A stretch of 64,000 nucleotides of DNA from Pandoraea horticolens. GTDB taxonomy: Bacteria; Pseudomonadota; Gammaproteobacteria; Burkholderiales; Burkholderiaceae. The DNA is taken from the NCBI RefSeq assembly GCF_902459555.1, contig NZ_CABPSM010000007.1, positions 124,001 to 188,000 of the forward strand, in the 5' to 3' direction. Under the pieces are notes generated by a model. The model was not told the DNA's origin. It did no database searches and saw only the letters and a list, made by a program, of their open reading frames with translations. A program made the translations under genes and the position numbers. The number at the start of each line of letters is the position of its first letter. Within the stretch, counting starts at the first letter, position 1. Of this stretch, positions 1 to 64,000 are shown piece by piece.

Positions 1-2
1 TT

Positions 3-770
3 ATGGCGGCATGCGTATCGTTACCCCCCGATGGCGACGAGATCGCACTGGCGTCGGCGATGCGGGGTGGGCCGATCGCCATGCGACGTGGACATACGAT
101 CGGCCTCGACGTGCCCGTCGCGGCAGACATTGTGATAGAAGGTCGCATCTTGCCCAACGTGAGACGCCCGGAAGGCCCGTTCGGTGAGTTCATGGGCTAC
201 TACGTCGACATCGGCGACAACCACGTTTTTGAAGTCACTCATGTCGGCTGGCGCAAGAACGCGGTGTTCCACGGACTGATATGCGGCTCGAACGAGGACC
301 TGAGGCCATTGGAAGCGGCCACTGCTGCGCGGATCTACAAATCGGTCGCATCGCAGGTTCGGGGCATCATTGACGTGTCATGCCAGCCGACAGTGATGAA
401 TACAATCATCAAGATCGACAAACAATATGACGGACATGCGCAACACGTCCTGCTGGCGGCCATGGGTGCGCACCTTGATTACAGCAAGCTGTGTATCGTC
501 GTCGATAACGATATCGATATCTACAACCTGGACGAGGTCATATGGGCTTTTCTCACCCGAGGGCGGGCGGACACCCGCACATTGGTCCTTCCCGGCGTAC
601 CGGGTTTCTACCGCGATCCGCATAAGGACCACTGGGGACGGCTTGCCATCGACGCCACGAAACCGTGGGGACGTGAAGCCGAGTTCGAACGCAAGTCAAT
701 TCCCGGTACGACAACGCTCGATCTGCTCGACTACCTGCCGCAATTGGCCGGTGAGGGGCTGGCGCAATGA
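3..770 (+). CDS. UbiD-family prenylated-FMN decarboxylase, C-terminal part
   Basis: C-terminal half of a UbiD-type (de)carboxylase, which uses prenylated FMN to remove or add a carboxyl group on an unsaturated or aromatic substrate. The visible 255 residues carry the family signature PEGPFGEFMGYY (about residues 56-67). Its two glutamates, five apart, correspond to the catalytic Glu pair of Fdc1/UbiD. Full-length members are about 450-500 aa and the frame is open to the window edge, so the gene is cut by the window and the ATG at 3 is internal. It overlaps the UbiX-type cofactor synthase gene by 4 bp (ATGA), which fits dedicated cofactor supply. The substrate cannot be read from this fragment. 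Confidence 0.9.
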   Translation: MAACVSLPPDGDEIALASAMRGGPIAMRRGHTIGLDVPVAADIVIEGRILPNVRRPEGPFGEFMGYYVDIGDNHVFEVTHVGWRKNAVFHGLICGSNEDLRPLEAATAARIYKSVASQVRGIIDVSCQPTVMNTIIKIDKQYDGHAQHVLLAAMGAHLDYSKLCIVVDNDIDIYNLDEVIWAFLTRGRADTRTLVLPGVPGFYRDPHKDHWGRLAIDATKPWGREAEFERKSIPGTTTLDLLDYLPQLAGEGLAQ

Positions 771-1339
771 CACGCCGAATCGTTGTTGCGATAACGGGCG
801 CCACGGGCGCCATCTATGGCGTACGCCTACTCGCCGCCCTGCGCGAGAGGAAGGTCGAATCGCATCTGGTGGTCTCTCGTGCCGGATGGATGACACTGCA
901 TGACGAGATGAATCTCGGCAAAGCGGACATGAAGCATGCGTCGAGCGTCATGCACGATATCAACGACGTAGGCGCAACACTCGCGAGCGGATCATTCGTT
1001 CACGACGGCATGGCCATCGCACCGTGCTCGATGAAAACGCTGGCGGCAGTCGCCCACGGATTCGACGACAACCTGATCACGCGCGCCGCCGACGTGACGC
1101 TAAAGGAACGTCGCAAGCTCCTGATGCTCGCACGCGAAACGCCACTGACGCTGGCGCATCTGCAGAACATGACGATGATCACTCAGATGGGAGGAGTGGT
1201 CATGCCGCCTTTGCCTGCTTTCTATGCAAAGCCAAGAACGGTGGAGGACATGGTCGGGTACACGGTCAATCGAATGCTGGACCAGTTTGGTCTCAACGCG
1301 GAAGATGCCTACTCTCGCTGGAACGGATTCACCCGCTAG
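767..1339 (+). CDS. UbiX-family flavin prenyltransferase
   Basis: 190 aa, the normal length for UbiX/Pad1 proteins, which join a dimethylallyl group to FMN to make the prenyl-FMN cofactor of UbiD enzymes. The N-terminal flavoprotein fold starts with VVAITGATGAIYG (about residues 6-18), the FMN-binding loop. The PCSMKTLAAVAHGFDDNLI segment (about 86-104) and the ERRKLLMLARETPL segment are family hallmarks. The start overlaps the upstream UbiD-like stop codon, so translation is probably coupled. It is presumably the cofactor provider for that decarboxylase rather than for ubiquinone synthesis. Confidence 0.92.
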   Translation: MTRRIVVAITGATGAIYGVRLLAALRERKVESHLVVSRAGWMTLHDEMNLGKADMKHASSVMHDINDVGATLASGSFVHDGMAIAPCSMKTLAAVAHGFDDNLITRAADVTLKERRKLLMLARETPLTLAHLQNMTMITQMGGVVMPPLPAFYAKPRTVEDMVGYTVNRMLDQFGLNAEDAYSRWNGFTR

Positions 1340-1341
1340 AG

Positions 1342-1380
1342 AAAAAAACGCCACCCGGCTAGTTTGGAGACCGGGCGGCG
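1342..1380 (-). terminator. Rho-independent terminator of the hyu/ABC operon
   Basis: Inverted arms at 1349-1358 and 1371-1380 form a 10-bp GC-rich stem with one mismatch and a 12-nt loop. On the minus strand the stem is followed by a run of seven T. It lies 50 bp past the ABC permease stop and also between the converging ubiX-like gene and the permease gene. Confidence 0.85.
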
Positions 1381-1429
1381 TAACCTTCGGACTTCTCGCG
1401 AATGCGATTTCCCGCGATACCACTCTGTG

Positions 1430-2341
1430 TCAAGGCGTCACAGGCTTGAGCTTGCGGGACGGTGCGCCCTTACGCTTGCGTGCTGCCATGGCCAGCAGGG
1501 TGGCCAATACGAAAACGGCCGTGACGAGCTTGAGATCCGACGGCTGGAAACCCAACGTCAGAACGACGGAGATCAACTGGAAGTACACGATCGAGCCAAT
1601 CACGGGGGCGATCACCTGCCGGGTCATCGAACGATTCCCGATGAGCGCTTCACCGAGCAGCAACGCCGCCAATCCGTTGACAAGCACCCCGAACCCCATA
1701 TTCACGTCGGCAAAGCCCTGGTTTTGGGCAAGCACCGCCCCTCCCATGGAAGCAAACAGATTCGCCAGCCCGAGACCGCACAACGTGTACACCTTCACGT
1801 TGATACCCTGAGCCTTCGCCATCGCCGCACTCGATCCAATGGCCCGCATCGCCATGCCATGCTGGGTTCCCAGGAACCAGATCACCAGCCCCGCGATCGC
1901 AATATCGATCGCACCGAGCATGACAATCCGCGGCAGATAGCCGCTGCCATCACCGGGAAGTGCAGAGAAGATGCTGGCAAAGGTGAACAATGCCGCATTG
2001 GGTTGCCCCATCACCCGAATATCGACGGAGTAGAGCATCGAGAGCACGAGAATCCCGCACAGAAGCGTGTTTATCTTCACCTTCTCGTGAATAAATCCCG
2101 TGAGCAGGCCAGCCAGAAAACCCGCCAATGCCCCAGCAAGCAGCGACGTTACGGGGTCGAGGCCCAGCATGAGGAATTTCGCGCAAACGCACGCGCCGAA
2201 GGGGAATGATCCTTCGCCGGTCATGTCCGCAAAATTCAGTATCCGGAACGGAATCATGATCGCGATGGCAATCAACGCATACGTCAGCCCCTGGAGAATG
2301 CCGACAGGCACCAGGTCGAGGAATCCCGAAATCAAATTCAT
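1430..2341 (-). CDS. ABC transporter permease (TrpY/LivH-like)
   Basis: 303 aa, strongly hydrophobic, with about eight or nine predicted membrane segments. It resembles the permeases (BPD_transp_2 family) that pair with ABC_sub_bind (PF04392) binding proteins. It would form the inner-membrane channel with the ATPase encoded just upstream, probably as a homodimer because no second permease is present. Its start codon overlaps the ATPase stop by one base (TGATG). It is the last gene of the operon and is followed by a clear terminator. The substrate is unknown. Relatives include tryptophan and other amino-acid or small-ligand importers. Confidence 0.88.
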   Translation of the reverse strand: MNLISGFLDLVPVGILQGLTYALIAIAIMIPFRILNFADMTGEGSFPFGACVCAKFLMLGLDPVTSLLAGALAGFLAGLLTGFIHEKVKINTLLCGILVLSMLYSVDIRVMGQPNAALFTFASIFSALPGDGSGYLPRIVMLGAIDIAIAGLVIWFLGTQHGMAMRAIGSSAAMAKAQGINVKVYTLCGLGLANLFASMGGAVLAQNQGFADVNMGFGVLVNGLAALLLGEALIGNRSMTRQVIAPVIGSIVYFQLISVVLTLGFQPSDLKLVTAVFVLATLLAMAARKRKGAPSRKLKPVTP

Positions 2342-3150
2342 CAGATATTCGCCGTTTGCGGCGCCTCCTGCTCAGCGGTTTCGTGGAACGTTGCGATCAG
2401 TTTCTCCATCGTCATGCGGCGCTTCGCCTCTCCCGTCAAATTGCCCACGACTTGCCCATCCGACATCATGATGAGTCGATTGCCATAGTCCAACGCGTGT
2501 TGCATGTTATGCGTGACCATTAGCGTCGTGAGTTGCTGTTCGCGGACGACTTGCTCGGTTACCTGCATGACGATCTCCGCGGTGCGCGGGTCAAGCGCGG
2601 CGGTATGCTCGTCGAGCAGCAGCAATTGGGGGCGACGCAGCACCGCCATAAGTAGCGACAGTGCCTGCCGCTGTCCCCCCGAGAGCAACGACGCTTTCGC
2701 CTTCAATCGCTTTTCGAGACCGAGGTTGAACGAGGCGATACGCGCCTCGAAGTGGCTCATTTGCGTGCTCGTGAGACCTCTACCGAAAGTGCGGCGTTGC
2801 CCGCGAAGTGCAGCCACGGCCAGGTTTTCTTCAAGACTCAAGGCCGCCGCGGTACCAACGGAGGGGTCCTGAAACACGCGCGCAATAAATTCGGCTCGCC
2901 GATGCGTGGGCAGCGATGTCACGTCGCGCCCGTTGACGCTAATGGTTCCGGTATCCGACTCGACTTCGCCCGCGAGTAGATTCAAAAACGTCGATTTACC
3001 CGCACCGTTGCCACCGACGACAACAGCGAAGTCGCCTGCATTGAGTTCCAGCGAGACATCGGTCAGCGCGACGCGCTCATCGACCGTGCCCGCGTGAAAC
3101 GTCTTGCTGACACCCGAGACCGACAGCATGGGCAATGCGTCCTGATTCAC
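2341..3150 (-). CDS. ABC transporter ATP-binding protein
   Basis: 269 aa from a GTG start at 3150, chosen because AGGAG lies 7 nt upstream. An earlier frame-open start at 3201 would overlap the binding-protein gene. Walker A GGNGAGKST is at about residues 46-54, the signature LSGGQ at 156-160 and Walker B LLLLDE at 176-181. It energises import together with the adjacent permease and binding protein. Gene order is binding protein, ATPase, permease, with a 29-bp gap to the first. Confidence 0.92.
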   Translation of the reverse strand: MNQDALPMLSVSGVSKTFHAGTVDERVALTDVSLELNAGDFAVVVGGNGAGKSTFLNLLAGEVESDTGTISVNGRDVTSLPTHRRAEFIARVFQDPSVGTAAALSLEENLAVAALRGQRRTFGRGLTSTQMSHFEARIASFNLGLEKRLKAKASLLSGGQRQALSLLMAVLRRPQLLLLDEHTAALDPRTAEIVMQVTEQVVREQQLTTLMVTHNMQHALDYGNRLIMMSDGQVVGNLTGEAKRRMTMEKLIATFHETAEQEAPQTANI

Positions 3151-3179
3151 GTTATCTCCTGCCCGATTGCGTTTTGGAT

Positions 3180-4178
3180 TCAATTGATAAAGCATTGGCA
3201 ATTCTCGAAGGATGACGGGACCTGCAACCCGAGTTTGGCAAACTCACGCCGGCTGATCGACGTGACGTAATCGGTTGATGCGGGCTTGGCCACTGGCAGC
3301 AAATTCGTCGCCTCCCCCTTCAGCGCACGTACGGCAAGACGCGCAGCGTTAGCGCCAACCGATTCGAGCGACACCGCAAACGAAGCAGTCGCCATGCCCT
3401 GCTTGATCGCCTCGGTTTCGGAACTGATGATCGGCACGCGCAGGCGCGCCATCGATGCCGCAACGGTCGGAATCGCGGATTGCACGAGATTCGACCCGGT
3501 GAGATAGACGAATCCAACACCCTTGAGCAGTTGTGCGCGCTGTGCCAGATCGTTTACCGCATCGACGCTCACCGCCTTGAAGGTAAGCCCGGCACGTCTG
3601 GCCGCAGCTTCAAGCGCTTGGTTCGTCACGACATCGTTAGCCTCGCCTGGGCTATACAACACACCGAATGACGTCAATCCGGGGAATAGGCGCTTCGCAA
3701 ACACCAGCATGGCATCGAAATCCTGAAGATCCGACGCGCCGGTAAAGCGATCACTACCATGCGTCCAATTCGGTACAAGGCCTGCGGCGACAGGATCGGT
3801 AACTTCCGCGAAGATCAACGGGATGCTTCGGTCCGAAACGGCAGAACGAGCGACCTGCGAGACCGACGTTGTCAACGTCAGGATAAGGGCCGGCTTCTTG
3901 GTCAGAATCTGGGAGAACATCTGCGGCATCAACGCTTGCGTGAAGTTCGCGTCGCTGTAGGCATAACGGGTGTTCTTTCCATCGATATAGCCAGCCTTTG
4001 CCATCTCCTCCTTGAATCCGGCGATCGTTCGCGTGAGTGACGGGTGAGGTCCCAGGTTGGCAATGCCAATGACCGTCTGCGCGATAGCGGTTTGCGACGT
4101 CGCCTCACCGGACAGGCCTACGCCCAGCGCCGTGACAATCGTAAGGGAAAGAAACGTCCTGCGGGATCTTGCTCTCAT
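3180..4178 (-). CDS. ABC_sub_bind-type periplasmic binding protein (copy 1)
   Basis: 332 aa from the ATG at 4178, which has GGAG 9 nt upstream; an in-frame upstream extension to 4229 is possible. The protein starts with an Arg-rich stretch and a hydrophobic export signal, followed by the PF04392-type core (VIGIANLGPHPSLTRTIAGF). It shares long identical stretches with the binding protein at 13029-14024. Both end in a rare Cys-x-Cys-Phe motif (NCQCFIN here). It is expected to deliver the ligand to the permease and ATPase encoded directly downstream. The ligand is not identifiable. The hydantoinase-like genes upstream make a cyclic amide or amino-acid derivative plausible. Confidence 0.9.
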   Translation of the reverse strand: MRARSRRTFLSLTIVTALGVGLSGEATSQTAIAQTVIGIANLGPHPSLTRTIAGFKEEMAKAGYIDGKNTRYAYSDANFTQALMPQMFSQILTKKPALILTLTTSVSQVARSAVSDRSIPLIFAEVTDPVAAGLVPNWTHGSDRFTGASDLQDFDAMLVFAKRLFPGLTSFGVLYSPGEANDVVTNQALEAAARRAGLTFKAVSVDAVNDLAQRAQLLKGVGFVYLTGSNLVQSAIPTVAASMARLRVPIISSETEAIKQGMATASFAVSLESVGANAARLAVRALKGEATNLLPVAKPASTDYVTSISRREFAKLGLQVPSSFENCQCFIN

Positions 4179-4435
4179 GCGTGACATCTCCAATGCGGCG
4201 CGTCGGGCTCGGTGGTATCGAGAGCGCACTCTTCATGAATCCAGGAAATCCCAGGGAATCTGTGTCCATCTCAGCCGAAACGGTGCAGACGTCTGACCGT
4301 CTTTTTAGCACCGAACATGGCAGCAAACATATTGAGGTCTGCGTCTGTGCCGAAAACCTAACTTTTGTGGCGTCTCACCCAATCTTTTCCACTAAAAGCT
4401 GCCGCCATACGCTAATCGACCCGACCACGCTGGCC

Positions 4436-5734
4436 TCAATTGCCGGCAATCTGAGCCGCCACCCGCACGCCGCTTGCGCAGGCGCCGCCGAGCAGGGCTT
4501 GAGATATCCAATCCCCGCAGTAGCGTATGCGCGACTTCCCCGCGTCCTGCCAATCGAGGAAGCGGCGAAGCACATGCCCATAGCCGGGATAAAAAATTGG
4601 AATCTTGTGCGCAATCCACTGATTCACGGTAGACAAGCGCCGCTGGTCGAAGTCGGGAATACGCGCCCTGACTTCGTCAATGACCCACTCATCAAGACGA
4701 TCCGTGGCGCACTGCGCCTGTACTTGCCGAATGGCCTCCGGCGTCAGTTGGCAGTACACCTGTGCGTTCGGGCGCCCCTGATGAGGGGCAGCATTGAGTT
4801 GCTGATACGTTGCGATACGGGTAGGGGAATCCCGCATGGCAAATTCGATACCTGGCTCAAGCGATCCGGCGACGGCGAAATGCGTGATGCCCAACGCGTT
4901 GTAGCGAATCGCCGCAAGCATTTCGCGCTCTTCCAGCGAGGGCCGAACCAGCAAAGGCGCGATTCGTGCCCCCTCCGTCGCGATCACCACATAATCCGCT
5001 GAAAGCTCGCGCCCATCAGCCAGCGTCACGATACATCGATCGGCATGCGGTTCGACTGCCGTCACCGCGACACCTGTCTCGACCGGCAACCTGTCGGCCA
5101 ACGCCGTGCACAATCGCCCCATACCTCCAGCCAAGGTAAACACGGTGTCTTCGCCGACCAAATGAGGCATCGTGCTTTGATAGAACAACGCCGAGATGGT
5201 GTCGGCATCGAAACTACGTGTGCCGCGAAACACCGGCTCGATCATGCGCTTGAGAACACCATCGCCGATCTCCTCCCGTATGCACTCGGCCAGGGTAATC
5301 TCGTCCCACTCCAGTGCAGACACAGCCCAATCGGGATCGACCTGTCGTTTGCGCGCGCGCAGGGTAAGCGCCGCGCGTATCAGGCGGCACCGCTCACCAA
5401 ACGGCAAGCCGGGTGTGAACAAGGCCCTCGACGAGGGCATGAGCTCAATAGAGTACGGCCCGCCAGGGCTCGTGCAAAGCGCGCTAAGGCGCCTTAGCGG
5501 CACAAGTGAAGATGTAACGCCCGCAGCCGCGATGATGCGATGAAGATCCTTGCTGAAGGGATAGATCAGTCGCGCACCACTGTTATAGGCGATGCCATTC
5601 TCGAATCGGTCTCCCATGCGCCCTCCCACCACGGAAGCCGCTTCGAAGACACGCACCGAAACCCCAGCAGCCTGTAGTTCCCAAGCCGCACTCAATCCGG
5701 CAATACCGGCGCCGACAATGATGGTGGAAGTCAC
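4436..5734 (-). CDS. FAD-dependent amine-oxidase/protoporphyrinogen-oxidase-like flavoprotein
   Basis: 432 aa. An N-terminal Rossmann FAD site is visible (IIVGAGIAGLSAAWEL, about residues 5-20, with the ribose-binding acid in VFEAASVVGGRM). A C-terminal motif (YCGDWISQALLGGACASGVRVA, about 406-427) matches the second FAD contact of the amine oxidase/HemG/phytoene desaturase superfamily. It overlaps the ThDP-enzyme gene by 4 bp, so the two are likely co-translated and may act on one substrate. A haem-synthesis role is unlikely given the neighbours. The exact reaction, C-N or C-C oxidation, is not predictable. Confidence 0.8.
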   Translation of the reverse strand: MTSTIIVGAGIAGLSAAWELQAAGVSVRVFEAASVVGGRMGDRFENGIAYNSGARLIYPFSKDLHRIIAAAGVTSSLVPLRRLSALCTSPGGPYSIELMPSSRALFTPGLPFGERCRLIRAALTLRARKRQVDPDWAVSALEWDEITLAECIREEIGDGVLKRMIEPVFRGTRSFDADTISALFYQSTMPHLVGEDTVFTLAGGMGRLCTALADRLPVETGVAVTAVEPHADRCIVTLADGRELSADYVVIATEGARIAPLLVRPSLEEREMLAAIRYNALGITHFAVAGSLEPGIEFAMRDSPTRIATYQQLNAAPHQGRPNAQVYCQLTPEAIRQVQAQCATDRLDEWVIDEVRARIPDFDQRRLSTVNQWIAHKIPIFYPGYGHVLRRFLDWQDAGKSRIRYCGDWISQALLGGACASGVRVAAQIAGN

Positions 5735-7425
5735 GGTTGAACTGGCTTGGTCAATGTGTCGGGAAGGGCGAGTTCGATCAGCGAAACACCGTCGTGGGAA
5801 AGCGCGGCATCGAGCGCGGGCGCGAACTCATCGGTCGAGGTTACGCGCCATGCCTTGGCGCCGAACGAGGACGCATAGGAAACAAAGTCGACGTTGCCCA
5901 AACGCGTGCCGACCTCTCGGCCGAACGTGCGTTGTTGCGAAGCGCGAATGGCGCCGTAGGAGCGATTGTTTGCCACCAGAACCAGCAAACGCAGCCCCAA
6001 TCTCACAGCGGACTCCAGTTCTTCCGCATGCATGAGAAAACAGCCGTCACCGGCAATCGCGACGGGTCTGTCGCAGCCACCGTGCAAGGCAGCGCCAATG
6101 GCGGCAGCCAACCCATATCCCATCGCGCCACTCTTGGGGCCGAGTTGCGTGTTTGGCCGCCGATGCGGGAAGTAACGTTGCGGCCACATGGCGTAGGCAC
6201 CCGCACCGGCAGCCACCACCGTATCGTCCGGCAGCATCTTGCGAAGGCGGGCGTAGATCACGCGCAGGTCGACGGGGCCGGGACACACGCCGGTGCTCAC
6301 GAACTGCTCCCGCTCGCGACGGATCGACTCGACCCAGGGCAAGCGCGCGGCCCCCATCGCCTCTGGCATCGAGGTGCAGGAACCATCATGCTTTCGTTGA
6401 CCATCGGCAATGCGAGCCAGCGCCGCGAGTACCGCTTCGGGTCGGGCACATACCGCAATATCTGCCTGGTAGGCATTGTTGAGTTCCGCTTGGCCAGGAT
6501 GGACATGAATCAGCTTGCAAGCCGGCTTCGGCGGCCGCAACAGAGAAAACCCCTTGAAAACGTCGGCACCGAACGTATTGAGTTCGCCCATTCGTGCGCC
6601 GAGAACCAGCACAAGGTCCGCCGCTTCGAAACGACGCGCGAGCGCGGCCGATATGCCAATTCCGGTTTCTCCGCAGAAATTGGGATGCCCGTTGTCCAGC
6701 AGATCGCGACGGCGATACGAGGTGACAACCGGCACCTGATATCGCTCGGCCACTTTGACCAGATCCCCGAGGCCCTCAGACGACCAGCCTGTTCCGCCAA
6801 CCCACAAGATCGGTCTCGCCGCGCGACGCAACGCTTCCGCAATCGCATACGCATCTCCCATGTCGATGGAGGTTCCGGCACGCCGTGGTGCGCCGAGTGA
6901 AGGCGCGGCCCTCTGCTGCAACGCCACATCCTCGGGGAGGATCAGCACGACGGGCCCGGGTTTTCCGCTGATTGCGGTATGCCATGCACGGCTTACGAAC
7001 TCGGGAATGCGAGCCGCATCCGGAATTTGAGCGACCCACTTCACGAGCGGGCCGAACGCCACATGAAACTCATTGCCCAGAAATGCTTCGCGCTCAGCCA
7101 CCTCGGTGGATGCCTGGCCGACAATCAGAATCATCGGTGCGCTATCTGTATCGGCCGTATGCAGCGCAAGACAGGTATTCAATGCCCCCGGCGCGCGAGC
7201 TGCAAGGCAAACCCCGGGCATGCCACTGAGTTGCCCTATTGCCTGGGCGGCAAAGGCCATACCCGCTTCGTGTCGAAAACTCGCCAGCCGTATTTGCGGC
7301 GTACGAGATGCCAATGCATCGAGGATTTCGAGAATGCCCTCCCCCGGTACGTGAGTAACTACGCGCACGCCGAATTCGGCCAGCGTATCGGCAAGGATGT
7401 CAGCGCCGGAGCGCGTGTTCGTCAT
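5731..7425 (-). CDS. Thiamine-diphosphate-dependent enzyme (acetolactate synthase-like)
   Basis: 564 aa, with the three domains of the acetolactate synthase/benzoylformate decarboxylase superfamily. The N-terminal ThDP-activating Glu lies in SFRHEAGMAFAA (about residue 53). The central domain is FAD/ADP-like. The C-terminal ThDP/Mg site has GDG at about 460 and NN at about 486-487. The family decarboxylates or ligates 2-keto acids. No regulatory-subunit gene (ilvN) lies nearby, arguing against a branched-chain biosynthetic role. The gene sits in the hydantoinase/porin operon and overlaps the flavoprotein gene, so a catabolic 2-oxoacid step is the best guess. Confidence 0.85.
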   Translation of the reverse strand: MTNTRSGADILADTLAEFGVRVVTHVPGEGILEILDALASRTPQIRLASFRHEAGMAFAAQAIGQLSGMPGVCLAARAPGALNTCLALHTADTDSAPMILIVGQASTEVAEREAFLGNEFHVAFGPLVKWVAQIPDAARIPEFVSRAWHTAISGKPGPVVLILPEDVALQQRAAPSLGAPRRAGTSIDMGDAYAIAEALRRAARPILWVGGTGWSSEGLGDLVKVAERYQVPVVTSYRRRDLLDNGHPNFCGETGIGISAALARRFEAADLVLVLGARMGELNTFGADVFKGFSLLRPPKPACKLIHVHPGQAELNNAYQADIAVCARPEAVLAALARIADGQRKHDGSCTSMPEAMGAARLPWVESIRREREQFVSTGVCPGPVDLRVIYARLRKMLPDDTVVAAGAGAYAMWPQRYFPHRRPNTQLGPKSGAMGYGLAAAIGAALHGGCDRPVAIAGDGCFLMHAEELESAVRLGLRLLVLVANNRSYGAIRASQQRTFGREVGTRLGNVDFVSYASSFGAKAWRVTSTDEFAPALDAALSHDGVSLIELALPDTLTKPVQP

Positions 7426-7485
7426 GCGGCGACTCTCCAGATATTGATGGCGTGCGGCGCAATCGGCGCAGCACTCCCATGGTTT

Positions 7486-8637
7486 TCAGAAACGATGAAA
7501 AATGCCGGCGGTGACAGCAACTTGCCGGGTCGTCGTGGAAGCCCCTCCACCGGACGCATATTCGATATTGGCATGCTTGGCATCGCCAGCGGCCAGTTGG
7601 AAAATGCCGACGACGAACAAGGCGGTTCGCTTCGAAAGAAAATAGTTGTCGATGAGGCTGAACTGATGGTACTGGGGCGTGAAGCCGGTAGTGGATATCT
7701 TCCCTCGTGTGTATGTGTAGGCGAAGTTGATCTGATTGGCGAGCGTCAGGAAATGACTGACGTTTGCCTCGATATTGTCAAAATCGGCTCGCGCGCCGCC
7801 CAGCCCCAGTTGGGTAACGCCCAGATTTTCATACCGGCTGTGAGACCAGATCAGGGCAGCATTCGTCGAGTCGCTGAATGCGTACGACCCACCCGCGCCC
7901 CAAATTTCCATGCTCGTCGGGGATACGCTATACGAGAACGTGGGCGACTGAGCGGAAATCGACGGGAACAGGGCCGTATTCCAGATCCCCTCGCTGGCCG
8001 CTGTCGATGGCCGATTCAGGCGCATGTACGCCGCAGACACGGAAACCGGGCCACCAACGTAGTTCGCGCCGAAGCTCACCCCGCTCTGATTATTGAAGCT
8101 CCCGGCTTGGCCGCCAAAACTGTACATTGCGCCAAATTGAACACCGGCCAAGCGCGGCGACACGTACTTGAGCGTATTGTTTGCGCGGAACTGATAGTTG
8201 AAATTGTCGTTGTCGCCCACGTGCGCCGTATAGCCGTTCCAACGCACGGGTGCCGAGTATTGCGCCAGCCAGTCCTGCGTCAAGTCATATTGGCGCCCCG
8301 TCGTCAGCGTGCCCCATCGTTCATTTTGCAAACCAACGAATGCCTGCCGTCCAAACTCACGGCCCCCTTGCGCAGAAGTTCCGGTATTCGGATTGAAACC
8401 GCCCTCGAGCGTGAAGATCGCCTTGGTGCCCCCCCCAAGATCCTCAGCGCCTTTAAACCCCCATCGGCTCGGCCCGTTCGCCGGGCCAACGGACTTCCCT
8501 CCCAGCGAATTGTTGGCGTAGATGGCGCCGCCCATCAGCACACCGTATAACGTGACGCTACTCTGCTGCGCCCGGACGGGCGAGCAAAGGACAAATGGCA
8601 ACATCAACGGCACCAGGGTATAGAGGCATTTTTTCAT
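7486..8637 (-). CDS. Gram-negative porin (Porin_4 type)
   Basis: 383 aa from the ATG at 8637. The frame is open upstream to 9012, but that extension is antisense to hyuB and has no signal. The start gives MKKCLYTLVPLMLPF, a typical Sec signal ending near VRAQ. Then comes SVTLYGVLMGG, the first strand of Burkholderia/Bordetella trimeric porins, with alternating amphipathic strands and a C-terminal aromatic residue (FHRF) needed for outer-membrane insertion. It probably admits the substrate used by the surrounding genes. It is separated from hyuB by 121 bp, which may contain its own promoter. Confidence 0.92.
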   Translation of the reverse strand: MKKCLYTLVPLMLPFVLCSPVRAQQSSVTLYGVLMGGAIYANNSLGGKSVGPANGPSRWGFKGAEDLGGGTKAIFTLEGGFNPNTGTSAQGGREFGRQAFVGLQNERWGTLTTGRQYDLTQDWLAQYSAPVRWNGYTAHVGDNDNFNYQFRANNTLKYVSPRLAGVQFGAMYSFGGQAGSFNNQSGVSFGANYVGGPVSVSAAYMRLNRPSTAASEGIWNTALFPSISAQSPTFSYSVSPTSMEIWGAGGSYAFSDSTNAALIWSHSRYENLGVTQLGLGGARADFDNIEANVSHFLTLANQINFAYTYTRGKISTTGFTPQYHQFSLIDNYFLSKRTALFVVGIFQLAAGDAKHANIEYASGGGASTTTRQVAVTAGIFHRF

Positions 8638-8758
8638 GGTCGATTCCGTGATTGACGAAAGTGAGAGACGATTAATGTGTGTCGTGCATCGTCGAATGCA
8701 GCGTAAGAAAACGCCCTCACCAGACCAACGCCGCCAAAATAAGAAGAACCGAAATCGC

Positions 8759-10510
8759 TTAACCTTGATCTGTTTTCCGACACAGCAACGCCTGCCCTGC
8801 GTCGAACCCATAATCACTTGCCGCAGAGCCCTCGCTGATATAACCGAGCCGCACGTCAGCCTCGACGCTTTCCCGCTTCCGCTCAGTGGCCAGTCCGATC
8901 CCTGCGCCACCCGGCAGATCCAGACACAGGCGACGCCCACGCGGTACGGTTTGCAACCCCATTCCTGCCATGTGAGTCCCATCGTCGAGCGCCACTCGCC
9001 CGGCCAGTCCATCGAACGCCCCGTCGCGCCCGCGCGCCGGGTGCCTCACGCGATCGAACATTCCGAAGAATTGAAAAGGCGCACCGTCCGCCGTCCCGAT
9101 TTCGAGGCTCTGTCCAAGACCGCCGCGCCAGCGACCTGCACCACCGCTATCGCACCGCAGTTCCTTACGCCAGATCACCACCGGATAGTTCGACTCCACG
9201 ATCTCCGCGGCAATCGACTTCACACCGCTTGGGAAGGCAGTGCCGGACATGCCGTCTTCGCCGACACGCGCGCCAGCGCCGCCGCTGTTGAAGAAAAGCG
9301 TCTCGAAGCTCTGTCCCGCACGTTCGGCGCCTTCCCCGGCAGCCATGGCGGCGACGGCGCCCCCGCGCAATTGCGCCCCCCAGATGCAAGAGGCACCCTC
9401 CGCGGGGACTTCCTCCGGAAGAATGGCCGCCAAGGCGCCAAAGACCACGTCGGGGAGAAATTGCCCAATGATGTGGCGCGCGCACACCGGCCACGGACGT
9501 TCGACATTGAGGATCGACCCCACGGGGGCCGTGATATCGATCGGCTCCAGTGAGCCAGCGTTGTTAGGCACCTCAGGCGCAATGGCGGCCCGCACCCCGA
9601 ACGCTGTGTAGGCGCGGGTGTAGTTGAGTACCACATTGATCCCGCGATGACTGGCAGCCGACGATCCCTCGAAGTCGACACGAATGCGTCCTTCGCCGAC
9701 TTCCAGTTCTGCCTCCAGATCGACGGGTGAATCAAAGCCGTCGATTCGCATGGCATAGCGATACCGGCCCCGAGGCAATCGCGCAATCGCGCGCTGCATC
9801 GCGGCGCTCGATCGATCAATGATGTCGTTCGCAATGTCGTCGAGCCCGATCTCGCCGAACTCGTCCAGCATGGCGATGAGCCGCCGTGCACTGGCCTCGT
9901 TGGCGCCTATGTAAGACAGAATGTCACCAATCACTTCGTCTGGCTGGCGCACGTTGGCGCGGATAATATCCAGCAGATCCTGATTCACCTCTCCGGCGCG
10001 GGCCAGTGGCAAGCGCGGAATACAGAGCCCTTCCTCGAACACCGAACGGCCATCGGGGCCTTGCCCCAACCCGCCGATATCGACCTGATGGCAGGTGCAG
10101 GCAAATAGCGCGATAACCGAGTCGTTGCGAAACGCCGGCGAAACCACGGTCACGTCATGCAGATGGCCGGAGGCAAGCCACGGATCGTTCGTGATGAAGT
10201 GATCGCCGGGGCGCATGGTGTCGATCGGAAACGCATCCAGAAAGTGTCCGACCGCGGCGGCCATCGAATTGACGTGACCGGGCGTCCCGGTGACGGCCTG
10301 CGCCACCAGTCGGGCACGCGTATCGAAGACGCCCGCCGACAAGTCACCGGCTTCTCGTACGGTTGGACTGAACGCGGTGCGCATGAGTAATCGTGCCTGT
10401 TCCTCCACCACCGAAATCAGACGAGTCCAAATGATCTGAAGGCGGATCGCTTGGTTGGATGACGGATCATCAGGCAGCGCGTCAGTGGCAGGTTCACTGT
10501 GGCCCATCAT
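8759..10510 (-). CDS. hyuB: Hydantoinase B/oxoprolinase-family subunit
   Basis: 583 aa, full length for HyuB (hydantoinase_B, PF02538). The family subunit works with HyuA in ATP-dependent opening of cyclic amides (N-methylhydantoin, 5-oxoproline), and related pairs carboxylate ketones. Typical N-terminal blocks are visible (SVVEEQARLLMRTAFSPTVR, then GDLSAGVFDTRARLVAQAV). Glycine-rich blocks follow (FFNSGGAGARVGEDG; SGGAGRWRGGLGQ). It overlaps hyuA by 4 bp (ATGA), as expected for a stoichiometric complex. The substrate is inferred only at family level. Confidence 0.9.
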   Translation of the reverse strand: MMGHSEPATDALPDDPSSNQAIRLQIIWTRLISVVEEQARLLMRTAFSPTVREAGDLSAGVFDTRARLVAQAVTGTPGHVNSMAAAVGHFLDAFPIDTMRPGDHFITNDPWLASGHLHDVTVVSPAFRNDSVIALFACTCHQVDIGGLGQGPDGRSVFEEGLCIPRLPLARAGEVNQDLLDIIRANVRQPDEVIGDILSYIGANEASARRLIAMLDEFGEIGLDDIANDIIDRSSAAMQRAIARLPRGRYRYAMRIDGFDSPVDLEAELEVGEGRIRVDFEGSSAASHRGINVVLNYTRAYTAFGVRAAIAPEVPNNAGSLEPIDITAPVGSILNVERPWPVCARHIIGQFLPDVVFGALAAILPEEVPAEGASCIWGAQLRGGAVAAMAAGEGAERAGQSFETLFFNSGGAGARVGEDGMSGTAFPSGVKSIAAEIVESNYPVVIWRKELRCDSGGAGRWRGGLGQSLEIGTADGAPFQFFGMFDRVRHPARGRDGAFDGLAGRVALDDGTHMAGMGLQTVPRGRRLCLDLPGGAGIGLATERKRESVEADVRLGYISEGSAASDYGFDAGQALLCRKTDQG

Positions 10511-12666
10511 TGATATACCTCTCGTGACATCTGAAACCCGGCCGAGGAACGCTGCCGTTCAAGCACGAGGTGCCCCGAAGGCACGCAACGTGCACTGAAT
10601 TCCGGCGGCACGACGATCGTCGTCTCATCGTCGACAATCACTGCGGGCCCCAGAATCACAGTGCCTTCCAAGAGGGTATGGCGGCGATGGAATGCAGCGT
10701 CGACACGCGTCTTGGACGATTGATCCAGCACCGATCGCACATCCACTGGCAAGGGCGCCTTTGTCTCCGACATTCGAGCGTCGGGCGACGCGAGCGAGTG
10801 CACCTCGTTCGTGGGTATGGGCGGCGTGTGCGATACACGCACGCTCCAACTGAGTATCTCGATATCCGCATGCGCGATCAAACGACCGAATCGCTCTTGG
10901 TACTGGCGTTCGAATTCGGCCCGCAGCGCGACGATGTTCGTTTGATCGATCGACAGGTCGCGAATCGGAACCTGTATTTCATGGCCCTGGCCGCGATAGC
11001 GCATATACGCAAACGCTTGTGTTTCGTTGTCGGCGGCCGGCGCCGGGCTGGCATGGCCGATAACGTTTGTGGCTTCATTCCGTAGTTCTTGAAGCAACTC
11101 GTTGATCAGCGATGCATCCAACTCGCTGAGCGTTTGATAGAGACTTCGGGCCGCCTCGAAAGAAATGGGCGCCACGAGAAACCCGTATGCCGAGCCCACA
11201 CCCGCCGCGACCGGCACGACGACTCTGTCGATCCCCAACTTCTCGGCCAACCGCGCGGCATGCAGTGGTGCGGACCCACCGAACGCGATTAACGTTCTCC
11301 CCGCCAACGTTTTTCCAAGCTCAATGGCATGCTCACGTGCGGCCCCCGCCATCGCCTCGTCTGCGACTTCCGCAACCGCGTAGGCCGCAGTCTCCTGGCC
11401 GACGCCCAACGGCGAGGCGATAGCGCGATCCAGCGCTTCGAGCGCGGCATCCGTATCGAGCGACAGTGACCCCGCTGCGAAATACTCGGGGTCCAGGCGT
11501 CCGGCCACCAGATGCGTGTCGGTCAGTGTCGCGTCCGCGCCTCCTAGGCCATAGCAGGCAGGCCCCGGTTGTGACCCCGCGCTAGTCGGGCCAACCTTAA
11601 CGCGGCCGAGCATATCGATGCCGGCAATGGACCCGCCGCCCGCGCCTATCTCGCACAGTTCGACAACGGGGATCCGAAGCGGAATTCCGCTGCCGGGCTT
11701 GAAGCGATAGAGTCGTGCCACTTCCAGCGCGCGCGACATTTGCGGGCTCCCGTCGTCGATGAAGCATAACTTTGCCGTGGTACCCCCGATATCCAAGGAA
11801 AGCACGCGATCGAGACCGAGCGTCCGACTTACGTAAGACGCCAGCAGCGCCCCTCCTGCGGGGCCCGACTCAAGTAGCCGGACGGGATAGCGGCGTGCGG
11901 TATCAACATCGCACAACCCGCCGTCCGAGGTCATCATCAATAGGGGAACATCGATGCCCATCGATTTGAGCGCCTCCGACAAGCGCTGCAAATAGGAGGC
12001 CATCAGCGGCAGGACGTAGGCATTGACGCAGGTGGTCGAGAAGCGCTCGAACTCACGAATCTCCGGGGACACGTCTGACGACAGGCTGAACGACAAGTCG
12101 GGCAGCCGCCTCATGAGTCGTTCGGCCGTTCGCTTTTCATGGTCGGCATTCGCGTAACTGTGCATGAACGCGATTGCGACACTCTGCACCTCTTGCGCAG
12201 CAAGCGCGTCAGCGACACGATCTACGCTTGCCTCGTCGAGACAGAGCAGTATTTGTCCCTTTGCCCCCATACGTTCGACAACGGTAAACCTGAGGTCTCG
12301 GGGCACAAGCGGTTCCGGCTTTCTGACCCGAAGATCGTATTGATCCGCGCGCGCCTCACACCCGGTTTCGATGACGTCCCGAAAACCTGCGGTTGTCACC
12401 AGAGCCGTCTTGGCACCGCGCCGCTCGATCACGGCGTTGGTCGCCAGAGTCGTGCCGTGAAGCACTGCCCCAAGGGCGCTGGCCGGGGTGCCGGTCAGTT
12501 GCAGAAGGTGGGTAACTCCCGCGATTACCGCCTGTTCAGGCGCCTTCGGCGTCGACAGACATTTGTGGGTGTGCCGTTCGTCGCCAAGCTCGAGCACGAA
12601 ATCGGTAAAGGTGCCGCCGATGTCGATACCGATGCGAGGCAGCGGGGAGGCGCGAAGAGAAGACAT
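10507..12666 (-). CDS. hyuA: Hydantoinase A/oxoprolinase-family subunit
   Basis: 719 aa from the ATG at 12666, preceded by GGAG at a good distance; a 17-residue extension to 12717 is possible but lacks a ribosome site. The ASKHA-type nucleotide site is seen as RIGIDIGGTFTDFV near the N terminus. A second phosphate loop follows (LDIGGTTAKLCFID), then IGAGGGSIAGID and a C-terminal GGSAPLHAARLAEKLG block, all typical of hydantoinase_A proteins. It supplies the ATP-phosphorylating activity of the HyuAB complex. It is the first gene of the long minus-strand operon and faces the binding-protein/racemase pair across a 362-bp control region. Confidence 0.92.
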   Translation of the reverse strand: MSSLRASPLPRIGIDIGGTFTDFVLELGDERHTHKCLSTPKAPEQAVIAGVTHLLQLTGTPASALGAVLHGTTLATNAVIERRGAKTALVTTAGFRDVIETGCEARADQYDLRVRKPEPLVPRDLRFTVVERMGAKGQILLCLDEASVDRVADALAAQEVQSVAIAFMHSYANADHEKRTAERLMRRLPDLSFSLSSDVSPEIREFERFSTTCVNAYVLPLMASYLQRLSEALKSMGIDVPLLMMTSDGGLCDVDTARRYPVRLLESGPAGGALLASYVSRTLGLDRVLSLDIGGTTAKLCFIDDGSPQMSRALEVARLYRFKPGSGIPLRIPVVELCEIGAGGGSIAGIDMLGRVKVGPTSAGSQPGPACYGLGGADATLTDTHLVAGRLDPEYFAAGSLSLDTDAALEALDRAIASPLGVGQETAAYAVAEVADEAMAGAAREHAIELGKTLAGRTLIAFGGSAPLHAARLAEKLGIDRVVVPVAAGVGSAYGFLVAPISFEAARSLYQTLSELDASLINELLQELRNEATNVIGHASPAPAADNETQAFAYMRYRGQGHEIQVPIRDLSIDQTNIVALRAEFERQYQERFGRLIAHADIEILSWSVRVSHTPPIPTNEVHSLASPDARMSETKAPLPVDVRSVLDQSSKTRVDAAFHRRHTLLEGTVILGPAVIVDDETTIVVPPEFSARCVPSGHLVLERQRSSAGFQMSREVYQ

Positions 12667-13028
12667 GGTCGCTCCGTAACAAGGAACAGGGCGCCGCGCA
12701 TTGCGACGATCAGCCAATAAGTTACGGAACTCGCCAGCGATTCGCGTTGGATATCGGAACTATGACGTACTGATTCGGTAGCGCATCATCCCTGACCGCC
12801 CTTAGCGGGGGATAACCCGTACGTGCTGCGCCGATATCCGCCTGCGATGCGGGCGATTTTCGGTGTCGGACGAATGAAATAGGATATCGGGCCTCATTTT
12901 CAACCTGCCGCGCTACGAATTTTGGTATTCGCCAAAATGAAGCGAGGATGTACTTGCGAACGTACTCCCTCGCCGAAGCAAAGCGAATCGGCGACGGTCT
13001 CTTCCTTCACCGCTTACCGAGGACGCCC
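12667..13028. promoter_or_regulatory. Divergent control region with three GGATATCGG elements
   Basis: 362 bp without a gene between hyuA (minus) and the binding-protein/racemase pair (plus). The 9-mer GGATATCGG occurs at 12749-12757 and 12882-12890, and as its reverse complement at 12831-12839. A perfect 7-bp inverted repeat (ATTTTGG, 6-nt gap, CCAAAAT) lies at 12919-12938. These look like operator sites for a regulator that is not encoded next to them. No canonical promoter was assigned with confidence. Confidence 0.55.
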
Positions 13029-14024
13029 ATGCTCCCCAAACTCTTTGCCAAGCGACTGTCCAGCGTCACCTTGATGTGCTCGCTGATGGCGAGTTCCGTT
13101 GTCGCCAATGCAGAAACGGCCGTCATCGGGATCGCCAATTTTGGTCCCCACCCGGCACTGTCGAGGACCATTTCCGGCTTTAAGGAGCAATTGGCAAAAC
13201 ATGGGTTCATTGAAGGTAAAACAGTCACCTATGCCTATAGCGACGCCAACTTCACGCCAGGCCTCATTCCTCAAACTTTGGCTCAGATCGTCTCGCAGCG
13301 CCCCAAGGTGATTTTGACGGTGACGACCCCCGTGGCGCAGGCTGCCGTTCGCAACGTGTCCGACGCACGAATTCCACTCGTATTCTCTCAAGTCACGAAT
13401 CCCATTGCGGCCGGGCTGGTGCCCGATTGGGAGCATGGGAGCGAGCGCATTGTCGGCACGGCAAGCGTGACCGACTACGATGCGGTACTGGCATTTGCGA
13501 AGAAGATATTCCCGCGCGCGAAATCTTTTGGCGTTCTCTACAACGCAGGGGAAGTCAACGACGTTGCCGCCATCAAGAGTCTGGGGGTGGCTGCGGAAAA
13601 AGCCGGCATGAAGATGGTCGCGACCAGCGTCGATACGACCATCGATGTCCCGCAGCGCACGGGAACGATGAAGGGGCTCGACTTTTTCTATGCCATTGGC
13701 TCAAATCTCGTGCAGTCTTCGCTTCCCGCAGTTGCCAGCGTCACCGATCGACTCAAAATGCCAATTCTGTCGGCCGAGCACGAACTCATTCGCAAGGGGA
13801 ACCTGATTGCGGTTGCCTACGCGCCTTCATACGAATCGCAGGGGGCGCACGCTGCTGATCTCGCTCTAGCGCTCATGAACGGCAAGAAGCCCTCGGAACT
13901 GGCGGTCTATCGCCCTCAGCCCGGCGACTATCTGGCGTTGGTAAATCGAAAAAAGCTTGAGCAACTTGGCCTGACGATTCCTCCCGAAATGCGGGACTGC
14001 AAGTGCTTCGTCGATCCCCAATAG
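13029..14024 (+). CDS. ABC_sub_bind-type periplasmic binding protein (copy 2, orphan)
   Basis: 331 aa from the ATG at 13029, chosen for its GAGG ribosome site and because it starts a proper signal peptide (cleavage near VVANA). It is a close paralogue of the protein encoded at 3180-4178: VIGIANFGPHPALSRTISGF matches the same block. It also ends in Cys-x-Cys-Phe (DCKCFVDPQ). No permease or ATPase gene accompanies it. It may dock onto the membrane components encoded at 1430-3150, broadening the ligand range. It is followed after 17 bp by a racemase gene, probably in one transcript. Confidence 0.9.
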   Translation: MLPKLFAKRLSSVTLMCSLMASSVVANAETAVIGIANFGPHPALSRTISGFKEQLAKHGFIEGKTVTYAYSDANFTPGLIPQTLAQIVSQRPKVILTVTTPVAQAAVRNVSDARIPLVFSQVTNPIAAGLVPDWEHGSERIVGTASVTDYDAVLAFAKKIFPRAKSFGVLYNAGEVNDVAAIKSLGVAAEKAGMKMVATSVDTTIDVPQRTGTMKGLDFFYAIGSNLVQSSLPAVASVTDRLKMPILSAEHELIRKGNLIAVAYAPSYESQGAHAADLALALMNGKKPSELAVYRPQPGDYLALVNRKKLEQLGLTIPPEMRDCKCFVDPQ

Positions 14025-14041
14025 CCGGAGAGCGCCTCGCG

Positions 14042-14776
14042 ATGGAAATCAATCCGGATCGGCAAGTTCGCCAACGGGTCGTGCATGGCGTAACGCTGGG
14101 CATCTTGATGCTCGATACCGGCTTCGAGCGACTACCCGGCGATATTGGCCACGCATCGACATGGGATTTTCCCGTTCAGTACGCTTTGGTCAGCGGCGTG
14201 ACGGGGCCGCAGGTCATGTCGCCGGGTGCGGGCGGCAGTCTCGACTTGTTCGTCACGGCGGCGCATGATCTCGTGGCGTTGGGGGTCGACGGGATCACGA
14301 CGAGCTGCGGGTTTCTGGCGGCATACCAGAGTGAGTTGCAGGCGAGATGTCCCGTGCCGATCGCAACGTCAAGTCTGCTGCAAATCCCGATGATTTCGAG
14401 GATGCTGCCGTTCGGGAAGCGCGTCGGTGTATTGACGGCGCGGCGAGAGGCAATGACGCCCGCTCACTTGACGCAGGTGGGTGCACCGCCCGACTTGCCC
14501 GTCGCGGGCCTGCATGAGACGTCACACTTCTTTATCAGCCAGTTGCACAATGCCGCGTCGGTAGATCCCGCGCGGAACTTCGCCGATCTGCTTGGCTGCG
14601 CTCAGGAATTGCTCACAGAGCACCCGGATGTCGGCGCGATCGTCAGCGAATGCACGAATTTCTCCCCCTACTCGGCCGCGCTCGCCGACGCCCTGAATAT
14701 GCCGGTGTTCGACATCGTCTCCATGATCGAGTGGTTCCACCAGGGTCTGCGTCCTCGGCGGTTTCACACATTTTGA
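14042..14776 (+). CDS. Asp/Glu/hydantoin racemase-family protein
   Basis: 244 aa from the ATG at 14042, preceded by GGAGAG; an upstream in-frame start overlaps the previous gene. Two cysteines in the right contexts, TTSCGFL and SECTNFSPY, match the two-base Cys pair of cofactor-independent racemases (aspartate, glutamate, hydantoin, arylmalonate decarboxylase relatives). Next to HyuA/HyuB and an ABC importer, racemisation of a hydantoin or amino-acid derivative is the best supported role. Maleate isomerase-like chemistry cannot be ruled out. Confidence 0.82.
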   Translation: MEINPDRQVRQRVVHGVTLGILMLDTGFERLPGDIGHASTWDFPVQYALVSGVTGPQVMSPGAGGSLDLFVTAAHDLVALGVDGITTSCGFLAAYQSELQARCPVPIATSSLLQIPMISRMLPFGKRVGVLTARREAMTPAHLTQVGAPPDLPVAGLHETSHFFISQLHNAASVDPARNFADLLGCAQELLTEHPDVGAIVSECTNFSPYSAALADALNMPVFDIVSMIEWFHQGLRPRRFHTF

Positions 14777-14808
14777 CCAACCATCGTTTCGTAGACACTC
14801 ACAGTCCA

Positions 14809-14840
14809 TTTAGCGCGTAACGCCGCGCAAACGCGCTAAA
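14809..14840. terminator. Inverted repeat between converging genes
   Basis: Perfect 10-bp arms (TTTAGCGCGT at 14809-14818 and its complement at 14831-14840) around a 12-nt loop. It lies past the racemase stop and overlaps the end of the dehydrogenase remnant. T-rich flanks are short, so it is a weak but plausible two-way terminator. Confidence 0.55.
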
Positions 14841-15264
14841 AACTGCAACAGTCGCAAAGCAGTTCCGGATTGAGGAGATCCGGCGGGTGCCCACCGAGTC
14901 TACCGAAGCCAAAGGCGGCGACCAGATTCTCGACCGCGCGCCCGGCATCGGGCGACGACATCGCCCGCACCCCCGCGCGAGTCATCGCCTCGATATCCAT
15001 GCGCGGTTCGCTCGGCGTGAGGCAGCACACGGCTTGGAGCACGTCGAGACCATCGAGCATCTGCGCGTCGATGACATCCCCCTCGCCCACAAGCGCCGCC
15101 GCCGCCGGGCGAAGCTGTTCGATCAGCGCGGCACGCGTCATCTGCCCGGCGTGGCTGCACAACGCCACGTCGAAAAATCGGTCGAGACGTTCGATGGCGG
15201 CATCGTCCAGCGGCTGCGTGACAACCACGCGGTGCCGGCGCAGCCCGGCAAGGGCGAGCTTCAT
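14836..15264 (-). pseudogene. D-2-hydroxyacid dehydrogenase remnant with internal in-frame deletion
   Basis: 142 aa against about 310-330 for the family. Residues about 10-100 resemble the N-terminal catalytic domain of D-isomer 2-hydroxyacid dehydrogenases. The text then jumps from TRAGVRAMSSPDAGRAVENL to a GFGRLGGHPPDLLNPE ending that looks like the family C terminus. The whole NAD-binding Rossmann domain (GxGxxG) and the catalytic Arg/Glu/His segment are missing. The frame is intact and its start overlaps the GMC oxidoreductase stop (ATGA), so a short protein may still be made. A catalytic role is very unlikely. Confidence 0.65.
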
Positions 15265-16934
15265 ACCGCCACCGCTTCGCCGCCGGCGTGCGCCGGCTCA
15301 GCCGCATGCATCGGAACGCGCCCGCGAATCATATCGGCGGCGCGTTCGGCAATCATGATGACCGGCGCGTTGATGTTGCCCGACGTCAGGTCGGGCATGA
15401 CCGATGCGTCGACCACCCGCAGCCCACGCACCCCCTTGACGCGCAGTTCGCTGTCGACCACAGCCATCGGGTCGTCGTTGGTTCCCATCCGGCACGTGCC
15501 CGCCGGGTGGTGGACCGTAATCGCCGTCTTCCGGATAAAGGCATCGATTTGCGCATCCGACGAACTCGACGGTCCCGGCGCAATCTCGGCACCGATGTAT
15601 GGCGCCAGACTCGGTTGCGCGGCCAACTCGCGCACGATCCGCACCGACGAGCGTAACGCCGCCCAGTCGTAAGGCGTAGACAGGAAATTCTGGTGGATGC
15701 GCGCTTTCTGGGACGGATCGCTCGAAGTGAGCCGGACTTCGCCGCGACTCTCCGGATGCAGCAAGACGGTGCGGCACGCAAAGCCGTCGTTGAAGGGTTG
15801 TTTGAATGGCTTGAAATACGGCCAGGCTCCCAGCGGGGCCGCCGTCAGCAGCAGTTGCAAGTCGGGGGCCTCGCTCGAATCGGGGGCTTCGCCGCTGTGC
15901 ATGAAACCGACCACGCCGCCCGGCACATCCGACGCGAACCCGTTTCCGGTCAGATACGCGCGAATCAGTTGAACGCCAATACGGTCAAGGCGCATCATCC
16001 GGTGGAACGGCCCCGGCATTGCACGGCGATACATCACGATCACCGAGGGATGGTCCTGAAGATTACGGCCGACCCCAGGGCTCGCCACCAACGCCGGTAC
16101 GCCGATCTGCGATAGCTGCTGCGGATCGCCAATGCCCGAGAGCATGAGCAACTGGGGGGTATTGATTACCCCGCCCGACAGCAAGACTTCTCGACTGGCC
16201 ATCGCCACATGTTTCACGCCGTTCTGCCAGTACTCGACCCCGACCGCCTTGTCGCCTTCGAGCAGCACGCGAGACGCGAGCGCATTCACCTCGACCCGCA
16301 GGCCCGCGCGAGCGCGCGCCGGGTGCAGATAGGCGCTTGCGGCACTGCAACGGCGTCCGTTGCGAATCGTCATCTGAAGGCGGCTGAAACCCGCCTGCGT
16401 CGCACCGTTGTAGTCGTCGACCCAACGATGCCCGGCGGACGTCGATGCCTCGGCGAAAGCACCGAGCAACGAGTCTTCATAGCGGCATCGCTGCACGTTC
16501 AACGGCCCGTCGGCACCGCGAAAGGCGCCTCCGCCCTCCTCCCAACGCTCCTGCTTTTGAAAGTACGGCAGCACGGCGTCGTAGGACCAGTCGCGCAGCC
16601 CGTAATCGCGCACCCATCGCTCGAAATCAGCGCGATTGCCGCGCACATGCGCCATGGCGTTGACCGACGACGAACCGCCGATCACCTTGCCGCGCGCACA
16701 TTCCACGCTTCGTCCGCCAACATTTTCTTCCGGCTCGCAGTCGTACATCCAGTCATGCAACCGCTTCGTGAGGATTTTGCCCCAACCGAGCGGGATGTGA
16801 ATCCAGGGGTCGCGATCCCATCCCCCGGCCTCCAGCACGAGAACCCGGACGTCGCGGTCCTCGGTCAGACGATTGGCGAGCGTACAGCCCGCCGAGCCCG
16901 CGCCAACGATGATGTAATCAAAAGTGGTTTGCAT
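15261..16934 (-). CDS. GMC-family (choline-dehydrogenase-like) FAD oxidoreductase
   Basis: 557 aa, standard length. The FAD site [18 protein letters not shown] opens the protein (about residues 6-23). The [20 protein letters not shown] block is the GMC signature 1. The active-site region near the C terminus contains [11 protein letters not shown] with the catalytic His. The family oxidises primary alcohols to aldehydes. An aldehyde dehydrogenase gene lies 27 bp upstream in the same operon, so the pair probably takes an alcohol to an acid. BetA itself is possible, but the operon context (ring-cleavage-like cupin, NitT/TauT importer) points to another alcohol. Confidence 0.9.
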
Positions 16935-16961
16935 GCCTGGGTCCTGCGATCGGTTGACGGG

Positions 16962-18494
16962 TCAGCGCTGCGTGGCAACGCGGCGCAGGCTCACATGAAT
17001 GTTCTTTTCCTGCGTGAACGACAGCATCTCGCCGAGACACTCCTCCCGGCCCATGCCCGACTGCTTCATCCCGCCGAACGGCGCGCCAAGAAAATGTTTG
17101 CCGACCTCGTTGATCCATACGAACCCCGCATTGACCCGCGACGCCGTGCGCATGCCTTTCTCGAGATCGTTCGTCCAGATGGCACACGTCAACCCGTAGT
17201 CGAGTGCATTCACATCGGCCAGCATCTGCGCCTCGTCGTGCCATTTGATGATCGACAGCACAGGGCCGAAGATCTCCTCCCGCGCGATACGCATCTGCGG
17301 CTGAACATCGGCAAACACCGTCGGCTCGATGTAGTAGCCGTTTGCCAGCGCCGGATCGTCGGGCACCTTGCCGCCATACACGAGCCTCGCCCCTTCTTCA
17401 TGCGCCGAGGCGATGAACGCGAGAACTCGCGCATGCTGTGCCTGACTGATGACGGCGCCCATGCTGGTTTTCGGATCCGTCGGCAAGCCTGGCACGAAGG
17501 CTTTGCATCGCTCGGCAATGCGTTCGACCACGGCGTCGTACAAGCTCGCATGCAAAAACAGGCGGCTGGTGGAGCCGCACGACTGGCCGCACCATGTGAA
17601 GTTCATGCCGGCAACCGCACCGGCCGCCAGCGCATCGGGGTCGACGTCGGGATAGGCAATCAGGGCGTTTTTCCCGCCCAGCTCCAACAGCATCGGCTTG
17701 ATGCGCTCTGCGGCGCCACGCGCCACCGCACGTCCGGTCGGAACGCTGCCCACCAACCCCAGCATGGCAACATCGGGATGCGACACGAGCGACTCCCCGA
17801 CATCGCGCCCGCCATTGAGAATCGACACCACCCCCGGCGGGAACAGACCACCGACGATCTCTGCGAGCCGCAACGAGGACAACGGGGCCTGCTCGGGGGG
17901 TTTGACGATAACCGCGTTGCCTGCCGCGAGCGGTGCCGCCATCTTGCCTGCCGCGAACATGAAGGGATGGTTGAACGCCACGATTCTGGCGACTACGCCC
18001 ACGGGCTCGCGTACGGTGAAGTTGATCGCTTCGGGGCCCATCGGAATCGAAGCCCCTTTCATTTCCGTGACCAGCCCCGCGAAGAACTCGAACAGCGCCG
18101 CAGCAACCATCACGTCCCCCGTCATTTCAGCGACCGGATTGCCGCAGTCGGCAGCATCCAGCAAGGCCAGATCGGCGGCGTGTTTGCGCATCTCGACGGC
18201 GGCGGCCCGGAGAATCCGTGCCCGCTCGAGCGGCGGCGTATCGCGCCATACGGCGAACCCCTGCCGGGCAGCGGCGACGGCGGCATCGACATCGCTCGCG
18301 TCACCCACGGCGACCCTGCCGATCCGAGACCCGTCACCGGGGCTGTAGACGTCGCCATAACGGCCCGAGCGCGGGGCATGCCACGCGCCGCCGTAGTACA
18401 GGCCATCATGGGCAGGCAACGTCAGCCCGGCACCGCAGCCTTGCCATTGAGAAGACTCGGAAGCCCGCGAGTTTTCGGACAGGATGACGCTCAT
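16962..18494 (-). CDS. NAD(P)-dependent aldehyde dehydrogenase
   Basis: 510 aa with the complete ALDH fold. Catalytic Glu271 is in LLELGGKNAL and the nucleophile Cys306 is in WCGQSCGSTSR. FNHPFMFAAGKMAPALA-like and KPPEQAPLSSL segments form the cofactor site. It oxidises an aldehyde to the acid, probably the product of the downstream GMC enzyme. It starts 10 bp after the binding-protein stop and is clearly co-transcribed. It has about 30 residues more at the N terminus than BetB. The substrate is unknown. Confidence 0.92.
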   Translation of the reverse strand: MSVILSENSRASESSQWQGCGAGLTLPAHDGLYYGGAWHAPRSGRYGDVYSPGDGSRIGRVAVGDASDVDAAVAAARQGFAVWRDTPPLERARILRAAAVEMRKHAADLALLDAADCGNPVAEMTGDVMVAAALFEFFAGLVTEMKGASIPMGPEAINFTVREPVGVVARIVAFNHPFMFAAGKMAAPLAAGNAVIVKPPEQAPLSSLRLAEIVGGLFPPGVVSILNGGRDVGESLVSHPDVAMLGLVGSVPTGRAVARGAAERIKPMLLELGGKNALIAYPDVDPDALAAGAVAGMNFTWCGQSCGSTSRLFLHASLYDAVVERIAERCKAFVPGLPTDPKTSMGAVISQAQHARVLAFIASAHEEGARLVYGGKVPDDPALANGYYIEPTVFADVQPQMRIAREEIFGPVLSIIKWHDEAQMLADVNALDYGLTCAIWTNDLEKGMRTASRVNAGFVWINEVGKHFLGAPFGGMKQSGMGREECLGEMLSFTQEKNIHVSLRRVATQR

Positions 18495-18504
18495 CTCGAC
18501 CTCC

Positions 18505-19527
18505 TCACTTGCGCAGCGGCTTGGCCGCTGTCAGGAATTTCATATCGAAGCCGCCGCTCGCCTTTGCGCTCGCGTCAATCGAGCCCTCTTTCTGGAGGAC
18601 GTCGAACATGTCACCCCAGCGCTTGCCCTCAATCCAACCCATGCCATTGGCCGCGGTATCGCCCGAGTACATCGTGTGCTTGAAGTCCGCGTCGAGTTGC
18701 TCGGCGAGGATCTTTTCCTGGCCCTTGTACTCAGGGTTAGCCTTCACGATGGCGGCAACCGCCTCGTCGGGATGGGCGACGACATATCCGAACGCCTCCG
18801 TGTACGCGTTCACGAAGCGCTGAACGAGTTGCGGATTCGCGGCAATCATCTTGTCCGAAGTGAACATGCCCGATCCGTAGACGTTCAACCCGTGATCGGC
18901 GGCCTGGAGTATCGAAAGCGACCCCGGACCGCCCGTCTTCTCTTCGAGCAGCGGCACCTCGGCGTCGATGTACCCCGGCACGGCATCGACACGGCCCATT
19001 ACGAGGTAATTCTCATAAGGCGGCGCCACCGTGCTTTGCTTGATGTCGGCGAGCGACATGCCGTTCTTGCTGAGGAAGGCTTTCAGAAACACGTAGGTCG
19101 AACCGGCGGGATGCACGCCGACATTCATGCCCTTGAGATCCTTGGCCGAATTGAGCGGCTTGCGCGCCTTGACCGACACCATCGCCAGAGGGCTCTTCTG
19201 ATTCACGGCCACCAGCGCAGTATTCGACACGCCCTGCGTGCGGGCGACCAACAGCGTGGAGAGGTCTCCGAAGCCGAACTGCGCGCTGCCATTGGCCACC
19301 ATGCGCAGCGCATCCACCGAGCCGGTGCCCTTGCGGATCGCCGTCACGTTGATCCCCTGCTTCGCGAACATCCCCTTGTCGCGCGCCACGAAGAACATCG
19401 CGTGGTTGCCGCGCACGACCCAGTCGAGTTGGACGATGACGTCGTCGGCTGCCGACGCCGGCGCTGCAGCGCCCAGCAACGATACCGAAACGAGAAGAAC
19501 CGAAAACAGTTTGCTCAATCTGCTCAC
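18505..19527 (-). CDS. NitT/TauT-type ABC binding protein (NMT1/THI5-like)
   Basis: 340 aa. A clear Sec signal ends at PASAAD. The NMT1-type domain follows (VQLDWVVRGNHAMFFVARDKGMF, then VTAIRKGTGSVDALRMVANG). It captures a small organic ligand in the periplasm for the permease and ATPase genes upstream in the same operon. Relatives bind taurine, alkanesulfonates, nitrate, pyrimidines or aromatic acids such as phthalate, so the ligand is open. Confidence 0.9.
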   Translation of the reverse strand: MSRLSKLFSVLLVSVSLLGAAAPASAADDVIVQLDWVVRGNHAMFFVARDKGMFAKQGINVTAIRKGTGSVDALRMVANGSAQFGFGDLSTLLVARTQGVSNTALVAVNQKSPLAMVSVKARKPLNSAKDLKGMNVGVHPAGSTYVFLKAFLSKNGMSLADIKQSTVAPPYENYLVMGRVDAVPGYIDAEVPLLEEKTGGPGSLSILQAADHGLNVYGSGMFTSDKMIAANPQLVQRFVNAYTEAFGYVVAHPDEAVAAIVKANPEYKGQEKILAEQLDADFKHTMYSGDTAANGMGWIEGKRWGDMFDVLQKEGSIDASAKASGGFDMKFLTAAKPLRK

Positions 19528-19608
19528 GCTGGTGCTCCTGCAAGAAGAAACGCTAAGAAAGAGAACACGACGACTACCCGGCTAAGTGGCTAAATGGCGA
19601 CATGGCGT

Positions 19609-20430
19609 TCAGTGACGCGCTTCGCCTCCCCAGGTAATGAAGCGGTATTCGAACCACTCGACGGCGTAGTAGAAAAGCACGCCGAGCAGCGAGACCTCGA
19701 CGAGTGCCGCAAAGACCAGCGGCATCTGCATTTGCGTCGAGGCAAACTGAATCACGTAGCCCAGCCCGGCCGAGGCGCCGGCAAATTCACCGACGATGGC
19801 GCCGATGACGCTCAGCGTGATCGCGACCTTGATACCCGCCATCAACGCCGGCAACGAGTGTGGAATCTGTACGCGCATCAGAATCTGGCTTCGCGTGGCG
19901 CCCACCGACTTGAGCAGCGCCACCAGATTCGGATCGGCCGAGCGCAGCCCCACCAGCATGTTCAAGGCCACCGGGAAAAACGCCATCACGACGATGAGGA
20001 GAATCTTGGGCATCAGGTCGTAACCGAACCAGAGCACGAATATCGGGGCGAGCGCGATCTTGGGCACGTTCTGGAAAACCACCATCAGCGGATAGACCGC
20101 GCTGCCCAATCGCTCGAAACGTGCAATGCAAATGGCAAGTGCGGCACCCACCACAGAGGACAGTACGAATCCGTACAGGACCTCGCGAGCGGTCACCCAC
20201 GCCGCGGCGGCGAGTTCCGGCTGCTTCGCCACCAACGCCCCGGCGATCTGTGTCGGCGTCGGCAGCACGAATGCCGGCACGTCGAACAGGCGTAGCCCCG
20301 CCTCCCACAACACCAGCAGCACGATCGTCAGCACCACACCGGGCCCTGCACGCCACAGACCGCGAAACGGTTTCGGGGCGGCGCGCCCGCGCGCGCCGGC
20401 CGGCACGACGTCGGTAGGCGATGCACTCAT
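19609..20430 (-). CDS. NitT/TauT-type ABC permease
   Basis: 273 aa from the ATG at 20430, chosen because it overlaps the ATPase stop by 4 bp; the frame is open further upstream into the ATPase gene. About six membrane segments are predicted. The permease EAA-type loop is visible (LVALLKSVGATRSQILMRVQIP, about residues 160-181), which docks the ATPase. It belongs to the SsuC/TauC/NrtB group and acts with the adjacent ATPase and binding protein. Confidence 0.9.
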   Translation of the reverse strand: MSASPTDVVPAGARGRAAPKPFRGLWRAGPGVVLTIVLLVLWEAGLRLFDVPAFVLPTPTQIAGALVAKQPELAAAAWVTAREVLYGFVLSSVVGAALAICIARFERLGSAVYPLMVVFQNVPKIALAPIFVLWFGYDLMPKILLIVVMAFFPVALNMLVGLRSADPNLVALLKSVGATRSQILMRVQIPHSLPALMAGIKVAITLSVIGAIVGEFAGASAGLGYVIQFASTQMQMPLVFAALVEVSLLGVLFYYAVEWFEYRFITWGGEARH

Positions 20431-21278
20431 GATGTCCTCCCGGCCCGATGGCCTTCTTTGAGACGCTTTCGCAGATGCGAGGCCGTCTGGGCAAATGCCT
20501 GCGTGGCGTAGCTGTCCTCGTTGCGGGGATACGCCAGCGGTACTGTCAGGCATTCGAGAATGCGTGCGGGTCCGGTCGCCATGACGGTGACTTCGCGCGA
20601 CAGGAACACGGCTTCGTCGATCGAATGCGTCACGAAGACGATCGTCTTGCCCGTGCGCTGCCAGAGATCGAGCAGAAAGTCGCTCATCTCTTCGCGGGTG
20701 ATGGCGTCGAGCGCACCGAACGGCTCGTCCATCATCAGCACCTCCGGATCAAGCGCCAAAGCACGCGCGATCGAGACGCGCTGACGCATTCCCCCGGACA
20801 ACTGCGACGGCTTGCGATCCACGGCATGCCCGAGGCCAACGATGTTCAGCAACTCAAGCGCACGCGTGCGAATGGCGTCCTTGTCGCGCAGCGTGCCGAC
20901 CAGCTCCATCAACAGACACACGTTATCGAACGCGCTCTTCCACGGCATGAGCGCCGCCTCCTGAAACACCAGGCCGATGCGACGCTGCCGAACCGCCTCG
21001 GACGGCGTCATACCGCCCACGCTCACCCGTCCCTGCGTGGGCGCCTGCAATCCCGCAAGCACCTTGAGTAATGTGCTCTTGCCACAACCTGACGGCCCCA
21101 CCAGCGAGGTGAATCCGCCGCGTTCGACCGACAGATGAATGTCGTTCAGCACGCGATTGATACGGCCGTGCGTCTCGAAGTCGACGCAAAGACCGCTGAC
21201 GCTGATGTACGGCTCAGACGATGTCGTCGCCGTCGAGACGGCCATCTGCGGCATATCCGGCCGATCGAGACTTGCCAT
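20427..21278 (-). CDS. NitT/TauT-type ABC ATPase
   Basis: 283 aa. Walker A GPSGCGKSTLL, signature LSGGMRQRVSIARAL and Walker B VLMMDEPFGALD are intact, with the H-loop in VFVTHSIDEAVFLS. This is the SsuB/TauB/NrtD group. It is separated from the upstream glutathione-transferase gene by 83 bp and overlaps the permease gene. Confidence 0.93.
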   Translation of the reverse strand: MASLDRPDMPQMAVSTATTSSEPYISVSGLCVDFETHGRINRVLNDIHLSVERGGFTSLVGPSGCGKSTLLKVLAGLQAPTQGRVSVGGMTPSEAVRQRRIGLVFQEAALMPWKSAFDNVCLLMELVGTLRDKDAIRTRALELLNIVGLGHAVDRKPSQLSGGMRQRVSIARALALDPEVLMMDEPFGALDAITREEMSDFLLDLWQRTGKTIVFVTHSIDEAVFLSREVTVMATGPARILECLTVPLAYPRNEDSYATQAFAQTASHLRKRLKEGHRAGRTS

Positions 21279-21361
21279 AGGGATGCTCCAGTCTTGCGTT
21301 TTTTTGGAATATCGCCGCGTCTCAGCGAGCGCGCGGCGAGCGCGTCTGTCTCAATGTCCGT

Positions 21362-21958
21362 TCAGCCCGCGCTCGTGGCCTTCGCGAATGCCGGGCGCTC
21401 TTCGATGCGAGCCAGCCACGCCGCGATGCCACGCAATTCGGGCAACGCGAACGGGAAGTTCACGCAGCGCTTGACCAGCGGCGCCAACGCCACGTCCGCG
21501 AGACTGAACGACTGACCGGCACACCACGGAACCTCACACAGGTGAGTGTCCAGAATCGTCAGTTCGGCGGCGAGGTTCGGCCCCGTATCGGCAGACTGTT
21601 CGTCCTTCGACTTCTTCGCGTCCTTGAATCCCGCGAGGTAGACGGGGTTGAGCGATGCCAGCGCCCAGTCCATCCAGCGCTCGACAAATGTGCGCTGCGC
21701 GGGATCGTCCGGATACAACGACGTGCCCTGCTGGCTGGCGAGGTAGCGCAGGATCGTGTGCGATTCCCAGATGACGAGGTCGCCATCCGCCAGCGTGGGC
21801 ACCTTGTTGGTCGGGTTCATCGCGAGGTATTCCGGAGTGCCGGTGTTGCCGAACTGGCGGCCATAGTCGAGCCGCTCGTAGGACTTGCCCAGTTCTTCGA
21901 GAAGGAAGATGACTTTCTGCACGTTGCCGGATGTGGCACGTCCGTAGAGCTTCAGCAT
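21362..21958 (-). CDS. Glutathione S-transferase-family protein
   Basis: 198 aa with an N-terminal thioredoxin-like domain (KLYGRATSGNVQKVIFLLEELG; TNKVPTLADGDLVIWES, the cis-Pro and Glu-Ser glutathione contacts) and an all-alpha C-terminal domain. The N-terminal Ser/Thr in RATSGNVQ is the likely thiol-activating residue. Being in an operon with a gentisate-dioxygenase-like cupin, it could be a glutathione-dependent isomerase of a ring-cleavage product (maleylpyruvate isomerase logic) rather than a detoxification enzyme. This is inference. Confidence 0.87.
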   Translation of the reverse strand: MLKLYGRATSGNVQKVIFLLEELGKSYERLDYGRQFGNTGTPEYLAMNPTNKVPTLADGDLVIWESHTILRYLASQQGTSLYPDDPAQRTFVERWMDWALASLNPVYLAGFKDAKKSKDEQSADTGPNLAAELTILDTHLCEVPWCAGQSFSLADVALAPLVKRCVNFPFALPELRGIAAWLARIEERPAFAKATSAG

Positions 21959-22005
21959 GTCGATGTCCTCAGATGATGTTCAATGTCTTGGCCGATACAA
22001 GCGAT

Positions 22006-22377
22006 TCACAGCGGCCGGTAAGCGATGCATTCGATCTCGATGCGTGTCGTAATCACGGCACGTGCCTCGACGGTGGTCCGTGCGAGCCTGCCGTCCGGGA
22101 AGAATTCCTTGAATACGCCGTTGTAACGCCCGAAGTCGCGGGCGTCTTCGAGGTAGACCGTCGCCTTGACCACGTCGGCCAGATCGCACCCCGCCTCGCG
22201 CAGTGCGCGCTGCACGGCGAGGATCGTGGCGCGTGTTTCGTCCTCGATCGTGCCGCTGACCATCCGCCCATCTTCGTCTTTGGCAACCTGGCCCGAGACG
22301 AACACGTAGTCCCCCGCCCGAACCGCCGGATGAAACGGCAGGTTGGGGTTTTTCTTGCCATGTACCGAAATCGTCAT
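22006..22377 (-). CDS. RidA/YjgF-family enamine deaminase
   Basis: 123 aa from the ATG at 22377; the frame is open far upstream but that part is antisense to the beta-propeller gene. Family text includes VSGQVAKDEDG, the Arg-containing ATILAVQRALREAGCDLADVVKATVYL block and the C-terminal RIEIECIAYRP. RidA-fold proteins hydrolyse enamines and imines, and some act as 2-aminomuconate deaminases in aminoaromatic breakdown. Its position beside a cupin ring-cleavage-type enzyme suggests deamination of a pathway intermediate. Confidence 0.9.
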   Translation of the reverse strand: MTISVHGKKNPNLPFHPAVRAGDYVFVSGQVAKDEDGRMVSGTIEDETRATILAVQRALREAGCDLADVVKATVYLEDARDFGRYNGVFKEFFPDGRLARTTVEARAVITTRIEIECIAYRPL

Positions 22378-22411
22378 TGCCGTCCTCTTTGTCTTCGTTG
22401 GCGTCGAAACG

Positions 22412-23542
22412 TCATCCCGGGAAACATTCGATGATGTCGATCCCCTGTTGCCGGTCGAGCAGGTACACGAGCCCCCGATCGTCGATCGTGACGTCGTTGG
22501 ACGACGCGCGCTCACAGCCGGCGGGGGCGTCTGGCTCGTAGAAAGCGATCTCCTTGGGCGCAAACGGATCGGAGAGATCGACAAGCCGCATGCCCTTGGC
22601 GAACCAGGCGAACGGCAACGTCGTTCCCACAAAGCGCTCCGAGGGCTGGTGACAACCCGACATCGGTTCGCGCGGCGATCCGTCGGGGTCGACACCGGCG
22701 ACCTGAAACGTCGATATCGGCATCGGCTGGCGTTCGTCGGTAATGTCGTACACCCAGGCGAACGACGGCGGCGACGGCCGCAGTTTCGCGACATCTTCGT
22801 CGGCCACCACCATGACGCGACGCCCTTTGACAAGGCCGGGAATCGGTAAGGCGGTATGCGTCGGGTGCGGATGTGCCGGGCCGCTGTTGATCCCCGAGAT
22901 CAGCTTCGGCGACGACATGTCCGAGATGTCGAGAATGAAAAAGCCGTGGTGCCAATAGGACACGTAAAGACGATCGCCCATGCGCAGCGGGTGATGGCAT
23001 CGCGGGCGGACGTAGTCGTCCCACGGGTATTCCTCTCCCGCACCGACGTTCTGCCCCGGAATCCACCAGCGGCCGACTTCCTCGGGTCGCTCGGGTTGCG
23101 CCAGATCGAGAATCTTGACGATGTTCCCGACGAAACCTTCAGCCGTTGGCGAGATATATGCGAAGCGGCCGTCGAAGTCATAGCGGTGCACCCCACCAGC
23201 CTCGCCGCCGGAGTACCAGCGCGAGATCAGTCGTGGCTCGGACGGGCGCGTGATGTCGAATATGCCAAGACCGCCGCCAAAGTCCGGTGCGCCCTCACGG
23301 AATTTTTCGTAGTTCACGAGCATCACGCCGTCCTGCACGCGAACCTTGTGCGAATGCCAGCCCATCGGCACTTCGAGCGTCGCCAGCAAGCGCGGATGCT
23401 TGGGGTCGGAAACGTCATAAATCGACGTGCCGGCTGGCGGACGCATGTGCGAGACATACAGGATGTTGCGATCGACCCACACCTGTCCGCCGCCGGGGCA
23501 ATCGATGTGGCTCACGAGCCGCGTATTCCATGCCTTGGCCAT
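22412..23542 (-). CDS. LVIVD-type beta-propeller protein
   Basis: 376 aa made of repeated beta-propeller units with the recurrent pattern D-I/V-S-D-P-x-x-P-x-L/E-I/L (for example YDVSDPKHPRLL, FDITRPSEPRLI, DLAQPERPEEV, VDLSDPFAPKEI). No signal peptide is present, so it is probably cytoplasmic. The family has no settled function; members often neighbour aromatic or amine catabolic genes. It lies 11 bp from the cupin dioxygenase-like gene and 34 bp from ridA, so it is a fixed part of this operon. A role as an isomerase, lactonase-like hydrolase or scaffold is open. Confidence 0.75.
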   Translation of the reverse strand: MAKAWNTRLVSHIDCPGGGQVWVDRNILYVSHMRPPAGTSIYDVSDPKHPRLLATLEVPMGWHSHKVRVQDGVMLVNYEKFREGAPDFGGGLGIFDITRPSEPRLISRWYSGGEAGGVHRYDFDGRFAYISPTAEGFVGNIVKILDLAQPERPEEVGRWWIPGQNVGAGEEYPWDDYVRPRCHHPLRMGDRLYVSYWHHGFFILDISDMSSPKLISGINSGPAHPHPTHTALPIPGLVKGRRVMVVADEDVAKLRPSPPSFAWVYDITDERQPMPISTFQVAGVDPDGSPREPMSGCHQPSERFVGTTLPFAWFAKGMRLVDLSDPFAPKEIAFYEPDAPAGCERASSNDVTIDDRGLVYLLDRQQGIDIIECFPG

Positions 23543-23553
23543 GGAGGCGCCCC

Positions 23554-24693
23554 TTAGTCGAGAAGCATGACGTCGCCGCCAGCGGTCTTGCCCCAGCGTT
23601 GCAGCAATCCGAATGCGCGAAGTGCCGGCTCATCGCTCGCAATGAATACGATGGCCGGCTGCGTGGCGCTGGTGTTCTCGTATTCGGCCCACGTCCCGCC
23701 AGGTACCGCGAGCGTATCGAATGGCTTCGTCTCGAAGGCTTCGCCGTCGAGAACGGCGCGCACCTCGCCCTCCAGCGGCGACACCAGCAGACTTGCCGTC
23801 TGCTTCATCGGCAGCGTGCGCTCGCCGGGGCGCAGCATCTGCATGAAGAACGTCATCGTCTTGTAGACCGGGCCGCCCCGCAGCGGATCGACGTACTCGA
23901 TACGTAGCCCCTCGTATGGGTTTTCAGCCCACTCCCGGTGCTTTTCCAGCAGTTCGCGCACGGCTTCGTATCGATAGATGAACATCGGCGACGAGCCGTT
24001 GGCTCCGCGTCGATGGTCGACAAAGCGAGGCATCAGGCCACCTGCCCCGTAAGTGATCGCGGAGTAATCAGCGGGGAAGCGCGCGGATTGCTTGCGCATG
24101 ACGGCGCCGCCTTCGCTGTAGTCGTGATCGAACGAGAGCGCGTTGAGCGTCTCGACCAGCGGGTAATCGAGCACCGAAAGGTTGATGGCCGGCTCGTTGC
24201 CGACATTGCCGTGGTTATGCCAGGTGTCGCGCGGCGTAAGGACCATGTCGCCCGGTCCGAACACGACGTCCTCGCCCTCCACGCCGGTGAAGTTCTGCGA
24301 GCCGGTCAAACCGAGCCGGATGGCACTCGCGGTATGACGATGCGGCGGCATGATCTCGTTCGGATCGTTGAGCCGGTACGCCGTATACATGGTGGTCACC
24401 GTGGCCCGCCTCGGCTTGAGTCCCGGGTTGGTCAGGATCAATGAGCGACGATCGGAGTCGGCGGTGGAAATGAGGCGGGCGGACTGCTGCAACAGCGGCT
24501 CGAGCACTTCCTTGTAACGCCAGATATAGGGCACTGCACGCTGGCCCTGCATCAATTGCTTGATCTCATCGTGCTCGACATCCGAGCTTCTGGCCCAGAA
24601 CGGGAACAGATGCGCGTTGCCGATCTCCTCATACATCTGCCGAGTCTCCTGCTCGCTAGTGCGAACTGCGGCGTCCTGCGTGGCTTGCATCAT
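23554..24693 (-). CDS. Gentisate 1,2-dioxygenase-like bicupin
   Basis: 379 aa, with two cupin domains as in gentisate/1-hydroxy-2-naphthoate/salicylate dioxygenases. The N-terminal cupin contains PPHRHTASAIRLGL (about residues 115-128) and DTWHNHGN (about 155-162), the three-His Fe(II) site. It starts behind a strong GGAGG site and is first in the operon, opposite the GntR regulator. It probably cleaves the ring of a hydroxy- or amino-substituted aromatic acid with O2. The ridA neighbour makes an amino-aromatic (5-aminosalicylate-type) substrate attractive, but this is inference. Confidence 0.85.
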   Translation of the reverse strand: MMQATQDAAVRTSEQETRQMYEEIGNAHLFPFWARSSDVEHDEIKQLMQGQRAVPYIWRYKEVLEPLLQQSARLISTADSDRRSLILTNPGLKPRRATVTTMYTAYRLNDPNEIMPPHRHTASAIRLGLTGSQNFTGVEGEDVVFGPGDMVLTPRDTWHNHGNVGNEPAINLSVLDYPLVETLNALSFDHDYSEGGAVMRKQSARFPADYSAITYGAGGLMPRFVDHRRGANGSSPMFIYRYEAVRELLEKHREWAENPYEGLRIEYVDPLRGGPVYKTMTFFMQMLRPGERTLPMKQTASLLVSPLEGEVRAVLDGEAFETKPFDTLAVPGGTWAEYENTSATQPAIVFIASDEPALRAFGLLQRWGKTAGGDVMLLD

Positions 24694-25003
24694 GCTGCGC
24701 TACCTCCGAGTGGGGTTTCACGAACCGCTGATGCAAACGAGTAGATCAAGACAAATTTTTTATGTCAACCAAAAATGTTATTGGTCGTTATGGTTGATAT
24801 ACTTTGGTTGAATTTTTGGTTGAACCAAACCACTGTATTGGGAGGCATAGAGGTCCTACACAGGCGCTAATTACAAAGCTCGACGGCGAATTAGCAAAGC
24901 ATCCATCGAGTTAGCCGATGGTTGTAAAATCCGCTATCATGCTGCCTCGATGTGCTTTTGGCACGCAACCAAATGCCTTGGTTGCGGAAGGGAGAGAGAA
25001 GTT
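24694..25003. promoter_or_regulatory. Operator cluster between cupin operon and gntR
   Basis: 310 bp, AT-rich in its middle. TTGGTTGA-type half sites recur: TCAACCAA at 24765-24772 facing TTGGTCG at 24781-24787; TGGTTGA at 24791; TTGGTTGA at 24804-24811; the perfect 13-bp palindrome TTGGTTGAACCAA at 24816-24828; and 8-bp arms GCAACCAA (24965-24972) and TTGGTTGC (24978-24985) just before the gntR ribosome site. The TGGT-N3-ACCA core fits the operators known for FadR-subfamily GntR proteins. Confidence 0.8.
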
Positions 25004-25636
25004 ATGGTCGACTTGGTTGAGAGTTTGCGAAGCCGTCTTGCCAACGGCGACGCGTTGCCGGCAGAGCGGCAATTGGCAGACGAACTGGGGGTGAAGCGCC
25101 ATCAGTTGCGCAATGCATTGAAGGTGCTGCGCGACGAGGGCGAATTGGAGACTCCGCGCGGACGCAGCGAGGGGCAATCCAGGCGCAACGGTGAGATATT
25201 GGCCGGGCACACGAATGCGCTGGAGGTGATCGAACTTCGGCTGGCGCTGGAGCCGTTCCTTGCGCGCCTGGCGGCGGTCAGGGCGACACCGGTCGAGATT
25301 ACGCGCATCGAGCGCGCAGCAACGACGTCGCCCGGTGCCGACCGAGGCTCGACCGACCTCGCCTTTCACCGTGCCGTCGCTGCCGCATCGGGTAACGCAC
25401 TTGCCGCCGATATCTATCAGATCATCCGGCGAGTCGGCTCGGACATCCGCTTACATGTGCCGCAACCCGTACCCCACTGCCCGGAACGCATCCGGCAGCG
25501 CGACCAGGAACACCAGGCGATTGCGCAAGCCATTCGGAATCGCGCCCCCGACCTTGCGGAAACGGCGATGCGCGAACATTTGATCCGTGTGCGAGAGCAG
25601 ATCATGGCGCGGATGGTGCCCGGTAGCCAGAACTGA
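25004..25636 (+). CDS. GntR-family regulator, FadR/FCD subfamily
   Basis: 210 aa from the ATG at 25004, with GGAGAG upstream. The N-terminal winged helix has LPAERQLADELGVKRHQLRNALKVLRDEGELETPRGR (about residues 21-57, longer than usual linkers excluded). The C-terminal FCD ligand domain shows the metal/ligand residues in STDLAFHRAVAAASGN. It is divergent from the cupin operon and flanked by matching palindromes, including one over its own leader. It is therefore very likely a repressor of both itself and the operon, relieved by a pathway acid. Confidence 0.92.
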   Translation: MVDLVESLRSRLANGDALPAERQLADELGVKRHQLRNALKVLRDEGELETPRGRSEGQSRRNGEILAGHTNALEVIELRLALEPFLARLAAVRATPVEITRIERAATTSPGADRGSTDLAFHRAVAAASGNALAADIYQIIRRVGSDIRLHVPQPVPHCPERIRQRDQEHQAIAQAIRNRAPDLAETAMREHLIRVREQIMARMVPGSQN

Positions 25637-25747
25637 CCGGCAAAGTGCTTTGCCCCGCAAGGCCCGATCTACGCTCGTCTGTCCGAGGAATCGAACCGCG
25701 ATCCGCCTGCCGAAGTTGCCGTGGCTTTTCCCTGAGCACCGCCGCCG

Positions 25748-25771
25748 CGACGACCGGTCTGCCGGTCGTCG
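25748..25771. terminator. GC-rich hairpin between gntR and the alcohol dehydrogenase gene
   Basis: Perfect 10-bp stem CGACGACCGG (25748-25757) with its complement (25762-25771) and a 4-nt loop, between converging genes. There is no T run, so it is a stem-loop barrier rather than a classic terminator. Confidence 0.5.
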
Positions 25772-25788
25772 GCTTCGGTCATCTGATG

Positions 25789-26817
25789 TCACGGAACCAG
25801 CACGATCTTCGATCCGATCTTGTTGCGCGCCATCTCGAAGCCCTCGATGGCCTGCGCGAGCGGTAACCGGTGCGTGACCATCGGCTCGAGCGCCGCGTGA
25901 TTCTCCACCAGAAAATCGCGCACTTCCTGCCACGTCGCGCGTGTTGCGCGGTAGGTGCCGCGAATTTGGTGGCGCAAGCGCACGAGCTTCGCACCATCGA
26001 AGCTGATGGGCTTGCCATGAATGCCGCACACCACGAACACGCCCGAAGGACGCAGCACGTCGAGCCCGGCCTGAACCGCCGCGCCGGCGCCCGTCGCCTC
26101 AATGACGATGTCGTATTCGTTCTCGCCCAGGAGCGTACACATTGCCCCGTCCGGGGCACCGTCGAGGTCCAGCGTGGCGTCGATACCCAGTGCGCGCGCC
26201 GTCGCGAGACGCTCGGCATCGTTGTGCCCGACCAGCGCCACCCGGGCGCCGCGCGCCTTCGCCAGCACCGCAATGGCCTGACCAATCGTGCCCGGCCCCA
26301 TCACCAGCACGCGATCTCCTGCGCGCACGTCTGCCGTCTTGACGGCGGACATACCGATGGACAGCGGCTCCGCCAGCGACGCGATACCCGCGTCCATGCC
26401 GGGGGGCAGCGTCAGGCAATTGCGGGCAGGCACGCGCACACGGCTGGCAAATGCGCCATCGCGCATCATGCCAATGCCCCGGCGGTCGCGGCACTCATCG
26501 ACGCGCCCGGAAACGCAGTACTCGCACACGCCGCACTCGACCGAGGGGATGACGACAACGGCATCGCCGCGCTGGAGCGTGCTGACCTCAGCGCCAAGCG
26601 TTGCGACACGGCCCGCAAATTCATGGCCCAGCGTCACCGGGAACGCCGCTCGCAAGAAGTCATAGCCGCCCGACCAATCGTAGATATGCACGTCGCTGCC
26701 GCAAATGCCGGCGGCAGTCACTTCCACGATCACATCGTGCGCGCCGGGTTGCCCGGGTTCGGGGACATCGCGCCATTCGAGGCCGAAGGCAGCGGTGGTT
26801 TTCTGAAGTGCTTTCAT
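25789..26817 (-). CDS. Zinc-dependent medium-chain alcohol dehydrogenase
   Basis: 342 aa from the ATG at 26817. Catalytic zinc ligands are Cys39 in AGICGSDVH and the GHEFAG His-Glu. A structural zinc loop ECGVCEYCVSGRVDEC follows, then the nucleotide-binding VMGPGTIGQAIAVLAKARG. It belongs to the sorbitol/threonine dehydrogenase branch and oxidises a secondary alcohol with NAD(P). It is last in a minus-strand operon with porin, MFS and alpha/beta-barrel genes, so it presumably handles the imported compound. Confidence 0.9.
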   Translation of the reverse strand: MKALQKTTAAFGLEWRDVPEPGQPGAHDVIVEVTAAGICGSDVHIYDWSGGYDFLRAAFPVTLGHEFAGRVATLGAEVSTLQRGDAVVVIPSVECGVCEYCVSGRVDECRDRRGIGMMRDGAFASRVRVPARNCLTLPPGMDAGIASLAEPLSIGMSAVKTADVRAGDRVLVMGPGTIGQAIAVLAKARGARVALVGHNDAERLATARALGIDATLDLDGAPDGAMCTLLGENEYDIVIEATGAGAAVQAGLDVLRPSGVFVVCGIHGKPISFDGAKLVRLRHQIRGTYRATRATWQEVRDFLVENHAALEPMVTHRLPLAQAIEGFEMARNKIGSKIVLVP

Positions 26818-26860
26818 CGGGGGCTCCGGTAATCTTGTGTTGTCGCGTCGGTGCGCGCGG

Positions 26861-27541
26861 TTATGGTGTACGGCGCAGCGAAACATCGACGTCGTCGTGA
26901 CCGATCGCGAAGATCAGTGAATACACGTCGATATCGGGTGGCGAGGAGACCGGCAGGGCATCGGCAACGAGCGATGCGATGCGCTCGCTCAGCGCGCCTG
27001 CTGCCGCAATGTCCTCCGTCTCGACGAGCAGTACGTGCGTGGGCATATCCGATGCCTTCCAGTGCGCAAATGCGCTTGGCTGTGCCTCGAAGACCTCGCC
27101 CAGATGGGCAGCTACGGCCCCCTCAAGCGCAGCACATGTTTGAACTAACGGCAATGCCGCAACCGCTGCGGTGGTCGAAGCATGGATCCGCACGCACGCG
27201 AGTGCACCGCCGGTGCCTCCTCCGGTCGACGCCAGCGTCCGGCACGGCGCGCGCAGCACATGGGTCAACGTCGAGCGCATATTGGCGGACCATGGCGTCG
27301 GCGTGTCGATCACGTTCAGATAAGCCAGCGAGCGGAACACTTCGGGCGACACCGCGCCGTAAGCCGTGAAATACTCCCGCTGCCCCGGCCGGGCATGCCG
27401 ATAGCGGCGCCCTTCGATGAAGCCGTCGATGCCGACGCGCTCCGGCACATGCTCGCGGGTATGCCAGCGGTTGTATTCCTTCGCATGCTGCGGCGTGACG
27501 TCATTCCAGAGCGCGAGAAACGCCGGTCCGGGAAATGCCAT
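26861..27541 (-). CDS. EthD-like dimeric alpha/beta-barrel protein, unknown function
   Basis: 226 aa without a signal peptide. The N-terminal text FLALWNDVTPQHAKEYNRWHTREHVPERVGIDGF is typical of dimeric alpha/beta-barrel proteins that are often linked to EthD or DUF4286-like families. A second weaker half suggests duplication. No catalytic residues are obvious apart from the conserved His-Thr-x-Glu-His. It is tightly packed between the MFS and alcohol dehydrogenase genes, so it probably acts in the same pathway. Function not assigned. Confidence 0.6.
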   Translation of the reverse strand: MAFPGPAFLALWNDVTPQHAKEYNRWHTREHVPERVGIDGFIEGRRYRHARPGQREYFTAYGAVSPEVFRSLAYLNVIDTPTPWSANMRSTLTHVLRAPCRTLASTGGGTGGALACVRIHASTTAAVAALPLVQTCAALEGAVAAHLGEVFEAQPSAFAHWKASDMPTHVLLVETEDIAAAGALSERIASLVADALPVSSPPDIDVYSLIFAIGHDDVDVSLRRTP

Positions 27542-27574
27542 GAGTCGTTTATCCAGTAGTCGAGAGAGGAGCGT

Positions 27575-28966
27575 TCAGCGGGTACCGGAGTTTCCAGGCG
27601 TCAACGCCGGCGCCAGCGCCGATGCCGGTTCGCGTCGGGACGCAGGCATCGCAAACATGCACAAAGCGGCAAGCAACGCGGGCACACCGACGATCAGAAA
27701 CAGTACCGGATAGGCCATGCCCGAGCCAAGCAGTACGCCACCGATGCTGGAGCCGAGTATCGAGCCGAAGCGGCCGATGCCGGTCGCCCACGCTACGCCT
27801 GTGGCCCGATTCGCCGTGGGGTAGTACGTCGCCGCCAGACCATTGAGACCGACCTGCGTGCCGCTGATGCACACACCGGCGATGTACACGAGCGGTGCCA
27901 GCACAGTGGCGTTGCCGAAGGCGCGGCCAATACAGATCACGGTCACGAAGGCCACGGCGTATGCCGCGCCCAGCACCCATGCCGGTCGCGCACTGTCCAT
28001 CACGCGCCCCAGCAACAGCCCCCCCGTCGTGCCGCCAATGGACCATAGCGCAGTAACGAGTGCGGCGTTGCGCATCGAGCCACCGGAATTCGTAATGATG
28101 GTCGGCAGCCAACTGGCCATCAGGTACAGCACCGAAAGCCCCATGAAGAAGGCCGCCCACAGCAGCAAGGTACCGCGTGCGTAGGGTGCCACCATCAGTT
28201 CGCGTACGGGCGAGCGGCTTTGCTTCGTCTCACGCGCGGCGAACGTGGTCTGCGACGTGACGACATCCGGGGCGATCTGGCGCCCCAATGCGCGCAGGCG
28301 ATTCTGCTCATGAGGACGGCGCAGCGCAAGAAAACGCATCGACTCGGGCAGCAGCATCCACAGGACAGGCAAGAGCAACAGCGGCAGCACCCCGCCCACG
28401 AGCACCATGGCGTGCCAGCCGTGCCGTTCGATGATCTGCGAGGCGACCACGCCACCGAAGGCAGAGCCCATCGAATTGCCACACATCATCAGCGTGATGA
28501 TGGATAGCTTGCGCTTGCCCGACGCGTACTCGGCCGTGAGCGTGACGGACGCCGGTGAAGCGCCGCCGATACCCGCACCGGCGATAAAGCGCAGGATCGA
28601 GAGTTCGGTGACGTTGGTCGCGAACAGAGTAGCGAGTGTCGCGAGACCGAACGTGGCAACCGACGCCAGCAACACGAAGCGGCGCCCGCGCCGGTCGGCC
28701 AGCGGCCCGAACAGGAGCGAGCCGGCCATCATGCCCAGCAGCGCAGAGACGAAAATCGGCGAGAGTTCCGCGACCGACAGACCCCACTCACGGCGCACGG
28801 CGGGCGCGATATATGCCGCCAGCCCGATGTCGATGCCGTCAATGGCAACAATCAGAAAGCACAGCACGACGACGCGCCACTGTAGGCCCGACATCCGGCG
28901 CCCGTCGAGAAAGGATTGCAGATCCAGCGACGCCGGAGCGTTCGGAGATGCGAGAGTGTTTGGCAT
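27575..28966 (-). CDS. MFS transporter, aromatic acid:H+ symporter-like
   Basis: 463 aa, about 12 membrane segments. The motif between segments 2 and 3 is FGPLADRRGRRFVLL. Acidic residues in segment 1 (VAIDGIDIGLAAYIAPAVRREWG) match the AAHS group (PcaK, BenK, MhpT, GenK), where the D-G-x-D motif is needed for uptake of aromatic acids. It sits 34 bp downstream of the porin gene, giving an outer-plus-inner-membrane uptake route. The specific aromatic acid is unknown. Confidence 0.88.
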   Translation of the reverse strand: MPNTLASPNAPASLDLQSFLDGRRMSGLQWRVVVLCFLIVAIDGIDIGLAAYIAPAVRREWGLSVAELSPIFVSALLGMMAGSLLFGPLADRRGRRFVLLASVATFGLATLATLFATNVTELSILRFIAGAGIGGASPASVTLTAEYASGKRKLSIITLMMCGNSMGSAFGGVVASQIIERHGWHAMVLVGGVLPLLLLPVLWMLLPESMRFLALRRPHEQNRLRALGRQIAPDVVTSQTTFAARETKQSRSPVRELMVAPYARGTLLLWAAFFMGLSVLYLMASWLPTIITNSGGSMRNAALVTALWSIGGTTGGLLLGRVMDSARPAWVLGAAYAVAFVTVICIGRAFGNATVLAPLVYIAGVCISGTQVGLNGLAATYYPTANRATGVAWATGIGRFGSILGSSIGGVLLGSGMAYPVLFLIVGVPALLAALCMFAMPASRREPASALAPALTPGNSGTR

Positions 28967-29000
28967 GCGAGTTCAGGTTCCGTCGATGTGTCGATGAGGC

Positions 29001-30143
29001 TCAGAACACCTTGCGCAAACCCACGCGCACGGCCAACTGGTTGGGGGTAGTGGACGCCGTCAGGCCAAAGATGTCGGCCACGGCCACATTGCCCGTCGAG
29101 TCGCGCCCGCTCGCGTGTTGCCAGACGAGAATGCCGTAGAGGTACGTCGTCTTCGAGAAATTGTAGGCGGCCCCGCCTTCGACAGACTGATAGTGTCCGC
29201 CCGGCGCGAAGCTGTATTGGTAGCCGACACCCGCCATCGTGCGGGCGGAGAACGAGTATCCGTAGTTGATCTGGTAGTTGTTGAAGACGGCGTTGGGCGG
29301 CGCCAACGGGTTGGCTGCGGTGCGCACGATATCGAGAAAACGCACGTTCTCATACATGACCGATACCTGTGAGCTACCCCACGTGTATTTCGCGCCGCCA
29401 CCGACGACCTGCTGGCTCGTGGCCGTGACGTAGTTCTGGAAGATCGGGTTGGTGACCGGGTTCGAATAGGCGGCCCCCGGCCGCGCCGTGGTTGCCGCGC
29501 CGAAGATCGACGTGCCTGGCGTACGCATATTCATGTAGGCGCCGGCGATTTGCAGCCCGCCGCTCGTGTACGAGGCGCCAACGCCGTAAGTCCGGTCTTG
29601 CGCGAAGTTGCCTGCAACGTTGCCGAACGAGAACATCGTGCTGAACTTCAACCCACCATAGGTCTGGCTCTCGTACTTGATGACGTTGTTGATCTTGTTG
29701 TAATTCCACGAGCCGTCGATGTCGCCCAACGTCGCGCCGAGTCCCCCCGCAAACATGAACGAGGTCGACAGCGGCACGAAGTAGTCGTTGGTCATCGAAT
29801 ACTGGTGGCCAATCGTCAGCGTGCCCAGCCGTTTGTCTGACACGCCGACGAACGCCTGCCGGCCGAACAGCGTGTTCGCCGGTTGTGCAACGCCGTTCAT
29901 GATGTTGAAGCCGGCTTCGAGCGTGAAGATCGCCGATAAGCCGCCGCCGAGATCCTCTACACCGCTAAACCCGAACTTGTCGCCTGCGCGCCCGCCGCTG
30001 GCAGCCTGCCAGGCCGACTTTCCGCCGCTGTTGTTAACGTAGGTCATGGCGGCGTCGACGGCGCCGTAGATAGTCACGTTGCTTTGCGCGAACGCGCTCA
30101 GCGAGCATGCCGCAAGCGGCAGGCAGGCGATCCAGTGCTTCAC
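29001..30143 (-). CDS. Gram-negative porin (Porin_4 type)
   Basis: 380 aa from a GTG at 30143 that has GGAG upstream; the frame is open for 21 more residues. The signal (VKHWIACLPLAACSLSAFAQ) is followed by SNVTIYGAVDAAMTYVNNSGG, the usual first strand and L1 region. The C terminus is VRVGLRKVF with the terminal Phe needed for assembly. It heads the operon with the MFS and alcohol dehydrogenase genes. It differs from the porin at 7486-8637 in sequence but shares the same architecture. Confidence 0.93.
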   Translation of the reverse strand: MKHWIACLPLAACSLSAFAQSNVTIYGAVDAAMTYVNNSGGKSAWQAASGGRAGDKFGFSGVEDLGGGLSAIFTLEAGFNIMNGVAQPANTLFGRQAFVGVSDKRLGTLTIGHQYSMTNDYFVPLSTSFMFAGGLGATLGDIDGSWNYNKINNVIKYESQTYGGLKFSTMFSFGNVAGNFAQDRTYGVGASYTSGGLQIAGAYMNMRTPGTSIFGAATTARPGAAYSNPVTNPIFQNYVTATSQQVVGGGAKYTWGSSQVSVMYENVRFLDIVRTAANPLAPPNAVFNNYQINYGYSFSARTMAGVGYQYSFAPGGHYQSVEGGAAYNFSKTTYLYGILVWQHASGRDSTGNVAVADIFGLTASTTPNQLAVRVGLRKVF

Positions 30144-30401
30144 GGTTGTCTCCTGTATCTCTTTTGTTCTTTGTTTGTTCGCGCCCGGCGTGTCTGTCCT
30201 GAGCACTGACGCAGCGGGCGGTCTCTCCTTGGTGCCGGGCGTCTGACATACCGCGCATCGGCTGGCGAGAATAATGGGCGAACGCGGCCCCGCGATATAG
30301 GGGCGAAGTGGAAGTTCAGAACACGCGATTCAGAAATAATCGTGAAATTTCGGTGCCGAACGTTTGCGACGGTTCGACAATCGCAACCGCCCAAGTGCAA
30401 G

Positions 30402-31313
30402 TCACAGGTAAGTGCCCTGCTGTTCGAGTCTGGCGAGTCCGGCGACGAGGAAATCCAGCAGCGCGTGAAACAGCTTGGGGTTGTGATGATTGGCCGGACG
30501 CAGCACTTTGATCCAGTAGTCGGGCAACCCGAACCCGGGAAGCAGTTGCACGAGGTGCCCTGCCTGCACGCTGTCATTGGCCCGATAGCGCGGGAGAATC
30601 GCCACGCCCATGCCGTCCAGGCAAGCGTTGTGCATGGCGTCGATATCGTTGGTCGCAAACCCCCCATCGACGCTCACCTGAATGTCGCCCGCACGGGCGT
30701 CGGTAAACGTCCATGTACGCACGGTGCTTTGATACGAATAGAGCAGACACCGATGACCCGGCAGGTCCGAAGGGTGCCCGGGCGTGCCGTGCTGCGTCAG
30801 ATAGTCGGGCGACGCGTAGACATGACGCTTGAACGGACACAGCGGAAATTCTTCGACGCCGTCGTAGGTGACAGGCAAGCCGGTGATGACGAAGTCGAAG
30901 TTCTCCAGCACCGGGTCGACGGCGCGGTTCGCCAGTTGAAGCTCGATGCTGGCCTTGGGATGGGAGAGGAAAAACTCGTTAAGTAGCCTGCCGAGGAAAT
31001 GATTAGTGAACGATGCCGGGGCCTTGACGCGCAAACGGCCGCCAAGCGAGCGGTCATCGACCGCGGCGCGCTCGGCAAGGCGTTCGTAAGCGCCCAGGAA
31101 GTCGCGGGCGCTACCCAGCATGTCCCGCCCGGAGGCTGTGAGCGTCAGGCTGCGCGTGGTGCGTTGAAAGAGCAGGACATCGAATTCCTTTTCCAGCGCA
31201 CTGACCCGCTTTGTCACCACCGGCGCTGAGACGTCGAGCCGGCGCGCCGCCGCCGTAAAGCTGCCCATCTCGACCACGGCGAGGAAAGCTCGCACGTTTT
31301 CTACACTATCCAT
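30402..31313 (-). CDS. LysR-family transcriptional regulator
   Basis: 303 aa. The N-terminal HTH is FLAVVEMGSFTAAARRLDVSAPVVTKRVSALEKEFDVLLFQRTTRSLTL in pattern (residues about 8-57, only key parts visible as the standard AARRL-S-x-x-V/T-x-R-x-x-x-LE). The effector domain resembles the CrgA/PA2206 group. It lies upstream of the porin operon in the same orientation with a 258-bp gap. It may control that operon, though divergent regulation is more usual for LysR proteins. Confidence 0.92.
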   Translation of the reverse strand: MDSVENVRAFLAVVEMGSFTAAARRLDVSAPVVTKRVSALEKEFDVLLFQRTTRSLTLTASGRDMLGSARDFLGAYERLAERAAVDDRSLGGRLRVKAPASFTNHFLGRLLNEFFLSHPKASIELQLANRAVDPVLENFDFVITGLPVTYDGVEEFPLCPFKRHVYASPDYLTQHGTPGHPSDLPGHRCLLYSYQSTVRTWTFTDARAGDIQVSVDGGFATNDIDAMHNACLDGMGVAILPRYRANDSVQAGHLVQLLPGFGLPDYWIKVLRPANHHNPKLFHALLDFLVAGLARLEQQGTYL

Positions 31314-31383
31314 CGCTCCCCACCTCTTTGCGCTGATGGAGATGAATTGTATCGAGGGCGGCGCCCGGGCAACAGAACTTACT

Positions 31384-31809
31384 TTAGATCCACTGGTCGT
31401 TCTCGACGGTACGCCCGCCCGTCGGACCGTCTCCCGTGTTCACCACACCTCGCGGTTCGACCAGCAGCAGCTTCGCTTCTGCGTCTGCACAAGTTCTGTG
31501 TTCGACATCTTTTGGCACCACCGCCATCTGACCCGCACGCAGCACAATGGAGCTGTCGCCCGACGGCCCTGCGCGAAAATCGATGCGCAACTCGCCTTCG
31601 AGCACGATGAAGGTTTCGTCGGTGTCGGCATGCCGGTGCCACAGGAAATCGCCCTCGACCTTCACGACCTTAAACTGATAGTCGTTCATTTCAGCGACAA
31701 CGCGCGGTTGCCAATGACCGTCGATCTGCGCGAGCTTGCCGATCAGGTCAATGGTCTGGCCTTGGCCTCGCTCGGCCGGCACGGCGATGGGGTTCGGGGA
31801 TTGGGACAT
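31384..31809 (-). CDS. Small cupin-domain protein
   Basis: 141 aa with one cupin barrel. The motif WHRHADTDETFIVLEGEL (about residues 57-74) holds the His-x-His and Glu metal ligands. A later VPKDVEHRTCA gives the third His. Single cupins of this type are often mannose-6-phosphate isomerase-like or dioxygenase-like proteins of unknown substrate. It lies 70 bp from the LysR gene start. Confidence 0.75.
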   Translation of the reverse strand: MSQSPNPIAVPAERGQGQTIDLIGKLAQIDGHWQPRVVAEMNDYQFKVVKVEGDFLWHRHADTDETFIVLEGELRIDFRAGPSGDSSIVLRAGQMAVVPKDVEHRTCADAEAKLLLVEPRGVVNTGDGPTGGRTVENDQWI

Positions 31810-31885
31810 CGTTCTCTCCGTTCAAGGGTTGATGCCCCGAACGATACACATGCAAATTGCGGCCGTATTGAACGATCGTGGGTGT

Positions 31886-32713
31886 TTAGCAACGCTTGAC
31901 GCCGCCCGCAATGTGAAGCCAGCGCCCCGGCGTCAGCCCGAATGTCCTCGCGAAATGTCGCGTCATGTGGCTCTGATCGGCAAAACCCGCAGCCGCAGCG
32001 GCATGAGCGAGCGAAGTGCCGCCGAGCAGCATGCGGCGCACCGCATCGAGGCGCCGCATCGTCAGATAACGGTATGGGCTCGTGCCGTAGAACGCGCGAA
32101 AGTCGTGCGACAGACTCCAGCGATCGCGGCCCGTCGCCGTTTCGAGTTCGTCGAGCGTGACAACGCGCGCGCAGTTCGTATGCAGATAGTCGCGTGCGCG
32201 CCGCGCCGCAAGGAAGTCGCCTTTCGGGCGTCGGGCGGGCATGCCGGCAATGGCGACAAGCGCATGCGCCAGTTCGGCGAGCGCATCGCTCTGTTCGAGC
32301 GGCTCGAGCGTAAAGCCGACGTGCTGCAACAACGTCGCGGTTGCCGCCGCAAGGCGCGGATCGGTTGTCACGCCGCCATCGACGAACGGCAGCGCGCGTC
32401 CACCGAGCACGTCCTGAAAGAGCGCGGGTTCAACGTAGATCATCCGGTACCGGAACCCTTCGTCAGTGCCCGCCTGGCCATCGTGAGCTTCGTCTGGGTG
32501 CAATACGATCGTGTTGCCGGGCAAGCTGTTTCGCCCGCTGCGCCGATAGCTGAAACTCTGGACACCCGCGAGCGTGCGGCCAATCGCATAGGTGTCATGG
32601 CGGTGCATGGCATACGCCTTGCCATGAAACCACGCCTCGATCCGCTCGACGCCTTCTATCGGTTCGGCACGTCTCACCCAGTCGGAGGATGAGCGCAGCG
32701 CTTGTCGGTTCAT
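31886..32713 (-). CDS. AraC-family regulator with N-terminal cupin
   Basis: 275 aa from the ATG at 32713. A longer frame-open form to 32839 would overlap the next AraC gene and was not chosen. The N-terminal arabinose-binding-type cupin has AWFHGKAYAMHRHDTYAIGRT. The C-terminal double HTH has TLDELETATGRDRWSLSHDFRAFYG in outline and AHAAAAAGFADQSHMTRHFARTFGLTPGRW as the second motif. Ligand and target are unknown. Confidence 0.88.
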   Translation of the reverse strand: MNRQALRSSSDWVRRAEPIEGVERIEAWFHGKAYAMHRHDTYAIGRTLAGVQSFSYRRSGRNSLPGNTIVLHPDEAHDGQAGTDEGFRYRMIYVEPALFQDVLGGRALPFVDGGVTTDPRLAAATATLLQHVGFTLEPLEQSDALAELAHALVAIAGMPARRPKGDFLAARRARDYLHTNCARVVTLDELETATGRDRWSLSHDFRAFYGTSPYRYLTMRRLDAVRRMLLGGTSLAHAAAAAGFADQSHMTRHFARTFGLTPGRWLHIAGGVKRC

Positions 32714-32835
32714 GATGTATTTCCCTGGTTGGCCGGAAATGTCGCATTGAGGCACGACTCGCTCAGTCGCAGCCGGTCCGCCGTCGCTGATTGCCGCGTG
32801 GAATTCGTCGTTGAAGAAGGGTCCCAAAGACACCC

Positions 32836-33705
32836 TCACGATCCCGGACGATGAATCGAAACGAAAAATTCGGATGGTGGCCGCCCGAAGTGTTTTTTGA
32901 AGGCAACGGCATAGGCACTATGACTTTCATATCCGCTGTTTAACGCGACCTGCGTGATAGGCGCACCGTCGAGGAGAAGGGTCATGGAAGACATCAGTCG
33001 CGTCTGTTGGCGCCACCGCCCAAATGTCAGTCCCGTGCATTTCTGAAAGCGACGATGGAATGTCTTGGTGCTCATGGCCAATGTTGCGGCCCAATCGTCT
33101 GCCATAGCAGGATGCGCGGGATCGCTAACCAGCGCGTCGCACACCCGCCGAATTTGCGCATCGGATGGCCAGGGCAGATGAAATGGCAGCGGGGGCTGTA
33201 AGCCCAATTCCTCCAGGAGCAAGTCCCCCAGAAGTTTTTCGCGTTTCGAATGAGCGGATTTGAGATCCAGGGACGTCAATGCGCCGATCAGCTCCCGCAA
33301 CAAGGGGGAGACATGGAGAACGCAGTCCTGCGCCGGCAGGCGCACCGCTGCAGCTTCGTGGATAAAGATGCCATGGACCGCGGCAGGCGCGGGTATGACC
33401 AGACGATGGGGTATGCCAGGCCGCAACCAGACGGCAGTGGTCGGGGGGACCAGCCAGCGTCCCGTGGCAGCCTCGATCAGCAGGACACCGTCGGCGGCAT
33501 AAAGCAGATGTCCCCGGCGGTGGGAATGCTCAGGCACGACATGGCCCGCCGGGTATCGGGTGACTACGCCGGTAATGGGCAAATCGGAAGACTCGTGATC
33601 GCCGAGGTCGAGCGCCCTGGCACCTTCTGACGGAGAAGCAAACCCCATTTCGAGACGCATGTCCATTTTGATAAAGAATATGTCCATTGTTCTGTAGATG
33701 GACAT
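32836..33705 (-). CDS. AraC-family regulator with N-terminal cupin
   Basis: About 289 aa from the first ATG at 33705. Starts at 33666, 33660 or 33651 are also possible and none has a clear ribosome site. The N-terminal half is a cupin (VVPEHSHRRGHLLYAADG). The C-terminal half has two HTH motifs (WAATLAMSTKTFHRRFQKCTGLTFGRW; ITQVALNSGYESHSAYAVAFKKHFG). Repeats of ATGTCCAT over its own start region suggest autoregulation; if those are operators, the later start codons are more likely. Confidence 0.85.
   Translation of the reverse strand: MSIYRTMDIFFIKMDMRLEMGFASPSEGARALDLGDHESSDLPITGVVTRYPAGHVVPEHSHRRGHLLYAADGVLLIEAATGRWLVPPTTAVWLRPGIPHRLVIPAPAAVHGIFIHEAAAVRLPAQDCVLHVSPLLRELIGALTSLDLKSAHSKREKLLGDLLLEELGLQPPLPFHLPWPSDAQIRRVCDALVSDPAHPAMADDWAATLAMSTKTFHRRFQKCTGLTFGRWRQQTRLMSSMTLLLDGAPITQVALNSGYESHSAYAVAFKKHFGRPPSEFFVSIHRPGS
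33659..33705. promoter_or_regulatory. Three ATGTCCAT boxes at the araC start
   Basis: ATGTCCAT at 33659-33666 and 33680-33687 is repeated directly with exactly 21 bp spacing, two helical turns. An inverted copy, ATGGACAT, lies at 33698-33705. Direct repeats on one DNA face are the usual AraC-family operator arrangement. Confidence 0.55.
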
Positions 33706-33755
33706 CGCGGTCAAGCCTATATTTCCATCAGGAGATCATGTTTTAAGACAAGCTC

Positions 33756-33857
33756 ATGTGCGCTTTCCTACTGCTTCCGCGACAGCTACTACGTCTGACA
33801 CCCGGTCGGGGTCTGGACGCATTCACCTGCGTCATGACCCATCCTGATTCCCCCTGA
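33756..33857 (+). CDS. leuL: Putative leucine leader peptide upstream of leuA
   Basis: 33-codon ORF ending 68 bp before leuA. It begins MCAFLLLPRQLLRL, with six Leu in the first 14 residues and seven overall. Ribosome stalling at these codons under leucine shortage would change the pairing of the overlapping hairpins downstream. No strong ribosome site precedes the ATG, which lowers confidence. The alternative is a chance ORF. Confidence 0.55.
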   Translation: MCAFLLLPRQLLRLTPGRGLDAFTCVMTHPDSP

Positions 33858-33897
33858 CCCCGACCTCGGCCAGCTTCCTCCAAGCAGGGGAATCAGG
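33804..33897 (+). promoter_or_regulatory. Alternative hairpins of the leuA leader
   Basis: Two perfect stems interleave and cannot form together as simple hairpins. GGTCGGGGTC (33804-33813) pairs with GACCCCGACC (33856-33865). CCTGATTCCCC (33843-33853) pairs with GGGGAATCAGG (33887-33897). The left arm of the second lies inside the leader ORF. No long T run follows, so control of ribosome access to leuA is as likely as termination. Confidence 0.6.
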
Positions 33898-33925
33898 TGT
33901 TCCCGATTCCTTCTTCGAGGTTTTT

Positions 33926-35614
33926 ATGTTGGCAAATCCTTCCTCAAAGTATCGTGCGTTTCCGGTCATCGACATGCCGGATCGGCAGTGGCCATCGCGC
34001 GCGCTGACCCAAGCCCCCATCTGGCTTTCGACCGATCTGCGAGACGGCAATCAGGCGTTGTTCGAGCCGATGAATCGCGAGCGCAAACTGCGCTTGTTCA
34101 ACGAACTGGTGCGCATCGGTTTCAAGGAAATCGAGGTGGGCTTCCCTGCGGCGTCCAGAACCGACTTCGAGGTCGTGCGTCATTTGATCGACGCCAGTCT
34201 CATACCGGATGACGTGACCCCAATGGTCATGACGCAATTGCGAGAAGACCTGATCGAGGAAACCGTACGCAGTGTTCAGGGCACGCGCCGGGTGATTGTC
34301 CATTTCTACAATGCCATCGCTCCGGCTTGGCGCGAAATCGTCTTCGGCATGAGCGTGCCGCAGATCATCGAGATGGTTGAGCACCATATCGCCTTGTTCG
34401 GGAAGCTGATCGCCCAACATCCGCAAACGGAATGGGTGCTCCAGTATTCTCCCGAGACTTTCTGCATGGCGGAATTGGACGTGTCGCTCGCCGTGTGCAA
34501 TGCCGCCATCCGCGCATGGGATGCCGGGCCGCAACGGCCCATGATCGTCAATCTCCCCACGACGGTCGAAGTTTCCACGCCCAATGTCTTTGCAGATCAG
34601 ATCGAATGGATGCATCGCCGGTTGGAGCGGCGTGAGCATGTCGTGCTGTCTGTGCATCCGCATAACGACCGCGGAACAGGTATCGCATGCGCCGAACAGG
34701 CGATGCTGGCGGGTGCGCAGCGGGTCGAGGGCTGCCTGTTCGGCAACGGCGAGCGCAGCGGTAACCTGGATGTCGTCACGCTGGCACTGAACCTGTACAC
34801 GCAGGGCATAGCGCCGGGACTGGATTTTTCCGACATTGCTGCGCTGGCGCGCATCGCCGAGGAATGCACCGCCTTGCCGATTCACCCGCGCCATCCCTAC
34901 GTCGGCGATCTGGTGTTTACCGCGTTTTCCGGCTCGCATCAGGATGCCATTGCCAAGGGCTTTGCCGCGCAGAACCCCGACGGGATCTGGCGTGTTCCTT
35001 ATCTGCCGCTCGATCCGCACGACCTCGGACGCACCTACGACAGCATCGTGCGCGTCAACAGCCAGTCGGGCAAAGGCGGCATTGCGTTTCTCCTGCAACG
35101 CGATTACGGCGTGGTGATGCCTCGCCGCATGCAGATCGAATTCAGCGCCATCGTTCAGGAACTGGCCGATACCAGCGAAACCGAGCTGACCAGCGAGCAG
35201 ATCTGGGCCGTCTTCGAGACAACCTATCTTGTTCATGACGACGACAGCGCCGGTCATGCCTATCGGCATCATCGCCTGTTCGATACGCCGCAGGGCCAGG
35301 GCATTGAACTGGAACTGGTGTCACCGGACGGGACTGTGCTTACGCGCCAAGGCGTCGGCAATGGTCCCATCGCGGCAACGGTCGCGGCCCTTGGCCTGCC
35401 GTTGCGCATCGACAGCTACGAGGAGCGCAGCCTCAGCACGGGTGCGGATGCTCTGGCAATGGCGATCGTGGAAACGGTTTGGCCTGGTGTGCCGGGTTCC
35501 CGCTTCGGCGTGGGAAAGCATCGGAACATCGTTACCGCGTCGGTACTTGCGGTACTGAGCGCTACCGCGAGATTCTCCAAAGCGCCTGAGCTTGAAATGG
35601 AGGGGCATTCCTGA
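33926..35614 (+). CDS. leuA: 2-isopropylmalate synthase
   Basis: 562 aa, the long LeuA form. It condenses acetyl-CoA with 2-ketoisovalerate in the first leucine-specific step. The TIM-barrel catalytic motifs are TDLRDGNQAL (metal-binding Asp at about 40) and SVHPHNDRGTG (metal His at about 244 and 246). GCLFGNGERSGNLDVVTLALN closes the barrel. The C-terminal half carries the leucine-sensing regulatory domain, so feedback inhibition is expected. The start has GAGG 5 nt upstream, within reach of the leader hairpins. Confidence 0.95.
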   Translation: MLANPSSKYRAFPVIDMPDRQWPSRALTQAPIWLSTDLRDGNQALFEPMNRERKLRLFNELVRIGFKEIEVGFPAASRTDFEVVRHLIDASLIPDDVTPMVMTQLREDLIEETVRSVQGTRRVIVHFYNAIAPAWREIVFGMSVPQIIEMVEHHIALFGKLIAQHPQTEWVLQYSPETFCMAELDVSLAVCNAAIRAWDAGPQRPMIVNLPTTVEVSTPNVFADQIEWMHRRLERREHVVLSVHPHNDRGTGIACAEQAMLAGAQRVEGCLFGNGERSGNLDVVTLALNLYTQGIAPGLDFSDIAALARIAEECTALPIHPRHPYVGDLVFTAFSGSHQDAIAKGFAAQNPDGIWRVPYLPLDPHDLGRTYDSIVRVNSQSGKGGIAFLLQRDYGVVMPRRMQIEFSAIVQELADTSETELTSEQIWAVFETTYLVHDDDSAGHAYRHHRLFDTPQGQGIELELVSPDGTVLTRQGVGNGPIAATVAALGLPLRIDSYEERSLSTGADALAMAIVETVWPGVPGSRFGVGKHRNIVTASVLAVLSATARFSKAPELEMEGHS

Positions 35615-35990
35615 TCGACGGTGTCGGTCAGGACGCAGACTGTCGTTACTCGCATCTTCGCGCCCTTGCACAGGTCCGTCTGCGTCCCATTCCCGTCGAA
35701 CACATGCCGCAGTCGCCGCGCGTACCGTCGTAGAGCGATTCCACGCCCACCGCAAGGCGCGCATCCACGTCGAGCCCGTGCCCCGCTTCAACACCGCCAC
35801 CTGATACGTTGCGGGCGCGATGCCGTCATCGGTGCCCGACGCAACGTCGGGCAATCCCGAAAAGCGCCAATCCACCGCATGGCAACCCATATGTCTCATG
35901 TGCTACGCTCAATCCTAGCGAATCCAGTACAAGAAAACGCAACGATCACGCCTGCATAGCGGGCACTGATACCAGTGGAGAAGACACCGA
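35615..35990. other. Gene-free stretch between leuA and the acyl-CoA ligase gene
   Basis: 376 bp with no recognisable gene in any frame; several short ORFs lack family text or ribosome sites. It contains a perfect 9-bp inverted repeat with a 3-nt loop (TGCCCGACG, 35833-35841; complement 35845-35853), a possible leuA transcript end without a T run. The promoter of the ligase gene probably lies in the last 100 bp, but no clear boxes were seen. Confidence 0.5.
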
Positions 35991-37679
35991 ATGGCAACAA
36001 TGTACGACACAGGCCTTGCGCGCAGAGAAGCAAACTACGTCCCCCTGACTCCGATTGATTTCATCGCCAGAGCCGCTGATGTGTACGGTGACAGGCTCGC
36101 CGTGGTGTATGGCGACACTCGTCGCACATGGGCCGAAACGTATGCGCGGACCCGACGCCTCGCCAGCGCGCTGCAGCGCGCCGGGATCGGAACCGGCGAT
36201 ACGGTGGCCGCGCTCCTTCCCAATATTCCCGAGATGGTCGAGGTCCATTTCGGCGTGCCGATGGCAGGAGCGGTGCTGAATACGCTGAACACCCGGCTGG
36301 ATGTGCAGACAATCCTGTTCATGTTGCGACACGGCGAGGCGAAGGTGCTGATCGTCGACACCGAATACTCGCAAGTCGCACAGGCCGCAGCAGCAGCGTT
36401 TCCTGCGCTGCGCATCGTCAGCGTTGCGGATGCCATGCCGGCGGACCCCTCGGCGTTCGCCTCTGCCGTCGACTACCCGGCTTTCCTGGACGGGGGCGAC
36501 CCGGATTTTGCCTGGTCTCCGCCTGCGGACGAGTGGGACGCGATTGCGCTCAACTACACGTCCGGAACCACCGGAGATCCCAAAGGCGTCGTGTACCACC
36601 ATCGCGGCGCGTATCTGAATGCCGTTTCGAACATCCTCGAATGGGATCTCCCGAAGCACGCCGTCTATTTGTGGACGCTGCCGATGTTCCACTGCAACGG
36701 TTGGTGCTTTCCCTGGACCATCGCTGCACGTGCAGGTGTCAACGTTTGCTTGAGAAGATTTGATGTAAATCAAGTTTTCGAGTTGATACGCCGCGAGAAG
36801 GTGACCCACTATTGCGGTGCGCCGATCGTTCAGAGTTCGCTCGCAAACGCGCCGGCGGAACTTCGGCACGGTATCGGCCATCGCGTCGCGACGATGGTCG
36901 CCGGCGCGCCGCCGTCACCGGCGGTGATAGGAAAGCTCAACGACATCGGGGTCGACGTGACGCATGTCTACGGACTGACCGAGGTCTATGGTCCGGCGTC
37001 GGTATGCGCAAAGCAAGAGTCGTGGTCGGCACTGGACGACGATACCCAAGCGGCGCTCAATGCCCGGCAAGGCGTACGGTATCACCTGCAAGCCGCTGTA
37101 ACGGTACGTGACCCCGCCACGTTGGAGGTGGTCCCTCCGGACGGGGAGACCATTGGCGAAATCATGTTCCGCGGCAACATCTGCATGAAAGGGTATCTGA
37201 AGAACCCGAAAGCCACCGACGAAGCATTTTTCGGCGGATGGTTTCATACAGGAGACCTCGGCGTCATGTCTCCGGACGGCTATATACGCATTAGAGACCG
37301 AAGCAAAGACATCATCATTTCCGGCGGGGAGAACATCTCCAGCATAGAGGTTGAGGACGTGCTTTACCGCCACCCTTCCGTTTCCGTCGCGGCAGTCGTT
37401 GCAATGCCCGATGCAAAGTGGGGCGAAGTTCCTTGCGCATTCGTCGAACTCAAAGCAGGCGCAACGGCGACAACCGAGGACATCATCAAGCACTGCAGAG
37501 AGCACCTGGCAGCCTTCAAGGTGCCGAAACGGGTGGCGTTTGGCGAACTGCCAAAAACGTCGACAGGGAAGATCCAGAAGTACGAATTGCGTGCACGCGT
37601 CCAATCTGCGTCCGCGATCGATCTTGCCGGCGACAGTGCCACCGGAATGCCGCGTACCTCGTCTGACAGCAAGGTTTGA
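35991..37679 (+). CDS. AMP-forming acyl-CoA synthetase
   Basis: 562 aa. The ATP P-loop YTSGTTGDPKG is at about 189-199. Then YGLTEVYGP, the hinge TGDLG and the C-terminal catalytic Lys in KTSTGKIQK are all present. It activates a carboxylic acid to its CoA thioester. The sequence resembles the medium-chain/AlkK-like ligases. It is followed by a hairpin terminator, then by an AraC regulator and beta-oxidation genes. Confidence 0.92.
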   Translation: MATMYDTGLARREANYVPLTPIDFIARAADVYGDRLAVVYGDTRRTWAETYARTRRLASALQRAGIGTGDTVAALLPNIPEMVEVHFGVPMAGAVLNTLNTRLDVQTILFMLRHGEAKVLIVDTEYSQVAQAAAAAFPALRIVSVADAMPADPSAFASAVDYPAFLDGGDPDFAWSPPADEWDAIALNYTSGTTGDPKGVVYHHRGAYLNAVSNILEWDLPKHAVYLWTLPMFHCNGWCFPWTIAARAGVNVCLRRFDVNQVFELIRREKVTHYCGAPIVQSSLANAPAELRHGIGHRVATMVAGAPPSPAVIGKLNDIGVDVTHVYGLTEVYGPASVCAKQESWSALDDDTQAALNARQGVRYHLQAAVTVRDPATLEVVPPDGETIGEIMFRGNICMKGYLKNPKATDEAFFGGWFHTGDLGVMSPDGYIRIRDRSKDIIISGGENISSIEVEDVLYRHPSVSVAAVVAMPDAKWGEVPCAFVELKAGATATTEDIIKHCREHLAAFKVPKRVAFGELPKTSTGKIQKYELRARVQSASAIDLAGDSATGMPRTSSDSKV

Positions 37680-37702
37680 CACAGCGGATCTTCACCGCAA
37701 AA

Positions 37703-37738
37703 AAACCGGCCTGAGCCCCTAACGACTCCGGCCGGTTT
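37703..37738. terminator. Bidirectional-type terminator after the acyl-CoA ligase gene
   Basis: Perfect 9-bp arms AAACCGGCC (37703-37711) and GGCCGGTTT (37730-37738). The plus-strand stem is followed by TTT; the minus-strand reading has seven T. Confidence 0.8.
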
Positions 37739-37796
37739 CCTCTGTGCCCGATTTAGGCGAGAGTCGCGCGCACGCGACATCAACCACATCACGGCA

Positions 37797-38828
37797 ATGC
37801 ATTCACTGAGCGCTACCGTACCCATCTCACTCGTTCGGGGCTTCCTCGACGGCGTAGGCGCGCCGCCGGATGTCGTCAGGCAATACCTCGAAGCGGCAGG
37901 TATCTCCGACGCCCTGCTGACCGAGCCCGGGGCGCGTGTCACGGAATCGCAATTCTCAACGCTTTACCGCGCCCTTGCGATCGAGTTCGACGATGAAATG
38001 CCGGGTATCTTCGAGCGTCCTCTGCGTAATGGCACCCTGAAATATCTGTGTCTCAGCTTGCTCGACGCTCCCAACCTCGAAACGGCAATGCACCGCTTCG
38101 GCCAGTTCATGCATCTGATTCTCGACGACTTTCGGTTTGAGTCGTCTCGAGTCGGGCCTGTGGCCGAAATTGCGTTGCGGGCGGGGCCCGCCGGCGTCAG
38201 CGCCCTCGGCCAGCAGTTGATGCTGAAGCTGGCGCATGGCGTGGGGTCGTGGCTCATCGGTCAAAAGATCCCCCTTCTGCAGGTGGAATTCGCGTTTGAG
38301 CGGCCTCCTCACGCCGTCGATTACCTTTATCTCTTCCCGGGACCGGCGCAATTCGACTGCAAACAGACACGCATGCGCTTCAGCGCTTCCTATTTCGATA
38401 TGCGCGTGCGTCAGCGTAAGGCCGACCTGCGCAAGTTTCTCGCGCGAGCGCCAGAGGATTGGATATTCGTGGCCTTCAACGAGCAACTCACGAGCCATCG
38501 GGTCAGGGATTGTCTTGCCTCGCGACTTCCCGATATGCCGTCCATCGATGACGTTGCTCAAGTCCTCAACTGCTCGGTGCGCACGCTTTGCCGGCGGCTG
38601 TCCGCCGAAGGCTCGGCGTTCCAGACGCTCAAGAATGAGTTGCGACGGGATATTGCGATCCAGCGTCTCACCGAAACCCAGGATGCGATTGCGGCAATCG
38701 CCGCCGATGTCGGATTTGATGACCCCACTGCGTTCCATCGCGCGTTCCGTCAGTGGACCGGCAGCACGCCGGGCGAGTATCGGCACGCTGCACATAGGCC
38801 CGTTGCGGCCCGCCCGCCCAGGGCCTGA
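37797..38828 (+). CDS. AraC-family regulator (OruR/ArgR-like domain arrangement)
   Basis: 343 aa. The N-terminal about 200 residues match the Arabinose_bd-type domain of AraC proteins that act on fatty-acid or amino-acid genes. The C-terminal HTH pair includes SIDDVAQVLNCSVRTLCRRLSAEG and IAAIAADVGFDDPTAFHRAFRQWTGSTPGEYR in outline. It lies between an acyl-CoA ligase gene and an acyl-CoA dehydrogenase gene, all on the plus strand, so it probably regulates this fatty-acid block. Confidence 0.88.
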   Translation: MHSLSATVPISLVRGFLDGVGAPPDVVRQYLEAAGISDALLTEPGARVTESQFSTLYRALAIEFDDEMPGIFERPLRNGTLKYLCLSLLDAPNLETAMHRFGQFMHLILDDFRFESSRVGPVAEIALRAGPAGVSALGQQLMLKLAHGVGSWLIGQKIPLLQVEFAFERPPHAVDYLYLFPGPAQFDCKQTRMRFSASYFDMRVRQRKADLRKFLARAPEDWIFVAFNEQLTSHRVRDCLASRLPDMPSIDDVAQVLNCSVRTLCRRLSAEGSAFQTLKNELRRDIAIQRLTETQDAIAAIAADVGFDDPTAFHRAFRQWTGSTPGEYRHAAHRPVAARPPRA

Positions 38829-39055
38829 TCGACGGCAGTCGCCGGCGGGACAGCTGACTCCCCCCCATATTCCGGTCCTGCCGGAGAGCCCTCCCCGGTC
38901 GACTCGTGGCCGAAATTGTCAATAGATGGTCCGGTTTGGTTATCGGGATTCTCGACGATCGCCGCTACGATCTGCTCGATAGTCGCCGTGCAGGACCTCA
39001 GCGTTCCGGTGTCATGGCAGGCCTCTTCACTACCGTCCACTGGAAAAGCACCAGA

Positions 39056-40861
39056 ATGAGCTATATCGCACCCGTCAAGGAAATGCTCTTTGCCATGCAG
39101 GAACTGGCCGATCTCGAGCGCGTGGCAGCGCTTCCCGGCTTCGAGGACGCCGGGCCGGACAGCGCCCAGGCCGTGCTCGACGAGGCGGCCCGCTTCAACG
39201 CCAACGTCATCGCACCGCTGAACGTCGAGGGTGACGTCAACCCCAGTAGTTTTAAGGACGGCATTGTCACCGCGACGCCCGGCTTCAAGGAAGCCTTTTC
39301 TCAGTTCGTGAATGGTGGCTGGCAGGGCGTTGTCCACCCGGCCGAGTACGGCGGTCAGGGGCTGCCCAAACTGATCGCGACCCCCTGCGTTGAAATGCTC
39401 AATGCCGCGAACCTGTCGCTGGCGTTGTGCCCGGTGCTGACCGACGGGGCCATCGAGGCGTTGCTCATTGCCGGCAGCCAGGCGCAGAAGGAACGCTACG
39501 TGCCCAAGCTGATTTCGGGTGAATGGACCGGCACGATGAACCTGACGGAGCCGCAGGCAGGTTCGGACCTCGCGTTGGTTCGCACGCGTGCCGAACCTAT
39601 CGGCGACGGCAACTACCATATCTTCGGCACGAAAATCTTCATCTCGTGGGGCGAGCACGACATGGCCGGCAACATCGTGCATCTCGTACTCGCTCGCCTG
39701 CCCGGCGCCCCCGAGGGCGTAAAAGGCTTGTCGCTTTTCATCGTGCCGAAATTCGTCGTCAACGAAGACGGCTCGCTGGGTGCCCGTAACGACGTGCATT
39801 GCGTGTCCATCGAGCACAAGCTGGGCATCAAGGCGAGTCCGACGGCGGTGCTCCAGTTCGGCGACCACGGCGGAGCCATCGGCTATCGGGTCGGGGAAGC
39901 CAACCGTGGCCTCGAATACATGTTCATCATGATGAATGCGGCACGTTTCGGTGTCGGCGTGCAGGGCATTGCCGTGGCCGACCGCGCTTATCAGCGGGCC
40001 GTGGCCTATGCGAAAGACCGCGTGCAAGGGCGCGCCGTAGACGGCTCGTCGAAGGCGCCACTGAGCATCATCAAACACCCTGACGTGCGTCGGATGCTCG
40101 CAACCATGCGTGCGCTCACGGAAGGTGCCCGGGCGCTCGCCTACGTCGCGGCAGCGCACAGTGACATCGGTCACCGTCATACCGATGCGTCGGTACGTGC
40201 CGACCATCAGGCAATCTACGAATACCTCGTGCCAGTGGTGAAGGGGTGGAGCACCGAGTTGGCAAACGAGGTCGCCAGCCTTGGCGTGCAGGTGCATGGC
40301 GGCATGGGCTATATCGAGGAAACGGGGGCTGCGCAGCATCTTCGCGACGCGCGAATCCTCGCCATTTATGAAGGCACAACGGCGATCCAGGCCAACGATC
40401 TCGTCGGCCGGAAGACGTTGCGTGACGGCGGTGCTGTCGTCAAGGTGCTGCTCGCAAAAATCGACGAGACCCTCGCGGCATTGTGGGAGCACAAGTCGTA
40501 CGAATCGAGCGCGGCGTTTCAGGCGCTCCACAAGCGACTCGGGGCCGGGCGCGAATCGCTCGCGAACGTGGTCGACTATGTACTCACGCACGCCAAGGAC
40601 GATCCCAACGCCGTATTTGCCGGCAGCGTGGCGTATCTGAAGCTGGCCGGCATCGTGCTATCCGGATGGCAGTTTGCCCGTGCGTTGCTCGTCGCCACTG
40701 ACAAGCGCAATGACGATCCGTCGTTCTATGACGCCAAGGTGGCAACCGCCCATTGTTTCGCGACGCAGATCCTGCCGCTCGCGACTGCGCTGGAAGCCGC
40801 CATCGTTGGCGCCCACGACGGCAACGAAGGTGCGTTGGCGTTGACCGACGACCAGTTCTGA
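39056..40861 (+). CDS. Acyl-CoA dehydrogenase (about 600-residue type)
   Basis: 601 aa from the ATG at 39056, chosen because MSYIAPVKEMLFAM is the standard N terminus of this subgroup; the frame is open 50 codons further. The middle FAD region shows MNLTEPQAGSDLALVRTRA and KIFISWGEHDM. The active-site region shows VHGGMGYIEETGAAQHLRDARILAIYEGTTAIQANDLVGRK. A C-terminal extension (to ALTDDQF) is typical of the long acyl-CoA dehydrogenases. It makes the 2-enoyl-CoA and passes electrons to ETF, and the ETF-ubiquinone oxidoreductase gene follows 14 bp later. Confidence 0.94.
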   Translation: MSYIAPVKEMLFAMQELADLERVAALPGFEDAGPDSAQAVLDEAARFNANVIAPLNVEGDVNPSSFKDGIVTATPGFKEAFSQFVNGGWQGVVHPAEYGGQGLPKLIATPCVEMLNAANLSLALCPVLTDGAIEALLIAGSQAQKERYVPKLISGEWTGTMNLTEPQAGSDLALVRTRAEPIGDGNYHIFGTKIFISWGEHDMAGNIVHLVLARLPGAPEGVKGLSLFIVPKFVVNEDGSLGARNDVHCVSIEHKLGIKASPTAVLQFGDHGGAIGYRVGEANRGLEYMFIMMNAARFGVGVQGIAVADRAYQRAVAYAKDRVQGRAVDGSSKAPLSIIKHPDVRRMLATMRALTEGARALAYVAAAHSDIGHRHTDASVRADHQAIYEYLVPVVKGWSTELANEVASLGVQVHGGMGYIEETGAAQHLRDARILAIYEGTTAIQANDLVGRKTLRDGGAVVKVLLAKIDETLAALWEHKSYESSAAFQALHKRLGAGRESLANVVDYVLTHAKDDPNAVFAGSVAYLKLAGIVLSGWQFARALLVATDKRNDDPSFYDAKVATAHCFATQILPLATALEAAIVGAHDGNEGALALTDDQF

Positions 40862-40875
40862 CGCAGGGGTTGGAC

Positions 40876-42552
40876 ATGCTCAGCACAGCAAGCCCGATCG
40901 AACAGGCTGGCGCACGCGAGTCGATGGATTATGACGTCGTGATTGTCGGCGGTGGGCCGGCCGGACTGTCCGCGGCGATCCGCCTCAAGCAGTTGTCTGC
41001 CGAGAACGGCGTCGAGTTGTCCGTGTGTGTTCTGGAGAAGGGATCGGAGATCGGGGCTCACATCCTGTCCGGCGCCGTCATGGACCCGCGCGCCTTGACC
41101 GAACTCATCCCCGGCTGGAAGGAGAAAGGGGCTCCACTATCGGTGGAGGTCACCGAGGACAAGTTCCTGTTTCTCACGGAAGCCGGTTCGAAGCGAGTAC
41201 CCGTCTGGGCACTTCCGGACAACTTCAAGAATCACGGCAACTATGTCGTTTCGTTGGCCAATGTGACGCGGTGGCTCGGGCAACAGGCGGAAGGGCTCGG
41301 TGTCGAGATCTTCGCCGGCTTTGCGGCCGCCGAAGTGCTTTTCGGTGACGACGGGGCAGTCAAAGGCGTTGCGACCGGCAACCTGGGTATCGGCAAGGAC
41401 GGCAAGCCGACTGAGAACTTCCAGCTCGGCATGGAGTTACACGCGAAATACACGCTCTTCTGTGAGGGCGCACGCGGGCACCTGGGCCGTCAACTGAACG
41501 AGAAGTTCAAGCTGAGCAATAGCGCCGATCCTCAGGTCTATGGCATCGGCATCAAGGAAGTGTGGGAGATCGAACCGTCGAAGCATACACCGGGCCTGGT
41601 CATGCACACGGCCGGCTGGCCACTCGAGAACGACACGTACGGCGGCTCGTTTCTCTACCACATGGACGATCGCCAGGTGGTAGTCGGCTTCGTCGTGGGC
41701 CTGGGATATTCGAATCCGTATCTGTCGCCATTCGAGGAGTTCCAGCGATACAAGACGCATCCGGAAATCCGCAAAGTGCTCGAAGGCGGGAGACGCCTGT
41801 CTTACGGCGCGCGTGCGATGACTGCGGGCGGCCTGATGTCCTTGCCGAAGCTGGTGTTCTCCGGGGGCGCGCTCGCCGGTGACGACGCGGGCTTCCTGAA
41901 CGCATCGCGTATCAAGGGATCACATGCAGCGATCAAGTCGGGCATGTTGGCTGCCGAAGCGGCATTTGAGGCATTGCAGGCAGGGCGTCAAGGCGATGAG
42001 CTTACGGCCTATCCCGAGGCGTTCAAGAATTCCTGGCTGTACACCGAGCTGCACCGCGCCCGGAATTTCAAGCAATGGATGAGCAAAGGTCTGTGCCTGG
42101 GCACGCTGATGGTCGGCATCGAGCAAAAGGTGCTGCGCGGTAACGTCCCATGGACGCTGCACCACCAGCATTCGGATCACGAGACGCTGAAACCGGCCTC
42201 GCGGTGCAAGCCGATCGACTATCCGAAACCCGACGGCAAGCTCACGTTCGACAGATTGTCCTCGGTGTTCATCTCCAACACCAATCACGAAGAGAATCAG
42301 CCGGCGCATCTGACGCTGAAGGACCCGGCGGTTGCGCTGAACGTGAATTGGCGGACTTATGCGGGGCCCGAATCGCGCTACTGCCCTGCTGGCGTCTACG
42401 AGTATGTGAAGCAGGACAGCGGTAACGAGCAGCTCGTCATCAACGCGCAGAACTGCCTCCACTGCAAAACATGCGACATCAAGGATCCAAGCCAGAACAT
42501 CGTTTGGGTCGCACCTGAGGGGGGCGGCGGCCCCAACTATTCGAACATGTAA
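40876..42552 (+). CDS. Electron-transfer flavoprotein:ubiquinone oxidoreductase
   Basis: 558 aa from the ATG at 40876. The FAD site DYDVVIVGGGPAGLSAAIRL opens the protein. The ubiquinone-binding region follows. The C terminus has the four-Cys 4Fe-4S ferredoxin motif (one Cys in RYCPAGVYEY, then INAQNCLHCKTCDIKDP). It carries electrons from reduced ETF to the quinone pool at the membrane. ETF subunit genes are not in the window, so it must use ETF encoded elsewhere. Confidence 0.95.
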   Translation: MLSTASPIEQAGARESMDYDVVIVGGGPAGLSAAIRLKQLSAENGVELSVCVLEKGSEIGAHILSGAVMDPRALTELIPGWKEKGAPLSVEVTEDKFLFLTEAGSKRVPVWALPDNFKNHGNYVVSLANVTRWLGQQAEGLGVEIFAGFAAAEVLFGDDGAVKGVATGNLGIGKDGKPTENFQLGMELHAKYTLFCEGARGHLGRQLNEKFKLSNSADPQVYGIGIKEVWEIEPSKHTPGLVMHTAGWPLENDTYGGSFLYHMDDRQVVVGFVVGLGYSNPYLSPFEEFQRYKTHPEIRKVLEGGRRLSYGARAMTAGGLMSLPKLVFSGGALAGDDAGFLNASRIKGSHAAIKSGMLAAEAAFEALQAGRQGDELTAYPEAFKNSWLYTELHRARNFKQWMSKGLCLGTLMVGIEQKVLRGNVPWTLHHQHSDHETLKPASRCKPIDYPKPDGKLTFDRLSSVFISNTNHEENQPAHLTLKDPAVALNVNWRTYAGPESRYCPAGVYEYVKQDSGNEQLVINAQNCLHCKTCDIKDPSQNIVWVAPEGGGGPNYSNM

Positions 42553-42613
42553 TTGAACCCGGAGCGTGCTTCATAGCGTGAAGCACATCCGGCGTCTATT
42601 GGGAGACACAGCA

Positions 42614-43801
42614 ATGCAAAGAGAAGTCGTTGTCGTCGGTGGCGTTCGTACGGCTATCGGCAAGTTCGGCGGTAGTCTGAAAGACCTCTCACCGACCGAA
42701 CTGGGTGCGATCGTGGTGCGAGAGGTATTGGCGCGATCGAAAGTGGCGGGCGCCGACGTCGGCCACGTCGTGTTCGGCAACGTTGTCACCACTGAGCCGA
42801 GAGACCTGTATCTGGCGCGAGTCGCGGCACTCGATGGCGGTATCTCCGAAGCGACGCCTGCTTTCAATGTCAACCGCCTCTGCGGGTCCGGGCTGCAGGC
42901 AGTCGTCTGCGCTGCGCAGTCCATTCTGCTGGGTGACGCCGACATCGCAATCGGTGGCGGCGCCGAGAACATGAGCCGGGCACCATACATTACGCCCGAC
43001 GCGCGCTTCGGCGCTCGCATGGGCGACGCGAAACTGATCGACATGATGTTGGGCGCGTTGCACGATCCGTTCCAACGGGTGCATATGGGAGTCACCGCAG
43101 AGAACGTCGCGCGAAAGTACAGCATCACGCGAGAGCAACAGGATGCCCTCGCGGTCGAATCGCACCGCCGCGCCTCGCGCGCCATCGCCGAGGGCCGCTT
43201 CGAGGAGCAGATTGTTCCGGTGACTCGACGCGTGAGAGGCAAGGAGGTCGTATTCGATACCGATGAACATGTTCGTCAGGACGTCGAACAGACCGAGCTT
43301 GCGGAACTGCGCCCGATATTCCAGAAGGAAAACGGAACGGTGACGGCTGGCAACGCTTCCGGCATCAATGACGCCGCTGCGGCCGTCCTGTTGATGGAAC
43401 GCAAGACGGCGGAGGCGCGAGGTTTGAAGCCGCTGGCGCGTCTGGTGTCCTACGCGCATGCCGGCGTCGACCCGCTCTTCATGGGCATTGGCCCCGTACC
43501 CGCGACGCGCATCGCGCTCGAGCGCGCGGGACTCACCGTAGGCGATCTCGACGTGATAGAAGCCAACGAGGCCTTTGCCGCACAGGCCTGCGCGGTGGCA
43601 CAGGAGCTTGGGTTCGATCCGGCGAAAGTGAATCCGAACGGCTCGGGCATCTCTCTGGGCCATCCGATCGGCGCGACAGGCGCACTGATTACTGTCAAGG
43701 CACTGCATGAACTCAGGCGCGTGAGCGGACGCTATGCACTCGTCACGATGTGTATTGGCGGAGGCCAGGGTATCGCCGCAATCTTTGAGAGTCTTCAATG
43801 A
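42614..43801 (+). CDS. Thiolase (acetyl-CoA acyltransferase)
   Basis: 395 aa from the ATG at 42614. Nucleophile Cys90 is in NRLCGSGLQAV. EANEAFAAQ, SGISLGHPIGATG (catalytic His) and the C-terminal CIGGGQG (second Cys) are all present. It either cleaves 3-ketoacyl-CoA or condenses acetyl-CoA. In this cluster beta-oxidation is the likely direction. It is 61 bp past the ETF-QO stop. Confidence 0.94.
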   Translation: MQREVVVVGGVRTAIGKFGGSLKDLSPTELGAIVVREVLARSKVAGADVGHVVFGNVVTTEPRDLYLARVAALDGGISEATPAFNVNRLCGSGLQAVVCAAQSILLGDADIAIGGGAENMSRAPYITPDARFGARMGDAKLIDMMLGALHDPFQRVHMGVTAENVARKYSITREQQDALAVESHRRASRAIAEGRFEEQIVPVTRRVRGKEVVFDTDEHVRQDVEQTELAELRPIFQKENGTVTAGNASGINDAAAAVLLMERKTAEARGLKPLARLVSYAHAGVDPLFMGIGPVPATRIALERAGLTVGDLDVIEANEAFAAQACAVAQELGFDPAKVNPNGSGISLGHPIGATGALITVKALHELRRVSGRYALVTMCIGGGQGIAAIFESLQ

Positions 43802-43841
43802 GTTGCGCACGAAACAGCAACGCCAGCCACTGAGAGCCATT

Positions 43842-44693
43842 ATGGAAATTGGGACGATAGGAATTGTCGGTGCGGGTACGATGGGCAATGGCATCGCGCA
43901 GACTGCCGCTACCGCCGGATTGAATGTCATCGTGATCGATGTCGCCGAGTCGGCCCTGACGAACGGGCTCGCACTGCTGAAAAGCAATCTCGATCGGCTT
44001 GTCGCGAAAGACAAACTCGACTCGGAAGCCCGGGGGGCTGCGCTCGCGCGAGTCAGGTTCTCGACGGACTATCAGCAACTCTCGGACGCTGATCTCGTCA
44101 TCGAAGCCGCAACGGAAAATGTCGCCCTCAAGCACCGGATTCTGGGGCAGATCGAATCGGTGGCGCGTCCTGGCGCCATCATTGCGACGAATACCTCGTC
44201 TATCTCGGTGACGGCGTTGGCGGCGAGTCTGAGCGACGCTTCGCGCTTCATCGGAATGCACTTCTTCAACCCGGCGCCGCTGATGCCGCTCGTCGAGATC
44301 ATTCGCGGGCTGCAGACGAGCGACACCACCGCTGAAGCGATTAGCGAGCTGACAAAACGTCTCGGAAAGACGCCGATTGTCGTCAGGAATTCGCCCGGGT
44401 TCGTGGTGAACCGAATCCTTGTGCCGATGATCAACGAGGCCTTCTTCGTACTTGCCGAAGGCATTGCAAGCGCCGACGAGATCGACGCGGGAATGAAGCT
44501 TGGCGCGAATCAGCCGATCGGCCCGCTCGCGCTCGCGGATCTGGTCGGACTCGACGTCTGCCTGTCCGTCATGGAAGTGTTTCTGAACGACTTCGGAGAC
44601 CCGAAGTATCGGCCGGCTCCGCTGCTGCGCGAGTTCGTGGCGGCGGGACGGCTCGGGCGCAAGACAGGTCAGGGTGTCTATCGTTACGACTGA
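43842..44693 (+). CDS. 3-hydroxyacyl-CoA (3-hydroxybutyryl-CoA) dehydrogenase
   Basis: 283 aa from the ATG at 43842, the single-function size. The NAD site GIVGAGTMGNGIAQ is at about residues 7-20. The catalytic His is in FIGMHFFNPAPLMPLVEI. The C-terminal domain NRILVPMINEAFFVLAEGIASADEID, LGANQPIGPLALADLVGLDV is complete. It oxidises 3-hydroxyacyl-CoA to 3-ketoacyl-CoA, the thiolase substrate. It is 40 bp past the thiolase stop and likely in one operon. Confidence 0.94.
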   Translation: MEIGTIGIVGAGTMGNGIAQTAATAGLNVIVIDVAESALTNGLALLKSNLDRLVAKDKLDSEARGAALARVRFSTDYQQLSDADLVIEAATENVALKHRILGQIESVARPGAIIATNTSSISVTALAASLSDASRFIGMHFFNPAPLMPLVEIIRGLQTSDTTAEAISELTKRLGKTPIVVRNSPGFVVNRILVPMINEAFFVLAEGIASADEIDAGMKLGANQPIGPLALADLVGLDVCLSVMEVFLNDFGDPKYRPAPLLREFVAAGRLGRKTGQGVYRYD

Positions 44694-44699
44694 GTATCG

Positions 44700-44724
44700 A
44701 ACGGGCATCAGGAGGGTGCCCGTT
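44700..44724. terminator. Short inverted repeat after the hydroxyacyl-CoA dehydrogenase gene
   Basis: Perfect 8-bp arms AACGGGCA (44700-44707) and TGCCCGTT (44717-44724) around 9 nt, 7 bp past the stop codon. There is no T run; it may be a weak terminator or processing hairpin. Confidence 0.45.
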
Positions 44725-44836
44725 GGATGGCAAGTCCGACGCCTTTGCCGAATGGGCAGCCAGGCGCGAATCGATCATCGCTGGCTTGGTAGACTGGGAC
44801 GAGATGGGATAAAACCAACATCAGATTCAGGAGACA

Positions 44837-46486
44837 ATGATGCAGGACGAGTTGACGAACGGCACCCCCTCGGCATACGCCTATCCCCTGCTGATCAAGC
44901 AGCTTTTGCATACGCCGCTGGCTCACGCCCCGGAGCAGGAGATCGTTTACCGGGGGCAGCAGCGAATGACTTACCGGACGATGAACGAGCGAATCTCCAG
45001 ACTCGCTAACGCCCTTGCCGGGCTAGGCGTCCGGCATGGCAGTACCGTCGGCGTAATGGACTGGGATAGCCATCGCTATCTGGAATGTTATTTCGCCATC
45101 CCGATGATGGGAGCGGTGCTGCAGACGGTCAATGTACGACTGTCCAACGCGGAAATCGCGTTCACGATCAATCACGCCGGCGCCGAAGTGCTTCTGGTCC
45201 ATACCGATTTCCTGCCGGTGATCGATGCGATCAAAGATCAATTGAAATCCGTCCGCACCTTCGTTCTCATCGACGAAGACGACGACGCCCCCACGACACA
45301 CACGATTCCGTTCACGACGGAGTATGAGCGCATGCTCGCGGCGAGCGATACGCATTATTCGTTCCCGGATTTCGACGAAAACACGCGCGCCACCACGTTT
45401 TACACGACCGGAACCACGGGGCAGCCCAAGGGGGTGCATTTTTCTCATCGGCAACTGGTACTTCACACGATCAGCGTGATGGCCGGGTTGGCAAGTCCGG
45501 CCTCCGGTCAACGGCTTCATCGTGGCGATGTCTACATGCCAATCACCCCCATGTTCCATGTCCATGCGTGGGGCATACCCTACGTCGCAACGGTCATGGG
45601 GCTGAAGCAGATCTACCCGGGACGCTATGCGCCCGACCGGCTGGTGGGGCTCATCCGTGACGAGGGCGTGACTTTTTCGCACTGCGTCGGCACGATCCTG
45701 CACATGCTGCTGAACTGCCCCGAAGCGAAGACGGTCGACTTCAGCCGCTGGAAAGTCATCGTTGGCGGAAGTGCATTGACACAAGGCCTGGCGAGGGCCG
45801 CGTTCGAGCGTGGCATCGATGTCTTTACGGGCTACGGCATGTCGGAAACCGGCCCCATCCTCACGCTGGCGCAGATCAAGCCCGACCTTGGCCCACTCGA
45901 TGCGGACGAGGAGATTCGTCTGCGCTGCAAAACCGGCCTTCCCGTTCCTCTGGTCGATCTGCGGATTGTCGATGACGCGATGGCAGACCTCCCGCACGAT
46001 GGCAAGGCCTTCGGCGAAGTGGTGGTGCGCGCGCCATGGCTCACGCAAAGTTACCTTCACAATCCGGAAGCATCGGAGCAGCTATGGGAGGGCGGGTATC
46101 TGCATACCCAGGATATCGCCAGCATCGACCCGGCTGGCTACGTGCAGATTACCGATCGACTGAAGGACGTGATCAAGTCAGGCGGTGAATGGGTGTCGTC
46201 GCTTGAAATCGAAAACCTGATCTCTCGGCACCCTGCGGTCTCCGAGGTGGCGGTGTTCGGCATCAAGGACGAGAAGTGGGGTGAGCGGCCGGTCGCGCTG
46301 GTCGTATTGAAGAAGGACGCGGGCCCCGTCGACGATGAAGAGATCAGGCGACACCTGCTTGCGATTGTCGCGACTGGAGAAATCTCAAAATACGCGGTGC
46401 CGCAAATCATCAGGTTCGTCGACTCGCTGCAAAGGACCAGTGTCGGCAAGTTGAACAAGAAGGCGATGCGCGAACAGTTCGTCTGA
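44837..46486 (+). CDS. AMP-forming fatty-acyl-CoA synthetase
   Basis: 549 aa. The P-loop FYTTGTTGQPKG is at about 188-199, GYGMSETGP follows, and the C-terminal Lys is in RTSVGKLNKK. It activates a medium or long fatty acid for the preceding beta-oxidation enzymes. It is only moderately similar to the ligase encoded at 35991-37679, so the two likely differ in chain-length or substrate range. The start has CAGGAG just upstream, and a strong terminator follows the gene. Confidence 0.93.
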   Translation: MMQDELTNGTPSAYAYPLLIKQLLHTPLAHAPEQEIVYRGQQRMTYRTMNERISRLANALAGLGVRHGSTVGVMDWDSHRYLECYFAIPMMGAVLQTVNVRLSNAEIAFTINHAGAEVLLVHTDFLPVIDAIKDQLKSVRTFVLIDEDDDAPTTHTIPFTTEYERMLAASDTHYSFPDFDENTRATTFYTTGTTGQPKGVHFSHRQLVLHTISVMAGLASPASGQRLHRGDVYMPITPMFHVHAWGIPYVATVMGLKQIYPGRYAPDRLVGLIRDEGVTFSHCVGTILHMLLNCPEAKTVDFSRWKVIVGGSALTQGLARAAFERGIDVFTGYGMSETGPILTLAQIKPDLGPLDADEEIRLRCKTGLPVPLVDLRIVDDAMADLPHDGKAFGEVVVRAPWLTQSYLHNPEASEQLWEGGYLHTQDIASIDPAGYVQITDRLKDVIKSGGEWVSSLEIENLISRHPAVSEVAVFGIKDEKWGERPVALVVLKKDAGPVDDEEIRRHLLAIVATGEISKYAVPQIIRFVDSLQRTSVGKLNKKAMREQFV

Positions 46487-46520
46487 CCGATCAGTGTCAG
46501 GCGGACGACAGTCACAAAAC

Positions 46521-46551
46521 AAAAAAGCCCTTGAAATTCAAGGGCTTTTTT
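46521..46551. terminator. Strong bidirectional Rho-independent terminator
   Basis: A-tract, GCCCTTGAA stem, 3-nt loop, complementary stem and T-tract form a perfect palindromic terminator 34 bp past the acyl-CoA ligase stop. It marks the end of the fatty-acid block. Confidence 0.95.
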
Positions 46552-46725
46552 CTTACTTGGTCAGCCACGACCGATAAGGATGCACGTTACATCTACACTG
46601 TTTTACTCAGAACGATCATATCGGGGATGGCATTCTGTGAGGCGGGCCCTTCCCGAGGCGGCAAACACAAGAGCACAGTGAAGCGCCACGCTTCCGCGCA
46701 CAGGTGAAATGCCTACCGGCTCAAT

Positions 46726-47040
46726 TCACTGCGGCGAGGCTTCGGGAAACTTCCAAGCGCCGTTGAGGATCGCCGCGCGCGGCCGATAGAGGCGGACCAT
46801 GTAGTTCCACCCCTTCGCGATCGGAAGGCAGTTGGCGATTTTGCCGTTGCAACCACCGAATTGAATCGCGACGGTGCCGTCGCCGCCCTTCTTCGCCGTG
46901 ATGCTGCTCAGTGAATAAGCATTGAGGTCGTTGGGCTCATAGTAGCCTTCCGCGTTGTAGACGCTGACCGACCAGAAGCCATCGACCGGCACGTCCCTGA
47001 CATTGAGCTTGTAGATCGTGGTGCCATCGTTCTTGTCTCG
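46726..47040 (-). pseudogene. DUF1214 protein, C-terminal remnant
   Basis: About 105 residues readable from about 47040 (DKNDGTTIYKLNVRDVPVDGFWSV) to a natural stop. The text VDGFWSVSVYNAEGYYEPNDLNAYS is typical of the C-terminal DUF1214 domain. The upstream part is missing: at about 47,040 the text changes to an integrase on the other strand. The gene was therefore cut by an insertion or deletion and is almost certainly non-functional. Confidence 0.75.
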
Positions 47041-47423
47041 ACCGGATTACGCCGAGGGGTATTTTCGGTCTGGAATGGTCGCAGGTCGATTTGGTGAAGC
47101 GTCGCGCGTGGATTCATCCAGATCAGGCGAAGGCAGGCAAGCCTATCGGAGTGCCCCTTAACGATGAGGCCGTCGAAGTGATTCGCCGCCAAATTGGGGA
47201 GCCCCAGACGCACGTCTTCGTGCGCAATGGCGAACCGCTTGAGTGTCTGGACAACGTGCAATGGAAAGGCGCATGCAAGAGGGCCGGGATCAAAGATTTT
47301 CGATTCCATCACCTGCGTCACACTTGGGTAAGTTGGCATGTCCGGAACGGAACGCCGCTGCAAACGCTAATGAAGATGGGTGGATGGCATTCTCTTGAAA
47401 TCCGAATCAACCGGATTGGCTAA
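47041..47423 (+). pseudogene. Tyrosine recombinase (phage integrase) catalytic-domain remnant
   Basis: The catalytic domain is readable as TGLRRG, then after a frame change at about 47,056 GLEWSQVDLVKRRAWIHPDQ through FRFHHLRHTWVSWHVRNGTPLQ to GGWHSLEI. It includes the Arg and the His-x-x-Arg-His active-site residues. It then ends in unrelated residues before the expected catalytic Tyr. It therefore has no N terminus, a small frameshift and a lost nucleophile. It overlaps the end of the LuxR gene (47407) tail to tail. Confidence 0.8.
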
Positions 47424-48240
47424 CAGGCGGCGTTTGTGTACCCCATGTTTCCAACGGAAGTTTCCACAGCGGCGGCATCTGCGAGAACGGCGGCACGGTA
47501 TGCACCAGCTTGGCCAGCGCGAGGCGGCTGTCAGTGCCGATCTTGCTGAAGATGGCTTTGAGGTGCGCCTTGACGGTATCCAAGCTGATGTTCATGACGG
47601 TGGCGATGGCCTCGTTCGAGTTGCCCTGCGCCACCCACACCGCCACTTCCACCTGCCGCTGCGTCAACTCCGGAAAGGCGTAGCGCAGGCGATCCGCCGG
47701 CGGGAGCTCGTCGACGGTGCGCTGCTGTGCCTGGCGGTAGGCTCGCAGCACGTGCGGCCGATAGGCCTGGAGGCGATCACGTTCGGCATCGCTATAGGCG
47801 GGCTGGCCCATCACGCGATGCGCGCTCAGTTCCATGAAGTATTCGCCATGCAGCATCACGATCCCCATGATGCGGCGCGCGTTGGAGGGGAGAAACACCT
47901 CCTGCGCCATCGGGAGCGTCATGAATTCGTCGTCGGTAAAGACATCCGACTCGCGGACCGCGCGCTCGCCAAAGAAGGCGAGGTCTTTCTGCCAGAAGGG
48001 GTGGCTGGCCGCATGGCGGGCATAGCCTTCGAAGGCGGCCTGGCGCCGGGCCGGATCATCTTCCACCGACAGCAGTGCGCGCAGTTCTCCCGAGCGGTGG
48101 TGCACCTCTGTCCAGGTCGCCACGTCGGCGCCTGTCAACCGTGTCACGCCATCAAACAGGATGCCGGGCAACGTCATCAGATCGGCCTCGGCTTCATAGA
48201 GACGGACAATTTCCTGCAGCAAAACGGTGTCGGTGTGCAT
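47407..48240 (-). CDS. LuxR-family (GerE-type HTH) regulator
   Basis: 277 aa. The N-terminal about 180 residues are a GAF/PAS-like sensor without a recognisable autoinducer-domain signature. The C-terminal HTH is LTQRQVEVAVWVAQGNSNEAIATVMNISLDTVKAHLKAIFSKIG in outline (about 190-235). It is divergent from the autotransporter gene, with a perfect 18-bp dyad in the 169-bp gap. It probably controls that surface protein. It is not a LuxI-paired quorum regulator on this evidence. Confidence 0.87.
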   Translation of the reverse strand: MHTDTVLLQEIVRLYEAEADLMTLPGILFDGVTRLTGADVATWTEVHHRSGELRALLSVEDDPARRQAAFEGYARHAASHPFWQKDLAFFGERAVRESDVFTDDEFMTLPMAQEVFLPSNARRIMGIVMLHGEYFMELSAHRVMGQPAYSDAERDRLQAYRPHVLRAYRQAQQRTVDELPPADRLRYAFPELTQRQVEVAVWVAQGNSNEAIATVMNISLDTVKAHLKAIFSKIGTDSRLALAKLVHTVPPFSQMPPLWKLPLETWGTQTPPVSQSG

Positions 48241-48360
48241 GACTACTCTTCCGGGTAATGGAATCTTCCGGGCACAAATTTTACATTGGCTTTTTCTGAA
48301 GTGCTGGGAGCCCCATTGCGCCGCCTGGAGCTGCGTTCTGGCCGGTATTTCAGGTAACGT

Positions 48361-48378
48361 GGCTACAGCTATGTAGCC
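48361..48378. promoter_or_regulatory. Dyad operator between luxR and the autotransporter gene
   Basis: GGCTACAGCTATGTAGCC: perfect 7-bp arms with a 4-bp centre, 31 bp before the autotransporter ATG. The size and symmetry fit a LuxR/FixJ-type dimer site. Confidence 0.55.
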
Positions 48379-48409
48379 GAATCCAATAAAGAAACCGAGG
48401 GTTGACGGG

Positions 48410-51400
48410 ATGAATCACGCTTACCGGGTGGTCTGGAATGGAGCGCTGGGGATCTGGCAGGCCGTGTCGGAGCTGGCCGCCTCGCACACCAAGGGCGCAG
48501 GACTGCGGCGGCGTGTGGCGGCCAGTGCGGTGATGACGCTGTCGCTGGGGCTGGCGACACCGCTTGCGCACGCGATCGATGTGCTGCTGGTGGGGACTGG
48601 CGGCCTGGGTGGCGGTGACGGTGGTAACGGCAGCATCGCCGGCGGCAACGGCGCACAGGATTTCTTCCTGCCGGGCTCCGGCGGTGCTGCCAGCATTCCG
48701 AGCCCAACGCAGGTGATTCCCGGCACGGCCACCGGCGGCGGCCTTCCCTTGTCAACCTACGACTACATGGGGATCGGGGGCGGCGCCGGCGGCGGGGACG
48801 GCGGCAACCTGGGCGGCATCAACGGCGGCACCGGAGGCGCTGGTGTCCTCAACCTCACCGGGACGGCACTGAGCGTAACCAACACGCTGCTGATCGGCGG
48901 AGCGGGCGGCGGTGGGGGCTCGGGCGGCGCCGGTAGCACGCGCGGAGGCAATGGCGGCACGGGCGGCAGCGGTACGCTCACGGCCACAGGGGGCGCCACC
49001 ATCACGGTCGGCACGCAGCTCTATCTTGGCGGTTTGGGCGGCACGGGCGGCAACTGCGGCTGCTCCGGCAACGGCGGTGCCGGCGGTGCGGGTATCCTCA
49101 ACCTGGGCGATGGCAGCACGCTCAACCTGACCGGCGGCGCCTTCACCATCAACGGCAGTGGCACGCTCAATATCGGCAACGCCACAGCCAACGGCGCGAC
49201 CGCCGGCACGGTCACCGGTCTGGTCGGCAGCATCAACAATGCAGGCACGATCAACTTCAACCAGTCCGACGCCTCGTACACGTTCTCCACGAACATTGCC
49301 GGCACCGGCAAGGTGGTGCAGAACGGCAGCGGCACGACGTTCCTGACTGGCGCCAACCTGTACACCGGCGGCACGACCGTCAACGCGGGCCTGATCAATT
49401 TCACCAGCGGCGGCAATCTAGGTTCGGGCAATGTCACGTTGGACGGCGGCGGCCTGCAGTGGGCCACCGGAAACACGACGGACATTTCCAGCCGGTTGAC
49501 TGCGCTGGGCGCGAACGGCGGCACGCTCGATACCAATGGCAACAACGTGACGCTGGCCAGCGGCATCAGCGGCGCGGGCGGCCTGACGAAGAGCGGCGCC
49601 GGCACGCTCACGCTGACGAGCACCAACGGCTATACCGGCGGCACGACCATCACCAACGGCACGCTGGCGCTTGGCACCGGCGGCAGTCTGGCATCGACCA
49701 GCTCGGTCGATCTGGCGAATGCGGGCACGCAGTTCAGCATCAGCGGGGGCGGCGCGCAAACGATCGGGGCGTTGCTAGGAGTGGCCGGGTCGACCGTGAA
49801 TCTGGGCAGCAACGCACTGACCGTCACAGCCAACACCAACGGCACATTCGGTGGATCAATCACCGGTACGGGTGGCGTGACGCTCGCGGGCACCGGCACG
49901 CAAACGCTGGCCGGCGCCAACGCATACACCGGCACCACGACCATCAGCGCCGGTACGCTGGCCCTGACGGGCGGGGGCAGCATCGCGAACGCCAGCGGCC
50001 TGATCAACAACGGCATCTTCGATATTTCCGGCACGGCGGGCGGCACCACGGTGACGACGCTGTCCGGCACCGGCACTGTCGCGCTGGGTGGCCAGACACT
50101 CACCCTCAGCAACGCCAGCGGCACGTTCAGCGGCGGCATTGCCGGCACGGGCGGCCTCACGCTCAACGGCGGCACGCAAACGCTGTCTGGCGTGAACGCC
50201 TATACCGGCGCCACGACGGTCAACGCGGGCACGCTGGCATTGGCGGGCGCGGGCAATCTGTCAGAGGCAACAACAGTGTCGCTGGCGGGGTCTGGGGCGA
50301 CGCTGGATCTGTCGGCCGGCGGCAACCAGTCGGTGGCGCATCTCTCGGGGGTATCGGGCAGCCGGGTGGCCCTGGGCGCCAACATACTCACGCTGACGGA
50401 CAACACATCGCAAACCTTCGGAGGCAGCCTGACAGGCAGCGGCAGCCTGGTGAAACAGGGCACTGGTACGCTCACGCTCAATGGCATCAGCAGCGCGTTT
50501 ACCGGCACTACCACCATATCGGACGGCACCGTGGCCGTGGGCGATGCGGCCAGCGCCAGCGCAATGCTGGGCGGCAACGTGCAGGTGAGCACGCAAGGTA
50601 CGCTGCGTGGCCATGGCACGGTGTCGGGCAACGTGAACAACAGCGGCGTGGTGGCACCCGGCGGCTCCATCGGCACGCTGGCCGTGAGCGGTAACTACGC
50701 GCAGGCGGCCACCGGCACGCTGTCGATCGAAGTTAGCCCGACGCAGGGTTCGCAATTGCGGGTGGGTGGGGCAGCGGCACTAGGCGGCACGCTGGCCATC
50801 GTGTACGACCCGGGCACGTACACAGCACGCCAGTACACGCTGTTGACTGCTGCCAACGGTGTGACGGGCCGCTTTGGCAACGTAACCAACACGACCACGG
50901 CAGGCGCCAATCTGGGCACACTGCAGTCGTCCGTCAACTACGGCGCCAATGAGGTAGACCTGACGCTGGCTGCGGCAGCCGGCTCGTCGGCCGATCCGCT
51001 GGTGGTCGCCCCCACCAACACGTCGATCTACACGGCCGTCGGCACGACCGCTCTGCTGCAGGCCCAGGGCGCCAACGCGGCACTGCTGGGCCGATTGGGC
51101 AATCTGCAATCGGGCCTGGTCACGTCAACCGACGCGTGGGCTACCGCCACCGGCACCAGCACGAAGGTGGGCGGCACTGGCAGCGCGCCGGGCTTCCTGA
51201 CGCACGAATACGGTTTCCTGGCCGGGGCAGACCGCCAGCTCGGCAACGCCACGGTGGGCGCGGCCGGCGGCTACACTCACACGACGCTCGGCGAAGATGG
51301 CACGGGCGCATCGGGCGCCATCGACACGCTGCGCCTGGCGCTCTATGGCAACCAGCCCGTGGGCGCGATCAACGTATCGGGCACGCTGGGCTACGGGCTT

Positions 51401-51940
51401 AACTTCCTCTCGCAGAAGCGTCCGTTCGGCAGCATGGGCACCGCAGAAGGCGACCACATCGGCCATGAATTCACCGCCGCCACGCAGGCCAGCCTGCCGG
51501 TGCAGGTGGCCGGCTTCACGCTTGCCCCGCACGTTGGGCTGCGCTACGCTTATGTGCGCGGCAGCGGCTTCACCGAAGACGGTGCCAACGGCCAGAATCT
51601 GCAAGTGGGCGCTGACAACGCACGCAGCCTGCAACCGTACGTGGGCATGACACTGGACAAGGCGTTTGGCGATGCCGCACGCCCCGTCACTGTGCAATTG
51701 CGCCTCGGATATGCGCGCGAAGTGCTGAGTGGCGGCCGCGTTGTGCAGGTGCAGAGCCAGGATGGCACCATGTTCGCCGCCTCGGGCACCGATCTGCCGC
51801 GCTCGTTCCTGACCACGGGTGCCAGCGTGAGCTGGCGGGCCTCGAAGACGACCGCCGTATCGCTGGGCATGGATGCACTGATCAACACGAGCCATGTGTC
51901 GGCGCAGTCGGCGTACGTTCGGGTCAATCACCGATTTTGA
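48410..51940 (+). CDS. Large ESPR autotransporter (type V secretion) with PATR repeats
   Basis: 1176 aa. Residues 1-29 form the extended signal peptide region (MNHAYRVVWNGALGIWQAVSEL), followed by a basic stretch and a hydrophobic signal cleaved near PLAHA (55). About 60-240 contain four glycine-rich segments of GGAGGGDGGN type, each after a hydrophobic strand. The passenger then has five PATR beta-strand repeats (consensus NAYTGTTTISAGTLAL). A linker leads to the C-terminal beta-barrel (about 905-1176) ending in YVRVNHRF with terminal Phe. It is likely a surface adhesin or biofilm factor. The function is not known. Confidence 0.93.
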   Translation: MNHAYRVVWNGALGIWQAVSELAASHTKGAGLRRRVAASAVMTLSLGLATPLAHAIDVLLVGTGGLGGGDGGNGSIAGGNGAQDFFLPGSGGAASIPSPTQVIPGTATGGGLPLSTYDYMGIGGGAGGGDGGNLGGINGGTGGAGVLNLTGTALSVTNTLLIGGAGGGGGSGGAGSTRGGNGGTGGSGTLTATGGATITVGTQLYLGGLGGTGGNCGCSGNGGAGGAGILNLGDGSTLNLTGGAFTINGSGTLNIGNATANGATAGTVTGLVGSINNAGTINFNQSDASYTFSTNIAGTGKVVQNGSGTTFLTGANLYTGGTTVNAGLINFTSGGNLGSGNVTLDGGGLQWATGNTTDISSRLTALGANGGTLDTNGNNVTLASGISGAGGLTKSGAGTLTLTSTNGYTGGTTITNGTLALGTGGSLASTSSVDLANAGTQFSISGGGAQTIGALLGVAGSTVNLGSNALTVTANTNGTFGGSITGTGGVTLAGTGTQTLAGANAYTGTTTISAGTLALTGGGSIANASGLINNGIFDISGTAGGTTVTTLSGTGTVALGGQTLTLSNASGTFSGGIAGTGGLTLNGGTQTLSGVNAYTGATTVNAGTLALAGAGNLSEATTVSLAGSGATLDLSAGGNQSVAHLSGVSGSRVALGANILTLTDNTSQTFGGSLTGSGSLVKQGTGTLTLNGISSAFTGTTTISDGTVAVGDAASASAMLGGNVQVSTQGTLRGHGTVSGNVNNSGVVAPGGSIGTLAVSGNYAQAATGTLSIEVSPTQGSQLRVGGAAALGGTLAIVYDPGTYTARQYTLLTAANGVTGRFGNVTNTTTAGANLGTLQSSVNYGANEVDLTLAAAAGSSADPLVVAPTNTSIYTAVGTTALLQAQGANAALLGRLGNLQSGLVTSTDAWATATGTSTKVGGTGSAPGFLTHEYGFLAGADRQLGNATVGAAGGYTHTTLGEDGTGASGAIDTLRLALYGNQPVGAINVSGTLGYGLNFLSQKRPFGSMGTAEGDHIGHEFTAATQASLPVQVAGFTLAPHVGLRYAYVRGSGFTEDGANGQNLQVGADNARSLQPYVGMTLDKAFGDAARPVTVQLRLGYAREVLSGGRVVQVQSQDGTMFAASGTDLPRSFLTTGASVSWRASKTTAVSLGMDALINTSHVSAQSAYVRVNHRF

Positions 51941-52059
51941 CGCTCTGCTTTGTTTGCCGCAATTGAACAGTTGACGAGACATACCGCCTGCGCCTAATAA
52001 AGTGCACTGCTCCACCCGAAGCAACGCATGTGCGATCAGCACAGACGCGGTGAACGATC

Positions 52060-52411
52060 CAGCGGCTTGCTCCTTTGCAACCTGTGCGTTGTAGCGTTCC
52101 GCAAGCCGGGTGTAGATCAGGTCATCCTTCCCGCGGACCATGCGCAGCTACAGCAACTCGCCCCAGAGCACGTTTTTCAGTTCGGCGGCACCGCCCGATC
52201 AATACTGACGTTTCCAAGGTTTTTGATCGACCGGCAGGTTTTCCGAGGCCGCGATTCGATCCTGCCAACCCTGCTGAGTCTTCGCGTAACCGTTGCGCTC
52301 CCAAGCATTGAGAGCGCCGCGAATGCGATCGATAAACTTCCGGCGCACGTTCGGAAACTTGTTGATCGTCAGGCCGGTGACCTCCATACGTCGGTGTCGG
52401 TCGCTCAGGCG
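52060..52411 (-). pseudogene. Retron-like reverse transcriptase, C-terminal remnant
   Basis: One frame reads RLSDRHRRMEVTGLTINKFPNVRR, then KFIDRIRGALNAWERNGYA, KPWKRQY-stop, AELKNVLWGELL-stop-LRMVRGKDDLIYTRLAERYN. The VTGLTIN and RMVRGKDDLIYTRLA blocks match the region after the palm (thumb) in retron-type reverse transcriptases. The catalytic YxDD part is absent, and two in-frame stops (TGA at 52199-52201, TAG at about 52151) interrupt it. The 5' edge runs into the opposite-strand integrase at about 52,411. Assignment rests on recognised motifs, not on a search. Confidence 0.6.
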
Positions 52412-53231
52412 GGTCCCTTCCCGTCAGCTCCATTGACACAGATCGCGTACTTGCCGTTTTGATGCAGGAGGTTAAGGACGGAGATGGAGTGGCGCCCTTG
52501 TGGCACGCCAAAACCGAAACAGCCAGTCGAGTGCGTGGGCGAATCGAGTCCGTTCTAGATTGGGCATCGTTCAGGGGATATAGAGAGGGGGAGAACCCCG
52601 CGCGTTGGACAGGCCACCTCGAGCACGAACTTCCGGCCCGAAGCAAAATTCAAAAGGTGAAGCATCACGCGGCGTTGCCATATCGACAAGTGGCGTCGTT
52701 CATGAAAGAGCTACGCAGTCGGGACGGGGTATCGGCACGCGCGCTCGAATTCTCCATTTTCACGGCAGCGAGGTCCGGGGAGGTCCGGGGAGGTCCGCGG
52801 AGGTCCGCGGAGCGACGTGGGACGAGATCGACTTTTCGGCTCGCGTGTGGACAGTCCCAGCGCATCGGATGAAGGCACGACGAGAGCATCGCGTTCCGCT
52901 GTCCGACGAGGCAATTCATGTTCTCAAGCAAATGCCTCGGATCGCCGACTGCGACTACGTATTCTCAGCGCCGAAAGGTGGCATGTTTTCGGATATGGCG
53001 CTGACTTCAGTCTTGCGCCGTATGGGACACCCAGATTTGACTCAGCATGGTTTTCGTTCAACGTTCCGCGACTGTGCGAGAGAGACAACCTCATATCCCC
53101 GTGAAGTTTGTGAACACGCGTTGGCACATCAACTCGCCGACGGGGTCGAAGCCGCGTATCAACGAGGTGATTTGTTGGTGAAGCGGACACTATTGATGCA
53201 GGATTGGGGACGATTTTGTCTTACTACTTAG
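52412..53231 (+). pseudogene. P4-type tyrosine integrase, broken by tandem-repeat expansion
   Basis: Reads DTDRVLAVLMQEVKDGDG, WHAKTETASRVRGRIESVLDWA, VKHHAALPYRQVASFMKEL and FTAARSGEVRG in one frame. It continues ATWDEIDFSARVWTVPAHRMKARREHRVPLS through HGFRSTFRDCARE to EVCEHALAH in another. The shift occurs in the 10-bp repeat at 52771-52810. The catalytic Arg, His-x-x-Arg (HGFRSTF) and a late AYQRGD region are present, but the N-terminal about 150 residues and probably normal activity are lost. It belongs to the island-integrase (P4/DUF4102) group. Confidence 0.82.
52771..52810 (+). repeat. Four-copy 10-bp tandem repeat inside the integrase
   Basis: AGGTCCGGGG twice followed by AGGTCCGCGG twice. 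Two units (20 bp) removed would give the unbroken reading FTAARSGEVRGATWDEIDF, as in intact relatives. The extra units therefore explain the frameshift. Confidence 0.85.
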
Positions 53232-53300
53232 CCTAGGACCTGTCCGCGTCAGTTTGACACGAAGCCTTTGGCCAAGCGGCTCCAGGAGCAAACGCAGGGA

Positions 53301-53335
53301 TCCGGAATGGCTTGCGACACGGGAGCCGTTCCGGA
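53301..53335. repeat. 12-bp inverted repeat between integrase remnant and ABC-F gene
   Basis: TCCGGAATGGCT (53301-53312) and AGCCGTTCCGGA (53324-53335), one G-U mismatch. It may be the transcript end of the ABC-F gene or an island boundary feature; no T run. Confidence 0.4.
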
Positions 53336-53382
53336 CCTCCAACGTCGGTCGCTCGCTCGCAAAAGAGCGATGCCGGGCCCAC

Positions 53383-55038
53383 TTAGGTGGATGGCTGACA
53401 CGCATCCATCCCCCATCCGTTTTCAGTCGCTGCAAGATGATGCGTCAGGCCCAACGCCTCCAGAAATGCGTCGTCGTGTGACACGACGACGAGCGCACCC
53501 GAGTAACTGCGCAGCAACGTCTCCAGCGCCTGTCGCGACGGCAGGTCCAGATGATTGCTGGGTTCGTCGAGCAACAGAAGCTGCGCCGGTTGGTCGGCGT
53601 AAAATGCGCAGGCCAGCGCCGCTTTCAGGCGCTCTCCCCCGCTGAGCGTGCCGCTCGGTGCCATGATGGTCTGCGCGTCCAGTCCGAGTTGCGCGAGACG
53701 CGTGCGAAGTTCTCCCTGCGTTTGCGTCCGATTCACTTCCATCAGTTGGTCCAGCACGGGGCGCTCAGGCGACAGGTTCGCCAGCCCCTGATCCAGATAC
53801 AGACACTGCACCGGGACATCGCAGACGCCGCCCTCGGGCGCGATCGTTCCTGCCAGCACCTTGAGCAGTGTGGACTTGCCGCAACCATTAGGACCGATAA
53901 CACCGACGCGCTGCTGGCCGGTCAGCGTCAGGTCGATGTGGCGTGTGGCGGGCGGCACATGGGGCAGCGATACCGCATCCAGTTGCGCGACACGTCGCCG
54001 CGCCGCCGTCGACGTCCCCGCAAGCGCAGAGGCACGCATCACGATGCTTGCCTCGTCCTCGACTTGCTGCGCGGCTTCGTGCACTCGTGCATTGAGCGCC
54101 TCGCGCGTCTGCGCATGCTGCGCGCGGAGCTTTCCTGCACTCCCCTCACTGCGCTCTTTCTGACGTCCCAGCAGGATCTTTGCCTGATTGGCCTCATGCC
54201 CATGACGGTTACCGCGCGCCTGTCGCCGTGCCAGCCGTTCCTGCTGCTCGCGCAGTGACCGGGCCTCGCGATCGCGTTCCAACTTTCGCTGCTCCAGCGT
54301 TTGCAACGCATTCGCCCGTTCTTCCGCCTTGCATTGTGCATAGAAACGATAGCCGCCGCCGTAGCTTTGCAAGCCCAGCGGTGAGAGTTCCACGATGCGC
54401 GTCATGTGTTCCAGCAGCCGGCGGTCGTGACTCACGATCAGCAGGCCACGCGGCCATTGGCGGAGTTGCTCGATGAGCGCGCTGCGCGCGTCACGGTCAA
54501 GATGATTGGTCGGCTCGTCGAGGATGAGAAAGTCGGCTGCGGACAACAGTGCCCCGATCAGGCTCACACGCATGACCTCTCCGCCGCTCAACTCGCTAGC
54601 GGGTGTTGCGGCGTCGAGATGGGCAAGGCCGTGGCGTGTCAGTTCGCTGTCGAGCTGCCGGCGTACGTCCCAGCGTTCGCCCACGGCGTCGAAATCTTCA
54701 GGCGCTGTGCTACCGGCTTCAACGCGTGCGAGGGCATCGAGCGTGTCTCGGACGTTGGCCAGATCGGCCACGGTCGCGCCTGCGCGAGGGGCAATCTGCT
54801 GCGCGAGGTAGTAGACAGTGCCCAAGCGGGCACAACGTCCGGTTGTCGGAGAAACCTGTCCGGAAAGCACGCGAGCGAGCACGGACTTGCCGGCGCCGTT
54901 GCGGCCGACGAGGCCAGTAGGTCGCGCGTCGAACTGCTCGTTCAGGTCGGAGAAAAGGGTTCGGCCGTCAGGCAGAACATAAGACACGCCTTCCAGCGTG
55001 AGATAGGAATTCGTCATACGTTGTTCCGAAGATGCCAA
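53383..55038 (-). CDS. ABC-F family ATPase
   Basis: 551 aa from a TTG at 55038 that has a GGGGGAG site; an ATG at 55017 is the alternative. Two fused nucleotide domains without membrane parts: Walker A GRNGAGKSVLA, SGGEVMRVSL and LILDEPTNHLD in the first; GPNGCGKSTLL, SGGERLKAAL and LLLDEPSNHLD in the second. They are joined by a charged linker rich in Arg and Gln. ABC-F proteins act on ribosomes as translation factors or antibiotic-protection proteins. Lacking neighbours that suggest resistance, a translation role (YheS/Uup-like) is as likely. Confidence 0.9.
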   Translation of the reverse strand: MASSEQRMTNSYLTLEGVSYVLPDGRTLFSDLNEQFDARPTGLVGRNGAGKSVLARVLSGQVSPTTGRCARLGTVYYLAQQIAPRAGATVADLANVRDTLDALARVEAGSTAPEDFDAVGERWDVRRQLDSELTRHGLAHLDAATPASELSGGEVMRVSLIGALLSAADFLILDEPTNHLDRDARSALIEQLRQWPRGLLIVSHDRRLLEHMTRIVELSPLGLQSYGGGYRFYAQCKAEERANALQTLEQRKLERDREARSLREQQERLARRQARGNRHGHEANQAKILLGRQKERSEGSAGKLRAQHAQTREALNARVHEAAQQVEDEASIVMRASALAGTSTAARRRVAQLDAVSLPHVPPATRHIDLTLTGQQRVGVIGPNGCGKSTLLKVLAGTIAPEGGVCDVPVQCLYLDQGLANLSPERPVLDQLMEVNRTQTQGELRTRLAQLGLDAQTIMAPSGTLSGGERLKAALACAFYADQPAQLLLLDEPSNHLDLPSRQALETLLRSYSGALVVVSHDDAFLEALGLTHHLAATENGWGMDACQPST

Positions 55039-55313
55039 GAACTCCCCCTGCTCGCGGGGGTAGGTGGAGACTGGCCGTCATGAAGACGGCGGCATCAATG
55101 GCGCATGGCAAAGCCCTCAGTATTCAGTAACTATTGCCGAATAGTACGCACTTTTTTTCACACACGGGCAAAACGACTTGTCCGAAATTGCATGCCTCAA
55201 ATCGCCACTGCGGCCTTGCATTTTCGGCCCCGAGACGCAAGCGCATATGGATACAGCGTCCACGCCCACGTTTCCGCTCCGGCGGGCAGTCCGGTCTCCA
55301 TGTCTCGCGCCCA
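55039..55313. other. Gene-free stretch between TetR and ABC-F genes
   Basis: 275 bp between the TetR stop and ABC-F start on the minus strand. Short ORFs here show no family text. A small hairpin (ACTATT-GCCG-AATAGT) lies at 55130-55145. The ABC-F promoter is expected here but was not pinned down. Confidence 0.4.
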
Positions 55314-55907
55314 CTACTTTTGCAATGTGCGTCGAACAATGCGTCGAAACACGGGTTCATGGGCGCTCAAGTCAAATTTTGATTCGAAGACGACGCGTCC
55401 AACGGCGCCTTCAGCGAGAGCAATCAACCACGAAGCGAGCAGATCCGGGGCTAGCGCCGCATCGATTGCACCCTGACGAATTCCTCTCTCAATCAGCGTG
55501 ATCATCCGCCCCTTCACCCGTTGGTCGTTGACCAAAAACAACGCTTTGATGTCAGGGTTACGTGAAGCCTCTGCTCCTACCTCGATACTGATTCGTGCAT
55601 ACGTTGGTTCACTGGCAAGTCGCATCCATTCAACAACTATCTCTTCAATTGCCGTCAGTGCGTCTTCGGCCCCCGACCATTTTTCAAATATTTCGGCGGT
55701 CGCCAACTGCTCATCCTGAGCGATTGCTTCAATGATCGACGCCTTGGTCGGGAAATAATGAAAGAGATTCCCCGGGCTCATACCAGCAGCGGCACAAATC
55801 GACGCCGTCGAAGTACCGTGAAAGCCCTGTCGAGCAAAGCAGTCGATAGCAGCGTCCAGTATCTGCCGCCGCTTGGCTTCTACCTTTTCCGGATCAACCT
55901 TTCTCAC
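55314..55907 (-). CDS. TetR/AcrR-family repressor
   Basis: 197 aa. The N-terminal HTH (RQILDAAIDCFARQGFHGTSTASICAAAGMSPGNLFHYFPTK in outline, about residues 13-54) is classic TetR. The C-terminal ligand domain resembles the BetI/AcrR_C group. It is divergent from the alpha/beta hydrolase and MsbA-like exporter genes across a 108-bp gap with a dyad, so it probably represses them and itself. Confidence 0.93.
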   Translation of the reverse strand: MRKVDPEKVEAKRRQILDAAIDCFARQGFHGTSTASICAAAGMSPGNLFHYFPTKASIIEAIAQDEQLATAEIFEKWSGAEDALTAIEEIVVEWMRLASEPTYARISIEVGAEASRNPDIKALFLVNDQRVKGRMITLIERGIRQGAIDAALAPDLLASWLIALAEGAVGRVVFESKFDLSAHEPVFRRIVRRTLQK

Positions 55908-55935
55908 GCATTCCCCCTAGACGTACGCAAAATTA

Positions 55936-55968
55936 TTTAATAGACTGACTACTCGATCTATTATTAAA
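55936..55968. promoter_or_regulatory. Candidate TetR operator
   Basis: AATAGA (55939-55944) and TCTATT (55957-55962) face each other inside an AT-rich stretch, with further loose symmetry outward (TTTAATAGA against TCTATTATTAAA). It sits between the divergent starts, where a TetR site would block both promoters. Confidence 0.5.
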
Positions 55969-56015
55969 CACACAGCCTCGCGTGTCAAGGCGCGCCTCGT
56001 CCAGAGAGAAGACCA

Positions 56016-57044
56016 TTGAAGAAGCGAATCAGCCCCCTAGTAGCTACCGGCGCCGTCATGCTCGCGCTGCTTTGTGCATTGGGCGCCTTTGCCCTTGCCA
56101 ACCTGTCGGATTTCGAACTTGAAAACGGGAACAGTTCGACGTTGACTTTTCATGCCGGTGGCGCGGACCTTTCAGGCACCCTCGTAATGCCTAAGAACGC
56201 GCCTGACGCGCCGATCGCTCTGCTCATCCATGGGGACGGCCCGCGTGATCGATTTTCCGACAGTGGCTATCTGCCGCTCATCAACGCACTTCTGAACGCA
56301 GGCATCGGCGTGTTCACCTGGGACAAGGCCGGCGTCGGTGAAAGTCGCGGCGACTGGTTGGCACAGTCGATGGAGGATCGAGCAGACGAAGCCGTTGCGG
56401 CTATTTCTCGCGTGCGTCAAACCGTAGGCCCCGGCAACAAGATCGGCTTGCTCGGGTTCTCCCAAGGCGGATGGGTCATCCCGCGTGTCGCCAACGAGGT
56501 TCGCCCCGCCTTTTCGGTTATCGTCGGTGGCGCTGTCAATTGGCGCAGGCAGGGCGTCTATCTGACGCGCCAACGAATGCAAGCCCAAGGAGTTTTGCCT
56601 GCCAGCATCGATACCGCGATCTCCGAGGAGTTGAAGTCCAACGACGCCGTCTTTGCACGCCCAGGGCAGCCCGCGATCCCCGCGACTCGCCCCGATATCG
56701 AACCTCGTCGCTTCAACTTCATTGCTCGCAACTATTCGGAGGACTCCGCGGAAGCGCTCAAAACGATGCGTGGGCCTGTACTCGCCATTTGGGGATCGCT
56801 GGATAGGAACGTCGACCCTATCGAGGACGCCAACGATTATAAGCGCGCCTTTGCCGGACACACCGGTCGAAGGGTTGTTCAGATTCCAGACGCAACTCAC
56901 GCGTTGCTGCGAGGCCGTTGGTTTGACTACCAACTCGAATCGGAATGGCCCAAATGGAAAATCGCGCTGTTCATGTGCCTCGGGCGACACGCCTATGAGC
57001 CCGGAGCATTGAAGCTGATCGCCACTTGGATCAAGGCGCAATGA
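56016..57044 (+). CDS. Exported or membrane-anchored alpha/beta hydrolase
   Basis: 342 aa from a TTG at 56016 behind GAGAGAAG; the first internal ATG would remove the start of the signal. The hydrophobic N terminus (about 6-28) anchors or exports it. The oxyanion region is LIHGDGPRDRFSD, the nucleophile elbow GFSQGG (Ser at about 151) and a late His lies in PDATHALLRG. It is a serine ester or peptide hydrolase of unknown substrate. It is transcribed with the exporter gene 54 bp downstream. Confidence 0.85.
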   Translation: MKKRISPLVATGAVMLALLCALGAFALANLSDFELENGNSSTLTFHAGGADLSGTLVMPKNAPDAPIALLIHGDGPRDRFSDSGYLPLINALLNAGIGVFTWDKAGVGESRGDWLAQSMEDRADEAVAAISRVRQTVGPGNKIGLLGFSQGGWVIPRVANEVRPAFSVIVGGAVNWRRQGVYLTRQRMQAQGVLPASIDTAISEELKSNDAVFARPGQPAIPATRPDIEPRRFNFIARNYSEDSAEALKTMRGPVLAIWGSLDRNVDPIEDANDYKRAFAGHTGRRVVQIPDATHALLRGRWFDYQLESEWPKWKIALFMCLGRHAYEPGALKLIATWIKAQ

Positions 57045-57098
57045 GGCAATTGAGTGTTACGAAATTGGCGAATTCAAGGCCTCCAAAGTCAATGAATC

Positions 57099-58886
57099 AT
57101 GAGTGAATCGGAAACCACAAAGATAGACGCATATCGCGAATTGGCAGATAAACATGTGTCTGCCAATCGGATCATCGCACTGTTCAAGCCGTACTCAGCC
57201 CAGATCGCATGGGTAGTATGCCTGCTGGTGATCAGTTCGGCCGTTGGTATGGCTTCACCGTTCATGCTGCGCGCGATCATCGATGATGCCCTTCCCAATA
57301 GGGACGTTACCCTTTTGATGTATCTCGCAGGTGGCCTCGTCGGCATTGCTGCACTTTCCGCCGCGCTAAACACGGTGCAAGTCGTCATGTCGTCGAAGAT
57401 CGGTCAGTCGATCATGCACGACCTTCGCGTTCGCCTGTACTCCCATTTGCAGTCGTTACCCCTCTCGTTCTTTGCCGCCACGCGCTCTGGCGAAATCCAG
57501 TCGCGAATTGCGAGCGATATCGGAGGTCTGCAAGCACTGGTGACCAACACTGCGAACGAGCTCGCGAGAAATACCAGCATTGTCATCATGACGGCTATTG
57601 CGATGTTCGCTCTCGATTGGCGCCTCGCGTTGTTCTCAATGATCGTGGTGCCATGCTCAATTTTCCTCAGTGATCGCGTAGGAAAGTTGCGAGAGACCAT
57701 CACCCACGAACAACAAGTTCGCTTGGGGGATATGTCGGCCGCCGTCCAGGAATCGCTTTCCATCTCGGGCATTATTCTTTCGCGCACGATGGGACGCGCA
57801 GAGCACCTCATCAGGCGCTTCGCAAGAACATCCCACGACGTCGCGAAGTTGGAAATTCGATCGCACACCACGGGTGAGTGGCAGTGGCAGATGATCTATT
57901 TGCTGCTTGCCACGCTTCCTGCATTGACGTTGTTGCTAGGCGGACTGCTCCTGAACTCCAGCGCCCCAGCAACGATTGGCACGCTGGTCGCGATGATCGC
58001 GCTGCAGGAGCAGTTGTTGTGGCCCTTGGAAGATCTACTTGTCATTGGCCGGGAAATGCGCACCACGCGAGCACTATTTGCTCGAGTTTTTGAATATCTC
58101 GACAAGCCTGTCGAGATTTCCGAGGCAACGAACCCAGTGCACTTGTCACGGTCCGAAATGCAGGGAGAAATTCGACTTGAGAATGTCCAGTTTACGTATC
58201 CAGGCACATCCCGGCCCACGCTTTCCGATATTTCCGTCAACGTTCGAGCGGGCACCAGTGTCGCCATCGTCGGTAGCACAGGCTCGGGAAAGACTACGCT
58301 CGGCTATCTTCTGGCGCGTCTGTACGACGTCGACGACGGAGCGATTCGTTATGACGGAATCGACGTTCGCAACCTAAGCTTTGAGACGCTCACGGATATG
58401 CTCGGTGTTGTCACCCAGGAGCCCTACCTGCTCTATGCTTCCGTTGCGGAGAATCTTCGATTCGCGAAGCCGGACGCAACAGATGAAGAACTTGTCGAGG
58501 CCGCCAAGATTGCGCAGATTCATGAGAGCCTTGCAGCATTACCTGACGGGTATAACACGCTAGTTGGTGACCGTGGCTATCGCTTTTCAGGCGGTGAAAA
58601 GCAGCGCCTCGCGCTTGCCCGCACGATATTGCGAAATCCGCCGGTGCTACTTCTGGACGAAGCAACAAGTGCGCTCGATACAAAAACCGAACGCGCAATG
58701 GAAGCGGCACTTGCCAATCTGTCGCGAGGACGAACGACCATCACCATCGCCCACCGCCTGTCCACGATTCGACGAGCCGATCAGATCGTCGTTCTCCAAC
58801 GAGGACGCATCGTCGAAGTTGGAACACACGACACACTGATCAACGCAAAAGGTGTTTATGCAGAGCTCGCAAAGTCGGCGGCTTGA
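57099..58886 (+). CDS. MsbA/lipid-type ABC exporter (fused membrane and ATPase domains)
   Basis: 595 aa. Six membrane segments lie in the first about 330 residues. The ATPase domain has Walker A GSTGSGKTTLG, signature FSGGEKQRLALARTIL and Walker B VLLLDEATSALD. It acts as a homodimer to export a drug, lipid or peptide. The pairing with a hydrolase and TetR repressor fits a detoxification or drug-inducible efflux unit. The substrate is unknown. Confidence 0.92.
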   Translation: MSESETTKIDAYRELADKHVSANRIIALFKPYSAQIAWVVCLLVISSAVGMASPFMLRAIIDDALPNRDVTLLMYLAGGLVGIAALSAALNTVQVVMSSKIGQSIMHDLRVRLYSHLQSLPLSFFAATRSGEIQSRIASDIGGLQALVTNTANELARNTSIVIMTAIAMFALDWRLALFSMIVVPCSIFLSDRVGKLRETITHEQQVRLGDMSAAVQESLSISGIILSRTMGRAEHLIRRFARTSHDVAKLEIRSHTTGEWQWQMIYLLLATLPALTLLLGGLLLNSSAPATIGTLVAMIALQEQLLWPLEDLLVIGREMRTTRALFARVFEYLDKPVEISEATNPVHLSRSEMQGEIRLENVQFTYPGTSRPTLSDISVNVRAGTSVAIVGSTGSGKTTLGYLLARLYDVDDGAIRYDGIDVRNLSFETLTDMLGVVTQEPYLLYASVAENLRFAKPDATDEELVEAAKIAQIHESLAALPDGYNTLVGDRGYRFSGGEKQRLALARTILRNPPVLLLDEATSALDTKTERAMEAALANLSRGRTTITIAHRLSTIRRADQIVVLQRGRIVEVGTHDTLINAKGVYAELAKSAA

Positions 58887-59041
58887 TGCGGCAAAAAGCG
58901 ACATGGTTGCGGAGGCTATATCCGGTCTCCGCAACCATACCAAACGTATTCTATTTGCACCTACGGTGAAATATCGGCCATCTGACCTGTCCGTGAAAGT
59001 GCAGCAATTCCGTCGCGAACGGCGTGTCGTCATCCCCAGCG

Positions 59042-59977
59042 CTAAACGTCATCGGCGTCAGACTTTCCAAGCAAGTCCGCAATCGACGCCCTGAGCCAGC
59101 GCCCCCCTTCGTCTTCACGACTTCTTTCATGCCAGTGGAGCCGAATGTCAAACGTAGGGAGATGAACTGGGGTCGGCAAGAGTTGAAACGCCGAGGCATC
59201 TCGAAACGACATCACCGCCACCTCGGGAACCGTCAGCAAGTAGTCGCTGTTAAGCAAAATTCGTTCGGCGGCCAGAAAGTGAGGGATCGACAGCCCGATT
59301 CTCCGACGAATACCCTTTGAATGCAGCGCACTCTCAACGAGGGCATGTCCACTACTAGTCGCATCGACAACCAAATGCGCTGCAGCGGAATAGGTTTCCA
59401 GGTCAAGATTGGCCCGAGTGAGCGGATGGCCTCGGCGCATTGTTGTGACGTAGGGCTCGCGCCGAAGCACGCGGGAATGCACTCTTCCTCGAATCATGGG
59501 TAGCGAGCCAATTGCGATATCCACTTCGCCGGTACCGAGTCCAGCCTCAAGTGCCTCCCATGCGAGATTGCGCACCTCCAGCCGAACTCCCGGTGCATGG
59601 CCTGTCAGAAAGCCATTCAGCGTGGGCAGGAAAACCATTTGACCGATGTCGGTCATATGCACCCGGAACGTGCGCTTCGACGTCCGAGGATCGAAACCTT
59701 GCACATTCGCGAGTGCGAGGGAAATTCCCTCCAGCAACGGCTCGAGTTTCGCGCGAAGCACAATCGCAGCGTCCGTCGGGACCACGCCGTAACGTGCGCG
59801 AACGAAAAGCGGTTGACCTACTGCCTCACGCCATCGCTGAACCATGAGTGAGACGGCCGATTGACTCATGTCCAGCCGAAGCGCCACTTGGCTCAGGTTT
59901 CGACAGTCACATATGAGGCAAAACGCGCGAAGTTCGCCAAGAGACCAGTTATAAGAAATTCCAATATCAGATACCAC
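59042..59977 (-). CDS. LysR-family transcriptional regulator
   Basis: 311 aa from a GTG at 59977. The HTH reads LRAFCLICDCRNLSQVALRLDMSQSAVSLMVQRWREAVGQPLFVRARYG in outline (about 13-61). The effector domain resembles the NahR/NodD-type group (LRVHMTDIGQMVFLPTLNGF-like, with TFRVHMTDIGQ). It is divergent from the DUF1330/SDR genes across 94 bp and is the likely activator of those genes. Confidence 0.92.
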   Translation of the reverse strand: MVSDIGISYNWSLGELRAFCLICDCRNLSQVALRLDMSQSAVSLMVQRWREAVGQPLFVRARYGVVPTDAAIVLRAKLEPLLEGISLALANVQGFDPRTSKRTFRVHMTDIGQMVFLPTLNGFLTGHAPGVRLEVRNLAWEALEAGLGTGEVDIAIGSLPMIRGRVHSRVLRREPYVTTMRRGHPLTRANLDLETYSAAAHLVVDATSSGHALVESALHSKGIRRRIGLSIPHFLAAERILLNSDYLLTVPEVAVMSFRDASAFQLLPTPVHLPTFDIRLHWHERSREDEGGRWLRASIADLLGKSDADDV

Positions 59978-60071
59978 TTTGACTCACCATCTGGTAGTCG
60001 GTTTGGCATTTATTATAGATACAACTCATAACTGAAGGCATTCGCCGAATGGATGCCAACGAACAACGTCA

Positions 60072-60365
60072 ATGCCAGCCTATCTGATTGCACGCGTAAT
60101 GGTCGCCAATCCTGACGTATACGCCGATTACACCGCGCTGACTCCCTCTATCGTGAAAGCGTATGGCGGCCAGTTTCTGTCGCGAGGAGCGCCGCCGATT
60201 ACGCTTGAAGGCCCTGAAGAGGATCGTCGAGTGGTGGTCGTGGAGTTCCCGGATATGGCCAGCGCGAGAGCGTTCTATGATTCGGAAGCGTACCAGTCTG
60301 CCAAGGCGATTCGGGCCACCGCGTCTGAAGCAGAGTTTGTGATTGTTGCCGGGGCGTCCGCGTAG
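60072..60365 (+). CDS. DUF1330-family protein
   Basis: 97 aa, full length for DUF1330, a dimeric alpha/beta-barrel family. Typical text: ARVMVANPDVYADYTALTPSIVKAYGGQFLSRG and VVEFPDMASARAFYDSEAYQSAKAIR. No catalytic function is established. It is often encoded beside SDR or catabolic genes. It is probably co-transcribed with the SDR gene 37 bp downstream. Confidence 0.92.
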   Translation: MPAYLIARVMVANPDVYADYTALTPSIVKAYGGQFLSRGAPPITLEGPEEDRRVVVVEFPDMASARAFYDSEAYQSAKAIRATASEAEFVIVAGASA

Positions 60366-60366
60366 A

Positions 60367-60394
60367 GCGGTTAAGCGGTTAAGCGGTTAAGCGG
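60367..60394 (+). repeat. 8-bp tandem repeat before the SDR ribosome site
   Basis: GCGGTTAA repeated three times plus GCGG, filling the space between the DUF1330 stop and the SDR Shine-Dalgarno (GGAG at 60393-60396). Confidence 0.85.
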
Positions 60395-60402
60395 AGCTAT
60401 AG

Positions 60403-61146
60403 ATGGATCTGGAAATTGCTGGACGTCGTGCATTGGTCTGCGGAGCATCGACGGGGCTCGGTTTCGCGTGTGCGAGAGCTCTATGTGCTGAAGGTGCTCA
60501 TGTGACGCTAGTATCTCGTGACGAAAATAAGCTGCGCCTGGCGGCGGAAATACTTTCGGCAAGTCCCAATCAAGGAGTGGAATGGTTGGCTGCCGATCTT
60601 TCCCGCCCCGACGAGCGCTCCGCAGTACTGGAATCGAGTCCGATCGTTGATATTTTGGTGACCAATGCCGGCGGTCCACCGGCAATTCCGTATCCGGATA
60701 TCAATATCGCTCTTTGGCATCGAGCCTTGGAACTGAATTTCCTGTCCGCCGTTGACCTTATCCAGGGGGTATTACCGGGCATGATCGAGCGCCGGTTTGG
60801 ACGGATTGTCAATGTCACGTCTGTGGCAGTAAAGAAACCTGTCGAGCACCTTGAATTGTCCACCGCATCACGCATGGCACTCACCGGTTACGTGGCATCT
60901 GTCTCCAGGCAGGTGGCAAAATTCAACGTCACAATAAACAACCTGCTACCCGGTACCATTTTTACGAACCGGCTCAGAGAACTCGGGCCCGTGGCCGAAA
61001 AGATGATTGAGGAAGTTCCTGCTGGCCGAGCGGGCACGCCTGAGGAGTTTGGCGCAGCATGCGCGTTCCTGTGCGGCTCAAGTGTGAGCTTCCTCGTCGG
61101 CCAGAATCTCGTGATCGACGGAGGGCTGAATAGAAGCACTCTCTAA
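60403..61146 (+). CDS. Short-chain dehydrogenase/reductase lacking the canonical Tyr/Lys
   Basis: 247 aa. The NAD(P) site CGASTGLGFACARAL (about 13-27) and NAG (88-90) are intact, and Ser140 is in NVTS. The usual YxxxK is replaced: the aligned segment LSTASRMALTG has Ser153 and Arg157. This places it in the atypical BKR-like SDR group rather than a standard alcohol dehydrogenase. It may use another acid/base or be non-catalytic. Its stop overlaps the XRE-cupin stop by 4 bp, tail to tail. Confidence 0.85.
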   Translation: MDLEIAGRRALVCGASTGLGFACARALCAEGAHVTLVSRDENKLRLAAEILSASPNQGVEWLAADLSRPDERSAVLESSPIVDILVTNAGGPPAIPYPDINIALWHRALELNFLSAVDLIQGVLPGMIERRFGRIVNVTSVAVKKPVEHLELSTASRMALTGYVASVSRQVAKFNVTINNLLPGTIFTNRLRELGPVAEKMIEEVPAGRAGTPEEFGAACAFLCGSSVSFLVGQNLVIDGGLNRSTL

Positions 61147-61808
61147 ATTGACGAACGCTCTTTCCTCTTGAGGTGCCCTGGGGACGCCTCACGATCTCCA
61201 GCGTTTGTACAGACGCAAAGCACCCGACAGGGCGCATCAGACGCCTTGAGATAGGCGTGCCCCATGCTGCTGTCGAAATAGATCGATTCCCCCTTCTTCA
61301 GCCGTACCGGAGCGTAGAGTTCCGAATGGAACTCTACCTCTCCATCCAGAACATAGGCGAACTCCTCGCCGGCATGTCGCGTGAGGTCGCCAAACGCCGC
61401 CACGAACTCTTCGATTGTCGTGGCATAGACGTCGGCGACGATAGGAATCAATTGCTTGTGCAGGCGCTCGACCGCCGGGTACAACTGTCCGTAGGGAACC
61501 GTCTTCAATGGCAATCCATCCCCGGCTCGTTGAATGACACGCCGACCAATCGGCGCCGGGGATGCGGCACCTTTCGAAGTACTTGCCAAAGCCCCCAGCA
61601 GTTCCGACATTTCGACACCAAGTCCTTCGCTCATCGCAAAGAGCTTCTCAAACGATAGTGACGCCCTGCCCATTTCAAGCTTTGAAACAGTCGACACGGA
61701 AAGCCCGGTTCGCTCGCTGACCTCATGCAACGTCATTCCCAGCTTGGTACGCAAGGCCCGCAACGCCTTGCCGGGCTGCATCGAAACAGAAGTGGATTGT
61801 TCTTTCAT
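61143..61808 (-). CDS. XRE-family regulator with C-terminal cupin
   Basis: 221 aa. HTH_3 near the N terminus (LRALRTKLGMTLHEVSERTGLSVSTVSKLEMGRASLSFEKL in outline, about 17-57). The C-terminal cupin_2 has HAGEEFAYVLDGEVEFHSELYAPVRLKKGESIYFDSSMGHAYL. Such proteins sense a small molecule such as an amino acid or polyamine. It lies 133 bp downstream of the M81 peptidase gene on the same strand and may be co-transcribed with it. Confidence 0.92.
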   Translation of the reverse strand: MKEQSTSVSMQPGKALRALRTKLGMTLHEVSERTGLSVSTVSKLEMGRASLSFEKLFAMSEGLGVEMSELLGALASTSKGAASPAPIGRRVIQRAGDGLPLKTVPYGQLYPAVERLHKQLIPIVADVYATTIEEFVAAFGDLTRHAGEEFAYVLDGEVEFHSELYAPVRLKKGESIYFDSSMGHAYLKASDAPCRVLCVCTNAGDREASPGHLKRKERSSI

Positions 61809-61940
61809 GTGAGTAGCCTTTTACCTCAAAGAAGTAGACGCGCCGCACCGCAAGCAATTCATGCCGCTTCAGGCAATAGCGCAGCCCGGTCAGGCTGGAC
61901 CACATTCGATGACGAGACTGGGCGCCCATGCATTGCACCG

Positions 61941-63410
61941 CTACAGTCGTCCACCGAAAGGATCGGCGACTCGTGGCCAATAGTTGAGATCGCGGGCACG
62001 ATAAGGAATGTTGATGAAATCCGGGGTCAGAGCACCAGGCGTAGAAACATAGATCACCTCGCTCGCAATCGGCGCGAATTCCGCGTGAAAATGCTGAGTC
62101 GACTTCACAACAACGATGTGCTTCGAGAGCAAATCAACACCTATTCCGGTGAAGGCCGAAAGCGAGAATGTCTGCTCCCTGACACTCACCAACACAATGT
62201 CGATATTGTCGTTTGTTGACACCCAGGCGGATGAACCGAACTTGCATGTCATGCCGGCAAGACTTTGGCTATGCTCATCCAACAGACCACGAACCGTGAC
62301 GGCCAAGTCCACCGGCACACCGGAAGACGGCCCAGACTTGCCGCCAATCCGAAGCGTGAGCCGCGCGCCAACACCGGCCTCTCGACACATCTGAACAGCC
62401 CCTACGTCGTAGAGACAGCCGAGAGCAACGTTGCCAACTCTGCGCTCGGTCAGACGCTGTAGGATGAAGGTACTGTCGCCCGGGGCCCCGCCCCCCGGGT
62501 TGTCGGCGATGTCTGCCAGGACAATCGGCGCACCGCTTTTCGGCTCTGCTTTGTGGAGTGCGTCATCTATCGACGTCACCGTTGGGCGTGCAGCTTCGCG
62601 CATTTCCCAAAGCGCCTTCCCCAACTGATCTGCGGCACTCTGCGCGAGCGCCTTATCCTCATCGCCGACCACCCAAACCTTAGCCCCCGACTCCGGAACG
62701 TCACCCCATGGAAACCCATGTCCGAATGACACGGACAAGATGCCGTTCTTTCCCTCCAATGACTGCATGTGTTTGACAAACCCAGCCATCGGCTCTTTCG
62801 TGGTATGCCAGATTCCTACCATGCGGCAGTCATGTACGGCTATCACTGGCCGAATTCGACCTTGTGCGGTCGCCATTGTCAGCGCGTACACTTCACGTAG
62901 ACGATCAATCCCGTCCGTATGCGGATACTCCTTGTAGCTGATGATGATTTCCGCATTCCTGCGCATCTTCTCGGTGAAGTGACAGTGCAAGTCGAGTTCG
63001 ACACCGATCGGCACTGACGTCCCGACCACTTCGCGAACAGCTTCGATCAGATCGCCTTCGCAATCATCGTAGCCTTCGGCCACCATCGCACCATGCAGGA
63101 GGAGAACAACTGCGTCGACCGGCACAGCCCGCTTCAGATCGGCGAGAATCTCGTCGCGAAAGCGCTCATACACGTGTCTGACGGTGCGTCCAGCCGGCTG
63201 CGCCATAGTTGACAGACTTTCGACGACCTCATGTCCGCCCATTTCGGCGAGCCTTCGCAGCTCCACCATACCGACACCGAGCATCCCATTGGGCGCAACC
63301 TGACTAGCGTCCCCATGGTAAATGCCGTACGAGGCATAGTTGCCGAGGCCTGTCGGCCCCGGCGAAAAAGTGTTTGTCTCTGTAATGAGAGTAGCGGCGA
63401 ATATTTTCAA
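61941..63410 (-). CDS. M81-family metallopeptidase (microcystinase C/MlrC-like)
   Basis: 489 aa, typical of MlrC proteins. N terminus MKIFAATLITETNTFSP is the family signature; metal-binding regions include VLLLHGAMVAEGYDDCEGDL and GVELDLHCHFTEKMR; the C-terminal MlrC_C domain has VLADIADNPGGGAPGDST. No signal peptide, so it is probably cytoplasmic. Most relatives are not microcystin-degrading. It lies 13 bp downstream of a TonB-dependent receptor gene, so the two likely share a transcript and handle an imported peptide or related ligand. Confidence 0.9.
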   Translation of the reverse strand: MKIFAATLITETNTFSPGPTGLGNYASYGIYHGDASQVAPNGMLGVGMVELRRLAEMGGHEVVESLSTMAQPAGRTVRHVYERFRDEILADLKRAVPVDAVVLLLHGAMVAEGYDDCEGDLIEAVREVVGTSVPIGVELDLHCHFTEKMRRNAEIIISYKEYPHTDGIDRLREVYALTMATAQGRIRPVIAVHDCRMVGIWHTTKEPMAGFVKHMQSLEGKNGILSVSFGHGFPWGDVPESGAKVWVVGDEDKALAQSAADQLGKALWEMREAARPTVTSIDDALHKAEPKSGAPIVLADIADNPGGGAPGDSTFILQRLTERRVGNVALGCLYDVGAVQMCREAGVGARLTLRIGGKSGPSSGVPVDLAVTVRGLLDEHSQSLAGMTCKFGSSAWVSTNDNIDIVLVSVREQTFSLSAFTGIGVDLLSKHIVVVKSTQHFHAEFAPIASEVIYVSTPGALTPDFINIPYRARDLNYWPRVADPFGGRL

Positions 63411-63423
63411 GGCTGCCCCCTAC

Positions 63424-64000
63424 TTAGAACGGCGCGTCAAGCTGCACACCGACAGTGCGCGGTTGGATGAATGCAACTTGCGCTGCCCCGCCAAGCGGGA
63501 CATAGTCTGTCGCTGCCGATTGCATTCCTCTCCTGTCAAATAGGTTGTGCACGAACATCGCTACACGAGCTTTGCGCAGGTCGATCCCTGCCCGCAAATC
63601 CGTCCGTACATAGGAGGGCAAGTTGAAGTTCGGTGTCACCTTGGTGTTGGGGAAGCTGGAGTTGCGCTGGCCGACGTAGGAAACCGTTGCACCAACGTAT
63701 GCTCGATACGACGCGACATCGAAAAAATAATCGGCATTGGCGGAGCCCGCGAACGTCGGGGTGTTAGGCATGCGATCGCCGGACCTTGCCTGGATCCCGG
63801 GGACGTCCTGGGTGAGGCGTCCATCCGAGTACGTCATACCCATACTGAAACGCCACTGCGGTGTTGGCGTCAGCGAACCGAAGAGTTCCATCCCTCTTGA
63901 CCGAGCCTTCCCACCATTGGTAATCACACCAAGGCCATTTACCGCGTCATGAAGTTGAATGTCCTTCCACTCGATGTCAAAGAGCGAGACGGACAGCGAT
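63424..64000 (-). CDS. TonB-dependent receptor, C-terminal part (cut by window end)
   Basis: About 192 residues visible, with the frame open past the window edge (SLFDIEWKDIQLHDAVNGLG, then ITNGGKARSRGMELFGSLTP). Late barrel strands and the C-terminal pattern VQLDAPF with terminal Phe are typical of outer-membrane TonB receptors. The reading lacks the plug and most of the barrel. It probably imports a siderophore, peptide or other ligand for the enzymes encoded downstream. Confidence 0.88.
   Translation of the reverse strand, partial: SLSVSLFDIEWKDIQLHDAVNGLGVITNGGKARSRGMELFGSLTPTPQWRFSMGMTYSDGRLTQDVPGIQARSGDRMPNTPTFAGSANADYFFDVASYRAYVGATVSYVGQRNSSFPNTKVTPNFNLPSYVRTDLRAGIDLRKARVAMFVHNLFDRRGMQSAATDYVPLGGAAQVAFIQPRTVGVQLDAPF

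Follow-up and report, generated by a model that had tools for sequence, protein, structure and literature searches.

A conserved leader pseudoknot and probable ribosome-gated leucine attenuator upstream of leuA in Pandoraea horticolens

The DNA analyzed here, referred to as the window, is a stretch of 64,000 nucleotides from a contig of Pandoraea horticolens. Its forward strand carries leuA (33926 to 35614), which on the basis of the list of open reading frames (ORFs) and Pfam encodes a 2-isopropylmalate synthase with a LeuA allosteric domain. A gene for an AraC-family regulator (32836 to 33714, reverse strand; Pfam) is oriented divergently and is a conserved neighbor of leuA, with a relative at 69 of the best 80 loci described below (more than 1 kb distant for L096 and L101). 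Between the two genes, on the forward strand, lies a leader ORF of 33 codons plus a UGA stop (33756 to 33857) whose product, MCAFLLLPRQLLRLTPGRGLDAFTCVMTHPDSP, contains an LLL and an LL cluster. The sequence and the ORF list bear out the preliminary description of this region on that point, and the GAGG that it assigned to the leuA ribosome site is present at 33917 to 33920 of the forward strand. No tRNA is located near leuA.

A protein scan of GTDB-species contigs yielded 458 LeuA relatives, of which the best 80, with 67 to 93% identity, were retained; these derive from Herbaspirillum, Paraburkholderia, Alcaligenes, Comamonas, Delftia, Pseudomonas, Halomonas, Serratia, and other genera. Using a pairing scan, the structured element described below was detected at 69 of these best 80 (of 458) loci, in Beta- and Gammaproteobacteria. 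Counts over 70 loci refer to the window plus these 69, with L002 dropped as the same locus as L088. Five of the accepted loci had low scores of 37 to 41 (L059, L064, L088, L093, and L098), and the scan found no element in 11 of the 80 (L046, L067, L069 to L072, L092, L096, L099, L101, and L106). The L106 sequence nevertheless contains P1b/P3/P2b-like sequence by eye. The L046 locus of Pectobacterium aroidearum appears to hold a decayed element, whose arms are recognizable although some pairs are broken and a gap interrupts P2 on its 3′ side, and its LeuA is 81% identical despite this decay.

Two helices, P1 and P2, make up the core of the element, and all four arms (forward strand) are marked by covariation. 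The P1 5′ arm, GGTCGGGGTC (33804 to 33813), encodes a conserved GRG motif and matches the 3′ arm, GACCCCGACC (33856 to 33865), in 10 of 10 pairs. The P2 5′ arm, CCTGATTCCCC (33843 to 33853), encodes part of the motif PDSP and matches the 3′ arm, GGGGAATCAGG (33887 to 33897), in 11 of 11 pairs; this last strand is the proposed switching strand. The two perfect, interleaving stems of the preliminary description are thus confirmed. It had placed one arm in the coding part of the leader, which is correct as far as it goes, but both 5′ arms are located there and the UGA stop (33855 to 33857, forward strand), situated at the P2/P1 junction, overlaps the P1 3′ arm. The loops contain smaller structures on the same strand: a 6-bp hairpin in loop L1 (33816 to 33821 with 33828 to 33833), suggested by comparing L1 folding with that of shuffled sequences, and the P3 hairpin in loop L3 (GCTT CCTCC AAGC, 33873 to 33885), which begins 7 nt past P1 and has 4 bp in the window. 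The fold of L1 was more stable than the average of dinucleotide-shuffled versions at 61 of the 70 loci (−8.8 versus −3.7 kcal/mol in the window), and the same held for L3 at 61 of 70 loci, a set from which the window is excluded (−2.3 versus −2.5 kcal/mol).

The combined score of P1 and P2 was 60, a value never attained when the 170 nt preceding leuA were dinucleotide-shuffled 500 times (best, 55), whereas the single-helix scores were equalled in 7 and 11 of 500. It is therefore the combination of the helices, and above all their conservation, that lies beyond chance. A per-locus shuffle test covered 37 element loci, up to L071. For 32 of these the result was 0/100, and the remaining counts were 1 (L065), 3 (L059), 10 (L064), 11 (L068), and 15 (L066). 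The per-locus score alone is unspecific, as the element-less L004 and L024 also gave 0/100 via unrelated helices, and L002 gave 0/100 but in the wrong register.

Conservation was examined with two alignments. The first, A1, consisted of 69 rows picked by the pairing scan, with L064 left out for its poor P2 placement. P1 and P2 were paired in 94.3% of the A1 cells, a percentage inflated by this mode of selection, and 13 of the 21 pairs had changed on both sides. Double-changed cells numbered 165 compared with 55.5 in shuffles, no shuffle of 500 matched any of five measures, and sliding the partners cut pairing to 31 to 60%. The second alignment, A2, contained the window and the 33 best LeuA matches chosen regardless of pairing. 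Here 97.7% of the cells were paired, 10 of 21 pairs were double-changed, and 32 double-changed cells were counted versus 9.4 after shuffling; again, 0 of 500 shuffles reached these values. Covariation analysis, the check suggested in the preliminary description, thus supports both helices. A1 has 27 columns with no or almost no variation, and 24 of them fall in P1, P2, or P3. A covariance model, R1, contains P2 only because such models cannot represent pseudoknots. With strict filters that lose weak matches, it was matched by 4 out of 300 genomes from the order and by 4 out of 398 from the phylum, and all five distinct hits (L115 to L118 and L125) have a LeuA relative directly downstream.

P1 and P2 interleave, are separated by a short junction, and show covariation within the same molecules; for this reason they most likely coexist as a single H-type pseudoknot whose junction is 2 nt long. 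We infer from the sequences that the two helices would also coexist in the cell. The spacer of 2 nt between P2 and P1 was fixed by the construction of the scan; L1 measures 29 nt at 41 of 70 loci and L3 measures 19 to 26 nt at 53 of 70. The preliminary description had the two stems exclude each other. We rejected this arrangement on the grounds of geometry and covariation, as the short junction, the common L1 length, the loop hairpins, and the joint covariation all fit coexistence.

The leader itself is evidently under selection as a coding sequence, judging from the comparison of loci. Its frame is free of stops across the 15 codons before P1 at 70 of 70 loci, compared with stops at 52 and 5 of 70 in the other two frames, and these 15 codons include on average 4.9 leucine codons in the leader frame versus 1.1 and 0.8 in the others. 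In the window, the leucine codons 5′ of P1 are CUA (33768), CUG (33771), CUU (33774), CUA (33786), CUA (33789), and CUG (33795). Over the 70 loci, CUA accounts for 154 of 346 (45%) leucine codons in the 15-codon stretch, whereas within the leuA genes (first 1650 nt) it accounts for 25 of 3473 (0.7%), a 60-fold bias. The position of these codons is constrained as well, with 6 nt between the end of the last leucine codon and P1 at 57 of 70 loci and with the leader stop −18 to +14 nt from the start of the P1 3′ arm at 62 of 70. The leader start codons vary among the loci, and several are without a clear Shine-Dalgarno sequence by eye. A second start, AUGUUUUAA (Met-Phe-stop), occurs in the window at 33738 to 33746 with AGGAG just 5′ of it; it shares the frame of the leader AUG, from which it lies 18 nt upstream, and the corresponding start of L031 and L032 reads through into the leader.

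A short leucine-clustered leader ORF before a leucine gene, conserved among relatives, is expected of a ribosome-mediated leucine attenuator and was found across the 70 loci. The leucine attenuator proposed in the preliminary description is supported: relatives retain the leucine codons, with their bias toward CUA, as well as the stems, and the lack of conservation that would have spoken against it was not observed. In the Salmonella leu attenuator, replacement of CUA by CUG reduced sensitivity, according to the available text of PMC1183508, which cites Carter 1986. The CUA bias and the open frame provide strong evidence that leucine would be sensed by the position of the ribosome.

On this basis, the leader most likely serves to switch leuA on when leucine runs short, and we assign a probability of roughly 70% to a ribosome-gated leucine attenuator in which the pseudoknot acts as an anti-repressor. 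When leucyl-tRNA is short, the ribosome would stall at the CUA and CUG codons 5′ of P1. The pseudoknot could then form and trap the P2 3′ arm, so that the leuA ribosome site would be open and leuA would be made. With ample leucine, translation would proceed to the stop codon, where the ribosome would sit on both the P2 5′ arm and the P1 3′ arm; the P2 3′ arm released in this way would fold, together with the L3 strand, over the leuA ribosome site, turning leuA off. Shut-off would occur mainly via blocked initiation and perhaps also via termination where a U-tract is present, as in the window. The ribosome footprint reaches about 12 nt downstream at most, according to the part of PMC4833913 available, and thus a ribosome on the CUA pair at 33786 to 33791 should leave P1 free; one at the stop codon is predicted to occlude the 5′ arm of P2 and the 3′ arm of P1.

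The off-structure was evaluated by folding with a ribosome placed at the leader stop. In the window this fold gave a long hairpin of −26.9 kcal/mol in which GGGGAATC (33887 to 33894) pairs with GATTCCTT (33905 to 33912). The 3′ half of the proposed off-hairpin (33905 to 33920, forward strand) is completed by pairing of 33913 to 33915 with 33882 to 33884 and, at the base, of the GAGG with CCTC (33877 to 33880) of L3; the off-hairpin from 33877 to 33920 has a predicted energy of −17.8 kcal/mol. Behind its base, a U5 tract (33921 to 33925, forward strand) abuts the leuA AUG. The preliminary description had noted the lack of a U-run after the second stem. None is found behind P2, but this tract follows the Shine-Dalgarno sequence at the base of a third hairpin that had not been listed.

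Off-state tests were performed on the 58 of 70 loci with no more than 50 nt from P2 to leuA. When the 5′ part was masked, accessibility of the 20 nt preceding leuA was lower than with shuffled L3 and P2 strands at 42 of 58 loci (p = 5e-5) and lower than with species-swapped strands at 43 of 58 (p = 1e-5), p values that are too small because the loci are related. At least half of eight ribosome-site positions were paired to the element at 36 of 58 loci versus 47% in swaps, a modest excess. Pairing of the P2 3′ arm (P2b) with the downstream region, taken alone, reached p ≤ 0.05 at 19 of 58 loci against shuffles that preserve base composition only and at 3 of 58 against swaps, with P2b re-placed by hand in L064, L088, and L093; the window values were 0.08 and 0.19, respectively. 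Such downstream pairing was no more common than in swaps (55 of 58 versus 95%). The mean accessibility of five Shine-Dalgarno bases over the 58 loci showed no fall between the on state (0.31) and the off state (0.35), and none in the window (0.21 and 0.20, respectively). The modelled off-structure is thus moderately supported, and the partner that is mutually exclusive with the pseudoknot would be a third pairing, between the P2 3′ arm and the region before the leuA ribosome site. Control of that site, which the preliminary description had raised as a possibility, is plausible. On these results, we regard occlusion of the ribosome-site region as a best guess and not as a demonstration.

The U5 tract directly behind the off-hairpin makes termination possible in the window, where the hairpin runs straight into UUUUU. 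Classical transcription attenuation, with the hairpin at 33877 to 33920 and the U5 tract as an intrinsic terminator and the pseudoknot as an antiterminator, is nonetheless an unlikely explanation. At least five T among the eight nucleotides after the site were found at only 18 of 58 loci (the window included), a run of five T anywhere from P2 to leuA occurred at 11 of 58, and U-rich spacers before an AUG are ordinary. A terminator pattern scan returned one terminator-like site versus 0.4 expected, located elsewhere than the off-hairpin. In favor of termination, this mechanism has been predicted for the Shewanella leuA leader (PMC2659441, as far as the text was available). An unconserved U-tract would also suit a Rho-dependent mechanism, in which the C-rich region from 33843 to 33881, including the P2 5′ and P1 3′ arms, is exposed once the ribosome departs from the stop and loads Rho, with the stalled ribosome and the pseudoknot masking it. 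Seliverstov et al. raised the possibility of Rho for Mycobacterium cys leaders that lack a terminator (PMC1262725, in the portion available). We consider this improbable, as it does not account for the additional base pairing between the freed strand and the region upstream of leuA.

Less probable again is a riboswitch-like role, in which the pseudoknot would bind a protein or a small molecule and the leader peptide would be incidental. The element is compact and structured, and, in the available part of PMC1262725, Seliverstov et al. proposed protein binding for the actinobacterial LEU element and described leader mutations of Streptomyces coelicolor leuA with some effect, inconsistent with classical attenuation. 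The 60-fold CUA bias, the frame open at every locus, and the recurrent 6-nt spacing, however, require that translation matters, and the columns of A1 that scarcely vary lie largely in P1, P2, and P3. Rfam 15, including the T-box and the known riboswitch and leader families, gave no gathering-score match in the window or ten relatives, and at E ≤ 10 the sole match in the window was a microRNA (E = 3.2) outside the element; we thus rejected a riboswitch or T-box. Programmed frameshifting, by which an H-type pseudoknot suitably spaced 6 nt past the leucine codons would move ribosomes into the leuA frame, was rejected as extremely improbable, because leader and leuA stand in all three possible frame relations (29, 21, and 20 of 70 loci), so that no fused product is conserved.

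For the preferred ribosome-gated attenuator, the closest described relative is the actinobacterial LEU element (Seliverstov et al. 2005, PMC1262725), which, in the portion available, has a leucine-run leader, a pseudoknot, and a base stem between leucine codons and the Shine-Dalgarno sequence. Both occur upstream of leuA, both have a leucine-run leader ORF with a pseudoknot 3′ of the run, and, as far as that source describes, further attenuator parts, e.g., a terminator, are missing. The leaders described here differ in their CUA-rich leucine codons, in the proposed switching strand (the P2 3′ arm plus L3), in their proteobacterial hosts, and in lacking the base stem. For this stem the mean score was 13.3 versus 12.9 with swapped partners, with 3 of 58 loci at p ≤ 0.05, and we rejected it for the element; such a stem did appear when one Microbacterium record (L120) was folded. 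Given the shared leucine-run leader and pseudoknot and the absent base stem, we file the element beside the LEU element as a variant of ribosome-mediated leucine attenuation; it appears to work like the LEU element. The leuL leader of Salmonella and Escherichia coli and the Shewanella leader likewise share a leucine leader peptide, CUA control codons (PMC1183508), and leuA as output (PMC2659441), as far as the available parts of these sources go, and have alternative structures such as are proposed here. They use nested hairpins and an intrinsic terminator, in contrast to a proposed pseudoknot anti-repressor with an unconserved U-tract. We found no description of the knotted design or of this element in Proteobacteria in a literature search largely confined to open-access papers, and leuA is not named in the main text of PMC2965389, so far as it was available.

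We tentatively suggest, at slightly below even odds, that the element represents a distinct, unreported attenuator class of Beta- and Gammaproteobacteria, a ribosome-gated pseudoknot anti-repressor of ribosome-site occlusion that travels from genus to genus with an araC-leuA module and whose ancestry is shared or convergent with the LEU element. Pseudoknot leucine switches would then be a general alternative to hairpin-terminator attenuators. If the proposed mechanism is right, amino-acid attenuation is possible without nested hairpins, the leader ribosome either opening or sparing a pseudoknot whose state can decide access to the downstream ribosome site, and an RNA family absent from Rfam 15, as far as the scans show, is added. 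The rare-codon-rich form without a conserved U-tract could also provide a clean model beside the puzzling LEU element, with its unclear leader-mutation results. The output part may differ at six loci from Hydrogenophaga, Acidovorax, and Azohydromonas (L102, L104, L105, L107, L109, and L110), which have a long P3 and a gap of 67 to 81 nt between P2 and leuA.

The AraC-family regulator possibly provides a second layer of leuA control. A relative of its gene is also found at loci that lack the leader, e.g., L067, and transcriptional control may therefore be the older layer. The sequences TGTCCATTTTG, GTCCATT, and TGTAGATGGAC lie at 33659 to 33705, at −266, −244, and −233 relative to leuA, and at least one of them occurs in 29 of 81 upstream regions, including those of the leader-less L067 and L069 to L071; these boxes are a possible candidate operator.

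The genome holds three LeuA genes, of which the window leuA is one. Its best match in each of 31 other genomes of the genus has at most 59% identity, and the gene was therefore probably acquired. A plasmid source of the leuA module was rejected, as positions 33700 to 33990 had no DNA match among plasmids and the LeuA matches of 239 plasmid records were without exception below 60% identity. The other LeuA2 gene of the genome (contig C5, L111) has its own leader, MITAQFSLSLRLLARSTGLGPLLRACIV, and resembles the window in having a CUA-codon leader ORF before leuA. It is a different RNA, in which base pairing is possible between the leucine codons CUACGAC and a GUCGUAG farther downstream. The P1/P2 scan detected nothing in 26 loci with this other LeuA2 type (L005 to L030, 25 of the same genus and one of another family), and 25 of these 26 have both CUACGAC and GUCGUAG upstream of leuA. 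The two sequences are paired in the fold of the same-genus L007, and this pairing in the second LeuA2 leader is reminiscent of the actinobacterial base stem.
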